A DNA stretch of 64,000 nucleotides from an uncultured Pseudomonadota bacterium (lineage in GTDB: Bacteria > Pseudomonadota > Gammaproteobacteria > CAJXQU01): positions 1 to 64,000 of the forward strand of contig CAJXQU010000004.1 in NCBI GenBank assembly GCA_913058255.1, given 5' to 3'. How positions within the stretch are numbered: position 1 is the first letter of the stretch; each line of letters starts with the position of its first letter. The translations under genes were made by a program, and so were the position numbers. Under the pieces are notes generated by a model that did no database searches, was not told the DNA's origin, and saw nothing but the letters and a program-made list of their open reading frames with translations. This document shows positions 1-64,000 of the stretch, piece after piece.

Positions 1-2
1 CG

Positions 3-638
3 TTTGGTCAGGCGTCTATCATCACCGAAACCGTGACCAACAACATACGCTTTCCGGGGCAGTATTTTGATGCTGAGACGGGATTGCATTATAATTATTT
101 TAGGACGTATGATCCGGCTACTGGACGGTATATTACTTCTGACCCGATTGGGCTGGGTGGGGGGATTAATACGTTTGGGTATGTTGGGGGGAATCCTGTT
201 GTACGTATAGATCCATATGGGTTAGTAGAATGGACAGGATCAATGAATGTTGTTTCGCTCGTAACTGGTGGAGGTGCTACGCGATTAAGTTTCGAGCTAG
301 AAACAAAGTGTGTTAATGGAAAGAAAGGGAGAGCGAGTGTTATAGCTGGCGGTTTTGCTGTTGGTTTTGGTGTTAGTTCTGCTGGAAGTGGTAGTGATAT
401 AACGTTTGAGGATAATTTAAGTGAGGTTGATCCGTTTGTATTTGAAGGAGGATCCAAATTCGTTTCTGCGGGATATGCTTTTATTGGTATTGGCTATGGT
501 TTTTCTGCTATTCAATTAGGCGGAGCTACATCAATAAGTGCTGGCCACTTAATGGGGTGGGATGCATCGATATCTGGCGGAGCAGGAATATCTACAGTAG
601 TTTCATCTTCAGTTGAGGAATGTGCGGATTGTGATTAA
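3..638 (+). CDS. Rhs family protein, C-terminal end (5' truncated by window): RHS core end (..YDPATGRYITSDPIGLGGGINTFGYVGGNPVVRIDPYGL) plus ~136-aa variable C-terminal domain
   Basis: Frame is open to the window edge; canonical RHS-repeat core end motif DPIGL...NPVxxxDPxGL followed by a Gly/Ser-rich unrelated tail. Confidence 0.9.
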   Translation, partial: FGQASIITETVTNNIRFPGQYFDAETGLHYNYFRTYDPATGRYITSDPIGLGGGINTFGYVGGNPVVRIDPYGLVEWTGSMNVVSLVTGGGATRLSFELETKCVNGKKGRASVIAGGFAVGFGVSSAGSGSDITFEDNLSEVDPFVFEGGSKFVSAGYAFIGIGYGFSAIQLGGATSISAGHLMGWDASISGGAGISTVVSSSVEECADCD

Positions 639-1071
639 GTTACCAATGAATTTACTTATAAGAATATATTTTTTTACTGGCTTGGTGATTCTTACTTTGT
701 TTTCAATTTTAATTTCAATGTTAGATCTTAGCAAAGACTCTGAGTTATTTATTTGTACTATCTCTCTTGTCGGCTTGCAGATAGGGTTTATATTAATTTT
801 GTTGGCGATATCTAGTCTGTTTGGCCTGTTGAATAATATGGTTTCTGATCAATTGAAGCTAATAAAACTAATCATTCCTGGCATTGTTATTGGGATGCTG
901 TTAATAGTGATAACAAGTCTATTAATAGACTTTTTGTATGGTTCTAACCTTGTAGAACCTCTTATTTACAGAAATGCTTTTATGTGCGTAACATTGATTT
1001 GCCCTGTATTTTTATTGTGGCCAATTATTAAAGGGGGGCGGATTCCACATCAAAGTGCACCACTGACCTAA
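613..1071 (+). CDS. Small multi-TM membrane protein, candidate Rhs immunity protein (TTG start at 613, or GTG at 622/631)
   Basis: Overlaps the 3' end of the Rhs gene, same strand, strongly hydrophobic with about 4 TM stretches; function inferred from position. Confidence 0.6.
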   Translation: MRNVRIVIKLPMNLLIRIYFFTGLVILTLFSILISMLDLSKDSELFICTISLVGLQIGFILILLAISSLFGLLNNMVSDQLKLIKLIIPGIVIGMLLIVITSLLIDFLYGSNLVEPLIYRNAFMCVTLICPVFLLWPIIKGGRIPHQSAPLT

Positions 1072-1082
1072 TTTAAGAACGG

Positions 1083-1190
1083 AAATCAAAGGGGTCAGAT
1101 ACTGAGCAATCCCCACGAAATAACTAATATAATCAGTAGTTAAGGTATAAATCAAAATCAATGGGGTCAGACTCGATTGATTTAAGCCTG
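1083..1190. repeat. Two GGGGTCAGA-containing REP-like hairpin repeats (AAATCAAT-GGGGTCAGACTCG-ATTGATTT at 1155-1183; TCAAAGGGGTCAGAT...CCCC at 1086-1114)
   Basis: Read directly: 8-bp perfect inverted repeat 1155-1162/1176-1183; shared TCAAWGGGGTCAGA core. Confidence 0.55.
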
Positions 1191-1349
1191 CCGATAGAGT
1201 AAGCTAACCTCGGATTCATCATTGATTCAAAGACTGAAACAAACGTCATGCACTCCCCCGAGCAAAGTAATCATTATTAATGAATTATTAATCAACAACA
1301 TACTGTAAAAGCAATAAACAAACAACCGTCCTAAAACCCTCTCCAAACC

Positions 1350-2345
1350 TCACTCACCCCCACGCTCAATCAGCGCCTGAACAGCCCCATAACTCTCCTG
1401 ACAAAGCTCAACAAACGGTTCAAGCTCAGTTTCATGCGGCCACAATCCTGTCTCGTCTGTTAGCTGACCAACGGCATGTTGGTACGTAGATAAGGTAGTT
1501 ATGTATTCGCGTCGTCGATTTTGTTCGATCAACAAAGGTGGCTGGCCGGATTTTAATAACAGCAGGTTGGCGAGTAGTCGGGCAAGGCGGCCATTGCCGT
1601 CCCAGAAAGGATGAATATGTACAAATGCCATGTGAACTTTTGCGTAGACTGCTGGTGCTGTTTTGAGCGTTACTTGATCGGTTGCAAAGTTATTGATATA
1701 AGAGAGCAGCGCTTGCATGAGCTGATCAATGTATTTCGGTTGTGCGTATTCTAGATAGGTTTGCTTGCCGTCAGGTGTGATGATATTTGTGCCATTGGGT
1801 TCAACTTTCCATGCGCCGTTGGGTTTGTAAATATCGAAGGTCAGTTCGGTTTGAACGGCTTTGTGTAGCCCAAATAGCCATGAGATATCAATGGTTGAAT
1901 TTACTGCAGAATAAAGCAGATCAATGGCGCGTGCATGGCCGATTATTTCTTGATGTTCGCGAAGGGGCTTACCTGAAATGGTTAAGCCTTCTTGTAGAAT
2001 AAAATGCGTGTCGCCGAGTGTGAGTGTGTTGCCTTCTAGTGCGGTGGAGGTGTGCGTCCAAAGGTCACGAATTTGTGCCAGCACTACTTCGCGGCGATGA
2101 GGAGGAATAGGTTCTAGAAAAGCAAAATGTGTAGGAGCAGTTTCTGCGTTCCAACGATAGCGAGTACCACGTTTTTTGCCTGTGCGCTGTAGGGTGCCGT
2201 CTTCAACCCAGCTCACCAGCCAGCTACGCAAGGTTCGCTCTGCAAGATCAAATTCAAGCTCCTGCAAAATCTCCGGCAAACTTAACGCGCTGTTTTTTTG
2301 CCGTATAAATACCAATACGGCTACTTTTTCATCTTTTTTGCACAT
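1350..2345 (-). CDS. Fic family protein with N-terminal winged-helix-like region (ORF extends to 2417; ATG at 2345 likely)
   Basis: Fic motif HPFWDGNGRLAR; class II-type inhibitory motif TSTALEGN upstream of the core. Confidence 0.9.
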   Translation of the reverse strand: MCKKDEKVAVLVFIRQKNSALSLPEILQELEFDLAERTLRSWLVSWVEDGTLQRTGKKRGTRYRWNAETAPTHFAFLEPIPPHRREVVLAQIRDLWTHTSTALEGNTLTLGDTHFILQEGLTISGKPLREHQEIIGHARAIDLLYSAVNSTIDISWLFGLHKAVQTELTFDIYKPNGAWKVEPNGTNIITPDGKQTYLEYAQPKYIDQLMQALLSYINNFATDQVTLKTAPAVYAKVHMAFVHIHPFWDGNGRLARLLANLLLLKSGQPPLLIEQNRRREYITTLSTYQHAVGQLTDETGLWPHETELEPFVELCQESYGAVQALIERGGE

Positions 2346-2373
2346 ATACGGCAATTCTAGCCTAAATACGGCA
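2299..2373. promoter_or_regulatory. Array of four TGCCGTAT/ATACGGC(A) sites around the fic start codon (2299-2306 inverted, 2315-2321, 2346-2353, 2366-2373)
   Basis: Seen directly; start-to-start spacing of the three same-orientation copies is 31 and 20 bp. Confidence 0.6.
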
Positions 2374-2462
2374 GAAATGAAGCTGCCTGATTCGTTTTTT
2401 GGATGAGCTGCAAACAAGGTTACGTTTCAAGGTCATAAGCCCAACAGAAGCAATAACAAACC

Positions 2463-5036
2463 CTATCCCAAAATTCCCTTCAAAACATAAAGCCTTTCCA
2501 GTGCTTCTTTAGGACTCAATTCATCTGGATCAATCGCTTCTAATGCTTCAACCAACTCATCATGCGAAGCAGGGGCTTCGACCACAACTCTTTCATCCCC
2601 CGACAAAACAGAAACTTTCTGACTTTCCAATTCTTTCAAACGGATTTTTGCATTTGAAATAACTTGTTTAGGAACCCCCGCAAGCTGAGCGACTTGTAGC
2701 CCATAACTTCGATCGGCCGGACCTTCTTTTACGGTGTGCATGAAGACGAGTTTGTCTTTGTGTTCGATGGCGTCGAGGCGAACGTTGATTGCAGTGGGTT
2801 GGGTTTCTGGAATGGCGGTCATTTCAAAATAGTGGGTGGCGAATAGCGTCCATGCGCCGATTTTTTCTAGTAGGTGAACGGCGCTGGCCCATGCTAATGA
2901 TAGGCCGTCAAAGGTGCTGGTGCCGCGTCCGATTTCGTCCATTAAGACTAATGAATTTTCGGTGGCATTATTTAATATATTGGCGGTTTCGATCATTTCG
3001 ACCATGAAGGTTGATCGACCTGCGGCCAGATCATCGCTTGCGCCGATGCGGGTAAATATGCGATCAATATTGCCTATGCTCGCCGTTTTTGCCGGAACAA
3101 AACTCCCGCAATGTGCGAGCAAAACGATTAAGGCAACTTGTCGCATATAGGTGGATTTACCGCCCATGTTTGGCCCGGTGATGATCAACATTTTTCGTTC
3201 TTGATCCATGACGAGATCATTGGGAATAAAACTTTCTTCGAGGATACTTTCGACAACGGGATGTCGACCTGCTTCGATATAGATGGCGGCATCATCACGT
3301 AATTCAGGTTGAGCATAATCTAAATTTACGGCCCGCTCTGCAAAGCTGTTCAAAACATCCAGTTCAGCGATTGCGGCGCTAGAAGTTTGTAGCTCGGCGG
3401 TGTGTTCGGCAAGTTGATCAAGCAGTGCGGCATAGAGTTTTTTTTCTAGTGCGAGGGCTTTGTCGCTGGCGCTGAGTACCTTGTCTTCGTATTCTTTTAG
3501 TTCGGGCGTAATAAAGCGTTCGGTGCCTTTAAGTGTTTGGCGACGATGGTAGTGGGTTGGGACGTTGCTGCTTTGTAGGCGACTGATTTCGATGTAGTAA
3601 CCATGCACGCGGTTGTAGCCAACTTTTAAGGTGTGATAGCCGGTACTTTCGCGTTCGCGTGTTTCAATTTGTTTTAAATAATCGGTGGCACTTTTGCTGA
3701 TGGCGCGTAGCTCATCCAATTCGGCATGATAGCCTTCCGCTATGACGCCACCATCTCTGATCAGGACAGGCGGTTCGTCTTTTATCCCGACGGTGAGTAG
3801 GTGAAGGAGTTCAGGAAATTCATTCATCAGTTTATGGAGTTGTTGCAGGCGTGGACTATCGAATTGTTGCAGCTTTTTTTTAATTTCGGGCAATGCGCTT
3901 AACGATGATCTGAGTTGAGCAAGATCTCTTGGCCGAGCGGATTTTAGAGCGATGCGTGAGATGATTCTTTCCATGTCACCAATTGATCGCAGTGATTCGC
4001 GTTGATCATCATAGCGTTGATTTTCGATCAAGCTAGCAACAGCATGATGACGAGATTTTATCATTGCTTGATTACGTAAAGGTGCTTGCAACCAGCGACT
4101 TAACATACGACTGCCCATGCCGGTAATTGCGCTGTCCATAAGATAGGCAAGGCTATGTTTTCGTTCTCCAGAAATGCTGTGTAAAATTTCTAAGTTACGG
4201 CGGCTGGCAGCATCAATCGTGATCGTATCGCTGCGATGTTCCAGTTGTAAATGGGTTAAATGTGGCACGCTTGAGCGCTGGGTTTCTCGCGTGTATTGCA
4301 GTAAGCAACCTGCCGCAGAAATGGTTGATGGCAGATCGGCACAACCAAAACCTTTTAGATCAGAAACAGCAAAGTGATCTTTCAACTGTCGTGTCGTAGA
4401 GTCTAGATCAAAATACCATGGTGGAACGGTCGTGACCGATCGATAGTTTCTTAACTCAGTCAGCAGGGGAGAGTCTTCACTGATCAACACTTCAGCGGGT
4501 TGAAGTCGTTCTAGTTCTGCGACCAGTTCGTCAACTTTATATTCTTTATTTTGCTGATCATGTTCACAATCAATTTGCATAACATGAAAGCGGCCGCCAC
4601 TCAGATCCAACCAAGCGAGACCAATATTCTTCTCATGTAGATGAATGGAAAAAAGGAGTGTATCGCGGCGCTCTTTGAGAAGTGCTTCGTCAGTAATGGT
4701 GCCGGGGGTAACAATCCGCGTGACTTTGCGTTCGACCGGGCCTTTGGTTGTGGCTGGGTCACCCACCTGGTCACAAATGACCACAGATTCACCGAGCTCA
4801 ACTAACTTGGCTAGATAGTTTTCTGCAGCATGTATCGGCATGCCCGCCATTGGGATCGGTTCCCCGGCAGAGCTGCCTCGCTTGGTTAGTGCTAACCCAA
4901 GAAGCTCGGTGGCTCGGCGCGCATCATCAAAAAAAAACTCGTAAAAATCGCCCATCTGGAAAAACAGTAAGGTGTTTGGATATTCGGCCTTGAAGCCGAG
5001 ATATTGCTGTATGACGGGCGTGTGTTCTGAGGCCAT
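2463..5036 (-). CDS. mutS: DNA mismatch repair protein MutS
   Basis: 857 aa; [15 protein letters not shown] Walker [16 protein letters not shown]-terminal [25 protein letters not shown]. Confidence 0.98.
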
Positions 5037-5109
5037 AGATTATTTTATCTTTTTCTTACAGGTGTAAATTGTTTATTGTTTAAAACCCTAATTAAGGGTT
5101 AAAGCGAGA

Positions 5110-5514
5110 TCAGGTGAACTTCAATAATCCATCAAGTACTAATGAAACAGGGCTGATCATGCCGATGATCTCTCGATCTTCTATCACTGGTGCCCGGACT
5201 AAATCGTATTGAGAAAATAGTCTTGAGCAATAACGAATGTCCATATCAGGGTGAACAGAGATAACCGGTTTATGCATAATTTCATAAACATTGACTCGGG
5301 TAGGTGAGCGATCTTCTGCAAGCACATGGCGAGCTATGTCTCCGGCTAAAACTAAGCCATATTCATCATCTTTGTGGCGTTTGTTGACGACTAATACAGA
5401 TGTTTTATTTTCTTTCATCATCTTTACAGCTTCGGCAATGGTAGCAATGCCTTCAATGGTGATGTAGGCGGATTTCATGACATCGCGAACGCGGACAACT
5501 GGATTTTCGTTCAT
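5110..5514 (-). CDS. CBS-domain protein (tandem CBS)
   Basis: 134 aa; VRDVMKSAYITIEGIATIAEAVKMMKENKTSVLVV and second CBS-like repeat. Confidence 0.85.
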   Translation of the reverse strand: MNENPVVRVRDVMKSAYITIEGIATIAEAVKMMKENKTSVLVVNKRHKDDEYGLVLAGDIARHVLAEDRSPTRVNVYEIMHKPVISVHPDMDIRYCSRLFSQYDLVRAPVIEDREIIGMISPVSLVLDGLLKFT

Positions 5515-5861
5515 AACTCTTCCTCTATTATTTTTGTCAGATCTGAGACTTGGTGCTGCACACCGATAGCGTCTTCAACATCAATTTGAAAGGCGATACC
5601 TGTTCCTGGCTTTTCATCAAACTCGGCAACTTCAGAAATTTTTTCTAAAATGTGACGTGATAAATGTTCTTCGACCAATAAGAGCACAACATCACGTTGT
5701 GTATCGAGTGATAAGCCAAAAAATGTTTTCGACTGTTTAATACCTTCTCCTCTGGCATTACTGATCACTGTTGCGCCAGTGGCTCCCGTCTCGCGAGATG
5801 TTTTGAGTACTAGGTCTGTTTTGTCATCTTCGACAAGTACTATGATTAATTTAAAGCGCAT
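5511..5861 (-). CDS. P-II/PII-like family signalling protein (ORF extends to 5912)
   Basis: MRFKLIIVLVEDDKTDLVLKTSRETGATGATVISNARGEG resembles PII T-loop region; ATGA-type overlap with CBS gene. Confidence 0.75.
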   Translation of the reverse strand: MRFKLIIVLVEDDKTDLVLKTSRETGATGATVISNARGEGIKQSKTFFGLSLDTQRDVVLLLVEEHLSRHILEKISEVAEFDEKPGTGIAFQIDVEDAIGVQHQVSDLTKIIEEEL

Positions 5862-5877
5862 TATAGAGATACCTCTT

Positions 5878-6651
5878 TTATGAGTTTTTACGGTGGGCTT
5901 TATATTCAGCAAACCATGCGTAAGCTAAAACAGCGATAATAGGAAATAGGCTGGCAAAAGCAATAAGGCCAAAGCCATCTAATAAAGGATTGCGACCGGG
6001 TACTGTTGAGGCAAGTCCTAAACCCAGAGCGGTCACGAGCGGTACGGTGACGGTCGAGGTCGTTACGCCACCAGAATCATAAGCCAAACCAATGATCATT
6101 TTTGATGAAAATAGGGTTTGGATGATGACAATGATGTAACCGGCAACAATGTACATATACAGCTCAGTTCCTGTCACTATCCGATAGGCACCGAGCGAGA
6201 TACCGAAGGCGACGCCAAAGGAAACGGCTAGACGTAATGGCCATGATCGGATGGCTCCACCAGAAATTTCTTGCGCCTTGATCGCAACGGCAAGCAAGGA
6301 AGGCTCAGCGAGTGTGGTCGAAAAGCCAATGCAGAAGGCAAAGGCATAAACCCAGCCATAATCCTTCCAGTTAATAACATCACCCGCTTGTATGAATTCT
6401 GGATTCGTGAGCTGCGTGGCCATTAACTTTCCTAAGGGAAAAAGCGCCAGCTCCAGACCTTCTAAAAAGAGCGCGATGCCGATCAAAACATAGAAAAATC
6501 CTATCGCGATTTTTTTTGGGTTTTTTAAAGGCTTACGAATGACCAGAAGTTGAAAACCAATAATTGTCGCGGCAATGGGTACGATGTCTTTTGCTGTCGA
6601 CATGATCGCATGGCTAAACTGAGTCCAAACATTGAATAAGATATCGATCAT
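5878..6651 (-). CDS. DUF1538 family integral membrane protein (putative transporter), copy 1
   Basis: [48 protein letters not shown] signature; multi-TM. Confidence 0.85.
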
Positions 6652-7382
6652 ATGAGCATCCCGTAGATCATGACGAAGATCATCGGGGTCAACGAGGCAA
6701 AGGCGATCAAACCAAAGCCGTCAACCATAGGGTTTCGTCCTTTGATCGAGGAGGCTAAGCCGACACCTAATGCTGTCACAAGTGGCACAGTGATTGTCGA
6801 AGTCGTTACACCGCCTGAATCATAGGCAATACCGACAATTTCTGCCGGCGCAAAAAAAGTCATGATCACAATACTGATATAACCGGGGATGATTAAGTAT
6901 TGCAAAGGCCAGCCACGAATGATGCGCAGTACGCCGATCAAAATAGCGAAGCCAACCGAAAAAGCAACGGTGAGACGTAAACCCAAGGCATAGCTTTTTC
7001 TTGATTCATCGGAGCTCTCTATCATGCCACCTTCAGCTGCGACATTGGCTGCTTCTTCACCAACGGCGATTAAGGCTGGTTCGGCAACGGTGGTGGCAAA
7101 ACCAAGTGAGAATGCAAAAATCAGTAGCCACATGACGCTGCCTTTTTTTGCAAAGGCGTAAGCCATGGACTCACCGATGGGGAATAGACCTTGTTCTAGG
7201 CCCTGCACAAAAAAAGTCAGGCCGATCACCACAAGCAGGGTGCCGAATAACAAGCTAGTCAGATCAGGGATCGGTTGACGAATGACGAGCAGTTGGAAGA
7301 CAGAAACGACCACAAGGATGGGTAGCAGGTCAAAAAAGCTGCTGATCAATTGTTTTAGAAACGGGTTTCTGGTTAGGCTCAT
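6648..7382 (-). CDS. DUF1538 family integral membrane protein (putative transporter), copy 2 (ORF extends to 7538; MSLTRNP start likely)
   Basis: [48 protein letters not shown]; paralogous to 5878-6651. Confidence 0.82.
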
Positions 7383-7570
7383 GTTTTTCTTATGGGCTGA
7401 TTTAAGCATCAATGTAACGAACTTGAAGAAGAATTTCCACGTCATTGAAAGCCAAAGTAAATAATAAGAGAGTGTTAGGGATAATTTTCTACAGTTTATT
7501 GGCTTGACACCCTTGAAATACTGCGGTTTGATCCCCATCTTATTTTTTTTAATGATCTGATGAGAAAGTT

Positions 7571-9475
7571 ATGGCCGAAGATGTGAAAAAGGAAACGCTT
7601 GGTTTCCAGACAGAAGTTAAACAATTACTGGATTTGATGATCCATTCGCTATACAGCAATCGCGAGATCTTCGTGCGAGAATTGATTTCGAATGCTTCTG
7701 ACGCTTGCGACAAGTTGCGCTTTGAAGCCTTGTCGGATGATGCCTTATTTGAAGGTGATGCTGAGCTGAATGTGCATGTTGATTTCGATGCTGAGAATAA
7801 AACGATCACCTTTACTGATAACGGTATTGGGATGACGCGTGAAGAAGTTATCAGTCACATCGGTACGATTGCTAAATCAGGGACCAAAGAATTTTTTAAT
7901 TCGATTTCTGGAGATGAAAAGAAAGATTCGCAATTGATCGGCCAATTTGGTGTCGGCTTTTATTCAAGCTTTATCGTCGCTGAGTCTGTCACTTTAACCA
8001 CGCGTAAAGCGGGTGCGAGCGAAGATGAAGGTATCCGTTGGGAATCTGAAGGTGTTGGTGAGTACACGCTAGAAACGGTTAAGCGTAAACAGCGCGGAAC
8101 AGAAATTGTTCTACACCTACGCGAAGATGCCTTAGAGTTCTTGAACGGTTACGAGCTACGTCAAGTCATTCGTCGATATTCTGATCACCTGAACCTGCCG
8201 ATTATAATGATCAAAGAAAGCACAGGTGAAGACGAAGAGGGAGAAGAAGCAAAAGAAATCGAGTACGAAACAGTCAATGCGGCGAAGGCTTTATGGACAC
8301 GCTCGAAGTCTGACATCACTGACGAAGAATATAACGAACTCTACAAACACATTGGTCATGATTATGATGACCCGATGTCCAAGGTTCACAGCCAGGTTGA
8401 AGGTAATCTGGAATATACGACTTTATTTTATATTCCAAACCGTGCACCGTTTGATATGTGGGATCGCAATCAAAAACACGGTATCAAACTTTACGTTCGT
8501 CGTGTGTTCATTATGGATGATGCGGAACAGTTGTTGCCGCCATATCTACGTTTTGTGCGTGGTATTGTCGATACTAATGATCTGCCACTGAACGTCTCAC
8601 GTGAGATCTTGCAGCACAACAAAGTGATCGAAACTATCAAGTCTGCTTCTGTTAAGAAAATACTCGGAATGGTCGGTAAGTTGGCGAAAGGCGATGCCTA
8701 CGATAAATTCTGGAAAGAGTTCGGTACCGTTCTAAAAGAAGGTTTGATCGACGACGATAAGAACAAAGACAAAATCGCAAAACTTCTACGTTTTGCAACC
8801 ACGCATGATGACAGCGAAGATCAAAAAGTTTCGTTGGATGAGTATGTTTCTCGCATGCAAGAAGATCAGAAGGGCATTTATTATGTGGTTGGTGAAAACC
8901 ATGCAACGGTTAAAAACAGCCCACATCTAGAAGTGTTCCGTAAGAAAGGCATTGAGGTGTTGTTGCTGACGGATCATGTTGATGAATGGATGGTTAATCA
9001 CCTGACTGAGTTTGATGGTAAGGAACTGCAGTCAGTCACTAAAGGTGAGTTGGATTTAGGCGATCAAGAAAACGAAGAAGAGCAGAAAAAAACCGAAGAG
9101 AAAACAGGTGAGTTCAAAGACGTTCTGGAACGTTTGGAAAAACTGCTGGACGCGAAGATTAAGGAAGTTCGAGTTACGAATCGACTGACAACTTCGCCAG
9201 CATGTTTGGTGGCTGGTGATCAAGATATGGAAGCGAATTTGCAGCGTATTCTTGAAGCGTCAGGCCAAACTATCCCAACCGCAAAACGTGTGTTAGAAGT
9301 GAACCCTGAACACCCGATTTTGCAGCGTTTGAAGGAAGAAAAAGATGATGCACGCTTCGAAGACTGGGGTAGAATTTTATTTGATCAAGCCTTATTAAGT
9401 GAAGGTGGAAAGCTGGAAGATCCGGCTGGTTTCGTTCATCGCTTAAATGAAATGTTCGTGGAGATTAGTAAGTAA
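7571..9475 (+). CDS. htpG: Molecular chaperone HtpG (Hsp90)
   Basis: 634 aa; ETLGFQTEVKQLLDLMIHSLYSNREIFVRELISNASDA, GQFGVGFYS. Confidence 0.98.
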   Translation: MAEDVKKETLGFQTEVKQLLDLMIHSLYSNREIFVRELISNASDACDKLRFEALSDDALFEGDAELNVHVDFDAENKTITFTDNGIGMTREEVISHIGTIAKSGTKEFFNSISGDEKKDSQLIGQFGVGFYSSFIVAESVTLTTRKAGASEDEGIRWESEGVGEYTLETVKRKQRGTEIVLHLREDALEFLNGYELRQVIRRYSDHLNLPIIMIKESTGEDEEGEEAKEIEYETVNAAKALWTRSKSDITDEEYNELYKHIGHDYDDPMSKVHSQVEGNLEYTTLFYIPNRAPFDMWDRNQKHGIKLYVRRVFIMDDAEQLLPPYLRFVRGIVDTNDLPLNVSREILQHNKVIETIKSASVKKILGMVGKLAKGDAYDKFWKEFGTVLKEGLIDDDKNKDKIAKLLRFATTHDDSEDQKVSLDEYVSRMQEDQKGIYYVVGENHATVKNSPHLEVFRKKGIEVLLLTDHVDEWMVNHLTEFDGKELQSVTKGELDLGDQENEEEQKKTEEKTGEFKDVLERLEKLLDAKIKEVRVTNRLTTSPACLVAGDQDMEANLQRILEASGQTIPTAKRVLEVNPEHPILQRLKEEKDDARFEDWGRILFDQALLSEGGKLEDPAGFVHRLNEMFVEISK

Positions 9476-9508
9476 GGTTACTTCACTTTTCATAAACGAT
9501 TGATAAGT

Positions 9509-9540
9509 AAAAGGCTGCGGGAAACCCAGCCTTTTCTTTT
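9509..9540 (+). terminator. Rho-independent terminator after htpG
   Basis: AAAGGCTG cgggaaacc CAGCCTTT followed by TCTTTT. Confidence 0.8.
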
Positions 9541-9789
9541 ATCTGAGCAATCATTTTTTCTTAATCAAGCAGTAATCATATATTAAATTCAGTGATTGGC
9601 TCGCTTATGGTTAACAGGGCATAAGCATAGTTTATTTCAAGATATCTATACGTATGGAATCTTTTATACTTGTCTGATACGCTCAAACCGTCGTTGCATA
9701 AATACCTATATGCGGCACAACAAGAACATAAAGACCCTCAATAAAACAGTGAGCGTGTAGCGCCACTAACGTAATAAGGAGTCCATAAC

Positions 9790-10974
9790 ATGGTTGAAAA
9801 AGTTGTAATCGTAGCAGCAGGCCGTACAGCAGTAGGTAGTTTTAGCGGTTCTCTGGCTTCAGTTCCCGCCCATACCTTGGGTGCAAAAGTTATTTCCGAT
9901 TTACTCAAGCAAACGGGCATCAAGCCTGATCAGATTGATGAAGTGATTCTCGGTCAGATTCTTACTGCAGGTACTGGACAGAATCCCGCGCGACAAGCTG
10001 CTGTTGAAGCAGGCCTGCCTTTCGAAGTCCCTAGTATGTCAATTAACAAGCTCTGTGGCAGTGGCCTAAAAGCTGTTCATTTAGCAACACAGGCTATCAA
10101 ATGTGGTGATGCTGATATCATCATCGCGGGTGGCCAAGAGAATATGAGTCAATCTCCTCATCTACTACCTAAGTCTAGAGACGGACAAAAAATGGGTGAT
10201 TGGAAACTCGTCGATTCTATGCTGAAAGATGGTTTGACCGATGCATTCAATGGCTATCACATGGGTGTGACAGCAGAAAATATTGCTAAACAGTACGATA
10301 TTTCTCGTGATGAGCAAGATGAGTTTGCGGCCGCAAGTCAAAATAAAACTGAAGCAGCGCAAGCGGCGGGAAAGTTTGATGATGAAATTATTCCTGTCGA
10401 GATCCCACAGCGAAGAGGCGATCCTATCGTCTTTGATAAAGATGAGTTTCCACGTGCGGGCGTAACGGCTGAAGCCTTGGGGAAAATGCGACCAGCATTT
10501 GATCGAGAAGGTACTGTCACAGCAGCAAATGCCTCTGGTATAAACGATGGCGCTGCCGCAGTGGTCGTTATGTCTGAAAGCAAAGCTAAAGAGCTTGGCT
10601 TAGAGCCTCTAGCAACTATCGTAGCTTATACCAGTGCAGGTGTTGATCCGGCGATTATGGGCACAGGCCCGATACCGGCTTCGACCAAGTGCTTGGAAAA
10701 AGCAGGCTGGTCTAAAGACGATTTAGATTTAGTTGAAGCAAATGAAGCTTTCGCTGCTCAAGCCATTTCTGTTAACCGTGGCATGGACTGGGATACGTCG
10801 AAGGTCAATGTTAATGGTGGTGCTATTTCTATAGGTCATCCAGTTGGAGCTTCTGGTTGTCGAGTTCTTGTGGGCTTGCTTCATGAGATGAAGCGAAGAG
10901 ATGCTAAAAAGGGTCTAGCTACTCTTTGTATTGGCGGTGGGCAAGGCGTTGCACTTGCTGTAGAGAGGGCATAA
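9790..10974 (+). CDS. phaA: Acetyl-CoA C-acetyltransferase (thiolase)
   Basis: 394 aa; [41 protein letters not shown]; adjacent to phaB-like and phaR. Confidence 0.92.
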
Positions 10975-10976
10975 AC

Positions 10977-11726
10977 ATGAAAATTGATTTAACGGGGAAA
11001 GTCGCCTTAGTAACAGGTGGAACTGGCGGAATTGGTGCCTCAATATGTGAAGCCTTGGCTGAAAGTGGTGCAAAAGTCGCTACCAATTACCGAAATGAAG
11101 AGAAGGCCCAAAAGTGGCTGGCTGAAACAGACTCTCGTGGCTTGTCGTTTAAAGCTTATCAGGTCGATGTGACCGATACGGAAGGTTGTAAAAATATGCT
11201 TGATCAGATTGAAAAAGATCTGGGGCCTATTGATATTGTTGTCAATAATGCGGGCATCACTTGGGACACAACGTTTCGTAAGATGACCAAAGAAAAGTGG
11301 GATGCTGTTATTAATACCAACCTTGATAGTTTATTCAATATCACGCAACCGTTGGTGGAAGGCATGATGTCGCGTGGCTGGGGACGGATTATTAACATCG
11401 CGTCTGTCAATGGTCAAAAAGGTCAGATGGGACAAACAAACTACACAGCAACAAAAGCAGGAATGCATGGCTTTACTAAATCTCTCGCTCAAGAAGTTGC
11501 ACGTAAAGGTGTCACTGTGAATACGGTATCGCCTGGTTATATTGCTACTGAAATGGTGATGGCTGTCCCTGAAGATATTCGTAATAAGATTATTGCGGGT
11601 ATTCCTGTCGGTCGTTTAGGCAAGCCTGAAGAAATTGCAGCGACAGTTGCGTTTCTAGCATCAGAACAAGCTGCATTTATAACGGGCGCAGACTTCTCGC
11701 AAAATGGTGGGCAACACATGATGTAA
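10977..11726 (+). CDS. phaB: Acetoacetyl-CoA reductase (SDR)
   Basis: VTGGTGGIGASI, NNAGITWDTTFRKM, NYTATKAGMHGFTKSLAQE; ATG at 10977. Confidence 0.92.
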   Translation: MKIDLTGKVALVTGGTGGIGASICEALAESGAKVATNYRNEEKAQKWLAETDSRGLSFKAYQVDVTDTEGCKNMLDQIEKDLGPIDIVVNNAGITWDTTFRKMTKEKWDAVINTNLDSLFNITQPLVEGMMSRGWGRIINIASVNGQKGQMGQTNYTATKAGMHGFTKSLAQEVARKGVTVNTVSPGYIATEMVMAVPEDIRNKIIAGIPVGRLGKPEEIAATVAFLASEQAAFITGADFSQNGGQHMM

Positions 11727-11890
11727 CGCTTGAGTTCAAGATCTTTTTTAGAACAATTAAAAGTCAAAATAGCAGATAGAAAAGTAAAATTGAACTTAAT
11801 GCATAGATAGGAAAAGAATGGATTGTTGGTCTTTCGCGGAATTGGTACTTATAATGCCAACTTTCAAAGATCAGCAATCCTTATTCACTT

Positions 11891-12361
11891 ATGACTGAAA
11901 AACGTATTATCAAGAAATATCCGAATCGTCGTCTCTATGACACCGTTGACAGCAAATACATCACACTTGGGAACGTTAAGGAGCTTGTGATGAATAATGT
12001 TGATTTTAGTGTAATAGATAAAAAATCTGACGCTGACATTACACGAAATATTTTGCTACAAATTATAATGGAGCAAGAAGAGGATGATGAACCTATTTTT
12101 AGCGCAGAAGTACTCGCTAAAATCATCAGGCTCTATGGTGAGGATGTACAAGGCTTGGCTTCTAACTTTCTGGAGCGAAGTTTCTTTATGTTTTCTGAAC
12201 AACAAGATCAATTTAATTCTCGAATGAAAGAGTCTTTACGTCAGAGCCCGTTAGCGACGATGACAGAAGTTACACAGAAAAATATGAATATCTGGAAAAA
12301 AATGCAGGATGATTTTTTTAATATTTCGAGTAATTCAAAATCAGATATTGAGGATGACTAA
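11891..12361 (+). CDS. phaR: Polyhydroxyalkanoate synthesis repressor PhaR
   Basis: KRIIKKYPNRRLYDTVDSKYITLGNVKELV N-terminal PHB/PHA DNA-binding domain. Confidence 0.93.
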   Translation: MTEKRIIKKYPNRRLYDTVDSKYITLGNVKELVMNNVDFSVIDKKSDADITRNILLQIIMEQEEDDEPIFSAEVLAKIIRLYGEDVQGLASNFLERSFFMFSEQQDQFNSRMKESLRQSPLATMTEVTQKNMNIWKKMQDDFFNISSNSKSDIEDD

Positions 12362-12780
12362 ACAACTTTTTTTCTTAGATTTTTAGTCAGACTGCGTTTC
12401 GTTTTACTCTCAAGTCTTCTCTGTTTAGAACCAAACGTAGGTTTGGTTTTCTTTCGTGATTTTTGAACTACACCTGCCGACTTAATTAACTCTACCAGCC
12501 GATCAACCACCTCTTTTTTGTTTTTTTCTTGGCTGCGGTGTTGCTGTCCTTTTATAATGATAACTCCCTCTTTATTGATCCGTTTATCGCGTAAATCAAG
12601 TAATTTTTGTTTATAAAAATCGGGGAGCGAAGAAGCCTTAATATCAAACCTTAGATGGATTGCACTTGAAACTTTATTGACGTTTTGCCCGCCAGCACCC
12701 TGCGCGCGGATCGCAGAGATTTCGATCTCTTGTTCTAAAAGATTAACCTTATTAGATATTTTAAAAACGGTAGTTGACAT
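12358..12780 (-). CDS. arfB: Alternative ribosome-rescue factor ArfB (YaeJ-type peptidyl-tRNA hydrolase)
   Basis: IRAQGAGGQNVNKVSSAIHLRFD GGQ domain and Lys/Arg-rich C-terminal tail. Confidence 0.92.
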   Translation of the reverse strand: MSTTVFKISNKVNLLEQEIEISAIRAQGAGGQNVNKVSSAIHLRFDIKASSLPDFYKQKLLDLRDKRINKEGVIIIKGQQHRSQEKNKKEVVDRLVELIKSAGVVQKSRKKTKPTFGSKQRRLESKTKRSLTKNLRKKVV

Positions 12781-13014
12781 GAATATTTCCAAAGAAGTGA
12801 AGCTATTCTAACAACTTATCGGTCAAGAGACTGATTCTTTCAATAAGTTCTGTTACAATCTCAAAACTGAGCACACATCGGTCTGTGCTATTGAAAGTAA
12901 TATACTTTCCCAAGAAGTTACTCATCTCATTTGATGACTTCGCATTTATGTAAATCCCGCCTAAGACCGTCCCAAAATAATTGGGGTAGGCCTGATCAGG
13001 AACAAATTAAAAAT

Positions 13015-14346
13015 ATGTCATTTGATACCATTGGCCTTTCTGCCGATATACTTCGTGCTGTCTCAGAACAAGGTTACAGCGAACCTACTCCCGTACAAGA
13101 ACAAGCTATTCCGGTGATCCTTGAGCGAAATGATATTCTCGCTGGGGCGCAAACTGGAACCGGTAAAACGGCTGGCTTTACTTTACCCTTGCTAGAGATT
13201 CTCAGCTCAGAAAAAAAGAGTGGTGGTAAACGACCTGTTCGAGCATTGGTGTTAACGCCAACGCGCGAACTCGCCGCTCAAGTAGAAGAGAGTATTAAAA
13301 CTTACGGAAAATATACTGCGTTAAAATCATGTGTGATTTTTGGTGGGGTGAAGATTGGCCCACAGATAAATAAACTCCGTAGTGGTGTGGATATTTTGGT
13401 CGCAACACCGGGTCGTTTGCTTGATCATATTCAGCAAAGAACACTCGATCTTTCTAAGGTAGAGATCCTTGTTTTGGATGAAGCTGATCGAATGTTAGAT
13501 ATGGGCTTTATCCGGGATATTCAAAAGATTCTCGCGGTACTACCAAAGCAACGGCAGAATTTGTTATTTTCAGCGACATTTTCAAATGAAATTAAAACAC
13601 TCGCAGGAAAGTTGCTAAATTCGCCAGTGTTGATAGAGGTCGCTAAGAAAAATACTGCTTCAGAGATGGTCTCTCAGATTATTTACCCTGTCGATAAGAG
13701 TCGAAAGCGTGAATTATTAACGACCTTGATCAAATCAGAAAAGTGGTTCCAAGTGTTGGTGTTTGCAAGAACCAAACATGGGGCTGATCGCCTTGCAAGC
13801 CAACTGAGCCGAGAAAGAGTTCCTGCTGCCGCTATTCATGGCAATAAGAGCCAAGGTCAACGAACACGCGCATTAGAAGATTTTAAAAATAATAAGGTAC
13901 AGGTGTTAGTGGCAACGGACATCGCTGCTAGAGGTATTGATATTGATCAGTTACCGCATGTGGTTAATTATGAATTACCGAATGTGCCTGAAGACTACGT
14001 TCACCGCATTGGCCGAACGGGCCGAGCGGGTCATGAAGGACAAGCAGTTTCACTTGTTTGTATTGATGAGAAAAAATTACTTAATGATATTGAGCGGTTG
14101 ATCAATCAACAAATTCCTAAAGTGATCATTGATGGCTTTGAGCCTGATCCGACAATTAAAGCTGAGCCAACTAAAAAAACAGGTGGGCAAAGGACTCGAC
14201 AAAAAGCACGACCAACAAGAAATGCTAATGGCGAGAATGCACCTAGTAATAAAAATAATAGTCGTCGCAGAAACAGTAAACGACCAGGGAGCACTGAAAG
14301 CACTGGCAATAATCAGCAGCGTCGTAGTAACGCTAAGAAGCGATAA
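13015..14346 (+). CDS. rhlE: DEAD-box ATP-dependent RNA helicase, RhlE-like
   Basis: [42 protein letters not shown]; basic C-terminal tail; ATG at 13015 (MSFDTIGLS). Confidence 0.9.
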
Positions 14347-14371
14347 GAGTACTCTTTATAGGAACAGAGCT

Positions 14372-14396
14372 GCCACATAGATATTATCTATGTGGC
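14372..14396. other. Near-perfect palindromic hairpin after rhlE (GCCACATAGATA/TATCTATGTGGC)
   Basis: 11-bp stem readable directly; no long T-tract so terminator function uncertain. Confidence 0.55.
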
Positions 14397-14506
14397 TTCG
14401 TTATTATTAAAATAATAGAATGTGTCAGGCTGATGACTAGTGAGATTAAAACCAGTAATGGTCTTAATGTGAGTCGTCCCATGTTTTAATGCATATGAGC
14501 ACCAAG

Positions 14507-15190
14507 CTAAGCATCTATGATTTGGCCTATCGTCATTGCTAGACCAAGCTTCCATAGAACTTGATCACCGATGATGAAAAATATCAGGGCAGCTATAAGC
14601 GACTCGTAAAGCTTAATAATTTTGCATGAGCTGTAGCTTTGGTGAGGTTGCAACCAAGTAACTTCACAAAATCCATCGCGAAGAATGACCCTGTACCGGG
14701 GGCAAAAAAATTCATCATAGAACCCGATTACAAAAGCGACTATAAAAGAAAATATTTCCAGGCTGATTCTCGGTTTAGCGATTATTATCGCCAACACGTG
14801 GCGATAATAAAAAGTACAAAGAAAAGCTAATCAATAATATAAGGATTAATTTTTCTAATGTTACGGGGGCAATGATCTGAACGCAGATGGTTCCGCACGC
14901 TGCCCCGATCAACGAAAAAAGAATAGCTCTGATCATTGAGTGCAAATTGATCGTACTTTGTCGAATAAATTTTAGAGTTGCAGTACAAGAAGCTTGAAGT
15001 TTATTAGTGGCAAGTGCTTGGGCTCAGTCCAAAGTAAAACTGGCAAGGTTCGAAGTCCGTCGCCATATAGCATCGATAAAACCTGCAACAGTTGCAACGG
15101 CGGTTAAAAGCAGCAAGCGTTCAGGGCTAAAGATCTTGGTAACAATTATGGCATATATTTTGGGACTATCGTTCGCGTTCGGGTATTAAA
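14507..15190 (-). pseudogene. Degraded TauE/SafE (TSUP) family membrane transporter
   Basis: Minus-strand reading gives scattered family-like segments in several frames: GFIDAIW..., QALATNKLQAS, TLKFIRQSTINLHSMIRAILFSLIGAACGTICVQ, YFLLSPRVGDN(N)R, PRISLEIFSFIVAFVIGFYDEFF, ALIFFIIGDQVLWKLGLAMTIGQII, interrupted by stops and frameshifts. Confidence 0.8.
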
Positions 15191-15201
15191 ATTGAGGCAT
15201 T

Positions 15202-15237
15202 AAAAAACCCGCTGGTTCAAAAAACACAGCGGGCTTA
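15202..15237 (-). terminator. Rho-independent terminator of pckG
   Basis: CCCGCTG/CAGCGGG stem (15208-15214/15227-15233) with A6 on plus strand (T6 on minus). Confidence 0.8.
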
Positions 15238-15272
15238 TTAAATAGATAGCTACTCTATTTTAGTTTGAGTGC

Positions 15273-17084
15273 TTAAGCAACATTTTGCTTAGATGCTTCC
15301 AAACGATTGCGAAGATTGTTAACTTGTTTCGTTAATTCTTCTGGCAGGTGATCGCCGAATGTTGCGTAGTATTCTTCAATACTAGGCAATTCAGACAACC
15401 AACCTTCCGTATCAACACGCATCAAGTTTGCAATGTCTTCATCACTCATACCTAGGCCATCGAAGTCAATACCGTCTAGAGTCGGCATATTTCCGATCGC
15501 TGTTTCAATCGCTTCAGCATCGCCATTACAGCGTTCGAAGACCCATTTTAATACTCGGCTGTTTTCACCGAAACCAGGCCACATGAATTTGCCTGCATCG
15601 TTTTTACGGAACCAGTTAACGTAGTAAACCTTCGGCATTTTTGCACCTTCAGTTTTCCCCATTTTTAACCAGTGGCCCCAGTAGTCAGCCATGTTGTAAC
15701 CACAGAAAGGCAGCATAGCCATTGGGTCACGACGTAGTTTACCGATAGCACCGAAAGCCGCTGCAGTCATTTCTGAAGCGATGATCGTGCCGAGGAAAGT
15801 TCCGTGGTTCCAATCAAGCGCTTCTGTTGCTAAAGGTACTACAGAGGCACGGCGCCCACCGAATAATATGGCACTGATCGGAACACCTTTAGGATCTTCC
15901 CATTCATCAGCAATAACCGGACATTGACCCGCTCTAGCTGTGAAGCGTGCATTTGGATGTGAAGAAGGTTCGTCTGAATCAGGTGTCCAGTCGTTGCCTT
16001 TCCAATCGACTAAATGCCCTGGAGCATCTTTTGTCATCTCTTCCCACCACACATCACCATCATCAGTTTCGGCAACGTTAGTGAAAATGGCATTTTCTTC
16101 CATCGATAACATGGCGTTTGCATTGGTTGCCATGCCTGTTCCTGGAGCAACACCAAAGAAGCCAGCTTCAGGGTTGATCGCATAAAGTTGACCATCTTCA
16201 CCAAACTTCATCCAAGCGATGTCATCACCGATCGTTTCAACTTTCCAACCTGGAATGGTAGGAGTCAACATGGCAAGATTAGTTTTGCCACATGCACTTG
16301 GGAAAGCGCCTGCTACATACTTAACTTCACCTTTTGGATTAGTCAGTTTGAGGATAAGCATATGCTCAGCCATCCAGCCTTCATCGCGAGCCATTGTTGA
16401 TGCAATGCGTAATGCAAAGCATTTTTTACCTAATAAAGCATTACCGCCGTAACCTGAGCCGAAAGACCAGATCTCACGTGTTTCAGGATAATGAACGATA
16501 TAGCGGTTGTCAGGATTACAGGGCCAAGGCTCATCTTTTTGACCTTCAGCCAATGGAACACCAACAGAATGTATACAAGGTACGAAATCACCATCATCGC
16601 CTAGTACGTCAAGTACATTTTGCCCAACGCGCGCCATGATGTGCATATTAGTCACTACGTAAGGAGAGTCAGAAATTTCCACACCAATTTGAGCGATGTT
16701 TGAGCCAACCGGTCCCATGCTGAAAGGAATGACATACATTGTTCGACCCTTCATACAGCCCGCGAACATTTCATTCATTTTCGTGCGCATTTTTGTTGGA
16801 TCAGACCAATTATTTGTTGGGCCTGCATCGGACTCATTTTCTGAGCAGATATAAGTTCTATCTTCAACTCGTGCAACATCTGCAGGAATGGAATTTACGT
16901 GGTAACTATTAGGACGTTTCTCTTCGCTTAACTTACGAGCAGTCCCTCCTTTGACCATGATATCCCACATGGCATTCCATTCTTTATCTGTACCATCGCA
17001 CCAGACAACATTATCCGGTTGCGTAAGTGCAGCCATTTCTTTTACCCAGATTACTAACTTAGTATTAGTTGATTTTGAACTCAT
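15273..17084 (-). CDS. pckG: Phosphoenolpyruvate carboxykinase (GTP)
   Basis: [28 protein letters not shown] type; start MSSKSTNTK. Confidence 0.96.
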
Positions 17085-17489
17085 CAATACCTCCGAACTC
17101 AATGAAAAGAAAACCCATTCCATGGGCGTTATAAATTCTCAATCGAAAAGAGGAGAATACACCAGTTAAGAGACGTAATCATCCCAATACATGCTCATTT
17201 GTTGCATGGCAGAATAAAGTTTAACTATTTTACACACTAGTCCACATTTCGAAGCTTTATTACTGGGTACTTATATCGAGGGAGTAGTCCATAATATGAG
17301 GTGTACGAACCATTTAAACATCAGTAGACAAGGATCCTCGATAAAAAGATATGAAGTATCGATTATTTCTAAGTTACATTGGCCGGATCTAGAGGTGTTA
17401 TTGGATGAATAGTTCAGTTTTGATAGCGTTGTGAGATCAACCAAAAAGGCCACGTACAGTGACCTTATTGGTTGGAGTATCAAATTAAA

Positions 17490-20400
17490 TTATTCTGGTG
17501 CTTTTTCAGGCGAGACTTTTTTTGCTTTCTTGTCTGAGCGGAATTTAAATGACTGCCAGAGCCCACCTTGAGAAAAGCACTCCCAACCCCAGCGTAACCA
17601 TTTTAGTAAAGCGAAGGCCAACCATAATGACCAAAGCAGCATAAGTACTCGATAGATCCATAATGGCGCGGAGATGATCCAAGCTTGTGGTGTCAGGTTT
17701 TCGACTCGATCTTGATACCAGTTGAGCACAGAAGCGGAGGAGCCATTCCCTGATATTTGCATATCCGGACTACCGAGTAATCCTTGCTGAATGGCTGTAA
17801 ATAAGGTTGATAGTGCTAGCAGGGTTAGAATAACCAACCCGACTTGCATCGTGTTGAACTTTGTTTTGGTCAAAGTCAGCTCCATCTTTTGCCGAGCAGC
17901 CAACGCGAGTAACCAACCGACAACGAGTACCGCTGAAAAAATGGGGGCTTGGCTCAAACCAATACTCAGTAATAACCATTGCAACGTGCTCAGTGGTGTT
18001 AGTTTAACTTGGCCTAGTGCGATAGCGACTAATAGTATGATTGCTAAGATCCCCCAGAATAAGACAGCGGGTCCCCATTGAGGGCCGCCGGCAAAGAGCA
18101 CCCAACGATCATCGCCCAAGTTTAGCTTAATCATGCTGTTGACACTCGGCACGCCGAGATCTATCGCTGGTGTTGTGTGGAGGCTTGTAATGCCTTCTGG
18201 TTGACGCCATTTCAAGTGAACATTCTGTTTACCCGGGTTGATCGGTAGCGTGACTTCTCTATCATTTTCACCGCCTTGTCTAATGGGTTGCGAGCGGCCA
18301 TTGATAGAGACTGACTGTAAGCGTGCCAGTGTCGGAATTTTGATCGTGTGTTGCCCACCTTGACTACTGCGAACAGATATTTTCATTTCAACATCGGTAG
18401 CACGTTCACCAGGGGAAACTGAAATTTGACTGTTATCTATCGTCAAGGTTTGGCCTTCAACACCTTCAGGGCGAGTAATGTGTAACCTTACCGACTCTCC
18501 TGACCAAGGGCGCCACTCAGGCAGCCATCGACCATCAGGATTCTGATGATGAACCACGGCAATGCCTTCAGTTTCTATATGCCAGATCGGACTAATATCG
18601 GCATACCAATATTCTGTCCATTCTGTAGTTTCTGGAGCCGTCAGGTTGATCGTGTCTGTGGCCTTTAAACTCGATTCCCATTGCACGCTTGAGGTGTTAG
18701 CGGACATATTGATCAGAACATGTTTATTCTTAATACGGAAACCATCGGTAAGAACTGACTCACCCTCAAGCAAGGGCAGCTTGATAACGATGGCAGCATC
18801 CGATGGTGAGGTGCGTACTAGACGCGTTTCAATACGCCAATCGAGCCCTAAACGTAAGGTACGATGCACCTGAACAAATGGTGGTAATGTCGTTGCTTCT
18901 AAAGTCTGTGTAGCACTGTCTGACTTGTCTTGTACGCGAGTTAGCTTTAACTGTTGTTCTGGGACGCCATCTTCATGCACACCTGCAATATCCCAACCTT
19001 GACTTGCCACAGAAACACGAGCGGGTTTCAACGGCAAAACAAGATCAATACTGTTGAGTTCCGGCAAGAGAGCCGTTAGGTTTATCTGATGTATACCCCT
19101 CGATAAATGGGCCCAGAGCTGGCCATTTTTACTTTTAAAGATATCTTTTGGAACCTCGTTATCAATCTCCATCGTTGTGATAGCCCATTTTCCACCCATA
19201 TTAGGTAGTGGAATGATGACATCGTCAACGGAATGAACTTCAAGCTTGATCATGACCTTCTGTGGAGTTAACTCTAGATTCATTTTACTGGCATGAGCAC
19301 ATTCAGGTAAGCAGTCAGGTGCTGCTAGTAATCGGTTTTTTAACTCCTCTAGCATCTGCTCTGAAGGGAGCTCCGCTTGACTGTCTTGAGGTGCGACGAC
19401 GAAAAGGAATGGTAATAAAATTAATGCTGCGGTTGCTTTGTGGGCTTTAAAGTTCAAGTTTAAACCGCGACCATTTTTACCTGTTCTTATAATGAAGTAA
19501 GCCAGACCTATTAACAAAAAGACTCGCAATATATTTAAAAAGAGATTTATCTTTGGTGATAACAGCACAAGATCGACTTGCTGTTCTTTCTCTACAGGTC
19601 CGTTCCAATTTAATGGCATTTTTTTCCATTCCCAATAAGGCAGTCCGGGACCAGTTTGAACATTGGTTTTAGCATCGTAACGTACCGGAAATTTAGATTG
19701 GTTTGAAGTTGCTACAACCTCTGAGCTATAGCGACTCTCCAACATTCGTTTAGAACGACTGCTGCCTTTACGTAATGGTGCAGATGAAAGAGACTCTTCG
19801 GACTCATATACTGTGTCAGCAGCTTCAATACTAACCTGTGAAAGCGAGTGATCATTGAAGCTGTCTTTCTCAAAGTTCCCACGATCAAAATGACTATTTA
19901 CACTTTGCCACGGCCGCTCTACTTGGGGGTATAAACCGATGCGTACTTCATCGATCATAAAAGGGATGGACATAAGCACGAGTGCTAGCAGTGCAAGGTT
20001 ACGGTAAGTGCTGACGAGTAGACGAAACTTACCCTCGGGCAAGGCACGCAATAATGCAATTGCAGCAATGATATTTAGCCAGATCATGCGTGGAGCTCCA
20101 GGTTCATGCCAGAGTAAAACGAGAGTGATCAAGCTCAATAGGCCCGTTTTCCAATTCCATAAATTACTAATTGCCAGAGTCGTGATCAAAACTAAGAACA
20201 GGTCGAGTAATGTCCAACGTTGTAGCCAAGTGTTTGGAACGGTATCAACACCACTAGCCGAAAATAATTTCCAGCCAGGCGGTAGATGCAGCGTTGCGCT
20301 GACATTTTGAAAGTCATGATCCCAACCTACGGCGTTGAAGTTTGTAACATCTCCCTCATAACGACTATCGGCATTGAGCTTGACGGACCCTCGTCGAACC

Positions 20401-21623
20401 TCAACACCTTCTTTGTTATTTGATTGGGTAATAAACTGAGGTTTATCATCGAGAGTAACTCGCCCTAGTTTCAATGTATCACTGGCTTCAAGACGCCAAC
20501 CTTGTGTCATACGACCGTTGATCGTGTCGGTGATGGTAAAACCTTTACCAGACTGATCCAGCCATAGGTTTCTGTTTAGACTCAAAGCATCCGGTTCAGG
20601 TTCAGGATCCCCACGTCGAATTATCTTTAAATTGAGCGCTTCGTCAGATGTGAGACGGTACGCTGGCAATTGGTGCCATGCATCAGGCATTTGTGTTTGT
20701 CGAGGATCAATACTCGGTGCACCTTCGACTTCGACTAACCTCAGATTGTTTCGTGAGTCAAAAGCCCAAATTTCAGCAACAGGCCAAGGTTTTTCTTGTT
20801 TTAGCATCGCTAGACTAGTCATTTCTGTTGGAAAACGTGAGCGAATATCTATCGTCCAACGCCCTGGGCGTAGTTGAACGCGCAGACTACCATCGGGTTC
20901 TAAACGCGCAGGGAGCGGGCTTGAAAGTTGTAATGGGATAGAGTCTGCGAGCATAGGTTTGCCGATAATAACTTCTCGTTGCTTGCCTGATACTTGGAGT
21001 TCTATTTTCGTGAGAACTTGCATCGGAATTTCATCGATTACTTGTCGGAATACTTCGACATTAACCTGCTCACCTTGTTGATTTGTTGAAGATGTTTGTC
21101 TTTTCTTTACCCAGAGTCGGTTCCCTTTTAGATCAGGAAATTCGATATGACGATGGTTGACGTTTAATGAAATTAAACCAGTATCTTCTGGAATAGAAAG
21201 AGAGTCTGGAAGGGTATCCCACTCGAAATCAGCATTGATCTGATGTTCGCCTGGCGCAAGTTGAATGGAAGGTAGTCCATTGCGACGTATCACTGTTGTA
21301 GGTACACCGTTATCTGTGACATTTTCAGGCCAATGTTTTTGATCGCCTGGTAAGGTTATCCAGCTCTTTTGATAAATATGCCAATTGACAGAGAAGTCGC
21401 CTGAACGGGGATAGAGAGAAAGCTTAAGAGATGCGGGCCATGCGCAGCGATGTTGTTTAGCATTATTGTAAATAAATGGGCAAGTCTTATGGTTTTCACC
21501 TTGTAGAACCCAGTCGATCCAAGGTTCTAGTGGTGCGGGGACTTCATTTCTAGTGAGTGGATCTGATGAAGCGGATAAGCTGAAGAATGACAGACATAAC
21601 AACAGACAAAGTGTGCGAAACAT
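17490..21623 (-). CDS. Large uncharacterised envelope/membrane protein, 1377 aa
   Basis: Signal peptide-like N-terminus, long extracytoplasmic segments, TM clusters near residues ~470-590, ~720 and C-terminus; no family recognised. Confidence 0.85.
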   Translation of the reverse strand: MFRTLCLLLCLSFFSLSASSDPLTRNEVPAPLEPWIDWVLQGENHKTCPFIYNNAKQHRCAWPASLKLSLYPRSGDFSVNWHIYQKSWITLPGDQKHWPENVTDNGVPTTVIRRNGLPSIQLAPGEHQINADFEWDTLPDSLSIPEDTGLISLNVNHRHIEFPDLKGNRLWVKKRQTSSTNQQGEQVNVEVFRQVIDEIPMQVLTKIELQVSGKQREVIIGKPMLADSIPLQLSSPLPARLEPDGSLRVQLRPGRWTIDIRSRFPTEMTSLAMLKQEKPWPVAEIWAFDSRNNLRLVEVEGAPSIDPRQTQMPDAWHQLPAYRLTSDEALNLKIIRRGDPEPEPDALSLNRNLWLDQSGKGFTITDTINGRMTQGWRLEASDTLKLGRVTLDDKPQFITQSNNKEGVEVRRGSVKLNADSRYEGDVTNFNAVGWDHDFQNVSATLHLPPGWKLFSASGVDTVPNTWLQRWTLLDLFLVLITTLAISNLWNWKTGLLSLITLVLLWHEPGAPRMIWLNIIAAIALLRALPEGKFRLLVSTYRNLALLALVLMSIPFMIDEVRIGLYPQVERPWQSVNSHFDRGNFEKDSFNDHSLSQVSIEAADTVYESEESLSSAPLRKGSSRSKRMLESRYSSEVVATSNQSKFPVRYDAKTNVQTGPGLPYWEWKKMPLNWNGPVEKEQQVDLVLLSPKINLFLNILRVFLLIGLAYFIIRTGKNGRGLNLNFKAHKATAALILLPFLFVVAPQDSQAELPSEQMLEELKNRLLAAPDCLPECAHASKMNLELTPQKVMIKLEVHSVDDVIIPLPNMGGKWAITTMEIDNEVPKDIFKSKNGQLWAHLSRGIHQINLTALLPELNSIDLVLPLKPARVSVASQGWDIAGVHEDGVPEQQLKLTRVQDKSDSATQTLEATTLPPFVQVHRTLRLGLDWRIETRLVRTSPSDAAIVIKLPLLEGESVLTDGFRIKNKHVLINMSANTSSVQWESSLKATDTINLTAPETTEWTEYWYADISPIWHIETEGIAVVHHQNPDGRWLPEWRPWSGESVRLHITRPEGVEGQTLTIDNSQISVSPGERATDVEMKISVRSSQGGQHTIKIPTLARLQSVSINGRSQPIRQGGENDREVTLPINPGKQNVHLKWRQPEGITSLHTTPAIDLGVPSVNSMIKLNLGDDRWVLFAGGPQWGPAVLFWGILAIILLVAIALGQVKLTPLSTLQWLLLSIGLSQAPIFSAVLVVGWLLALAARQKMELTLTKTKFNTMQVGLVILTLLALSTLFTAIQQGLLGSPDMQISGNGSSASVLNWYQDRVENLTPQAWIISAPLWIYRVLMLLWSLWLAFALLKWLRWGWECFSQGGLWQSFKFRSDKKAKKVSPEKAPE

Positions 21624-21719
21624 AGATAGAGCCTCAAATATGGGTATTGTTGATTATACAGCGAATAATCATTATTAACGGTATCAAGCCTGCAAGAGGG
21701 TTAATAACTAAAAATTTGT

Positions 21720-22442
21720 TTATAAATGATATTCAGATTTTTGTGCAAGTGATATGCCAGCGGAAGCTGTGACCAGCTTAAGTGTATGACGAGCTTGCTT
21801 GAAGTGATCTCCTAACAGGATCAGTTTTGGAATATCTGAAGGATTTTTTACGAGGTTGAGGATTAGAGAAAAGAGTTTAGTACGACCAAACTTATCAATC
21901 GAGCGCATAGCAGATGTTGGAATTAACGTATCGTAGCTATCGACAATACTTCTTATGACAATAAAAGGAAGCTGTTTTTGAGCCGCAGCAGAAGCGATAG
22001 CATAACTTTCCATGTCGACAGAAAGAGCACTCGTTCTGAGATAAAGTTGTGATTTTTGCTCTTGGTTGGTGAGCACTGTGTTGGACTGAAATAAAGGTGC
22101 ATGATGGATCTTGAGCTTAGAGGGAAGTTGCTGAAGAAGCTGTTGTCGCCAGTGATGATCAACTTTTAAGGCTTGACCATTGTCACTTAGGATTGACTCT
22201 GGAAGTAAAAGATCTCCAGGTTGAGCTGCTGAAGAAAGTGCTCCTGCGGTACCCCAACTGACTAGGTGTGATGCTCCAGCACTGATCAATTTTTGTGCTG
22301 CAGATCCTGAGTTCGTTGCACCCATTCCAGAAACTATCAATAAACTCTGATCAATCTCGATGATTTGGTTGAGTCGAGTGCTTTTTTCTGAAAAGCAATT
22401 AGCCTCTGAAGACAGGGCGGCGATAACGCCTACTCGACTCAT
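21720..22442 (-). CDS. hpnG: Hopanoid-associated nucleosidase/phosphorylase (HpnG-like)
   Basis: GVIAALSSEANCF, VSGMGATNSGSAAQKLISAGASHLVSWGTAGAL, VDMESYAIA; adjacent to shc. Confidence 0.8.
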   Translation of the reverse strand: MSRVGVIAALSSEANCFSEKSTRLNQIIEIDQSLLIVSGMGATNSGSAAQKLISAGASHLVSWGTAGALSSAAQPGDLLLPESILSDNGQALKVDHHWRQQLLQQLPSKLKIHHAPLFQSNTVLTNQEQKSQLYLRTSALSVDMESYAIASAAAQKQLPFIVIRSIVDSYDTLIPTSAMRSIDKFGRTKLFSLILNLVKNPSDIPKLILLGDHFKQARHTLKLVTASAGISLAQKSEYHL

Positions 22443-22445
22443 GCG

Positions 22446-24434
22446 CTAGGACTTTTGTGAGCGGTTGCGATATAAAGCTAAAGCCCAAAGAGGGAAGAAT
22501 TTTGTGTAGCCGTGGTACTTTAGATAAAACACCTTAGGAAAACCAGGGGCTGTAAAACTGTCATCCGACCAGAGCCCATCTTCTTGTTGATGGCTGATCA
22601 AGTAAGCAACAGCCTTTTTGACAGAGCTAGAGTCAGCTTGATCTGCGGCGATTAATCCCAGCATAGCCCATGCTGTTTGGTATGAGGTGCTTGAATGAGG
22701 TTGCTGATGTTTATCATCGTAATAGCTATCATTGCTTTCACCCCAACCTCCATCAAAGTGTTGCGTGCTTTTTAGCCAGTCAACGGCATTTTGGATCCAA
22801 GGCTGGTGCATATCCTGACCTGCAGCATCAAGCGCGCTAAGGACAGACCATGTTCCATAGATATAGTTTGTGCCCCAACGGCCAAACCATGATCCATTTA
22901 CATCTTGCGTATCTTTTAGGTACTGAATGGCTCGATGTAATGCAGGCTGATATTTTTCAGCGCTAGCCAAGCCTAATAAAGCGATACATCTTGCAGTGAC
23001 ATCCTCTGTTGGAGGATCAAGCAAAGCACCATGATCAGCAAAAGGGATATGGTTAAGGTAGTCGTGTGTGTTGTCTCTATCAAAGGCCGCGAAGCCTCCA
23101 TTTTTTGACTGCATGCCCATGACCCAATCAGCTGCTCTGGTGATATTTTCAGCATAACGCTCGTGATCAGCTATCGACATAGACCAGGCGATCAAAGAGG
23201 TATCATCTAGATCAGGGTAGTGAGAGTTCGCAAACTGAAAAGGCCAACCACCACCTTGTAGACTCGGATTATTCTCTCGCCAATCACCTGGCTCATCGCT
23301 GAGTTGTTGAGCACTGAGCCAATCAAGCCCGCGTATAACTGGGTTAGGAGCTTTTCCTTTTTTCTTCGCCATTTGCTCAAATTGATCTGCTTCATAAATG
23401 GCGAGTGAAGCAAGTCCTGTATCCCACATAGGTGATAAGCAAGGTTGGCAGTAGGCGGAATCTCCTTCTATCACTAGCAGTTTCTCTAATGAGGATTTTG
23501 TTTGTTTGACGAGTGAGTGCTCTTCATCATAACCGAGTAAGAGCAAGGCCTCATGAGCGTTGACCATCGCTGGAAAAATACCGCCAAGCCCGTCTTCACC
23601 ATTTAAGCGTTCAGTGATCCATTGTTCGGCTTTCTTTAAGGCCTTGCGACGAATAAATTTGGGAATAAGCGGTTCAAGTAAATTTCGGCCCATGTAATCC
23701 AAACCTAAGAATAAGTGACTCAGTTTGCTGGTTGGAAAGAAATACTTTTTTTCATCTTCCGGTGGTGTAAGAAATAGCTCAGGAATATCTATTCTGCGAG
23801 GGTTTGAAGCGGTAGGCTTTAACGAGCAAAGAATGAATAGCGGCACCATAACTGTGCGAGACCAATACGAAACCTTACTAATATGAAAAGGAAACCATTT
23901 CGGCAGTAGCATGACTTCAACAGGGATAAAGGGCACTGCACGCCAAGGAACTTGCGAAAATAGAGCAAGTGTAATTCTAGTAAAAACATTACTTTTTGCT
24001 GCGCCTCCACAAGAGAGAATAGCGTCTCGAGCGCTAGTCATGTGGGGCGAATCAGGAGCGTCACCAACCAGCTTAAGAGCAAAATAAGTTTTTACGGTGC
24101 AACTTAGATCGAAGGCCCCACCGTGATAGAGCGACCAGCCACCGTGTTCAGACTGATGTTCTCTGAGATAGTTGGCTATTTTTAACTCCAGCTTACGATC
24201 AATATCATCAGTGAAGTGCATCATCATGATGTATTCAGAGGGAATCGTGCAATCTGCCTCGAGAGGATAGTCCCAATAGCCGTCAGGATATTGCTGTGAT
24301 TCAAGTGTGGAGCGAGCGGCCTTGATTGAATCATCAAGGTTGTCACAGAGCAGTTTGTGGACTGCGTGACTGAGTTTATGTTGGGTTGAACCGCCTTCTT
24401 CCTCGGTTAACTTAAACCATGGCGGATTTAGCAT
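22446..24434 (-). CDS. shc: Squalene-hopene cyclase
   Basis: QW motifs (DGYWDYPLEADC, NGGFAAFDRDN, HFDGGWGESNDSY), catalytic YPDLDDTSLIAW (DxDD), WFGRWGTNYIYGTW. Confidence 0.96.
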   Translation of the reverse strand: MLNPPWFKLTEEEGGSTQHKLSHAVHKLLCDNLDDSIKAARSTLESQQYPDGYWDYPLEADCTIPSEYIMMMHFTDDIDRKLELKIANYLREHQSEHGGWSLYHGGAFDLSCTVKTYFALKLVGDAPDSPHMTSARDAILSCGGAAKSNVFTRITLALFSQVPWRAVPFIPVEVMLLPKWFPFHISKVSYWSRTVMVPLFILCSLKPTASNPRRIDIPELFLTPPEDEKKYFFPTSKLSHLFLGLDYMGRNLLEPLIPKFIRRKALKKAEQWITERLNGEDGLGGIFPAMVNAHEALLLLGYDEEHSLVKQTKSSLEKLLVIEGDSAYCQPCLSPMWDTGLASLAIYEADQFEQMAKKKGKAPNPVIRGLDWLSAQQLSDEPGDWRENNPSLQGGGWPFQFANSHYPDLDDTSLIAWSMSIADHERYAENITRAADWVMGMQSKNGGFAAFDRDNTHDYLNHIPFADHGALLDPPTEDVTARCIALLGLASAEKYQPALHRAIQYLKDTQDVNGSWFGRWGTNYIYGTWSVLSALDAAGQDMHQPWIQNAVDWLKSTQHFDGGWGESNDSYYDDKHQQPHSSTSYQTAWAMLGLIAADQADSSSVKKAVAYLISHQQEDGLWSDDSFTAPGFPKVFYLKYHGYTKFFPLWALALYRNRSQKS

Positions 24435-24557
24435 CTCGCGATCTCAAGCAAAAAGTGCCTGAAGCCAACACCATAATTTTTGGCAAGCATAGTGGTTTCG
24501 CTCATTTATTTTCCAACAATCCTTATTGAGAAACCGTCCTTGTAACATCACCCCTAA

Positions 24558-25604
24558 CTAGATGATTTTCTCATGAATGTTCTTTTCGGGCAAACCTGAA
24601 ATTGCATAATTAAATAATAACTTCAATAACTTATCTTGGCTTACAAAAAGGCTTGTTAAAAAGATCGTTGTTTTAACACTCCGTCGAGATATTTTGACCT
24701 GATCTCCGTGGCTAAAGTTACGATCTTTGTTTATTTTATTTAAAGTTAAGACTGCCATGCCTATCGCCCATAGACAAAATTTACGGATACCTCTCTCATC
24801 TTTGGGAATGAGTAACGTGTATTCCAAAGCATTCTCAAGGTGTCCACGAGCAATGCCTAATAGTTCACCTAAGCCTTGGTGAAAAGCAGGATCATTACTC
24901 CCAGCTTTCAGATTACTTAAGTCAAAACCATACTTAGAGAAGGTTGCTTGAGGGAGCCAGCAAGCACCTCGCTGCTGATCATCCCAAATATCTTTGAGAA
25001 TATTGGTCATTTGAAGACCTTGTCCAAAGGAAACGGAAAGCTTCTTCAAAGTTTCTGCATGCTGATTAATTTCTTCGCTGTAATCGCAAAAGAGATCGGC
25101 AAGCATTTCACCAACTACACCTGCAACGTAATAACAGTAGTCATCCATGGCAACTTGATCTGGCAAGCCATTGAGCGTTTCTTTTTCTTGATAATCAGCC
25201 ATGCCTTTGGCCATAATCCGCACGCAGCGTGCGAGGGCTCTTTTTTGATTATTATTATAATTCTGAGTGATCCGGATGACTCGATCAGTATTTTTGATCA
25301 GATCGCGTTCGGCTTCTAATGTCTGATCCGAAAGTAAGGGAAATAACTGGGTTGCAAAATCTTCAGCGGACTGGTTACCTTCAACGACCTGAATAAACTG
25401 ATTCGTAAATAAACATTTTTGTTCTACTGAAAGTGTCGGCTCGTCTTCTACAGTATCCGCAATACGGCACAATAAGTAGGCATTACCAACGACACATTTT
25501 AGCTGAGCGGGCAATTGTGGAATGGTGAGTGCGAAGGTTCTGGAAACGCCTTGCAAAATATCTGTTTGGTAGGCGAAATCTTCTGGAGAAGGTAGCTGAT
25601 ACAT
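24558..25604 (-). CDS. Squalene/phytoene synthase family protein, probably squalene synthase
   Basis: VSRTFALTIPQLP, YLLCRIADTVEDEP, FGQGLQMTNILKDIWDDQQRGACWLP. Confidence 0.9.
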   Translation of the reverse strand: MYQLPSPEDFAYQTDILQGVSRTFALTIPQLPAQLKCVVGNAYLLCRIADTVEDEPTLSVEQKCLFTNQFIQVVEGNQSAEDFATQLFPLLSDQTLEAERDLIKNTDRVIRITQNYNNNQKRALARCVRIMAKGMADYQEKETLNGLPDQVAMDDYCYYVAGVVGEMLADLFCDYSEEINQHAETLKKLSVSFGQGLQMTNILKDIWDDQQRGACWLPQATFSKYGFDLSNLKAGSNDPAFHQGLGELLGIARGHLENALEYTLLIPKDERGIRKFCLWAIGMAVLTLNKINKDRNFSHGDQVKISRRSVKTTIFLTSLFVSQDKLLKLLFNYAISGLPEKNIHEKII

Positions 25605-25669
25605 ATGAGGTAAATATTACCACAGTCTAGTTCAGTGATAAGTACTTGATCTCGAATTAGGCGGATAAA

Positions 25670-25700
25670 AAAAGGCCCTGTAAAAATACAGGGCCTTTTC
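25670..25700. terminator. Bidirectional-looking rho-independent terminator (AAGGCCCTGTA/TACAGGGCCTT)
   Basis: 11-bp perfect stem flanked by A-tract and T-tract. Confidence 0.85.
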
Positions 25701-25754
25701 AATAAGCTAAAGTCGACACTCACTCCAGAGAGGTCATGTCGATGTTCTACTTAC

Positions 25755-26600
25755 TTATTCTACAACGATTAACTCAACACGACGGTTCATGTAACGACCA
25801 TCTTCCATTGTGTTATCCGCGATAGGTTGTGACTCACCCATACCTGTAGAACTCAAACGTGAACCACTAACACCATTTTTAATCAGATAGTCAACTACAG
25901 ATGCAGCGCGACTTTCAGATAGGCTTTGGTTGTAGCTTTCAGAGCCACGGCTATCAGTATGACCAACGATTTGAACGTTAACTAAAGAGTTCGCGTTCAA
26001 TGTTGAAACAGCTTCATCAAGTTTAGCTTGTGAATCATAAGTTAGATCATTGCTGTCGTAAGCGAAGTTAACACCATCAAGTGTCATTAAAGTTTCACCG
26101 ACTTGAGGGCAACCGTTAGCTTCAACTTCAACACCTGCTGGAGTACCTGGGCATTGGTCGTTGTCATTAATCACGCCATCGTTGTCGCTATCCAGAGCAC
26201 AACCATCATGGCCTACTGTTGTTCCTGCTGGAGTGTTAGGACATTGATCATCACCATCGTTGACACCGTCGCCATCGCTATCTTTAACAACTGGGCAGCC
26301 TGTAGAATCAACTTCTGTGCCTGCTAATGTGCCTGGGCATTGATCTACATCATCGTTTACGCCATCACCATCTGAATCAGAAGGGCCATTGCTACAAAGT
26401 AAATAGCCTGCAGCTGCGCCTATAACAGAACTACCTACAACTGGGTCATGATCATCGTCTATGGCAGTTGCTGCTATACCACCACCAATGGCACCACCAA
26501 TAAGCGCGCAGAGGCCAGGATGCATATTTGAACCTGAGCTAGCACAGCCGCCTAGCGTCAAGCCTGCGACTAGCAGTAATACAATTGAATTTAATTTTTT
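25755..26600 (-). CDS. OmpA-family lipoprotein with thrombospondin type-3-like Ca-binding repeats
   Basis: Lipobox-like LTLGGCAS; DSDGDGVNDxxDQCPxTPAGxxV x3; OmpA C-terminal NVQIVGHTDSRGSESYNQSLSESRA. Confidence 0.92.
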   Translation of the reverse strand, partial: KKLNSIVLLLVAGLTLGGCASSGSNMHPGLCALIGGAIGGGIAATAIDDDHDPVVGSSVIGAAAGYLLCSNGPSDSDGDGVNDDVDQCPGTLAGTEVDSTGCPVVKDSDGDGVNDGDDQCPNTPAGTTVGHDGCALDSDNDGVINDNDQCPGTPAGVEVEANGCPQVGETLMTLDGVNFAYDSNDLTYDSQAKLDEAVSTLNANSLVNVQIVGHTDSRGSESYNQSLSESRAASVVDYLIKNGVSGSRLSSTGMGESQPIADNTMEDGRYMNRRVELIVVE

Positions 26601-27466
26601 CATAATACTTTCTTCCCGATTGTTGCAAAAAAACACAAATTAGAATGGCGAACCTTTACGGTAAGCACTTCTGGTCTCCGGGTAATCTTTATAGCGCACA
26701 TAAGAAAATGGCGCTAACCCAACCCCCCTAATGTGGAATTTTAAATTAAAAGTCTAGTCAGAAGCAAGGTTGTTGAACATCTATCTAATCACAAGCACAG
26801 TAAAAGCCATAAGATATGGCATTAAAGCGAATATTTATGCAAGGAATAATGTGGTTTAAATGCAACAAAAAAGCCTGCTTTGTTGTATCTATATTTTTGC
26901 TCTTTATATTCTGCCAAGTAGCAAAGGCGGATCTATAAACCAAGCACCTTTTCATTGATGCTATCAAAATGATGAGCAGAGATGACGTTAAGACTATTTT
27001 GAATGGTCTTACAGGATTTTGCTAGACGTTATTTCCAGCCAAAAATGTCAATACGGTTTGCCGCAAAAGCGAACCTTAGTTGTACAAGGAAGTCTCTCCA
27101 GTATTGGTGTTGTTAAATCATATGATGCGGTAATAACACAACACGAAAGTATGCCATTCGTAGCAGATATTAAGGCAAGTATGCTAGAGTATGCTGCACA
27201 AAAATCAATGAATGGTATAGTTAGCTGTTGAAGAAGCTGCTATTAGAGAAAATTCAGTAAAAAGAGAACAGCTATTTTGTTGAAAACAAGTATTTGGATA
27301 TTATAGAGAATTTTTTTCTAAAAACTTGATAGGTTGTTGGGAGTGAGTTGTGCGAAGAGTAAGCCGAGACAATTAAGTATAATTCTGCTAGTGAAACATA
27401 GTTGAAAACTAAAATTTGTTACGGATAATTTATATTTTAAGATTGAAAATTTAAAGGGGAATAAAA

Positions 27467-27877
27467 ATGGGAATGGTTTCAGAGTTTAAAGAATTTGCAA
27501 TGAAAGGCAATGTCATGGACATGGCTGTCGGTATCATCATAGGTGGTGCTTTTGGAAAGATCATCAGTTCATTAGTTGACGATATTATTATGCCTGTTGT
27601 CGGTAAGGCTATGGGGGGAGTAGATTTTAGTCAGTTATTCTTAAATCTGGGTGAAGGCACTTTCACTACATTGGAGGCAGCAAAAGAAGCCGGAGCAGCC
27701 ACTTTGAATTACGGTAGCTTTTTCCAGTCGGCACTGGACTTTTTGATTATAGCATTTGCAATTTTCATGATGATCAAAGCCATGAATAGCGCGAAGAAAG
27801 AAGAGAAAGAAGCCCCTGCAGCACCCGCTGCGGAAGAAGTTTTGTTGACTGAAATTCGTGATTTATTGAAAAAATAA
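27467..27877 (+). CDS. mscL: Large-conductance mechanosensitive channel MscL
   Basis: [41 protein letters not shown]. Confidence 0.98.
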
Positions 27878-27903
27878 AAAAGAGTTTCTAACTAGTTCTA
27901 TCA

Positions 27904-27935
27904 AAAGCCTACTCCAGTTTGGAGTGGGCTTTTTT
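27904..27935 (+). terminator. Rho-independent terminator after mscL
   Basis: AAAGCCTACTCC agttt GGAGTGGGCTTTTTT. Confidence 0.85.
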
Positions 27936-28608
27936 ATGCGACAGGCTTTATTAACTCGCGTGCTTGTTCAACCCAATTTTCACGTTCAACCCGACCACTA
28001 AAATCCATCTGTTCATTGATCCAGTGAATATTACCTTCAGTGAACTCAGCAATCTGTTCATAATGGTAAACTCCTAATTGATTTAAAGTCGACTCAATTT
28101 TTGGACCGATACCATTGATTTGTTTTAAGTCATCAGCAGTACCATCCAATTGTTCAAGATTTTCTGGAGGAATACTTTTCGTGGACTCAAAAAGTTCAGT
28201 CTGCTGTTGTGTTTGCAGAACTTTTTGTGTGTGGGCTTCTTCAATTTGACTTAGTTCATTTCTCAGCCTATCTAAGGGGTGGCTCTTAGATTCAGAAGCA
28301 ACTTTCTCGGGTTTGGGCAACACGTTTTTATTTGACATAAACGGTATTGTCGAGACTTCTTCGTTTTGTGTACTTTCTAAAGCAAAATTTTCACTATGCT
28401 TATTGTTAGCTTGAGGACTAAGTTGATCGAGATCCGATTGAAGTCGATTATTCTCATTTTGCAGAGCGTGATGTTTTGAGCGCCACTGATTTTCTGAGAC
28501 AAGTAAGCGAGATTCAAAGCCGAAACCTCGGGTGGCCCAGCCAATAAAAAAACCAACGACAGCTGCCAAGATCAAGAATAAAAGTATTTGTAGTAAGAGA
28601 TAATCCAT
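27934..28608 (-). CDS. Membrane-anchored protein with C-terminal helix-hairpin-helix-like domain
   Basis: N-terminal TM, central coiled-coil-like region, C-terminal LKQINGIGPKIESTLNQLGVYHYEQIAEFT. Confidence 0.75.
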   Translation of the reverse strand: MDYLLLQILLFLILAAVVGFFIGWATRGFGFESRLLVSENQWRSKHHALQNENNRLQSDLDQLSPQANNKHSENFALESTQNEEVSTIPFMSNKNVLPKPEKVASESKSHPLDRLRNELSQIEEAHTQKVLQTQQQTELFESTKSIPPENLEQLDGTADDLKQINGIGPKIESTLNQLGVYHYEQIAEFTEGNIHWINEQMDFSGRVERENWVEQARELIKPVA

Positions 28609-28622
28609 AATTCGCTAGCTTC

Positions 28623-29318
28623 TCACGGGGTAATTTTAATTTCAATTCGACGGTTACGTTTGCGACCCGCTGCAGTACTATTAGTATCTCTAGGGGAAGA
28701 GTCTCCGTAACCTACCGCCCTTAATCGGTCAAGAGGTATGCTTTTGTTTTTAAAGTATTTAAGCACAGACTCGGCTCGATTCAGGCTAAGTGTAATATTT
28801 TGATTGGTGTCACCAACATTATCAGTGTGCCCTGCTATTTTTATCAGACTTTCCGGACATGTTTCTATAATGCTAACAAGTTTTTTTAGTAAAGGTTGGC
28901 TGGCTTTTGATATTTTGCTACTACCTGAGGAAAACTCAATAGAATGCTGTTGTAGTTGTTGATCTATATTTTCTTGACACTGTCCAGTAAGAGGTTTGAC
29001 AACGAGTGAATGGTTGATAGATTTTGGCTTGTCAGGGTTTAGGTTTTTGCACTGACATTCGACCTTACGAACCCCCCAAACAGCCATGATCAACTTTTCA
29101 GCTTTACTAATAGAAGTCTGATCAGGCGCTTCACCTTCTAAAATGGCATCTCGCCCACTGATTGAGACCTGAGCCCAAGCGATGTTCTCTGAGGAAAGAA
29201 CAAGGTTTGCTCGATCTTTTAGATCATACTCAATGTTATCGGCTGTAAAATAAATTGCCGCAACATAGGTAAGTGACAAGAATGCCAAGCCAACTATCCA
29301 GATAACGATCCGTGCCAT
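28623..29318 (-). CDS. OmpA-family protein with BON-like N-terminal region
   Basis: TM anchor, ISGRDAILEGEAPDQTSISKAEKLIMAVWGVRKVE (BON-like), C-terminal IKIAGHTDNVGDTNQNITLSLNRAESV. Confidence 0.82.
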   Translation of the reverse strand: MARIVIWIVGLAFLSLTYVAAIYFTADNIEYDLKDRANLVLSSENIAWAQVSISGRDAILEGEAPDQTSISKAEKLIMAVWGVRKVECQCKNLNPDKPKSINHSLVVKPLTGQCQENIDQQLQQHSIEFSSGSSKISKASQPLLKKLVSIIETCPESLIKIAGHTDNVGDTNQNITLSLNRAESVLKYFKNKSIPLDRLRAVGYGDSSPRDTNSTAAGRKRNRRIEIKITP

Positions 29319-29457
29319 ACTTTTCTCGATTAAATGATCCCAACGCTCAGTCGTCCTAGTGCTCTTCTACTAACAAAAGGAACATGAGAACTTTCAAACC
29401 GAACAAACTCACCTTAATATAGCACCTTAAATCGCATCATCAAAAAGGAAAATAATA

Positions 29458-29874
29458 ATGTTCATTATCCGATCAATCCCACTTTTTGCATTAATTTGGC
29501 TTGCTTACAATGGTCTGACCTTTTTCTCAGAGCTTGGCAGTATTGATAAGTTACTGTTTTCTTTTGAGCTTCCATCAAAAGTTATCTGGAATATAACGGT
29601 TGGTGATGTATTGATTTTTGCCGGGATTCTTTTTTTATATGTCGAGATCTTCAAGGCAACACGAACCACAGCGGGTTCAATTCTTGATCACACACTTTCG
29701 ATGGTCGTCTTTGTCGGTATGCTGCTACAGTTCATTCTTAGTCAAAAAGCTGGAAACTCAACCTTTGCTGCAATCACATTGATGGCTTTAGTCGATGTCG
29801 TCGCAGGTTTTACTGTGACCATTATTTCAGCAAGGCGAGACTTTGGTTTTGGAGGAAATAATCCTGATGTCTGA
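29458..29874 (+). CDS. Four-TM membrane protein of unknown function
   Basis: 138 aa hydrophobic; stop overlaps start of the downstream ATPase gene. Confidence 0.75.
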   Translation: MFIIRSIPLFALIWLAYNGLTFFSELGSIDKLLFSFELPSKVIWNITVGDVLIFAGILFLYVEIFKATRTTAGSILDHTLSMVVFVGMLLQFILSQKAGNSTFAAITLMALVDVVAGFTVTIISARRDFGFGGNNPDV

Positions 29875-31333
29875 TCCTATTTCAATTTATATCGGCAAAG
29901 GTGAGAAGCAACAAAGTCTCGATCTTAAACTGGCAAATCGGCATGGTTTGATTGCTGGAGCGACAGGAACGGGGAAAACAGTTTCTTTACAAATTTTGGC
30001 TGAAGGATTTTCTAGTCAAGGTGTGCCGGTATTCATGGCCGATGTAAAGGGAGACCTTTCTGGTATCTCTCAAGCAGGTAAAGCTCATAAGAAACTTGAA
30101 GAAAGAGCGAATACCATCGGTTTTGATGATTATGAGTATCGAGAGTTTCCAACGGTTTTCTGGGATTTATACGGAAAACAAGGCCACCCGATCAGAACAA
30201 CGATCTCAGAGATGGGCCCCTTGTTACTCTCCCGATTATTGGAACTTAATGACACGCAAGAAGGTGTGGTCAATATTGTTTTTAAACTGGCCGATGATGA
30301 AGGTATGTTATTACTGGATCTGAAAGATTTTCGTGCCATGCTGAATTTTGTTGGAGAGAATGCAAAAGAATTAACGACCGAGTATGGAAATGTCAGTCGA
30401 GCTTCAGTCGGCGCGATCCAACGACGTTTATTGGTTCTGGAGCAACAGGGAGGTGAGAACTTCTTTGGAGAGCCTGCGCTTGATCTTGAGCACATTATGC
30501 AAACAAATTCAGAAGGTTATGGTTATATCAATATCCTCGCCGCAGATAAGTTGATGCAAAATCCCCGAATGTATTCCACTTTTCTATTATGGATGTTGTC
30601 GGAATTATTTGAAGAGTTACCTGAAGTAGGCGATCCAGATAAACCCAAGCTAGTGTTCTTTTTTGATGAAGCTCATCTACTTTTTAATCGTGCTCCAAGA
30701 GCTTTGATCGAGAAAGTGGAACAAGTGGTCAAACTGATCCGCTCAAAAGGAGTAGGGATTTATTTTGTCACCCAGAATCCTACGGATATTCCGGAGGGCG
30801 TTCTTAGCCAACTCGGCAACCGTATTCAGCATGCGCTTCGAGCTTATACACCAAGAGAACAGAAAGCAGTGCGAGTCGCAGCTGAAACGTTCAGAGTTAA
30901 CCCAAAGTTTGATGCTGCTAAGGCGATTACTGAGCTTGGTGTTGGTGAAGCGCTGGTGTCGACGTTACAGAAAAAAGGCGTGCCGAGTATTGTTGATCGA
31001 ACCTTGATCAGACCGCCTTCATCTCGGCTTGGTCCAGTAAAAAGAACTGAACGCAAGATCGTGATCGAAAATAGTCATATCATGGGAGTTTACGATGAAA
31101 CAATTGATCGTGAGTCTGCTTTTGAAAAACTAAAACAACGAGCAGAAAAGAGCGAAGAAAGTGATGCGCCAAAAGCCCGGCGTTTAGGCCAGACAAAATC
31201 AAAAGCCAAACGTGGGCGTCAAAGGCAAAGCATTTTGGAAACACTGGGTAAGAGTGTTGCGCGAACCATGGGAAGCAGCATAGGACGGCAGATTATTCGA
31301 GGTCTATTGGGGTCTATCTTCAAAGGGCGTTAA
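29867..31333 (+). CDS. HerA/FtsK-like ATPase, DUF853 (YjgR) family
   Basis: GLIAGATGTGKTVSLQILAEGFSSQGVPVFMADVKGDLSGI; VFFFDEAHLLF; ATG at 29867. Confidence 0.92.
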   Translation: MSDPISIYIGKGEKQQSLDLKLANRHGLIAGATGTGKTVSLQILAEGFSSQGVPVFMADVKGDLSGISQAGKAHKKLEERANTIGFDDYEYREFPTVFWDLYGKQGHPIRTTISEMGPLLLSRLLELNDTQEGVVNIVFKLADDEGMLLLDLKDFRAMLNFVGENAKELTTEYGNVSRASVGAIQRRLLVLEQQGGENFFGEPALDLEHIMQTNSEGYGYINILAADKLMQNPRMYSTFLLWMLSELFEELPEVGDPDKPKLVFFFDEAHLLFNRAPRALIEKVEQVVKLIRSKGVGIYFVTQNPTDIPEGVLSQLGNRIQHALRAYTPREQKAVRVAAETFRVNPKFDAAKAITELGVGEALVSTLQKKGVPSIVDRTLIRPPSSRLGPVKRTERKIVIENSHIMGVYDETIDRESAFEKLKQRAEKSEESDAPKARRLGQTKSKAKRGRQRQSILETLGKSVARTMGSSIGRQIIRGLLGSIFKGR

Positions 31334-31392
31334 ATATAAAGTTTTAGGCATTGATATTGCTTACTCCTGATTAAGACGATCAGGAGACCGAT

Positions 31393-32280
31393 ATGTTTTT
31401 GCCAATAATCAGGAATAAAAAAAAGAAGGCCATCTTATTGACTGGTGCAATGTTGATGGTTTTTCATCGAGCAGTTTCATATTCAGGTGTCTCCGAAGAA
31501 GTACGCTTGGCAACAACAGTACCTGTAGAAGCTGTCGGTGAGGTAGCAATAAAGCCTGCAGCCGTGAAGAAAGTAGTCGCACAAAGTCAGAAAGGAATTA
31601 TCGAAAAATTTGAACCTGCCGTCGTTCAACAAAAACAAGTTGATAGAAGGGCTTTTGAATTGGACAAGCTCGTTCAACCTATCACCACAGTGACCGAATT
31701 TATTGGTGGTCAACAAGAACGAAATCGCGGCAGTGGTTTTGTTGTTGGGAATCGCTTTTTTACGGTTCATCATAATCTAACAACGTCGTTCCCATCGCTG
31801 CGAGTCAAAAGTACGAGCTTTATTGATGGAATGTCTGTAACCCAACCGGTTTTTTTTAATAAAGAACAAGATGTTGCGGTGTTCGATTTATCTGATCGAC
31901 TTTGTGTAAAACACTGCAACAAAACGGAGGTTGATTATTCCCCTAATCTCAAGAAGGCAAGAAAGGTTTATTGGTTGAGAAAATTTCAAGAAGATTTTAT
32001 CTTGAAAGAGGCACGCATTGTAGGTGCTGTAACGTTTGGAGATACACATAAGCCTGCGGGACTTAGCTGTGGTAGCCAGTCTGTGGTGTTGGTAGATCAA
32101 CCTTTTATTCCGGGCAGCTCAGGCTCTCCGTTAATGGATGCTGAAACGGGGAAAATCATTGGGGTAATACAAGGAAGTGTTGATGAAAACGGTAATTCAA
32201 AAGGCTACTTTAAACCGATCAATTGTGTGTTGGCGATGTTGGCTGAGGCACAATCAACCCGAGCAATAGCGAAGTTATAA
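31393..32280 (+). CDS. Trypsin-like serine protease with N-terminal membrane anchor
   Basis: RGSGFVVGNRFFTVHHNL (His), DVAVFDL (Asp), PGSSGSPL (Ser). Confidence 0.85.
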   Translation: MFLPIIRNKKKKAILLTGAMLMVFHRAVSYSGVSEEVRLATTVPVEAVGEVAIKPAAVKKVVAQSQKGIIEKFEPAVVQQKQVDRRAFELDKLVQPITTVTEFIGGQQERNRGSGFVVGNRFFTVHHNLTTSFPSLRVKSTSFIDGMSVTQPVFFNKEQDVAVFDLSDRLCVKHCNKTEVDYSPNLKKARKVYWLRKFQEDFILKEARIVGAVTFGDTHKPAGLSCGSQSVVLVDQPFIPGSSGSPLMDAETGKIIGVIQGSVDENGNSKGYFKPINCVLAMLAEAQSTRAIAKL

Positions 32281-32396
32281 GTTTGATCTAGAACAAACAC
32301 TGCTATGTTTATAGCCGATCCGAATTGATGCAATCTAGTCTTACCGCTAGAATCCTATGTTTTGTCTGAAGTTAGGGCAGGTATAGGCTATAGAGC

Positions 32397-35300
32397 ATGA
32401 CGAATATTATTAACAATAACGCTCCCCTTGAGATCAACGTTCCTGGGTTTGAGTATGCAGATCTTTACGAACCTCAACGTCTTAAAGAGCTTTCAGACTA
32501 CTTTGAAGCCGAAGTAAAAAAAACTGATCCACAACTATCTACAGACTTCGCTGTCTATCGAGCCTGTCAAGGCGAAGGAATGAAACCTCAAGAGATTTCT
32601 GAACTGCTGGTCCGCATGGCACCCCAAGTCGGTACGTTCATCGCTAAAATGTTCAATATCATCAGCGAGCATGAATTGCAAAAGGCTAGCATTCTTGCCG
32701 ATGTAGAAAGCATATTTGTACTGAAGAAGGAAGTTGTCGCAAAGCTAGCCAAATTATTTCGAGGTGTTGATTGTGCTGAATGGGATATCACAGAAGTAAA
32801 GTCTAATTTCAATTTACTCAGTAAATTGGCTTTTACAGAATTTGATCAAGATGAAGATTTAGAACGTAAGGTTGGCCGGGTAGGCGCGGCATTAGCTAGA
32901 TTGTCGAATCATTTTGTGCTGATTGGTAAGGGTAAAGACAACGATTATAAAAATGCAGAAACTGAAATTAGCCGACTCCGCGAAGCGGTTGCAGCCGACG
33001 CAGCATTTTCAGCAATAACGGCTTTAGAAGATGACAATGAGTTTGTTGATGGGTTATTAGAAGTCGTTCAAAAATGGTGCTTTGCTGCACAAAACTCAGC
33101 CGAGATGAAACAGGAGACCGCGGGTTGGGTCACATTTAAAACACCACACAAAACAGATTTTGAGCATTTAGTTTCTCATTTAACGATCGAAAAAGAGGGC
33201 TACACCGAATGGATGGGGCCTGAAGAGCGCCGTCGTCGGCGGGATGGTTTCAGTTTGACGGATATGCGTTTTACTGAGCGTGAAGTGCAGTATGAAATCG
33301 ATCATTGTATCTATTGCCATGATCGCGACACTGATTCTTGTTCCAAGGGCATGCGAAACAAAAAGGAAGACACTTATAAGGTGAATCCTCTGGGTGAAAA
33401 TGTTACTGGTTGCCCACTAGAAGAAAAAATTTCTGAAATGCATGTTGTTAAACAGCAGGGTGACAATATCGGCGCTTTAGCCTTGATAGTTATTGATAAC
33501 CCTATGTGTCCAGGTACGGGGCACCGGATCTGTAACGACTGCATGCGTGGCTGTATTTATCAAAAAACGGAGCCCGTTAATATTCCGCAGATCGAAACCA
33601 GCGCATTAACGGATGTTTTATTTATGCCTTGGGGTTTTGAAATTTACAGCTTACTGACGCGTTGGAACCCTCTCAACGTTAAGCGACCTTACGCTGTACC
33701 TTATAACGGCAAAAATGTCATGGTTGTTGGTATGGGGCCTGCTGGTTACACTCTCTCTCACTACCTATTGAATGAAGGTTTTGGTGTGGTAGGTATCGAT
33801 GGTCTAAAAATAGAACCATTACCTGAAGAGCTCACTGGAACAGCAGATACTCCGCCGACACCAATCCAAGACTTCAATGATATTTATGATGATCTTGATA
33901 AGCGGATCATGCTCGGTTTTGGTGGTGTTGCCGAATACGGTATTACTGTCCGTTGGGATAAAAATTTCCTTAAAGTGATCTATTTGAACTTGCTTCGTCG
34001 ACAATCTTTCCGTTGTTATGGCGGCGTACGTTTTGGTGGAACGGTCACGATCGATGATGCTTGGGAGATGGGCTTTGACCATATTGCTATCGCCAGTGGC
34101 GCGGGTAAACCGACGGTCATTGGTCTGAAAAACAATATGATCCGTGGTATTCGAAAAGCATCTGATTTCTTGATGGGCTTACAGCTTTCTGGAGCTGCAA
34201 AAGCATCTTCGTTAGCGAATATGCAAGTGCGATTACCTGCCGGCGTTATCGGTGGAGGCTTGACGGGGATAGATACGGCGACAGAATTGATGGCCTACTA
34301 CCCTGTTCAGGTTGAAAAAATCCTGCATCGTTATGAAGTGCTTAGCAAAGAGATGGGCGAAGACATTGTTCGAGTTCGATACGATGAAGAAGAAACGATT
34401 ATTCTTGATGAGTTTCTTGATCACGGGCATCAGATCCGCTCTGAACGTGAAAGAGCAAAAGCTGCGGGTGAAGCACCTGACTTCCAGACGCTCGTTCATG
34501 GCTGGGGTGGAGCGACTATGTTCTACCGAAAAGGGATGCCTGATTCTCCGGCTTACCGACAAAATCATGAAGAAATTGCTGAAGCCTTGGATGAAGGTAT
34601 TCAGCTCGCAGAAGGAATGAGTCCTGTTGCTGCACATGCCGATCAATATGAACATTTGAATGCAGTAACGTTTGATAAGTTAGAGCAAAAAGATGGTCAG
34701 TGGGTTAATTCCGGTGATCAGGTTGATGTGAAGCTGAAAAGCCTATTCGTTGCAGCGGGAACATCTCCTAATACGATTTATCAAGATGAATTTCCCGATA
34801 CGTTTAAAATGGATTGGAAATTCTACCAACGCCATGAACCAGAGTGGGTTAAGAATGATCCAAACTTAACGCCAATGGATGACGTTACTAATCCTAAAAT
34901 TGGTAAGCCAGCACCATTTACTTCATACCATAAGAATGGAAATTACATCACTTTTTACGGCGATAATCATCCTGTTTATGCGGGTAATGTTGTAAAGGCG
35001 ATGGCGAGTGCAAAAGATGGGTATCCATATGTGGTTAAGTTGTTCGAAGAAGATATTAGACAATTAAAACCGGAAGATCAGTCGCAACGTGAGCAAGCGC
35101 TCACTTCTTTACAAGATCGTTTGGATAATGCTTTTCATGCGACAGTCGTTGAAGTAAATCGATTGACGCCAACCATCATCGAAGTCGTTGTGAAGGCTCC
35201 ATTACAAGCTGAGAAATTTTTACCGGGTCAGTTTTATCGAGTACAGAATTTGGAATCGTTAGCCCCGGTTATTGAGAACACGGTATTAGCGACAGAAGGG

Positions 35301-36107
35301 TTAGCTTTAACAGGTGCTTGGGTTGATAAAGAAAAAGGACTGATTTCTTTAATCGCGCTTGAAATGGGAAGTTCTTCGAGACTTTGTGCAGGTTGGAAAG
35401 CGGGTGAGCAGATTGTCGTCATGGGCGTTACTGGGACTCCAACGGAAATCCCAACAGGAGAAACCGTCGTTTTATTAGGTGGTGGCCTAGGCAATGCCGT
35501 GTTGTTTTCAATCGGCAAGGCACTACGTGCAGCAAATAATAAAGTGATCTACTTTGCGGGCTATAAGAATCCACAAGACGTTTTTAAAGTCGAAGATATA
35601 GAAGCAGCATCAGACGTGATCGTTTGGTCAGTCGACAAAGCTGAGGGGGTTGTGGCTATCGATACAACGCGACCACAAGACAAATCTTTTGTGGGGAATA
35701 TTATCGAAGCTATGATCGCTTATGCTGAGGGCGATCTTGGTGAAACGACGTTGAGCCTGAAAGATATGCAGCACTTGATCGTCATTGGCTCCGATCGAAT
35801 GATGCAAGCCGTTAAAGGTGCTCGATCAGGCATACTTGCACCCTACATCAATAAAAATCATGAAGCAGTGGGTTCGATCAACTCGCCGATGCAGTGCATG
35901 ATGAAGGGTGTTTGTGCTCAATGTATGTGTAAACATGTTGATCCTGAAACGGGTGAAGAGTCTTTTGTTTACTCTTGTTATAACCAAGATCAAGATCTGA
36001 ATAAGGTTGATTTTCCCAACCTGCGCGCAAGGTTGCGGCAGAATTCAGTGCCTGAAAAGCTTTCTAGCTTGTGGCTTGATCATCTGTTAGCCATTGATAA
36101 GAAATAA
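32397..36107 (+). CDS. 1236-aa multidomain FAD/Fe-S oxidoreductase: GltD/NfnB-like module fused to FNR/PyrK (NfnA)-like module
   Basis: N-terminal Cys clusters (CIYCHDRDTDSCSKGM, MCPGTGHRICNDCMRGC), Rossmann MVVGMGPAGYTLSHYLL, FNR-like VVLLGGGLGNAVLFSIGKALR, C-terminal CMMKGVCAQCMC...C PyrK-like cluster. Confidence 0.88.
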   Translation: MTNIINNNAPLEINVPGFEYADLYEPQRLKELSDYFEAEVKKTDPQLSTDFAVYRACQGEGMKPQEISELLVRMAPQVGTFIAKMFNIISEHELQKASILADVESIFVLKKEVVAKLAKLFRGVDCAEWDITEVKSNFNLLSKLAFTEFDQDEDLERKVGRVGAALARLSNHFVLIGKGKDNDYKNAETEISRLREAVAADAAFSAITALEDDNEFVDGLLEVVQKWCFAAQNSAEMKQETAGWVTFKTPHKTDFEHLVSHLTIEKEGYTEWMGPEERRRRRDGFSLTDMRFTEREVQYEIDHCIYCHDRDTDSCSKGMRNKKEDTYKVNPLGENVTGCPLEEKISEMHVVKQQGDNIGALALIVIDNPMCPGTGHRICNDCMRGCIYQKTEPVNIPQIETSALTDVLFMPWGFEIYSLLTRWNPLNVKRPYAVPYNGKNVMVVGMGPAGYTLSHYLLNEGFGVVGIDGLKIEPLPEELTGTADTPPTPIQDFNDIYDDLDKRIMLGFGGVAEYGITVRWDKNFLKVIYLNLLRRQSFRCYGGVRFGGTVTIDDAWEMGFDHIAIASGAGKPTVIGLKNNMIRGIRKASDFLMGLQLSGAAKASSLANMQVRLPAGVIGGGLTGIDTATELMAYYPVQVEKILHRYEVLSKEMGEDIVRVRYDEEETIILDEFLDHGHQIRSERERAKAAGEAPDFQTLVHGWGGATMFYRKGMPDSPAYRQNHEEIAEALDEGIQLAEGMSPVAAHADQYEHLNAVTFDKLEQKDGQWVNSGDQVDVKLKSLFVAAGTSPNTIYQDEFPDTFKMDWKFYQRHEPEWVKNDPNLTPMDDVTNPKIGKPAPFTSYHKNGNYITFYGDNHPVYAGNVVKAMASAKDGYPYVVKLFEEDIRQLKPEDQSQREQALTSLQDRLDNAFHATVVEVNRLTPTIIEVVVKAPLQAEKFLPGQFYRVQNLESLAPVIENTVLATEGLALTGAWVDKEKGLISLIALEMGSSSRLCAGWKAGEQIVVMGVTGTPTEIPTGETVVLLGGGLGNAVLFSIGKALRAANNKVIYFAGYKNPQDVFKVEDIEAASDVIVWSVDKAEGVVAIDTTRPQDKSFVGNIIEAMIAYAEGDLGETTLSLKDMQHLIVIGSDRMMQAVKGARSGILAPYINKNHEAVGSINSPMQCMMKGVCAQCMCKHVDPETGEESFVYSCYNQDQDLNKVDFPNLRARLRQNSVPEKLSSLWLDHLLAIDKK

Positions 36108-36206
36108 TAAGAACTATTTCTTATTCAAATATCTGCCGCTATACTCATGTTTCTTCTGTCAGATAAAAATTACTAAATCGTTAGAATTAGTGGAGAGCAT
36201 ACAATA

Positions 36207-37067
36207 ATGAGTAGAGAGAAAGAGAACGTTTTATATAAACCTTGTTTTCTTGTGTTAAGTGTTATCGGAGCATTTGGCTTGCTTACAACGAGCATGGTCA
36301 TGGCTAATGATGAGTCTGTCGATGCTGAGCTTAGTGCTATTGAAGAAAGAACAGCTCCTGTTGGTCAAGTCGACGTGGCTGTAGCGGATGGCGCAACTGA
36401 AAGTGATGTTCCTGTTAAGGAAATCAGCATTGGTCAGAAAACCTATGATGCTGCTTGTGGCGTTTGTCATGCTGCGGGCATCGCTGGTGCACCAAAGTAT
36501 GCTGATGCTGATGCATGGACTGCACGTATAGAGCAGGGTAGGGATACACTTTACGAACATGCGATCAATGGCTTCACAGGCTCAAGTGGCATGATGCCAG
36601 CGAAAGGCGGGCGTACTGATATTGCTGATGATGATATTAAAGCCGCAGTAGATTATATGCTTGAAGCTGTTGGAAGTGTTCCAGTTGCTGCAGAAACAAC
36701 GGAAGAAGTTGTTGAAGCTACAACAGAAGAAGTTGTTGAAGCTACAACAGAAGAAGTTGCAGAAACCACCGAGATGGTTGTCGAAGAAGCTTCTGTAGTC
36801 GTAGCTGTTCCTGCAGGGAAAGGCAAGGAAGTATACGATTCAGCCTGTTTTATTTGTCATACATCAGGCGTTGCGGGCGCACCAAAGTTAGGTGATAAAG
36901 AAGCTTGGGCACCTCGTATTGCGCGAGGTAAAGACACGTTATATGAGCATGCCCTGAAAGGGTTTATGGGTGATAAAGGTATGATGCCTGCGAAAGGTGG
37001 TCGTGCTGATATTGCTGATGAAGATATTAAAGCTGCGGTAGATTACATGATCGTAACCGGGGCCTGA
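36207..37067 (+). CDS. Tandem diheme c5-type cytochrome
   Basis: Two homologous c-type domains: YDAACGVCHAAGIAGAPK... and YDSACFICHTSGVAGAPK..., each with MMPAKGGR. Confidence 0.93.
   Translation: MSREKENVLYKPCFLVLSVIGAFGLLTTSMVMANDESVDAELSAIEERTAPVGQVDVAVADGATESDVPVKEISIGQKTYDAACGVCHAAGIAGAPKYADADAWTARIEQGRDTLYEHAINGFTGSSGMMPAKGGRTDIADDDIKAAVDYMLEAVGSVPVAAETTEEVVEATTEEVVEATTEEVAETTEMVVEEASVVVAVPAGKGKEVYDSACFICHTSGVAGAPKLGDKEAWAPRIARGKDTLYEHALKGFMGDKGMMPAKGGRADIADEDIKAAVDYMIVTGA
36696..36764 (+). repeat. Coding tandem repeat, 24-bp unit (ACAACRGAAGAAGTTGTTGAAGCT = TTEEVVEA), ~2.9 copies, linker of the diheme cytochrome
   Basis: Units 36696-36719, 36720-36743, 36744-36764 (partial/diverged) read directly. 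Confidence 0.9.
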
Positions 37068-37087
37068 TATTGAGATTGAAGGTCTAA

Positions 37088-37113
37088 AAAGGGGACGTTT
37101 TCGTCCCTTTTTT
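37088..37113 (+). terminator. Rho-independent terminator after cytochrome gene
   Basis: GGGACG tttt CGTCCC TTTTTT. Confidence 0.88.
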
Positions 37114-37120
37114 GCATGAA

Positions 37121-38305
37121 TTATTTTAATTCTAAGAGTTTTTTAGCAACTTTTTTTCTGAAATTATATTTCACTGGGTGGTTTATCATCAAGGCAAAAG
37201 GCACCCAGGTTTGTGAGCGGAAAACATAACCGGCATAGGTGCTCACCTCTTTTAGCGTGCCACTTTTCACAAAAATCTTATCATTTTGTTGGCTGAGTAA
37301 ATTTCGATAGGGTGAGAATTTCTTTAAGAGTTCGATCAACTGCCGAGTGCTGAGTCGGTTGGCACGTGATAAACCGGCCCCTTCTTTTACAGTATAGTTA
37401 TTCCAGTGAAATATCTGATCAATTTGGCTAGCGACTGCTGCTTGTGATTTTTCGATAGTTGCAGGAGCGCCCTTGGCTTCGACTCCGAGTAATAAAAATA
37501 ATTGATTGGCTATAAAGTTATTGGAATATTTCAACATGGCACTGACGACTTCAGAGAGTTTGTGCGAATTTTGATGACGATAGAATGGATTCAACGTCAT
37601 TGGCGAAACTCCTATCAGCAGCTTGTTCGTTGTTTGAATATTTTCTGCGTTAAGTTTCGCGACTAAAATTTCAGCAAAGTAACGTGAACCGGAGCGATTT
37701 TTACGTAAATTAATGCGATGTGTACCTGAGGGCAGTTTGCTGCCAGCTTGTAGCATTGTCGATGTGAGGGGGGTTTGAGCTTCTGCACTGTATGTGGTTT
37801 TATTTTTACGTCGTATATTAATCGTATTGAAATTTGCCGTTAGTGCGCTGGGTGATGCGTCATAGGGGTTGTTTGTTGCTGATTGCCCATGGATTATCAA
37901 GTCGGATGAAAAATAATTATGATCAATTCCAACGCCATTAATTTCTTTTAATCCTTTGGCTTTTAAAGCCGCGACGATGAGATCAATTTCTTCTGAGATC
38001 AGAAAAGGATCGCCATAACCTTTTATCCATAAAATATCATTTTTATCGAGATAAAAATCAGTAATGAATCGATGATCAGCTCCCCAGGTTTCGAGTGCGA
38101 TAAATGCGGTGAGTATCTTTAAGGTTGAAGCCGGAACTAATGGTAAATCTGGCTGGATGGCAATATGCGTATGTTTTTCTGAACCGAAGATTAAACTCGC
38201 ATGTTTCATGTCTTTAATTTTCTGAAACACATCGTCAGAATATTCTTCTGCGAAGTTATTTGAAGCATGACTCAAAGCGATACAGAAAATAAAAAGGCGT
38301 AACAT
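37121..38305 (-). CDS. dacB: D-Ala-D-Ala carboxypeptidase/endopeptidase, PBP4 (S13) family
   Basis: PASTLKILTA (SxxK), KYSNNFIANQ (SxN), VKSGTL (KTG-like). Confidence 0.85.
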   Translation of the reverse strand: MLRLFIFCIALSHASNNFAEEYSDDVFQKIKDMKHASLIFGSEKHTHIAIQPDLPLVPASTLKILTAFIALETWGADHRFITDFYLDKNDILWIKGYGDPFLISEEIDLIVAALKAKGLKEINGVGIDHNYFSSDLIIHGQSATNNPYDASPSALTANFNTINIRRKNKTTYSAEAQTPLTSTMLQAGSKLPSGTHRINLRKNRSGSRYFAEILVAKLNAENIQTTNKLLIGVSPMTLNPFYRHQNSHKLSEVVSAMLKYSNNFIANQLFLLLGVEAKGAPATIEKSQAAVASQIDQIFHWNNYTVKEGAGLSRANRLSTRQLIELLKKFSPYRNLLSQQNDKIFVKSGTLKEVSTYAGYVFRSQTWVPFALMINHPVKYNFRKKVAKKLLELK

Positions 38306-38428
38306 GGGTTGAATACCTTGTTAGAAGTTCAATTAAGATTTGAAAATGCTAGCGCGTAACGAAAAATGCCAGTTGCCGGATATTTCTCCAACAGCTGGCA
38401 TTTTAAAATATGGCATAACGACGAGAAT

Positions 38429-38611
38429 TTAGCTGAACAATTCTCTAATCGCCGTAATGACCACTTCAGAAGATTGGCCTATGTTCAGTGGAGCTGAAGG
38501 ATTTTCTCCAAATTTGGCCCCCATGAAGTAGAAACCAATCATGATAAGAGCTATTCCAATAACCATGATTGTAGTTAGGATAAAAAACTTTTTATCGGCT
38601 TTTTTACTCAT
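38429..38611 (-). CDS. Small single-TM protein of unknown function, 60 aa
   Basis: ORF with plausible start and TM; coding status moderate. Confidence 0.55.
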   Translation of the reverse strand: MSKKADKKFFILTTIMVIGIALIMIGFYFMGAKFGENPSAPLNIGQSSEVVITAIRELFS

Positions 38612-38673
38612 TGTGCAATTTTCCTCTCTTGAATTTAGTGTTTGTTTATTATTATCAGGTAGGTAACTATACT

Positions 38674-39600
38674 CTAGGCGCTACCCATGAAGATGCCAAG
38701 ATCCCATTTAAAGTAATGATCAATTAGTAATGCTGAGAATATTACCGTTAAATAGATTAGTGAATATGTGAAGGTTTCCATCGCCAGCTTATCGGAGTCG
38801 GATGAATATAATTTGATTGCGTATTTCAAAAAGATGCCACCCGAGATGACCGCTGTGACCAAATACAATAAGCCGCTCATGTAGGTGATGAATGGTAGTA
38901 GGCTGACAATAAATAGCAAAACGGTATAAAGCAAAATAAGCAGCCGCGTATATTTTACGCCGTGGGTGACAGGTAACATGGGTACATCCACTTTTGCATA
39001 TTCTTTGCGACGGTAAATAGCTAAGGCCCAAAAATGTGGTGGGGTCCAGACAAAAATAATTAGAAACAAAAGTAGTGAATGTGGCTCAAGTGTTCCTGTT
39101 ACGGCTGTCCAACCCAAAACGGGTGGTGCAGCACCAGCGGCGCCACCGATAACGATATTCATTGGTGTAGCGCGTTTGAGGTACATGGTATAGACAATCG
39201 CATAGCCAATTAAGGAAGCTAGCGTTAGAACTGCAGTGAGAGGGTTGACCAGCACAGTGAGGATCAACATAGCGATTGCACCGATTACAAACGCAAAAAT
39301 AATGGCATTTTGAGTGGTTATATTTCCTTCTGGCAATGGACGATGTTTGGTTCTGGCCATTTCAGCATCAATTTTCTCGTCAACGACATGGTTTATTGCG
39401 GCGGCCGAAGCGGCAGCTAAGCCAATTCCTATTGTGCCGAAGATCAGCGGTTGCCAAGGCACCATTCCAGGAACGGCGAGGAACATGCCAACAATCGCAG
39501 TAAAAACGATCAAACTTACGACTTTTAGTTTACAGAGTCCCAGATAATCTTTTAGGCGAGGTGTTGAGGATATGATCGTGTTTTCGATTGATTGACTCAT
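38674..39600 (-). CDS. ctaB: Protoheme IX farnesyltransferase (heme O synthase)
   Basis: AINHVVDEKIDAEMARTKHRPLPEGNI UbiA-family motif; start MSQSIENT at 39600. Confidence 0.96.
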   Translation of the reverse strand: MSQSIENTIISSTPRLKDYLGLCKLKVVSLIVFTAIVGMFLAVPGMVPWQPLIFGTIGIGLAAASAAAINHVVDEKIDAEMARTKHRPLPEGNITTQNAIIFAFVIGAIAMLILTVLVNPLTAVLTLASLIGYAIVYTMYLKRATPMNIVIGGAAGAAPPVLGWTAVTGTLEPHSLLLFLIIFVWTPPHFWALAIYRRKEYAKVDVPMLPVTHGVKYTRLLILLYTVLLFIVSLLPFITYMSGLLYLVTAVISGGIFLKYAIKLYSSDSDKLAMETFTYSLIYLTVIFSALLIDHYFKWDLGIFMGSA

Positions 39601-39766
39601 AATATTATATTTTTTTGGTTTATTTTGAATCTGGACGTCGGCTCCATCTGCGTCCCTGCTCATATGAGGCGGGTAGTTTCGAAGCGTCCTTGCTCCATTT
39701 CTTAACAAAACTTAATCGACAGACTATAGCAGTAACATCTTATTTACTACAAGTTTTAGTTCATAT

Positions 39767-40378
39767 CTAAAGCTGTGAAACACGGAAAATCTTAACCAGA
39801 TCTTTAATAATATCGGATGGGTTTTGATCTGGGGAGTAGCTCATCATCAGGTTTCCTAGCGGATCAATAATATAAAGTCGTCCGCCAGTGAAAGCATCTT
39901 CAATACCCTCAACTTTGAAAGCATTTATAAATTCTGGAGAAACATCTTTCGATTCTAGAATAAGTTGGCCGTGATAATCTTTTAAAGATACTTCTAATTG
40001 TGCTTGATCCGAAATGGTTTTCACGATCAATATACGTTTTACGCGATCATAATGTTTGCCGATGGCTAAACGTATTTGTCGCATTCGGTAGATATTACCG
40101 ACACATGTTTTGTTGCAATTTTCTTCAGTCAGATAAGCAAGGCTCCATCGTTTCTGCAGGTAGATTTGTTCTTCTGGTTTCAGCGGGTCGAGTAGCTGAA
40201 CGTTATCAAGCGTTCTTGGAGGTTGGATTAATTCGCCTTTGCTGGCCGAACCACCATCACGCCCTAGATCTGTAAATTTATATAGAACCCATGCTCCGAT
40301 ACCAGGCGCAAGGAAAACGACGAAAAGAAGGATTAGCGTCATTCTAGATTTAAATTGTTTAGATTTTTCAGTTGTCAT
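39767..40378 (-). CDS. Membrane-anchored thioredoxin-fold/SCO-like protein of the cytochrome oxidase locus
   Basis: TM anchor, LAYLTEENCNKTCVGNIYRMRQIR (CxxxC), GRLYIIDPLGNLMMSYSPDQNP. Confidence 0.8.
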   Translation of the reverse strand: MTTEKSKQFKSRMTLILLFVVFLAPGIGAWVLYKFTDLGRDGGSASKGELIQPPRTLDNVQLLDPLKPEEQIYLQKRWSLAYLTEENCNKTCVGNIYRMRQIRLAIGKHYDRVKRILIVKTISDQAQLEVSLKDYHGQLILESKDVSPEFINAFKVEGIEDAFTGGRLYIIDPLGNLMMSYSPDQNPSDIIKDLVKIFRVSQL

Positions 40379-41114
40379 TGCGTACCTTTGTTAAATTAAC
40401 TAATAAATAGATGAAGAGAAGAACAGCGGCCATCGCAAACCACTGGAATGCGTAGCCATAGTGTTTTGCAGCACCAGAACCGGGGAGTACCCAATCGCGG
40501 AGATAACCTTGAGGACTTTCTTTGTCGAGACGGACGATGTAAGGGAAGTATGTTTGGCTTGTTAATGACTCCACCGCGTCGATTTTGATTTGCTGTACTC
40601 GTGATAAGCCATTGTCTAGATGTTCGGTGAGATCGTCACTGAGTTCGATCCCAGAAAAAAGCGCTTTTTTTGCTGTGCCAGAGATGGTTAATAGTTCTCC
40701 AGAGAGAACATTAATTTCTGGAATTATTCGACGATCCGGATTTGCTGGAACCCAACCTCGGTTGATTAAAATATAAATGGATTCATTGTCGAGTTTAAAA
40801 GGCGTAAAAATAAGGTAACCGGTTCGACCATTCATCGGCTGGTTATCGAGTATGAACTGGTGTTCATCTTCAAACGTGCCGCGTGCTTCCACTTTCTTCC
40901 ATTGCATAATGGTTTGATCATCTCGGTCAGATGACTTCGAGTTCAGATCAAATGCATCACCATAGTAGTTAGCTTCGAATAGATTCATATGTTGCTCTTT
41001 TTGGTCTGCCCGATCTAATTGCCAGAAACCCAGTGAAAGTAAAATGGGGAAACTGATCAACATTGCGAGGCTCGGCCATAAAGAGGGGCGGAATTTCCAT
41101 AGTCCAAATTGCAT
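40368..41114 (-). CDS. SURF1 family cytochrome oxidase biogenesis protein
   Basis: FPILLSLGFWQLDRADQKE, NRGWVPANPDRR, YAFQWFAMA. Confidence 0.93.
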   Translation of the reverse strand: MQFGLWKFRPSLWPSLAMLISFPILLSLGFWQLDRADQKEQHMNLFEANYYGDAFDLNSKSSDRDDQTIMQWKKVEARGTFEDEHQFILDNQPMNGRTGYLIFTPFKLDNESIYILINRGWVPANPDRRIIPEINVLSGELLTISGTAKKALFSGIELSDDLTEHLDNGLSRVQQIKIDAVESLTSQTYFPYIVRLDKESPQGYLRDWVLPGSGAAKHYGYAFQWFAMAAVLLFIYLLVNLTKVRNDN

Positions 41115-41205
41115 TATATGTACGTGGCTACCAATTAAACGATCATAATGATACGCTTCGAAAAAAAATATTTCGAAACAATTTATTCTTTGAATCGAGC
41201 ACTCT

Positions 41206-41490
41206 ATGTTATTCAGCGAAATTTATAAAATCATTCTTGTCGTTATTTTCATCTCAATATTAATATCGTTGGCGAGTGGTGTTTTCTTTTTAATAAAAGA
41301 TCCGAGTAATTCTAACCGAGTAGCGAGAGCATTAACGGTAAGGGTTATTTTATCGGTTACTTTATTTCTATTATTAATCTATGGTTTTTCCGCAGGACTA
41401 CTCAAACCTCATGGTTTGATGTTGCCAACAGAAGTGACGCAGGCGCAGCATTTATTTGAGAATAATTCCCAGTTAAGTGCTCGCAAGTAG
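41206..41490 (+). CDS. DUF2909-like twin-TM protein
   Basis: Twin-TM small protein between SURF1 and cox structural genes, DPSNSNRVARALTVRVILSV. Confidence 0.75.
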   Translation: MLFSEIYKIILVVIFISILISLASGVFFLIKDPSNSNRVARALTVRVILSVTLFLLLIYGFSAGLLKPHGLMLPTEVTQAQHLFENNSQLSARK

Positions 41491-41819
41491 TCTGCTTTAC
41501 CGTGTGATTTTCGTTTGTTGGTTGAAAGTAAAAAAATACAGATTGATTTTTGTAAGGAATACATATGCAAAGCAAGAATAAATTGAGAAAGATTAGTTAG
41601 TTACAAAAAATACATTTCAACGAGTGATAAGGTTGAATAAAATAAGTAATTCCAAGGCCTTGTTTTATCAGTTTTTATAGGTAACATTACTAGCTATCAA
41701 AGTAGCCACACTCTCCAAGCGGGAATGAGCAGGCGCGACAATTATCGAGATAGCGAATTTGTTGTGCTTAACTAACATATAATAAGAATTCAAATTAATC
41801 TGGTGCCGAGGAAAGTTTT

Positions 41820-42971
41820 ATGTCTAAGCCGCGAACTTCTATGCTGCGAACTCTTTTTCTGATCGTCGTTTCATTTACTTCTATGCTCGTGGTGACCCCC
41901 GCTTGGGCGGATTGGGCACTGAACCTGACTAAAGGGGTTACACCCATAAGTCATCAAGTCTACGACCTTCATATGCGAATTTTATGGATTATGGTTGTTG
42001 TTGCAATTGTTGTTTTTGCAACGATGCTCTGGTCGATAATCCATCATCGAAAAGATAAAGGTGCGGTTGCCGCAAAATTCCACCACAGTACAGCGCTTGA
42101 GTTGCTGTGGACCGCCATCCCTATTGCTATTCTTGTTGTTATTGCGATTCCAGCAACCAAAACATTGATCGCGATGGAGAAAACAGCTGATGCCGACATC
42201 ACCATTAAAATTACGGGTTATCAGTGGAAATGGGAATATAACTACATGGGTGAAGACCTTACCTTCTTCAGCGTGCTTGCAGCAGATAGCCGAGCGGTAG
42301 TCGACAAGACTAGTGATGCGAAACCAGAGGATATTGACAACTATCTACTGGATGTTGATAACCCAGTCGTATTACCAATAAACACAAAAATTAGAATATT
42401 AACGACTGCTGCGGATGTTATCCATGCATGGTGGGTTCCTGCCCTTGGTTGGAAGCGTGACGCTATCCCTGGATTCATTAATGATAACTGGACCTATATA
42501 GAAGAGCCGGGTATTTATCGTGGTCAGTGTGCAGAACTTTGTGGTAAAGACCATGGGTATATGCCTATCGTTGTTAAGGCTGTTTCAAAAGCGGAATACC
42601 AAACATGGCTTGTTGAAACAAAACAAAAAATTGCTGAAGCATCTTCAGGTGCTGATCGTGAGTGGACACTTGATGAATTAATGGCGCGTGGTGAGGGAGT
42701 TTACAAAACGAATTGTGCTGCTTGTCATCAAGCTAATGGTGAAGGTATTCCTGGAGTGTTCCCTGCTCTTGTAGCTAGTCCGATTGCGACAGGCGCAGTT
42801 GAAGACCACATTAATATCGTCATGAATGGTAAAGCGGGTACTGCAATGGCTGCTTATGGAGCCCAGTTAAACGATATCGACATAGCAGCAATTATTACTT
42901 ATGAGCGAAATGCTTGGGGTAACAAGGTGGGTGACCTAGTACAGCCTATGACGATACAAGCTACTCGATAA
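41820..42971 (+). CDS. coxB: Cytochrome c oxidase subunit II with C-terminal cytochrome c domain
   Basis: CuA motif CAELCGKDHGYM; C-terminal NCAACHQANGEGIPGVFP. Confidence 0.96.
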   Translation: MSKPRTSMLRTLFLIVVSFTSMLVVTPAWADWALNLTKGVTPISHQVYDLHMRILWIMVVVAIVVFATMLWSIIHHRKDKGAVAAKFHHSTALELLWTAIPIAILVVIAIPATKTLIAMEKTADADITIKITGYQWKWEYNYMGEDLTFFSVLAADSRAVVDKTSDAKPEDIDNYLLDVDNPVVLPINTKIRILTTAADVIHAWWVPALGWKRDAIPGFINDNWTYIEEPGIYRGQCAELCGKDHGYMPIVVKAVSKAEYQTWLVETKQKIAEASSGADREWTLDELMARGEGVYKTNCAACHQANGEGIPGVFPALVASPIATGAVEDHINIVMNGKAGTAMAAYGAQLNDIDIAAIITYERNAWGNKVGDLVQPMTIQATR

Positions 42972-43031
42972 ATAAAAAAACAGCCTGAAAAATATTACTA
43001 AAAGTAAAAAATTATTTAGAGGATATAACAG

Positions 43032-44624
43032 ATGAGTGAAGCAGCAGTCCACGACGATCATCATGATCATAAACCAACAGGCATAGGTCGTTGGTTGTTT
43101 TCAACAAACCATAAAGACATCGGTACGATGTATCTGCTTTTTTCGCTGCTTATGTTCTTTGTTGGCGGAGCCATGGCAATAGTTATCCGGGCGGAGCTAT
43201 TTCAGCCTGGACTTCAGTTTGTAAACCCTCAGTTCTTTAACTCGATGACCACGATGCACGCGTTGGTGATGATCTTTGGCGCTGTAATGCCTGCAGGCGT
43301 TGGTTTAGCCAACTGGATGATCCCGGTTATGATCGGTGCGCCGGATATGGCTTTGCCTCGAATGAATAACATGAGTTTCTGGATATTGCCTTTCGGTTTT
43401 ACCCTGTTGCTCTCAACGTTCTTTATGGATGGTGGTGCTCCAGCGGGTGGTTGGACAATGTATCCTCCTTTAGTTTTGCAGACGGGTAATGCCTTCCCAT
43501 TTTTGATCTTTACGGTTCATATCCTTGGTATATCATCGATTATGGGTGCGATTAATATTATTGCGACTGTATTCAACATGCGTGCACCAGGAATGACATT
43601 CATGAGATTACCGCTTTTTGTTTGGACCTGGATTATCACGGCGTTCTTACTAATAGCAGCACTGCCTGTTTTTGCGGGTGCGGTAACCATGTTGTTGACC
43701 GACCAATATTTCGGAACAAGCTTTTTCGATGCTGCCGGTGGCGGTGATCCTGTGATGTTCCAGCATTTGTTTTGGTTCTTTGGTCATCCAGAAGTATATA
43801 TCTTGATCCTTCCTGCATTTGGTATTGTCTCGCAGATTATTCCAACATTCTCACGTAAGCGTCTGTTTGGTTATACCTCGATGGTTTACGCAACAGTAGC
43901 CATCGCGTTTTTGTCTTTCTTCGTATGGGCTCATCATATGTTTACGGTAGGGATGCCGCTTGCGGGTGAGTTGTTCTTTATGTATGCGACGATGACGATT
44001 GCTATTCCGACTGGAGTGAAAATCTTTAACTGGGTTGCAACGATGTGGAGAGGGTCAATGACCTTTGAAACTCCAATGTTATTCTCCATTGCATTTATTG
44101 TTCTTTTCTCTGTCGGTGGTTTTTCTGGCGTAATGATGTCAATTACACCGGTAGATTTCCAGTATCATGATACTTACTTCATCGTTGCCCATTTTCACTA
44201 TGTGCTTGTAACGGGTGCTGTGTTTGCCTTGTTTGCAGCGGCCTATTATTGGTTGCCTAAATGGACTGGACATATGTATGACGAGGGACTGGGAAAACTC
44301 CATTTTTGGACATCCGCTGTGTTTGTAAATATATTATTCTTCCCGCAACATTTCTTAGGATTGGCCGGTATGCCACGACGTATTCCTGATTATGCTGTGC
44401 AGTTTGCCGATTGGAATATGGTTTCTAGTCTTGGTGGATTTGCATTTGGTCTAAGTCAGTTAATTTTTGTTGTCGTTGTTTTCAAGTGTATTCGTGGTGG
44501 CGACAAGGTGACAGACCAAGTTTGGGAAGGTGCTCGCGGACTAGAGTGGACATTATCTTCTCCTCCTCCATTCCATTCGTTTACTGTGCCACCTAAAGTT
44601 ACTGAGGAATCAGCCCACGGCTAA
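43032..44624 (+). CDS. coxA: Cytochrome c oxidase subunit I
   Basis: [39 protein letters not shown]. Confidence 0.98.
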
Positions 44625-44632
44625 TAAGAATT

Positions 44633-44767
44633 ATGACAAGCGAATCTCCACAATCAAGTAAAGATGTATTGGCAGCCCGAAAGGCTGCCAATACACGTGT
44701 CGCGCTAGGACTTGGATTACTCGTCTTGTTTATTTATGTCGGCTTTATTCTTTATAGATATTTATAG
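44633..44767 (+). CDS. 44-aa single-TM protein, cytochrome oxidase small assembly protein-like (absent from supplied ORF track)
   Basis: ATG 44633: MTSESPQSSKDVLAARKAANTRVALGLGLLVLFIYVGFILYRYL*; sits between coxA and ctaG. Confidence 0.82.
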   Translation: MTSESPQSSKDVLAARKAANTRVALGLGLLVLFIYVGFILYRYL

Positions 44768-44791
44768 TCAATTTAAAAGTAGTTTAGAGAA

Positions 44792-45340
44792 ATGGCAAGA
44801 AAAGACATAAATTTAACAACAAAAAAACTTTATTTACTCGTTGTTGTGATGTTTGGCTTCGGTTTTGCTTTAGTTCCCATATATAACGTGTTTTGCGAAG
44901 TTACCGGATTGAATGGTAAAACGGGTGAAATAGCCGTTGAAAAGGCTGAGGTATTAGCCGTGGATATTGAGCGTTATGTGACCGTGGAGTTTGATACCAA
45001 CGTCAATCAAGCGACGTTACCTTGGAGTTTTGCCGCGAAGAAATTTAAAATACGGGTACATCCTGGTGAGGTTTCTGATGCAGTTTTTGTGGTTAAAAAT
45101 AAATCGAATCGTTCGATAAAGGGGCAGGCCATCCCCAGTGTTGCTCCGGCTCAAGCATCGCTGTTTTTCAATAAGACAGAATGTTTTTGTTTTACGCAGC
45201 AAACATTGGCACCATATGAAGAGCGTGAAATGCTGGTGCGATTTGTTGTTGATACAAAATTGCCTAAGAAGATTGAAACGATGACACTCTCATATACATT
45301 TTTCTTATCTACGGATGAGAATAAAATAACAAGTTTATGA
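44792..45340 (+). CDS. ctaG: Cytochrome c oxidase assembly protein CtaG/Cox11
   Basis: ALVPIYNVFCEVTGLNGKTG; NKTECFCFTQQTL. Confidence 0.96.
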   Translation: MARKDINLTTKKLYLLVVVMFGFGFALVPIYNVFCEVTGLNGKTGEIAVEKAEVLAVDIERYVTVEFDTNVNQATLPWSFAAKKFKIRVHPGEVSDAVFVVKNKSNRSIKGQAIPSVAPAQASLFFNKTECFCFTQQTLAPYEEREMLVRFVVDTKLPKKIETMTLSYTFFLSTDENKITSL

Positions 45341-45427
45341 TGAGTACGAACAATATTTGAACAGAGTATTGTTTTAATACTCATTAACGATAATTAAAAA
45401 AAGAAGTCATTAAAATAGAGGAAAATC

Positions 45428-46312
45428 ATGTCTGATTCTGAAACTTATTTTATTCCAGAACCTAGCCCTTGGCCAGTGGTTGGCTCATTAGCACTTTTTA
45501 TCAGTTTTGTTGGAGGGTCATTGTTTTTGAATGGGTCTGCGCCGATGTTTGGATCATTTATATTAGGTCTAGGTATCGCAGCAATCATTTACATGTACTA
45601 CGCCTGGTTCTCAGACGTTATTAGTGAAAGTTTGGCGGGTCGTTATAATTCACAAGTCGACGTTAGTTTTCGCTGGGGTATGGCTTGGTTTATTTTCTCT
45701 GAAGTTATGTTCTTTGCAGCTTTCTTTGGAGCGTTATTCTATGCACGCGTGCTGTCTGTGCCATGGCTTGGTGGTGAAGGGGCAGGGTTTTTGACGAATG
45801 CTGTTCTCTGGCCAGATTTCGTACCTGAATGGCCGATTGATGTTATTCCTAATTTCAGTAAATTCACGGCTTCTGTATATGATGATGTAATACATGCTTG
45901 GGGTGTACCGGCCATCAATACGCTTATCTTGCTTACCAGTGGCGTGACGTTAACGTTTGCTCACTGGGCTCTTAAGAAGAACAATCAGAAAGGCTTGGTT
46001 CGTTGGTTATTTGTTACAGTATGTTTAGGTATTATTTTCGTCTATTTCCAAGCTGGCGAGTATCACGAAGCTTACACAGAACTGAATTTGAAAATGACAT
46101 CTGGTATATACGGTTCAACATTTTTCTTATTAACAGGCTTTCACGGCTTTCATGTGACAATGGGAACCTTGATGTTGGCAGTGATTATGTTCAGAGCGAT
46201 GAAGGGTCATTTCACACACGAGAATCATTTTGCTTTTGAAGCCGTTGCTTGGTATTGGCATTTCGTTGATGTGGTTTGGTTAGGACTGTTTATCTTTGTC
46301 TACTGGATATAG
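45428..46312 (+). CDS. coxC: Cytochrome c oxidase subunit III
   Basis: FHGFHVTMGTLML, WYWHFVDVVWLGLF. Confidence 0.97.
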   Translation: MSDSETYFIPEPSPWPVVGSLALFISFVGGSLFLNGSAPMFGSFILGLGIAAIIYMYYAWFSDVISESLAGRYNSQVDVSFRWGMAWFIFSEVMFFAAFFGALFYARVLSVPWLGGEGAGFLTNAVLWPDFVPEWPIDVIPNFSKFTASVYDDVIHAWGVPAINTLILLTSGVTLTFAHWALKKNNQKGLVRWLFVTVCLGIIFVYFQAGEYHEAYTELNLKMTSGIYGSTFFLLTGFHGFHVTMGTLMLAVIMFRAMKGHFTHENHFAFEAVAWYWHFVDVVWLGLFIFVYWI

Positions 46313-46340
46313 ATTGCAAGTAATAATGTATACAAATAAA

Positions 46341-46370
46341 AAAGGCACCTTTTAGGTGTCTTTTTTTTGT
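46341..46370 (+). terminator. Rho-independent terminator after coxC
   Basis: GGCACC tttta GGTGTC TTTTTTT. Confidence 0.8.
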
Positions 46371-46489
46371 TTCTATATTAATAAGTAGTTAACTATCAAC
46401 TTTTACACTTCTTAGATTCAATTCGTAAGTGGAATTTCCAGAGAAATGGTCACCGAGTATAATTCGAGCTATTTTCTCGCCAAAGGAAA

Positions 46490-46735
46490 TTGCCAATGAA
46501 TGACACTCAGATGACCGAGATAGAACGATACCAGATAAAAGCCTATTTGATGAAAGCAGGTTACACACAACAAGCGATAGCTATTGGACTCAATAGGTCG
46601 GCATCAACCATTAGTCGAGAGCTTAAACGCGCAACACCGGATTACGAGGATATAGACCTCAACAAGCTCAGAGGCTAGCAGATGAGCGTAAGCTGCAGCA
46701 CTGTCATGTGATGATTATCGATACGACATGGTGAT
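46490..46735 (+). pseudogene. IS30-family transposase 5' relic, frameshifted and truncated
   Basis: Frame 1 TEIERYQIKAYLMKAGYTQQAIAIGLNRSASTISRELKR, then shifted frame (N)TGLRGYRPQQAQRLADERKLQHCHVMIIDTTW*. Confidence 0.85.
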
Positions 46736-46879
46736 TTGTCATGGACAGGCAAACTATCTATTACTGCGGCTTGCGTCAAGTGACTAATGTGAATTAATCC
46801 CGATCTTTCTACCGGGTCATGGTTGTCTGCAACAGAATGGCTTAAACTCATCGTCCAAAATTGGGAGATGTGTGTGTAA

Positions 46880-47017
46880 ATGTTGTTTTCTGTCTTTTAT
46901 TTGCTAGCTATTTTAGTGCTGGTTGCTCATTTTTCTGGCTGGCTAGCAAGGAAAAATTTAGAATGGGTGGCCATTTTACTAGCCGTCTTAGTTTTTCCTG
47001 CTGTTATTTTTTTATAA
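46880..47017 (+). CDS. Possible 45-aa two-TM protein (MLFSVFYLLAILVLVAHFSGWLARKNLEWVAILLAVLVFPAVIFL)
   Basis: Short hydrophobic ORF not in the supplied track; may be a relic. Confidence 0.35.
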   Translation: MLFSVFYLLAILVLVAHFSGWLARKNLEWVAILLAVLVFPAVIFL

Positions 47018-47124
47018 AAAAGCGGCGGGTGCCTTCCTTGGCAAGATGACATCCTGTCATCGGTCATCCTTGGGGACCGTGCGTCCTGCTGTCTCGCCCG
47101 CCTAAGATAGATAACGGCAGGCGG
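47016..47124 (-). ncRNA. Candidate structured RNA/3'UTR on the minus strand: four short hairpins with loop GGA motifs, closed by GGCGGG/CCCGCC and ending in a T-tract; CsrA/RsmA-sponge-like
   Basis: Minus strand: GGCGGGCGAGACAGCAGGACGCACGGTCCCCAAGGATGACCGATGACAGGATGTCATCTTGCCAAGGAAGGCACCCGCCGCTTTTTT. Confidence 0.5.
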
Positions 47125-47144
47125 ACGTATTACTTTAGCAACAA

Positions 47145-47693
47145 CTAGATTTTCCCATCGAGTCCCATTTGATAATACTTATGGGTGATCTTTTCTTGAT
47201 TTTCTAATAACCAATCGATTGAAGGCTCATTATTCATAGCTTTATGGATTGCTTGTGTTGTTGCTTTACGGTGAATATCAAACAAAATTTTATGATCAAG
47301 GTTATCGTCTGTGGCTACAGAAGGGTTTAACCAAACAGAACAAATAATACCGAGGTCATTTGCTTTTTCTTTGGGGATATCTCCCGCACGAACCGCATCA
47401 AGTACACCATTCGCAATAGCTGCTTGAACAGTACCCATCAGAATATTGGTGTAACGACTGTTATTAACCGTCACTTTACTGACCATTAGGGTCACAGGCC
47501 GAACTTGGATGTCAGTATTCAAAATAGCAAAAACACGTGAATGTCCTTTGACTTGGTCTCCTGTCAAGGTTGCCAGCGCTGTTCCTACGGGGCCATCGAG
47601 TTCACCAATGATAATTTCTGGTTCTGCAGCAGTGCCTGGAGGCCCACCAGCAACTAATGATTCGCCTGTACGCAAGACTATTCTTTCACTCAT
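47145..47693 (-). CDS. Formaldehyde-activating enzyme (Fae) family homologue
   Basis: TGESLVAGG...IIIGELDGPVGTAL...VRPVTLMVSKVTVNNSRYTNILMGTVQAAIANGVLDAVRAGDIP aligns by eye with the Fae family. Confidence 0.82.
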   Translation of the reverse strand: MSERIVLRTGESLVAGGPPGTAAEPEIIIGELDGPVGTALATLTGDQVKGHSRVFAILNTDIQVRPVTLMVSKVTVNNSRYTNILMGTVQAAIANGVLDAVRAGDIPKEKANDLGIICSVWLNPSVATDDNLDHKILFDIHRKATTQAIHKAMNNEPSIDWLLENQEKITHKYYQMGLDGKI

Positions 47694-47841
47694 ATTATTT
47701 CTCCTAAAATTCCAACATCCTATCAGACAGTGAGTGGTTTTAGAACGAGATAAATATAGGTAATGGGGAGATGAAACTATGCAGAATTAAAAATCTGGTC
47801 AGTAGAAAGGTCGACCAACCAGAACTAGACAATACGTTACA

Positions 47842-48951
47842 TCATCGTTGAAACAAGGCCAGCTTCTCTAAGAGAGTGTCTGATATGGGTTTGAGCACAG
47901 GACCAACACCAGGAATAGCATTGGCTTTATTGAGTGTTTCACTGATTTTTGGTAAGCCTTCAGTGACTATTATAGAAGCTGGTTCTTGAACGGATGGTAG
48001 TCTGTCCATCAAGCTGGCAATGCTCTCTAGCTTAGAAATGGCCTCTTCTAGTTGTGGCAAAGTTGCTTCTGCAGACTCAGTATCTTTAATTCTTTCGAGT
48101 GAATTCGTCACATTGTTCATAACCCCAGACAGTTGTTTGTTTATGCTAGTCTGTTCGGGTGTGTTATTCCTTCCCTCTAGAGTCTGGGGATCAATATTAT
48201 TTGCAAAAAAAAGGTTATATGCGAGTAGTAAAGTCGCTAAAACGAGCGCGGCAGGAAAAAGCTTATTGAGTAGTGAAGAACTTTCAATAGTGATTGTTTG
48301 CGTAAGATCTTTAGCATTAGATGCTATATTGTTGGTGAAACCGAAAGAATCTAGTTGCTGCTGGAAACCGATAGGCATGGATGTTGCGATATTATTCTTT
48401 TGTGAGTTAAATAAGTGGGTCAAATTACTTAGGTTTAAACCATCGCCGCTCAATAGCTTACGCTTAATAAGATTAAGTATCATAGGTGTCAGTAAGCCTA
48501 ATAATGATTTTGCAGAGTCTTTTCCAACCCCACTAAAATCTGCAACAGCATTGATTAAACTACCAAAACCATTCGCTCCAAGTTGAGAGCCTAGGATATT
48601 TGATCCCGTATTCATCATTGCACTTTGTTTATTACCACTGAGTAGCGTGCCGAAGTTATCTAGGATACTGTCATCTTGATCCTTGATAGCTTCTAATAAG
48701 GTGTTACTGCCTATGGGTGATAAACCTGATTTCATTAAACCACCTAACAGGCCTGGAATGGCGCTATCTATTGCGGAAGAATTTTGTTCGGCTGAACCGC
48801 CGAGAACTTCTGCCAGTTGATCCATCACTGGGTCATTCATTTGATCTTTTATTAGATCAATAAGGTTGAAACTCACTGTATATACCCCCTTCGAGTATGG
48901 TTGATGAGATGTCTGATCTCGCATCAGACTATTATTGACGAGCAGGGGCAT
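47842..48951 (-). CDS. DUF937-domain protein
   Basis: NLIDLIKDQMNDPVMDQLAEVLGGSAEQNSSAIDSAIPGLLGGLMK..., later TM helix; start may be internal (~48876). Confidence 0.75.
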   Translation of the reverse strand: MPLLVNNSLMRDQTSHQPYSKGVYTVSFNLIDLIKDQMNDPVMDQLAEVLGGSAEQNSSAIDSAIPGLLGGLMKSGLSPIGSNTLLEAIKDQDDSILDNFGTLLSGNKQSAMMNTGSNILGSQLGANGFGSLINAVADFSGVGKDSAKSLLGLLTPMILNLIKRKLLSGDGLNLSNLTHLFNSQKNNIATSMPIGFQQQLDSFGFTNNIASNAKDLTQTITIESSSLLNKLFPAALVLATLLLAYNLFFANNIDPQTLEGRNNTPEQTSINKQLSGVMNNVTNSLERIKDTESAEATLPQLEEAISKLESIASLMDRLPSVQEPASIIVTEGLPKISETLNKANAIPGVGPVLKPISDTLLEKLALFQR

Positions 48952-48988
48952 GATATGAGTAATTATAAAGAACTACAAGTTCAATGGC

Positions 48989-49522
48989 TTACGAGTTTTT
49001 ATAATTATGAGCTAAGTTCGCAGGTTTCATATAATCAACAATTTTCCAACTGCCATAATCGATAATATTGTTGATGTTGGTGAGTTCTAAAGCGGTAATG
49101 GCTGAGGTGGGCATGAGGTTGCCTGATGCTTGTATGGGTATGCAATCACCACCTAGGTGGAGGATGAGTTCGCTTACTCCAGGATTATGACCTGTTAATA
49201 GGGTGATCTGCCCTTGCTTAATTTCTGCGGCAACAGTACCCAAGAGTTGGCTTAAACTCGCATTATAAATGGCGGGTTCCCAGATGATTTGATCTTCATC
49301 TTGCTTCCAATTTGTGCTGACGAGAGCAATGGTTTCTTTTACTCGTTGAGCGGTCGAACAGATAACCTGGTCAGGAGAATATCCTTGATTAACGAGCCAT
49401 TGACCCATGCGTGGAGCATCGATGTTACCTCGTTCAGACAGAACACGATCAAAATCTGAGCTTGTTCCAATATTCCAATCGGATTTTGCGTGACGCATTA
49501 TTAGTAGAGTTGTAGACTTCAT
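48989..49522 (-). CDS. Histidine phosphatase family, SixA-like
   Basis: LLIMRHAKSDWN (RHG-type), LLTGHNPGVSEL. Confidence 0.88.
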   Translation of the reverse strand: MKSTTLLIMRHAKSDWNIGTSSDFDRVLSERGNIDAPRMGQWLVNQGYSPDQVICSTAQRVKETIALVSTNWKQDEDQIIWEPAIYNASLSQLLGTVAAEIKQGQITLLTGHNPGVSELILHLGGDCIPIQASGNLMPTSAITALELTNINNIIDYGSWKIVDYMKPANLAHNYKNS

Positions 49523-49571
49523 ACTGAAAAGGTTAATGCTTTCATTTAAAAACAACAAGCTGGAGAATAAT

Positions 49572-50846
49572 ATGAAAATCGAGACACTTGCTATTCATGC
49601 GGGTTATCAGCCAGAGCCAACGACTAAAGCTGTTGCCGTTCCTATTTATCAAACGACATCCTATGCATTTGATAATACTCAACATGGTGCCGACCTGTTT
49701 GATTTGAAAGTGGAAGGCAATATTTATACCCGCATCATGAACCCAACGACTTCAGTTTTAGAGCAGCGGGTTGCCGCTATGGAAGGAGGTATTGGGGCTT
49801 TAGGTTTAAGCTCTGGCATGGCGGCGATCACCTACTCCATTATGACGATAGCCCAAATGGGAACAAACATTATTAGTACCTCGACGCTTTATGGTGGCAC
49901 CTATAATCTTTTTGCGCATACCTTGCCGCAGTATGGTGTCGACGTTAAGTTTGCAGATGCTAAGAACCTCGATAGTATGGCCGCTTTAATTGATGAAAAT
50001 ACACGAGCAATTTTTTGCGAGTCGATCGGAAACCCTGCGGGTAATGTGGCTGATCTCGAAGCGATAGCCGAAATGGCTCATGCTCACGGTATCCCTGTCA
50101 TTGTCGATAATACTGTCCCTACACCCTATCTCTGCCAGCCGTTTAAATGGGGTTGCGATATAGTTGCACATTCACTGACAAAATATATGGGAGGACACGG
50201 GACTAGCATCGGTGGGGCCCTAGTTGACTCAGGAAAATTTGATTGGAGTGGGAATAAAGAACGTTTTGCCTGTTTGAATGAGCCCGACGCCTCTTACCAT
50301 GGTGTTGTTTATACAGAAGCTTTAGGCGAAGCGGCCTATATCGGTCGAGCTAGAGTAGTTCCTCTAAGAAATATGGGCGCTGCTATTTCCCCAATGAACA
50401 GTTTCCAAATTTTGCAAGGGATTGAGACATTACCTGTTCGTATGGATCGGCATTGTGAAAATGCACTGACATTAGCGAAATATTTACGCGATCAACCCGA
50501 AGTCGAGTGGGTAAACTATACGGGTTTAGATGACCACCCTGATCATGAGTTAGTGAAAAAATATATGAATGGCAGGGCTGCAGGGATTTTATGTTTCGGT
50601 ATCAAAGGTGGAAAAGAAGCCGGAGCAAAATTCATTGATGCATTACAGTTGATCACACGGTTGGTCAATATAGGGGATGCAAAATCTTTGGCCTGTCATC
50701 CCGCGAGTACAACACATCGTCAGCTTTCAGAGGAAGAGTTAGCGGCTGCAGGAGTTAGTGAAGACTTGATCAGGATCTCCGTTGGAATCGAGCATATTGA
50801 CGATATTATGGCTGATGTTGAACAAGCTTTAGCGGCGACAAAATAA
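49572..50846 (+). CDS. metY: O-acetylhomoserine aminocarboxypropyltransferase/sulfhydrylase
   Basis: ETLAIHAGYQPEPTTKAVAVPIYQTTSYAF; PLP-Lys region DIVAHSLTKYMGGHG. Confidence 0.93.
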   Translation: MKIETLAIHAGYQPEPTTKAVAVPIYQTTSYAFDNTQHGADLFDLKVEGNIYTRIMNPTTSVLEQRVAAMEGGIGALGLSSGMAAITYSIMTIAQMGTNIISTSTLYGGTYNLFAHTLPQYGVDVKFADAKNLDSMAALIDENTRAIFCESIGNPAGNVADLEAIAEMAHAHGIPVIVDNTVPTPYLCQPFKWGCDIVAHSLTKYMGGHGTSIGGALVDSGKFDWSGNKERFACLNEPDASYHGVVYTEALGEAAYIGRARVVPLRNMGAAISPMNSFQILQGIETLPVRMDRHCENALTLAKYLRDQPEVEWVNYTGLDDHPDHELVKKYMNGRAAGILCFGIKGGKEAGAKFIDALQLITRLVNIGDAKSLACHPASTTHRQLSEEELAAAGVSEDLIRISVGIEHIDDIMADVEQALAATK

Positions 50847-51841
50847 TGCGAAAAATTTTATTATTGATCAGCTTTTTGTGCTTGCCTTCAGCCTATGCTT
50901 TGGATAGGGAGTCGGCTGTAAACTATGCGGCCAAAGGAGATTATAAAAAGGCCTATCAGCTTTGGCAGGCAGAGGCTGATAAAGGTGATGCCGTATCGCA
51001 ATTTTACCTAGGTGTCGTGTATGAAAAAGGGAATGGGGTAGCTCAGGATTATCCTCAAGCCTTGTATTGGTATATCAAAGCAGCTGATCAGAATGTCGCG
51101 CGAGCACATTACAATTTAGGCAATATGTTTTTTAATGGTCGAGGGATGACGGTTGATTATAAAGAGGCCGTTCGACGTTATAAGTTAGCTGCCGATCTTG
51201 ATTATGGGCCGGCTCAATTGAACTTAGGTTACATGCATGAACAAGGATTAACCAATAAAAAAAATCCAAAACAAGCTTTTCAGTGGTATTTAAAAGCAGC
51301 AAACAATGGGTTAGAAAAAGCACAAATTAAAGTCGCGAAATATTACCAGCAAGGGAATTCAGTAACGGAAGATAAGGAAAAAGCTATTTACTGGTTTAAA
51401 AAAGCACTAGCTCAAAATGAAGACTCTGTAACCCAATATGATTTAGCCATGTTATATCTTGCAGAAAAAAAGACTCGACAGGCCGGTGTTCAGATGTTGC
51501 GAGAAACAGCGGAGGGAGGTGAACGGCTTGCTCAATATCAGTTGGGTTACCTTTATGGCCAAGGTGTGAGCCTCAAGCAAGATTATGAACAGGCCACATT
51601 TTGGTATAAGCGTGCAGCAAAACAACAGGTACCTGAAGCGCAATTTGTTTTATGTTTATCTTATTCGTTAGGGAAGGGCGTTCCTGTGGATGTTGTCCTT
51701 GCTCATGTTTGGTGTGAAGCCGCTGCTGAAAATAATGTAGAGGCGGCGGAAGATGCACTGGAAGCGATTAAAGAATCGATGACTCTGAAACAATTGCAGG
51801 CCGCAGCAAACGTTGCTCCCTTATTACTTCCGAAGAGATAA
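50846..51841 (+). CDS. Sel1-like repeat (SLR) protein, exported
   Basis: Signal peptide; repeats such as AQFYLGVVYEKGNGVAQDYPQALYWYIKAADQ; TAATG overlap with metY. Confidence 0.9.
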   Translation: MRKILLLISFLCLPSAYALDRESAVNYAAKGDYKKAYQLWQAEADKGDAVSQFYLGVVYEKGNGVAQDYPQALYWYIKAADQNVARAHYNLGNMFFNGRGMTVDYKEAVRRYKLAADLDYGPAQLNLGYMHEQGLTNKKNPKQAFQWYLKAANNGLEKAQIKVAKYYQQGNSVTEDKEKAIYWFKKALAQNEDSVTQYDLAMLYLAEKKTRQAGVQMLRETAEGGERLAQYQLGYLYGQGVSLKQDYEQATFWYKRAAKQQVPEAQFVLCLSYSLGKGVPVDVVLAHVWCEAAAENNVEAAEDALEAIKESMTLKQLQAAANVAPLLLPKR

Positions 51842-51900
51842 ATTCAAATAAACCGATCAATGCAGAGCGAAGCTCGGATGTACTTAAGTTTCAAAGTGAG

Positions 51901-52464
51901 TTATTTACCGAGCATTGCTTCTTTTAATTGAACTTGTATGGGGTTATCGGATAACCAAATCCCAAACAGGGCTGATTTAAATTCATCAGAAGGAATGACC
52001 GCTTTTTCTATACCATTTATAGTAACGATAACTCCTTTTTCGTAGACATTAATAAACTCAATAATATCTCCTTTCATAATAGGCTCACTGAATATATCAA
52101 TGAATTGGTCTATTTGTGTGGAAATATGTTTTGTATTGTTATTCGTTGATTTTTCGAAACCTTGCCGAGTAGCCTTAGAAAATTTTTTAGAAGTTATCTT
52201 GGATGAAATGATATGTAAACGGATAGCCATTGGTGAGTGAGAAGAGATTATGGTGGAAGCATTTGAATTTTTTTCTGGTAAATAGAGGCCTGCCACATAA
52301 ATATCAAAAATAAATTTATTGCGAATCCCTGCTCCATTTAAAGTCAAGGACTGATTTTCTGACTGCAACTGATCAGGCATTGTAATGCCGCCTTTTTCGA
52401 TTGCTACCGTCGTTAGGGGTAAAAGCAAAAATGTAAAAGTAATGAATGCAAAAAAATCACGCAT
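51901..52464 (-). CDS. Chalcone isomerase-like exported protein
   Basis: LTLNGAGIRNKFIFDIYVAGLYLPEK, FKSALFGIWLSDNPIQVQLKEAMLG. Confidence 0.85.
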   Translation of the reverse strand: MRDFFAFITFTFLLLPLTTVAIEKGGITMPDQLQSENQSLTLNGAGIRNKFIFDIYVAGLYLPEKNSNASTIISSHSPMAIRLHIISSKITSKKFSKATRQGFEKSTNNNTKHISTQIDQFIDIFSEPIMKGDIIEFINVYEKGVIVTINGIEKAVIPSDEFKSALFGIWLSDNPIQVQLKEAMLGK

Positions 52465-52739
52465 AACTATCTCCTCTTTTTATACTGATAGTCTAATGGT
52501 TAATAATAATTTGTAAACAGAGCATGAGTTAGCTTTCTTGTGATCTAGATTAGATTTAATATGAGGCTAGTGCAATTAGGTTAAAATAATTCTGATAATG
52601 AATAAGTTTATAGAACCCTTCTAATTTAGGCTAGGCTGGAATAAAAGGAGTCTGATGGGAATTATAAATGCGATAGCTCTATTGGCGGGTCTTACTTTTC
52701 TGAAGATAAGCTATTTAAAAAACGAACATAGTTAGTTTT

Positions 52740-53996
52740 TCAATTAGTGTTAAATTGAAAGTAGTTATCCCAAATAGAGTCTAGTCTTACTCTTGCTTGT
52801 GTTAAAGGAACCGCCATTATACTTTCATCTTTTAACTCAATTAACCCAAGCTTTTGTAATTTATCCACAGCATCTTCGATCTCAAAATCAAGGTTGTGTT
52901 GATGATTTTTTTGGAACCAATCTTCAATAACCTGATCAAGTTCACTCATACTGACAGGTTTGTTTGCACGTAATAAAAAGTAGTATGCCAGAATAGATTC
53001 TTTGCATTCCTCTTCTTCAGCGGCATCGATTAGTCGATGAAACACTCCCGTATTATTGTCTAAATTTTTGAAATAAAGGTTATCTGCAAGCGTTTTCATA
53101 AACTGGATCTTGCGGTTTTTGAAATTACTAAATTGTTTCCACAAAAAAGCACCAAGCGCCCCAAAACTCGCAGCCAATCCTAGTAGTGCCGTTTGATCAA
53201 GCACGACAGGTTCATCACGCATGCCGAGCCAGAAGGATAAAACTGTCCCTGTCAGAAGCAAGGTTGCTCCGAGTTTCGTGACGAGCATGATGATGCCACC
53301 AATGGCAGCAGGTACACCGATGATTAGCTTATCAATGGTCTTCATTTTTACTTCGGTGTTTGGGAAGAGCATTTCTAGATCGGAGCTAGGAATGTTTTGG
53401 AATAGCTTTATTATTGTGGAGCCGGGAGTAAAAAAAAGCTCTTTGCGGTGGGTTTTATCAAAGTATTCTTTATTTTTATATTTCACATAGATCACTACGC
53501 GATCATAATTAATAAAGGAAATAGGTTTCTTTTTCAAACCAAAGAATGTCGATAGAACTTCTTCTTTTTTTGATTCGCCACGACGAAAGAAAAGCACTTC
53601 TTCAAAGTCATCAAAATCTACTTTCAAGCGAATCTTGAACAGTGACTCCTCAAGCATTGCATGGCTGAGATCTTCTTTTGTAATGACCTCAAAGTTCGCG
53701 GCATCTAAAAGATTTTTTAACTCAGTGATCAAAACAGTTTCCATCTGAGCTTTTTCGGCACTGGTTTTTGGATAGATCTGTTTTGTATCTGAATCGGGGT
53801 TAACCGGCGCGTAACTATCTTTGAGTGTTTCTAAGCTCTGGTGAAACTTGAAGTGGAATATGCTGCTGAGCAGGCTGCAGACATCCTGAAAATTTAATGT
53901 TTCATCTTGAGATAAATAGGCATCATCAGAGCACATGGCGATGATATCGGTTTTTCTATACGGAATAAATCGTTGTTTTTTTTCTTCTACACTCAT
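52740..53996 (-). CDS. DUF3754/TMEM143-like membrane protein
   Basis: RFIPYRKTDIIAMC; ELFFTPGSTIIKLFQNIPSSDLEMLFPNTEVKMKTIDKLIIGVPA. Confidence 0.75.
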   Translation of the reverse strand: MSVEEKKQRFIPYRKTDIIAMCSDDAYLSQDETLNFQDVCSLLSSIFHFKFHQSLETLKDSYAPVNPDSDTKQIYPKTSAEKAQMETVLITELKNLLDAANFEVITKEDLSHAMLEESLFKIRLKVDFDDFEEVLFFRRGESKKEEVLSTFFGLKKKPISFINYDRVVIYVKYKNKEYFDKTHRKELFFTPGSTIIKLFQNIPSSDLEMLFPNTEVKMKTIDKLIIGVPAAIGGIIMLVTKLGATLLLTGTVLSFWLGMRDEPVVLDQTALLGLAASFGALGAFLWKQFSNFKNRKIQFMKTLADNLYFKNLDNNTGVFHRLIDAAEEEECKESILAYYFLLRANKPVSMSELDQVIEDWFQKNHQHNLDFEIEDAVDKLQKLGLIELKDESIMAVPLTQARVRLDSIWDNYFQFNTN

Positions 53997-54045
53997 TCTT
54001 TTTTGTAACCCTATTATCTATAGAGCGATCTTTTTAGATGGTCAG

Positions 54046-55461
54046 TTACATGTGTAACGTACGTCCATCGACACTTAAAGCCGCTTCGTGCATCGCTTCG
54101 GAAAGTGTTGGATGCGCATGGATCGTGCGAGCAATGTCTTCGGTACTTGCTTCAAATGATTTTGCTAGCACAGCCTCACTGATCAGTTCCGATGCATTTG
54201 GGCCAAAAATATGTACGCTGAGTAACTCATCAGTATCGGCATCGCCGATCATTTTGATCATCCCTGTCGTTTCATTCATAGCACGGGCACGGCCTGTGGC
54301 GATAAAAGGAAAATTACCGACGCGAATATTTCGACCTTCATCGTTTAGTTGTTGCTCAGTTTTTCCGACCCAAGCAATTTCAGGCCAAGTGTAAACAACC
54401 CACGGAATATTATCATGACTGAAATCTGCTTGTTGGCCATCAATTAACTCTGCAACAGCAACACCTTCTTCCATTGCCTTATGAGCTAGCATTGGCCCTT
54501 TAATCACATCGCCGATGGCATAGACATTTTCTAAATTGGTGCGGCATTGAGAGTCCGTTTCGATAAAGCCACGCTCATCAATTTCAAGCCCAACATGCTC
54601 AGCATTTAAACCTTGTGTATTTGGTTGACGACCGATAGCTACGATCAGCTTATCGACCTCAAGATCGTTTGACTCATTCTCTTGCTGGTATTGAATTTTC
54701 ACTTTTCCGTTGACTGTTGTGCAAGAGGTCATTTTTGCACCAAGCTGAATATCCAAACCTTGTTTGTTGAGCTCTTTTTTCGCAGCATCAGCAATGTCTT
54801 TATCAGCGGCAGGCATGAACTCATTCATCGCTTCGATAACGGTTACTTCAGAACCTAGCCGACGCCAAACGCTACCAAGTTCTAGACCGATCACGCCAGC
54901 GCCGATCACGCCTAACCTTTCAGGTACTTCATCGAAAGCTAATGCACCTGTAGAATCGACGATACAATCGTGATCAACAGGAGCGGGAGGTAACGTTGAG
55001 GGAATTGAGCCCGTCGCTATAATAATATTTTTTGCTGAAACGATTAGTTTTTCATCCTCTGCAGAGGTAACTTCTACTTCGCTATTTGAGCGTAAACTGC
55101 CGATGCCTTCCAACAGCGTAATGTTGTGTTTTTTGAAAAGGCCTGCAACGCCCATGGTGAGAATTTTGACAACCTTGTCTTTACGCGTGATCATTTTTCT
55201 GATATCTATTGTCGCATTTTCTACGCTGATACCATGTTCGCTTGAATGTTTTGTTATGTTTTCAAAGTGATGAGACGAATCGAGTAGTGCCTTAGATGGA
55301 ATGCAACCTACGTTAAGGCAGGTTCCTCCAAGAACAGTTTTACCTTTGCGGTCTTGCCATGTTTCCACGCAGGCGGTTTTCAGGCCAAGTTGAGCACATC
55401 GAATGGCCGCTACATATCCACCAGGACCACCGCCAATGACGATGACATCATAATCACTCAT
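54046..55461 (-). CDS. lpd: Dihydrolipoyl dehydrogenase (E3)
   Basis: VIGGGPGGYVAAIRCAQLG, GGTCLNVGCIPSKALL, HAHPTLSEAMHEA. Confidence 0.97.
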   Translation of the reverse strand: MSDYDVIVIGGGPGGYVAAIRCAQLGLKTACVETWQDRKGKTVLGGTCLNVGCIPSKALLDSSHHFENITKHSSEHGISVENATIDIRKMITRKDKVVKILTMGVAGLFKKHNITLLEGIGSLRSNSEVEVTSAEDEKLIVSAKNIIIATGSIPSTLPPAPVDHDCIVDSTGALAFDEVPERLGVIGAGVIGLELGSVWRRLGSEVTVIEAMNEFMPAADKDIADAAKKELNKQGLDIQLGAKMTSCTTVNGKVKIQYQQENESNDLEVDKLIVAIGRQPNTQGLNAEHVGLEIDERGFIETDSQCRTNLENVYAIGDVIKGPMLAHKAMEEGVAVAELIDGQQADFSHDNIPWVVYTWPEIAWVGKTEQQLNDEGRNIRVGNFPFIATGRARAMNETTGMIKMIGDADTDELLSVHIFGPNASELISEAVLAKSFEASTEDIARTIHAHPTLSEAMHEAALSVDGRTLHM

Positions 55462-55464
55462 GGT

Positions 55465-56667
55465 TTAAATCTCTCCCAAAAACAGTAATGCAGGATCTTC
55501 TAATTGTTGTTTTATCGAAACCAAAAATGACACAGCTTCACGACCGTCAATGATGCGATGGTCATAAGACAAGGCGACATACATAACGGGTCGGATAACA
55601 ACTTGTCCATCTTCAGCCACGGGTCGATCTTGTATGGCATGCATTCCGAGGATAGCACTTTGTGGTGGATTGATGATCGGTGTTGATAACATCGAACCGA
55701 ATGTCCCACCATTGGTGATAGTAAAAGTACCACCGACTAGATCGTCCATAGTTAATGTTGAATTACGTGACCTTTCTCCGAGCTCACGAATTTTTCCTTC
55801 AATACCAGCGAAGCCTAGCTGATCGGCATCGCGCATGACAGGCACGACAAGCCCACGAGGAGAGCTGACGGCGATGCCTATATCGAAATAATCATGGTAG
55901 ACGATTTCTTGTCCTTCGATGGAAGCATTGACGAGAGGAAATTCTTTTAGTGCATTAGTCGCAGCTCTCACGAAAAATGGCATGAAGCCCAAACGATAAC
56001 CATATTTTTTCTCAAAGTTTGGTTGTAGTTTTGCTCGTAATCGTTTCACAGCATCAAGGTTAATTTCATTAAAGGTGGTTAAGATCGCATTTTCGTGTTG
56101 TGCAGAGAGTAGGCGTTCTGACGCTCGCAAGCGTAAACGACTCATGGGCACACGACGTTCTTCTCTACTAGCTGCTTTGCTGGAGTCTATCGCCGCTGGC
56201 CTAACAGCGGGTTGCGTTTCAGTTTTGTTGATATGATTTTGAACGTCTGCTTTTGAGATCCGGCCTTCTTTTCCGCTGCCTTGAATATCATCAGTCGTTA
56301 GTCCTTGTTCACTAAGCAATTTGCGAGCTGCGGGACCCGTTGCGGCTGTTGTTTTTGCAACGGTAGATTGTTCGCTCATATCTTTATTTAGAGCGGTATC
56401 TGATGTCGCTTGATCTGCAGGTACTATGGCATCGGTGTCGATCATCGCTAAAATATCACCAGGCACAACAGTTTCACCTACTTCTCGCAAAATCTCTTGA
56501 ATGATACCGTCATTTTGTGCGGCAACTTCTAACGTTACTTTGTCGGTTTCTAGATCGATCAGGTTCTCACCACGTTTAACGAAATCGCCAACCTTTTTTT
56601 GCCACTCAAGTAAGGTGGCATCAGTAATAGATTCCGCTAGTGCAGGTACTTTCAGTTCAACTATCAT
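55465..56667 (-). CDS. sucB: 2-oxoglutarate dehydrogenase E2 (dihydrolipoyl succinyltransferase)
   Basis: Lipoyl [11 protein letters not shown]; catalytic [13 protein letters not shown]. Confidence 0.97.
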
Positions 56668-59446
56668 TTTCTTCCAACCTTAGAGCTTCTTGAATTATCG
56701 ATTTTTGTTGTTGTATGTGTTTAGAAAGATAACCAACGGCAGGGGATGCTGAATAAGGCCGAGCAATCCTTGATAATTGATGGTGACTTTCTAAACAGCC
56801 GGGTAAATGCGAACGGCCTAGCAAATAAAACCAGCTACCTTGGTTCACTGGTTCTTCTTGCACCCAAACAATTTCATCAACATTTGGGTATGTATTGATC
56901 AGAGATTCTACTTCTAATTTAGGAAAAGGGTATAGCTGTTCGATTCTTGCAATGGCTATATCTTCGAGCTGGTGTAAACGTCTCGTTTCAAGTAGGTCGT
57001 AGTAGACCTTGCCGCTGCAAAAAATTAAGCGAGTGACTTTCTTTTTATCAAGATTGTCCTTTTCGTCTAGAACATATTCAAAACGACCTTGGGTAATATC
57101 TTCAACTTCAGATACAGAAAGCTTATGCCTTAACAAACTCTTTGGTGTCATGACGACTAAAGGTTTTCGATAAGGCCGTAGCATTTGTCGTCGCAGCATA
57201 TGGAACATCTGCGACGGATTACTTGGAATGCAGACCTGCATGTTTTCTTCCGCACAAAGTTGTAAATAACGTTCTAGCCGAGCTGAAGAATGTTCTGGTC
57301 CTTGTCCATCATAGCCATGTGGCAAAAACATGGTCAGGCCACAATAACGATTCCATTTGGCTTCGCTGGACGAAATAAACTGATCAATGACGACTTGTGC
57401 GCCATTGGCAAAATCACCAAACTGCGCTTCCCAAATGACCAATGAGTCTGCTTCAGAGCTACTATAACCAAACTCAAATCCAAGTACGGCTTCTTCTGAC
57501 AAAGTTGAGTTAATCACTCTAAACGGGGCTTGATCGGGTTTTATGTGTTGTAGTGGAACAAACACATCACCGTTATTCATATCGTGGATCACGGCATGGC
57601 GGTGTGCAAAGGTACCGCGCTCACTGTCTTGGCCAGAGAGTCTGATCGGGTATCCTGCTTCTACCAAACTCGCGTAGGCTAAGCTTTCGGCGAAGCCCCA
57701 ATCCATTGAGAGCTCCCCAGATCCCATCATACGACGATGATCGAGAATTTTTTTGACGGCACGGTGCGTTTTGAAACCGGTGGGTAAAGTGATCAACTGT
57801 TTTGTCAGCAAATCAATATGTGATTGGCTGATCGTGGTTGGAGTTTCATCACGCCAGTGAGTGTTTAGAAATGAAGAAAAATCGGTACTGAATTCTCTAT
57901 CAAGCAGACAAACGGTAGGGTGGGAAATCAAATAGTTACTTTCCAGAGAGTTAATATATTTCTCTGTCATGATACTCAACTGATCATTACTGATAATTTC
58001 AGCTTGGATTAATTTATCAACATAAAGCTGTCGAACGCCCGGATGGTTTTTGATCTTTTGATACATTAACGGTTGAGTAATCATAGGCTCGTCCGCTTCA
58101 CTATGTCCATGTTTTCGATAGCAGATTAGATCGATAACGATGTCTTTATTGAATTCTTGACGATAAGCCAGGGCTATTTGTCCGGCATAAACCACCGCTT
58201 CAGGATCATCACCGTTGACGTGTAGTATCGGAGCCTGCACCAGTTTAGCGACATCGGTACAATAGAACGTAGATCGAGAATCTAGTGGGTCACTTGTGGT
58301 GAAGCCGATCTGATTATTGATGACGATATGAACAGTACCACCAGTGGTATAGCCACGTGTTTGAGACAAATTAAAGGTTTCCATCACGACGCCTTGTCCT
58401 GCGAAGGCTGCGTCACCGTGGATCAATACCGGCATGACTTGATCTCTCGCAATATCATGACGGCGATCTTGTCGTGCGCGGACTGAACCTTCTATAACAG
58501 GATTGATGATTTCAAGATGCGATGGGTTAAATCCTAAAGTGATATGAAGCGGACCATCGGGGGTTTCTATATCAGAAGAGAAACCTTGGTGGTATTTTAC
58601 ATCGCCGGTTCCTGAACTGTTTTGCTTTTTGCCTTCAAACTCATCAAATAGATCCGAAGGCAGTTTCCCCAACGTGTTAACCAGCACATTAATTCGTCCA
58701 CGATGAGCCATACCAATGACCATTTCCTTCACGTTATCTTTGGTCGCGTTTTGGATCAGTCCATCAAGCAGTGGGATCAAGCTTTCTCCACCTTCCAATG
58801 AAAAACGCTTTTGGCCTACATAGCGTTTGTGTAGATATTCTTCTAAAGCACTGGCTGAAACAACACATTTGAGAATTTCTCGTTTCCTCTCAAAGGTAAA
58901 ACCAGGATTCCCTCGACGGGGCTCTAGTTGTTTTTGGATCCAACGTTTCTGGGCGGTCTCGTTGATGTGCATGTATTCAACACCCATTGTCTGGCAATAA
59001 GTATTTCTAACAATATCAAGAATTTCACGTAGAGAGGTTTGCTCAGGACCCTGTAATGATCCTGTGTTGAAGACGGTATCCATGTCCTCTTCAGAAAGGT
59101 TGTGATAAGAAGGCTCAAGTTCTGCGATTTCAGGCCGCTCATTCTGTTGTAATGGATCAAGACGGGCTCGTCGATGGCCACGAAATCGATAGGCATTGAT
59201 GAGTTGTAGGACAGAAACTTGTTTGCTGGAGTGATTTGCAAGCGCCTGAGCTGAGATATCAGCTTGTTTTTCAGATGCATTGATAGTACGAAAGACGCCA
59301 GTAGCATTACTTTGAGAAGACACTTCTTTTTCAAGATTATCGAAGTGATTTTTCCAGTAGTTGCTTACAGAGTTCGGATTTTTCCGGTAAGTTTCGTAAA
59401 GTGCATCAACATAATCAGAGTTGTCACTATTTAACCCAAGAGTCAT
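56657..59446 (-). CDS. sucA: 2-oxoglutarate dehydrogenase E1
   Basis: [49 protein letters not shown]. Confidence 0.98.
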
Positions 59447-59604
59447 TTTTTTATATATCCCAAATTTAAAAAAGTTACTTGTTGCAACGCGGCATTCTAC
59501 ATTATGCTAATATATCTAGCTGTAGCATAGCAATATTTAGGCAATCAGAATAATTAATGTGGTAAAAAATCCACTAAACAACTATATATTCACTGGAGTG
59601 TTTA

Positions 59605-60909
59605 ATGAAATCTGAGACAGTAACCATTACTGATAATTCAACAGGGAAGACGATTGAATGCCCAATTCATAAAGGAACGTACGGGGCGCCGGTCATTGAT
59701 ACAGCTTCTTTATATAAAGAATTGGGAATGTTTACAATTGACCCTGGTTTTACAACGACGGCCAGCTGTCGTAGTGCTATCACTTATCTCGATGGTGAGC
59801 AAGGGGTCCTCCTTCACAGAGGCTATCCAATTGAGCAACTAGCAAATGAAAGTTCTTTCTTAGAAGTTTCTTATCTTCTTCTTCATGGTGAGTTGCCAAC
59901 AGCAACAGAATTCGTTGAATACGAAAATCAAATTAAGAACTACAACAATGTACATGAGCATCTAATGCGCTTCTTCAACGGTTATCGCTATGATGCACAT
60001 CCGATGTCAATCATGGTTGGTGTCACTGGCGCAATGGCTTCTTTCTACCATGAAACGACGAATGTTAAGAACTCTGAGGACAGAATGAGAATCGCGCATC
60101 GTTTGATTGCGAAGATGCCTAACATTGGTTCTAAAGTATACAAACATGGCATTGGTGAACCTTTCATCTACCCTGATAATTCTTTAGGTTATATTGAGAA
60201 CCTCATGAACATGATGTTTGCGGTTCCTTCACAACCGTTCGAGCTTCATCCCAAAGCGGTTGCGGCACTCGACCAATTGATGATTTTACATGCTGATCAC
60301 GAACAAAATGCGAGTACTTCAACAGTCCGCTTGGCTGGTAGTTCTGAAGCAAATCCATTGGCTGCTATCTCTGCGGGTATTTCTACACTTTGGGGTAAAG
60401 CTCATGGTGGTGCAAACGAAGCTGTTTTGGAAATGCTTGAAGAAATCGGTGATGTTAAGAATATTCCTAAATTCATCGCTCGTGCGAAAGATAAAGAAGA
60501 CAGCTATCGCTTAATGGGTTTTGGTCATCGAGTTTATAAAAACTTTGATCCACGTGCTACGATTATCAGTAAAGCATGTCACGAAGTCCTTGATGACATG
60601 GATCAAAATTCAGAATTACGTCCATTGATGCAAATCGCTATGGAATTAGAGAAAATTGCACTGGAAGACGAATACTTCATCCAACGCAAACTCTATCCAA
60701 ACGTTGATTTTTACTCAGGAATTATTCTTCGTGCCTTGAGTATCCCAACAAACATGTTCACTGTATTTTTCGCAATGGCGCGTTCGGCAGGCTGGATCGC
60801 TAACTGGTTAGAAATGATGGAAGATCCAGATTTCCGTATTGGTCGTCCTCGCCAGTTGTACATCGGCTCTGAAAGACGTGATTATGTTGCGATGGACAAA
60901 CGTGGCTAA
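59605..60909 (+). CDS. gltA: Citrate synthase
   Basis: ILHADHEQNASTSTVRLAGSSEANP, GFGHRVYKNFDPRA. Confidence 0.98.
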   Translation: MKSETVTITDNSTGKTIECPIHKGTYGAPVIDTASLYKELGMFTIDPGFTTTASCRSAITYLDGEQGVLLHRGYPIEQLANESSFLEVSYLLLHGELPTATEFVEYENQIKNYNNVHEHLMRFFNGYRYDAHPMSIMVGVTGAMASFYHETTNVKNSEDRMRIAHRLIAKMPNIGSKVYKHGIGEPFIYPDNSLGYIENLMNMMFAVPSQPFELHPKAVAALDQLMILHADHEQNASTSTVRLAGSSEANPLAAISAGISTLWGKAHGGANEAVLEMLEEIGDVKNIPKFIARAKDKEDSYRLMGFGHRVYKNFDPRATIISKACHEVLDDMDQNSELRPLMQIAMELEKIALEDEYFIQRKLYPNVDFYSGIILRALSIPTNMFTVFFAMARSAGWIANWLEMMEDPDFRIGRPRQLYIGSERRDYVAMDKRG

Positions 60910-60994
60910 AGCTTTCCGAACTTATTCGAACCGCATTAACAAAGTGACAGTTTGCTCGACAGTCTCTGTCAGCACATAAGCTGTTTAGTGAATG

Positions 60995-61027
60995 GGTGCT
61001 CCATTTTAGTGGAGTACCTTTTTTTTG
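60995..61027 (+). terminator. Rho-independent terminator after gltA
   Basis: GGTGCTCCA ttttag TGGAGTACC TTTTTTTT. Confidence 0.85.
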
Positions 61028-61054
61028 AAATCTTCAACTTAAACAAATGGTGAA

Positions 61055-62041
61055 TTGACGATGAAAACCCCCGTTCATGTAGCTGTAACTGGCGCCGCTG
61101 GTCAAATAGCTTATTCAATTTTATTCCGTATCGCATCAGGCGAGATGCTGGGTCCAGATCAGCCTATTGTACTGAGATGCTTGGAAATCACTCCAGCTAT
61201 GCAGGCACTTGAAGGTGTCGCCATGGAAATTGATGATTGTGCATTCCCGTTAGTGGAAAGTATTGTTTTAACTGATGATCCAAACGAAGCATTTAAAGGT
61301 GTTGATTTTGGTATGTTGATCGGTGCAAGACCACGTGGGCCAGGTATGGAGCGTAGTGATCTTCTTGAAGCCAATGGTGGTATTTTTAAAGTTCAAGGCG
61401 AAGCTCTGAACAAAAATGCAAATGAGAATGCTCGAATTGTTGTGGTTGGTAATCCTGCGAACACCAATGCTCACACAGCAATGCGTTTTGCGCCGGATCT
61501 AAATTCGCGCAACTTCACTGCCTTAACTCGACTGGATCATAATCGCGCGTTGTCACAACTTGCTGCTAAAACAGGCACATCTACGCGTGATATCGAACGT
61601 ATGACTATTTGGGGAAATCATTCAACGACTCAATACCCTGATGTCAGCCAAGCAACCGTTGCTGGTAAAGCAGCTACTGATCTTGTTGAGCACGATTGGT
61701 ACGCTGACGAGTACATTCCTCGCGTAGCAAAACGTGGTGCCGAAATTATCGCTGCTCGCGGCGCTTCAAGTGCAGCCTCTGCTGCAAATGGTGCGATTGA
61801 GCACATCCGCGATTGGGTTCTTGGTACGCCAGGTGATGACTGGACAAGCATGGCGATTCCTAGTGATGGTAGCTACGGAATTCCTGAAGGCTTGATGTAT
61901 TCATTCCCTGTTCGTTGTAAAGATGGCGAATATGAAGTCGTACAAGGTCTAGAGATCAGTGATTTCAGCCGAGCGAAAATGGATATTACCCAGAAAGAAC
62001 TGGAAGAAGAACGTAATGCGGTGAAAGCACTCGTCGGTTAA
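61055..62041 (+). CDS. mdh: Malate dehydrogenase
   Basis: [52 protein letters not shown]. Confidence 0.97.
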
Positions 62042-62056
62042 TCACTTCCTGAAGCT

Positions 62057-62087
62057 CAACGAGGGTTTATAACTTAAACCCTCGTTG
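62057..62087. other. 13-bp perfect inverted repeat after mdh (CAACGAGGGTTTA/TAAACCCTCGTTG)
   Basis: Arms 62057-62069 and 62075-62087, loop TAACT; lacks a long T-tract. Confidence 0.7.
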
Positions 62088-62158
62088 ATTGACAATATGT
62101 AATACTTTTTGGAACGGATTTCTACTAAAACAAGTTCTTCACCTTAATCTCCCAGAAG

Positions 62159-62815
62159 TTAATCTCTAAGCGTTATCACCTTCCAACCACGTTTTTCAGC
62201 TTCTTTTCGAAGCGCATCGTCAGGATCAACCGCGACAGGGTTTTCAACGTGTTCCAATAATGGAATATCATTACGAGAATCACTATAAAACCAGCTACCC
62301 TCCAAAGAATGATCACGATCTTTTAACCAAGCTGCCAAGCGTGTGACCTTACCTTCAGCAAAAGAAGGAACACCTTCCACACGGCCGGTGTAACGGCCAT
62401 CAATGATCTCTGGATCCGTCGCGATCAGTTCATCAATACCGAACATTTTTGCTATGGGCTCGGTTATAAAGCGATTGGTTGCTGTTATAATCAATAACTG
62501 ATGACCTTGCTGCCGATGGTGATCAACCAGAGCGAGAGCTTTGGGTAATAAAATGGGTTCAATCAATTCGGCAAGGTAACCTCTTCGCCATGTTTCTAAT
62601 GTCTGCATACCATGTTGACTCAAGATTTCTAGTTGAAAACTCAAGAAATCCATAATATCCAACTTGCCATCAAGATAGTCTTGATAATAGTCTGCATGTC
62701 GTTGGGCGTGCTCCTCTGCATCGACAATGCCTTTAGAGCAGAGGTAATCACCCCATGAAGTGTCACTGTCACCGCCGATGAGAGTGTTGTCTAGATCAAA
62801 TATTGCAAGTGTCAT
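62159..62815 (-). CDS. HAD-IB family phosphatase
   Basis: AIFDLDNTLIGGDSDTSWGDYL; YSDSRNDIPLLEHVENPVAVDPDD. Confidence 0.92.
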   Translation of the reverse strand: MTLAIFDLDNTLIGGDSDTSWGDYLCSKGIVDAEEHAQRHADYYQDYLDGKLDIMDFLSFQLEILSQHGMQTLETWRRGYLAELIEPILLPKALALVDHHRQQGHQLLIITATNRFITEPIAKMFGIDELIATDPEIIDGRYTGRVEGVPSFAEGKVTRLAAWLKDRDHSLEGSWFYSDSRNDIPLLEHVENPVAVDPDDALRKEAEKRGWKVITLRD

Positions 62816-62861
62816 AGTTTTTTAGTTGCCCTTTGGTACGAAGTTTGAAAGAATTATCTAT

Positions 62862-63347
62862 ATGATAGATCGAGATGGATTCAGAGCAAACGTTGGAATC
62901 ATTCTGACCAATGATAATGCCGATGTTTTTTGGGCGCGCCGGATAGGTGGCGCAGATGCTTGGCAGTTTCCTCAAGGCGGTATTAAACGTGATGAAACAC
63001 CAGAAATGGCGATGTATCGTGAGCTGACCGAAGAGGTGGGGCTTGGTGCAGAACATGTTGATCTGGTGGGCTGTACGCAAAAATGGTTGCGCTATCGATT
63101 GCCTAAACGTTATATTCGTCATCATCAAAAACCTTTGTGTATTGGCCAAAAACAAATTTGGTTTGTATTAAAGCTGATCACTGAAGAATCCAATGTTGAT
63201 CTTGGCTTGGCTAACAAACCTGAGTTTGATGAATGGCAGTGGGTTGATTATTGGCGTCCTTTGGATGAGATTGTATCCTTTAAAAAGAATGTCTATCGCA
63301 AGGCGTTAATGGAGTTAGCTCCGCTCGTATTACCAAACTCTAAATAA
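62862..63347 (+). CDS. rppH: RNA pyrophosphohydrolase (Nudix)
   Basis: [17 protein letters not shown]; Nudix box [23 protein letters not shown]. Confidence 0.97.
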
Positions 63348-63389
63348 TAGCTAGGACTTTAATAGTTTCTTCTAAAAAACTATTTTAAC

Positions 63390-63755
63390 TTATTTAGACT
63401 TTAAGGCCATCAGTTCAGGCAGTAGTTTTTGTGCACTTTTCTGCGAAGCTTTGCGCAAGAAAAAGCGTCTAAAGTTTGGGTCTAGATTCATCTTCGTCAA
63501 ATTAGCATCAATTTCGGCAAGTGTCGTTTTACATGTTTCCATCGCGACATCTGCAACTTTACGAAAGTCTTCGTACTTATCTAAATTCACTTTAGCCTCT
63601 TTTTTCAGACATTCATCATATTTTCCACGACTCAGAATCATATATCTATGTTCTGCATCAGATAGCTCTGAAGGATAGCGATAAGTAGGTTCTGTATCTT
63701 CTACGGCCATCACTTGAAGGCTGACAATAGAAAGAAGGGTGATCAATAGTTTCAT
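63390..63755 (-). CDS. Small exported protein of unknown function
   Basis: 121 aa with signal peptide MKLLITLLSIVSLQVMA. Confidence 0.7.
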   Translation of the reverse strand: MKLLITLLSIVSLQVMAVEDTEPTYRYPSELSDAEHRYMILSRGKYDECLKKEAKVNLDKYEDFRKVADVAMETCKTTLAEIDANLTKMNLDPNFRRFFLRKASQKSAQKLLPELMALKSK

Positions 63756-63758
63756 AGT

Positions 63759-64000
63759 TTATTCCACAAAGTTTACGATTTGAATTTCCCAAGATTGCTT
63801 GCGACCATCAACTTCCGTACAGCCGAGCTTAACAGGCTCTGCACCGGGTTCAAGGACCCCTATGGTGAGTCCTGCTTGGCGTTTGCCTGCAAACATACGA
63901 TTAAAACGATATTTAATTTTCTTATCATTGTGATTGTTTTTAACGACTTGAAGCTTTCCACCACTGCTTAGGTTTTGACACCGTCCATCAGGCTGAGAAA
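63759..64000 (-). CDS. 3' end of a truncated CDS (...RFNRMFAGKRQAGLTIGVLEPGAEPVKLGCTEVDGRKQSWEIQIVNFVE*)
   Basis: Open minus-strand frame from the window edge to TAA at 63759; not in supplied ORF list. Confidence 0.6.
   Translation of the reverse strand, partial: SQPDGRCQNLSSGGKLQVVKNNHNDKKIKYRFNRMFAGKRQAGLTIGVLEPGAEPVKLGCTEVDGRKQSWEIQIVNFVE

Follow-up and report, generated by a model that had tools for sequence, protein, structure and literature searches.

The stretch of DNA that we analyzed, 64,000 nucleotides long and here called the window, carries on its minus strand a genuine fae gene, as its matches to the profiles PF08714 and TIGR03126 demonstrate (Table 1). The stop codon of fae occupies positions 47145-47147, and some 20 nt past it begins an array of GGA sites, which extends on the same strand to about 130 nt past the stop and ends in a T-run. 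A DUF937 gene precedes fae in the window. In a simple scan of positions 46850-47850, neither a sigma-70-like promoter was found nor a canonical intrinsic terminator scored, including between fae and the array. Before fae, at 47690-47760 of the minus strand, a CTGTCTGATAGGAT-like stretch is kept in all three species compared below; we read it as the putative −10 promoter region of fae, which would leave the message a very short leader. We also considered whether the 5′ leader of fae holds a conserved CsrA site and rejected this reading, as the GGA in question is lost in one relative (G001) and looks like a −10 box. On the far side of the array, between coxC and the convergent 45-residue ORF, a short helix-turn-helix ORF (46490-46678, plus strand) resembles the start of IS30-type transposases and is probably a transposon remnant.

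Table 1. Features of the fae 3′ region in the window.
Feature	Positions	Strand	Remark
fae, formaldehyde-activating enzyme	47145-47693	minus	Pfam PF08714, E 2e-59; NCBIfam TIGR03126 above cut-off
5′ hairpin P1 (GTC.CGCCTGCC / GGCGGGCG.GAC)	47091-47126	minus	most stable predicted fold
GGA site 1 (GC-AGGAC-GC), weak 2-bp hairpin	47081-47089	minus	invariant save for the N position
GGA site 2 (CGGTC-CCCAAGGAT-GACCG), includes CANGGANG	47061-47079	minus	one stem pair changes across three species
GGA site 3 (GATGAC-AGGAT-GTCATC)	47045-47061	minus	core TGAC/GTCA invariant in three species
GGA site 4 (TGCC-AAGGAA-GGCA), includes CANGGANG	47030-47043	minus	stem invariant; both N positions vary
Enclosing stem P2, GGCGGG (47097-47102) with CCCGCC (47024-47029)	47024-47102	minus	arms identical in three species
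T-run beyond P2, presumed 3′ end of the transcript	47016-47021	minus	similarity between window and G002 ends just beyond
Convergent ORF, 45-aa membrane protein	46880-47017	plus	stop overlaps the T-run

An earlier note on this DNA had described the array as four minus-strand hairpins with GGA in every loop, enclosed by a GGCGGG/CCCGCC stem and followed by six T. Its sequence, strand and coordinates proved correct, with GGA at 47084-86, 47067-69, 47052-54 and 47035-37 (spacing 17, 15 and 17 nt) and the T-run in place. The proposed folding held in part. Over the fold ensemble, the probability of GGA lying in a loop is high for sites 3 (0.97) and 4 (0.76), but low for sites 2 (0.12) and 1 (0.01), and hairpins 2 and 3 as first drawn have one G in common. 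The expected number of GGAs in hairpin loops was 1.85 in the window, compared to 0.12 in dinucleotide shuffles, a value reached by 1 of 200 shuffles. The two relatives introduced below gave 0.71 and 1.32, which 21 and 6 of 200 shuffles reached, a weaker result than in the window. The fold z-score was −2.3.

The arms of the enclosing stem are likewise present and able to pair, yet a pairing with the upstream CGCCTGCC, which forms P1, is more stable for GGCGGG than P2, at −42.3 versus −32.1 kcal/mol in the window and −37.5 versus −33.6 kcal/mol in the relative G002. P1 competes with P2 for GGCGGG, with an advantage of about 10 kcal/mol in the window, and in these modelled folds the enclosing stem is one of two alternative pairings.

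The element recurs in one copy, behind fae, in both of the two other genomes of the family/order (G001 and G002) that together with the window genome (G000) made up our conservation set of three sequences. Over 106 columns, its identity across the three species is 85-87%. In the neighboring fae gene, identity at four-fold degenerate sites is only 36-41%, so that neutral similarity is essentially gone, and the comparison of the two values indicates strong purifying selection on this non-coding stretch.

The pattern of substitutions is more specific. The SELEX consensus for CsrA is RUACARGGAUGU, as quoted in PMC7652899. When the four sites of the element are written as CA(N)GGANG, they comprise 30 columns, of which 5 vary, and all 5 fall within the six N columns; the C, the A, the GGA and the G are unchanged at every site in all three species. 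The hypergeometric probability of changes at N positions only is 6/142506 = 4.2e-5, a value that takes the motif as fixed beforehand, the form without a first N, used for the two five-base loops, being our own reading. For the stems, 90.9% of the P1 cells are paired over the three species, with two pairs changing from U-G to C-G, and one stem pair of hairpin 2 reads G-C, G-U and A-U. Covariation, which the earlier note had proposed to look for, is nevertheless scant in a set of only three sequences: it amounts to 1 pair, and the P1 and P2 structures did not exceed the shuffle control. By the pairing pattern, the RNA strand is that of fae (minus), since on the plus strand the U-G pairs of P1 would turn into C-A mismatches.

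The genes around fae differ between the three species. The convergent 45-aa ORF ends on the T-run in G001 as it does in the window. Behind the fae gene of G002 this ORF was not detected; a short way past the T-run lies a COX1-family gene on the strand of fae, and the element is conserved there to the same degree. Upstream of fae in G002, a sequence was read by eye as the end of a gene resembling the one at window positions 48989-49558. The fae gene and the element stay together in all three neighborhoods, and this conserved unit places the element with the fae message. We rejected the element as a control of a shared downstream gene, since the downstream genes differ among the species.

In its own genome, blastn found one copy of the element, which is thus not a dispersed repeat there. 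A search for tandem AGGA gave 30 matches in the genome, two of which are this array; nearly all of the remaining ones lie in ORFs and by eye none resembles a hairpin array. The 3′ ends of about 65 other fae genes, mostly from Methylococcales, are unrelated and lack the element. A class-wide covariance search of 369 genomes yielded no homologue outside the genus, and weak matches beyond it were by eye mostly coding sequence. One of the weak matches, at locus L137, is a GGA array but was rejected as part of a dispersed repeat. Membership in the CsrB or PrrB_RsmZ family was not borne out: Rfam gave no match on the element strand, and at gathering as well as relaxed thresholds the element had chance matches only. 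A whole-genome search run with the CsrB and PrrB_RsmZ models found no credible homologue of these two families, the listed places all lying elsewhere than the element; weak RsmZ matches in the genome were rejected as plain terminators. Judged from these searches, the element is lineage-restricted, single-copy and without an Rfam family.

The protein that such an array would bind is encoded in the genome. The csrA gene, whose absence would have told against the array, lies beside aspartate kinase, and its product is nearly identical over the first 58 residues to CsrA/RsmA proteins of solved structure.

From the confinement of substitutions to free N positions and the invariance of GGA, which favor CsrA sites, we consider a putative CsrA-binding array in the fae 3′-UTR well supported, and it is likely that this 3′-UTR indeed binds CsrA. 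The fae mRNA would end in a conserved non-coding segment of about 113 nt, with four CsrA sites 15-17 nt apart followed by the T-run, to which probably one or two CsrA dimers could bind. Whether it stays in the fae mRNA or is cut out as a fragment, this segment could act as a CsrA decoy, such that more transcription of fae would leave less free CsrA. That the CsrA-binding 3′-UTR lowers free CsrA in this way under strong fae transcription is our best explanation, to which we give about an even chance; the decoy role would probably follow by analogy, from the four-site array and the parallels to RsmW and RsmU discussed below. Against a decoy speak the poor folding of two of the four hairpins and the modest loop exposure in the relatives. 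We infer from sequence and analogy that the array is transcribed, binds CsrA and serves as a decoy, and we likewise infer a titration role in preference to cis-control of fae. The array is linked to C1 metabolism by its position only. A bolder extension would make the fae 3′ end, in place of a GacA-driven sRNA, the main CsrA antagonist of this order-level lineage, with the demand for formaldehyde oxidation setting free CsrA and the P1/P2 alternative coupling CsrA occupancy to the 3′ end; this strikes us as improbable.

The main rival to a decoy is control of fae in cis, in which CsrA would move the RNA from one of the two pairings, P1 or P2, to the other and thereby set the 3′ end, the stability or the read-through of the fae mRNA, without meaningful titration. 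This we deem rather unlikely. Two mutually exclusive pairings do share GGCGGG, and both the shared arm and its P2 partner are fully conserved; however, as the P2 arms never vary, they neither support nor oppose the P2 pairing. In favor stands also the COX1-family gene past the T-run in G002, on the same strand, but the convergent gene that follows in the window and G001 leaves no common downstream gene to control. Less probable still is that the element is an ordinary structured transcript end, or a two-way terminator between convergent genes, in which the GGAs are incidental. This would fit the GC-rich stems, the T-run behind the gene and the convergent 45-aa gene. In plain terminators, though, stems persist while loops drift, whereas here GGA is invariant at all four sites and the N positions vary; furthermore, the array is conserved far above neutral sites, the terminator scan scored nothing canonical, and the element is kept in G002 despite the missing convergent gene.

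A stand-alone sRNA of the RsmY/RsmZ type, transcribed from a promoter of its own within the end of fae, is suggested by the size of the element and its tandem GGA hairpins, which resemble known sponge RNAs. Rsm RNAs have their own GacA-dependent promoter. Upstream of the element, however, no GacA box (TGTAAG-N6-CTTACA) was seen by eye or among the genome matches listed, the genome-wide counts being uninformative (100 forward, 121 in the backward control); the scan around fae showed no sigma-70-like promoter, and the third positions of the last fae codons are barely more conserved than those in the middle of the gene (0.56 versus 0.40-0.53). We therefore regard such an sRNA as quite improbable. 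Least probable of all, and hardly to be expected, is that the element derives from one of the dispersed GGA-hairpin repeats of other Gammaproteobacteria, as a copy that became fixed and diverged. The two are alike in layout, with a long or GC-rich stem around CANGGANG hairpins (loci L162 and L137). The repeats differ in being multi-copy, in having another core and, in the genome where this was examined, in an orientation that is random with respect to genes; no sequence similarity to the element was seen beyond the motif, and the element is single-copy in each genome. The repeat core CANGGANGNRTTCACGGCGT has no copy in G000, G001 or G002, and is thus absent from the genus of the fae element.

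These CsrA-like CANGGANG-hairpin repeats were observed in genome G249 (loci L177-L206) and at L137, L149, L155, L160, L162, L165, L175, L176 and L076. The pattern CAGGGAYGNRTTCACGGCGT, with at most 2 mismatches, occurs in 99 of 369 genomes, where some single matches are chance according to the controls; G249 has it in 622 places, with none in the backward control, and the exact CANGGANGNRTTCACGGCGT core in 355. Relative to the gene upstream, the 30 copies examined in G249 favored neither orientation. In 57 repeat elements, GGA frequently forms the loop of the partner hairpin, whose stem differs between elements; some elements are enclosed by self-complementary arms that reach 33 bp in length and differ by locus. 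One copy, at L162 (~1400-1580), caps a terminator-like stem (AAAGCCCCGCC...GGCGGGGTTTT), a layout like that of the fae element. The repeat matched no Rfam family at threshold, and we found no paper describing it within an incomplete coverage of the literature. Weak, sub-threshold Rfam matches to Ysr224 recur at repeat copies on the minus strand (L176 1465-1572; L180 1465-1563; L076 2623-2721 and 3439-3548), and Ysr224 may be related to a repeat of this kind. Pairs of AGGGATG hairpins with another core, found at methanotroph-type loci (L044 ~4535-4661, L062 ~4929-5051 and L055 ~940-1073, all minus, in reverse-strand coordinates), are possibly further repeat families.

Among known systems, CsrB and RsmZ (RF00018, RF00166) share with the fae element a GGA-hairpin array followed by a T-run, but the element fails their models and the CsrB array is much longer. 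Closer parallels to a CsrA-binding fae 3′-UTR are two RsmA-binding RNAs from mRNA 3′ ends. RsmW of Pseudomonas aeruginosa lies in the 3′-UTR of PA4570, within 30 nt of that ORF, and its tandem GGA sites (7 GGAs) bind RsmA with a Kd of 11.5 nM (PMC4950607). The fae element resembles it in its tandem GGA sites and its position close behind an ORF, and differs in its host gene and in having four predicted sites in place of seven GGAs and measured binding. RsmU of Xanthomonas campestris is processed from the 3′-UTR of the comEA mRNA, has four predicted GGA motifs and no Rfam homologue, and is found in one genus only (PMC7694677). In its 3′-UTR origin, four GGA motifs, lack of an Rfam match and restriction to one lineage it is much like the fae element; the host gene is another, and binding is experimental for RsmU and predicted for the fae element. 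The binding and function of RsmU survived a GGA-to-AAU mutation (PMC7694677), which sets limits to motif arguments. Of the features of this kind of RNA, the fae element has the same-strand 3′ position with no canonical terminator scored in between and four consensus GGA sites, while loop exposure of GGA is robust at two of the four sites in the window and weaker in the relatives. If our reading is right, one-carbon metabolism would be tied to the Csr system through a central enzyme's mRNA, and the fae 3′ end would join RsmW and RsmU as a further lineage-specific case of an mRNA 3′ end acting in the Csr system, invisible to RNA-family databases.
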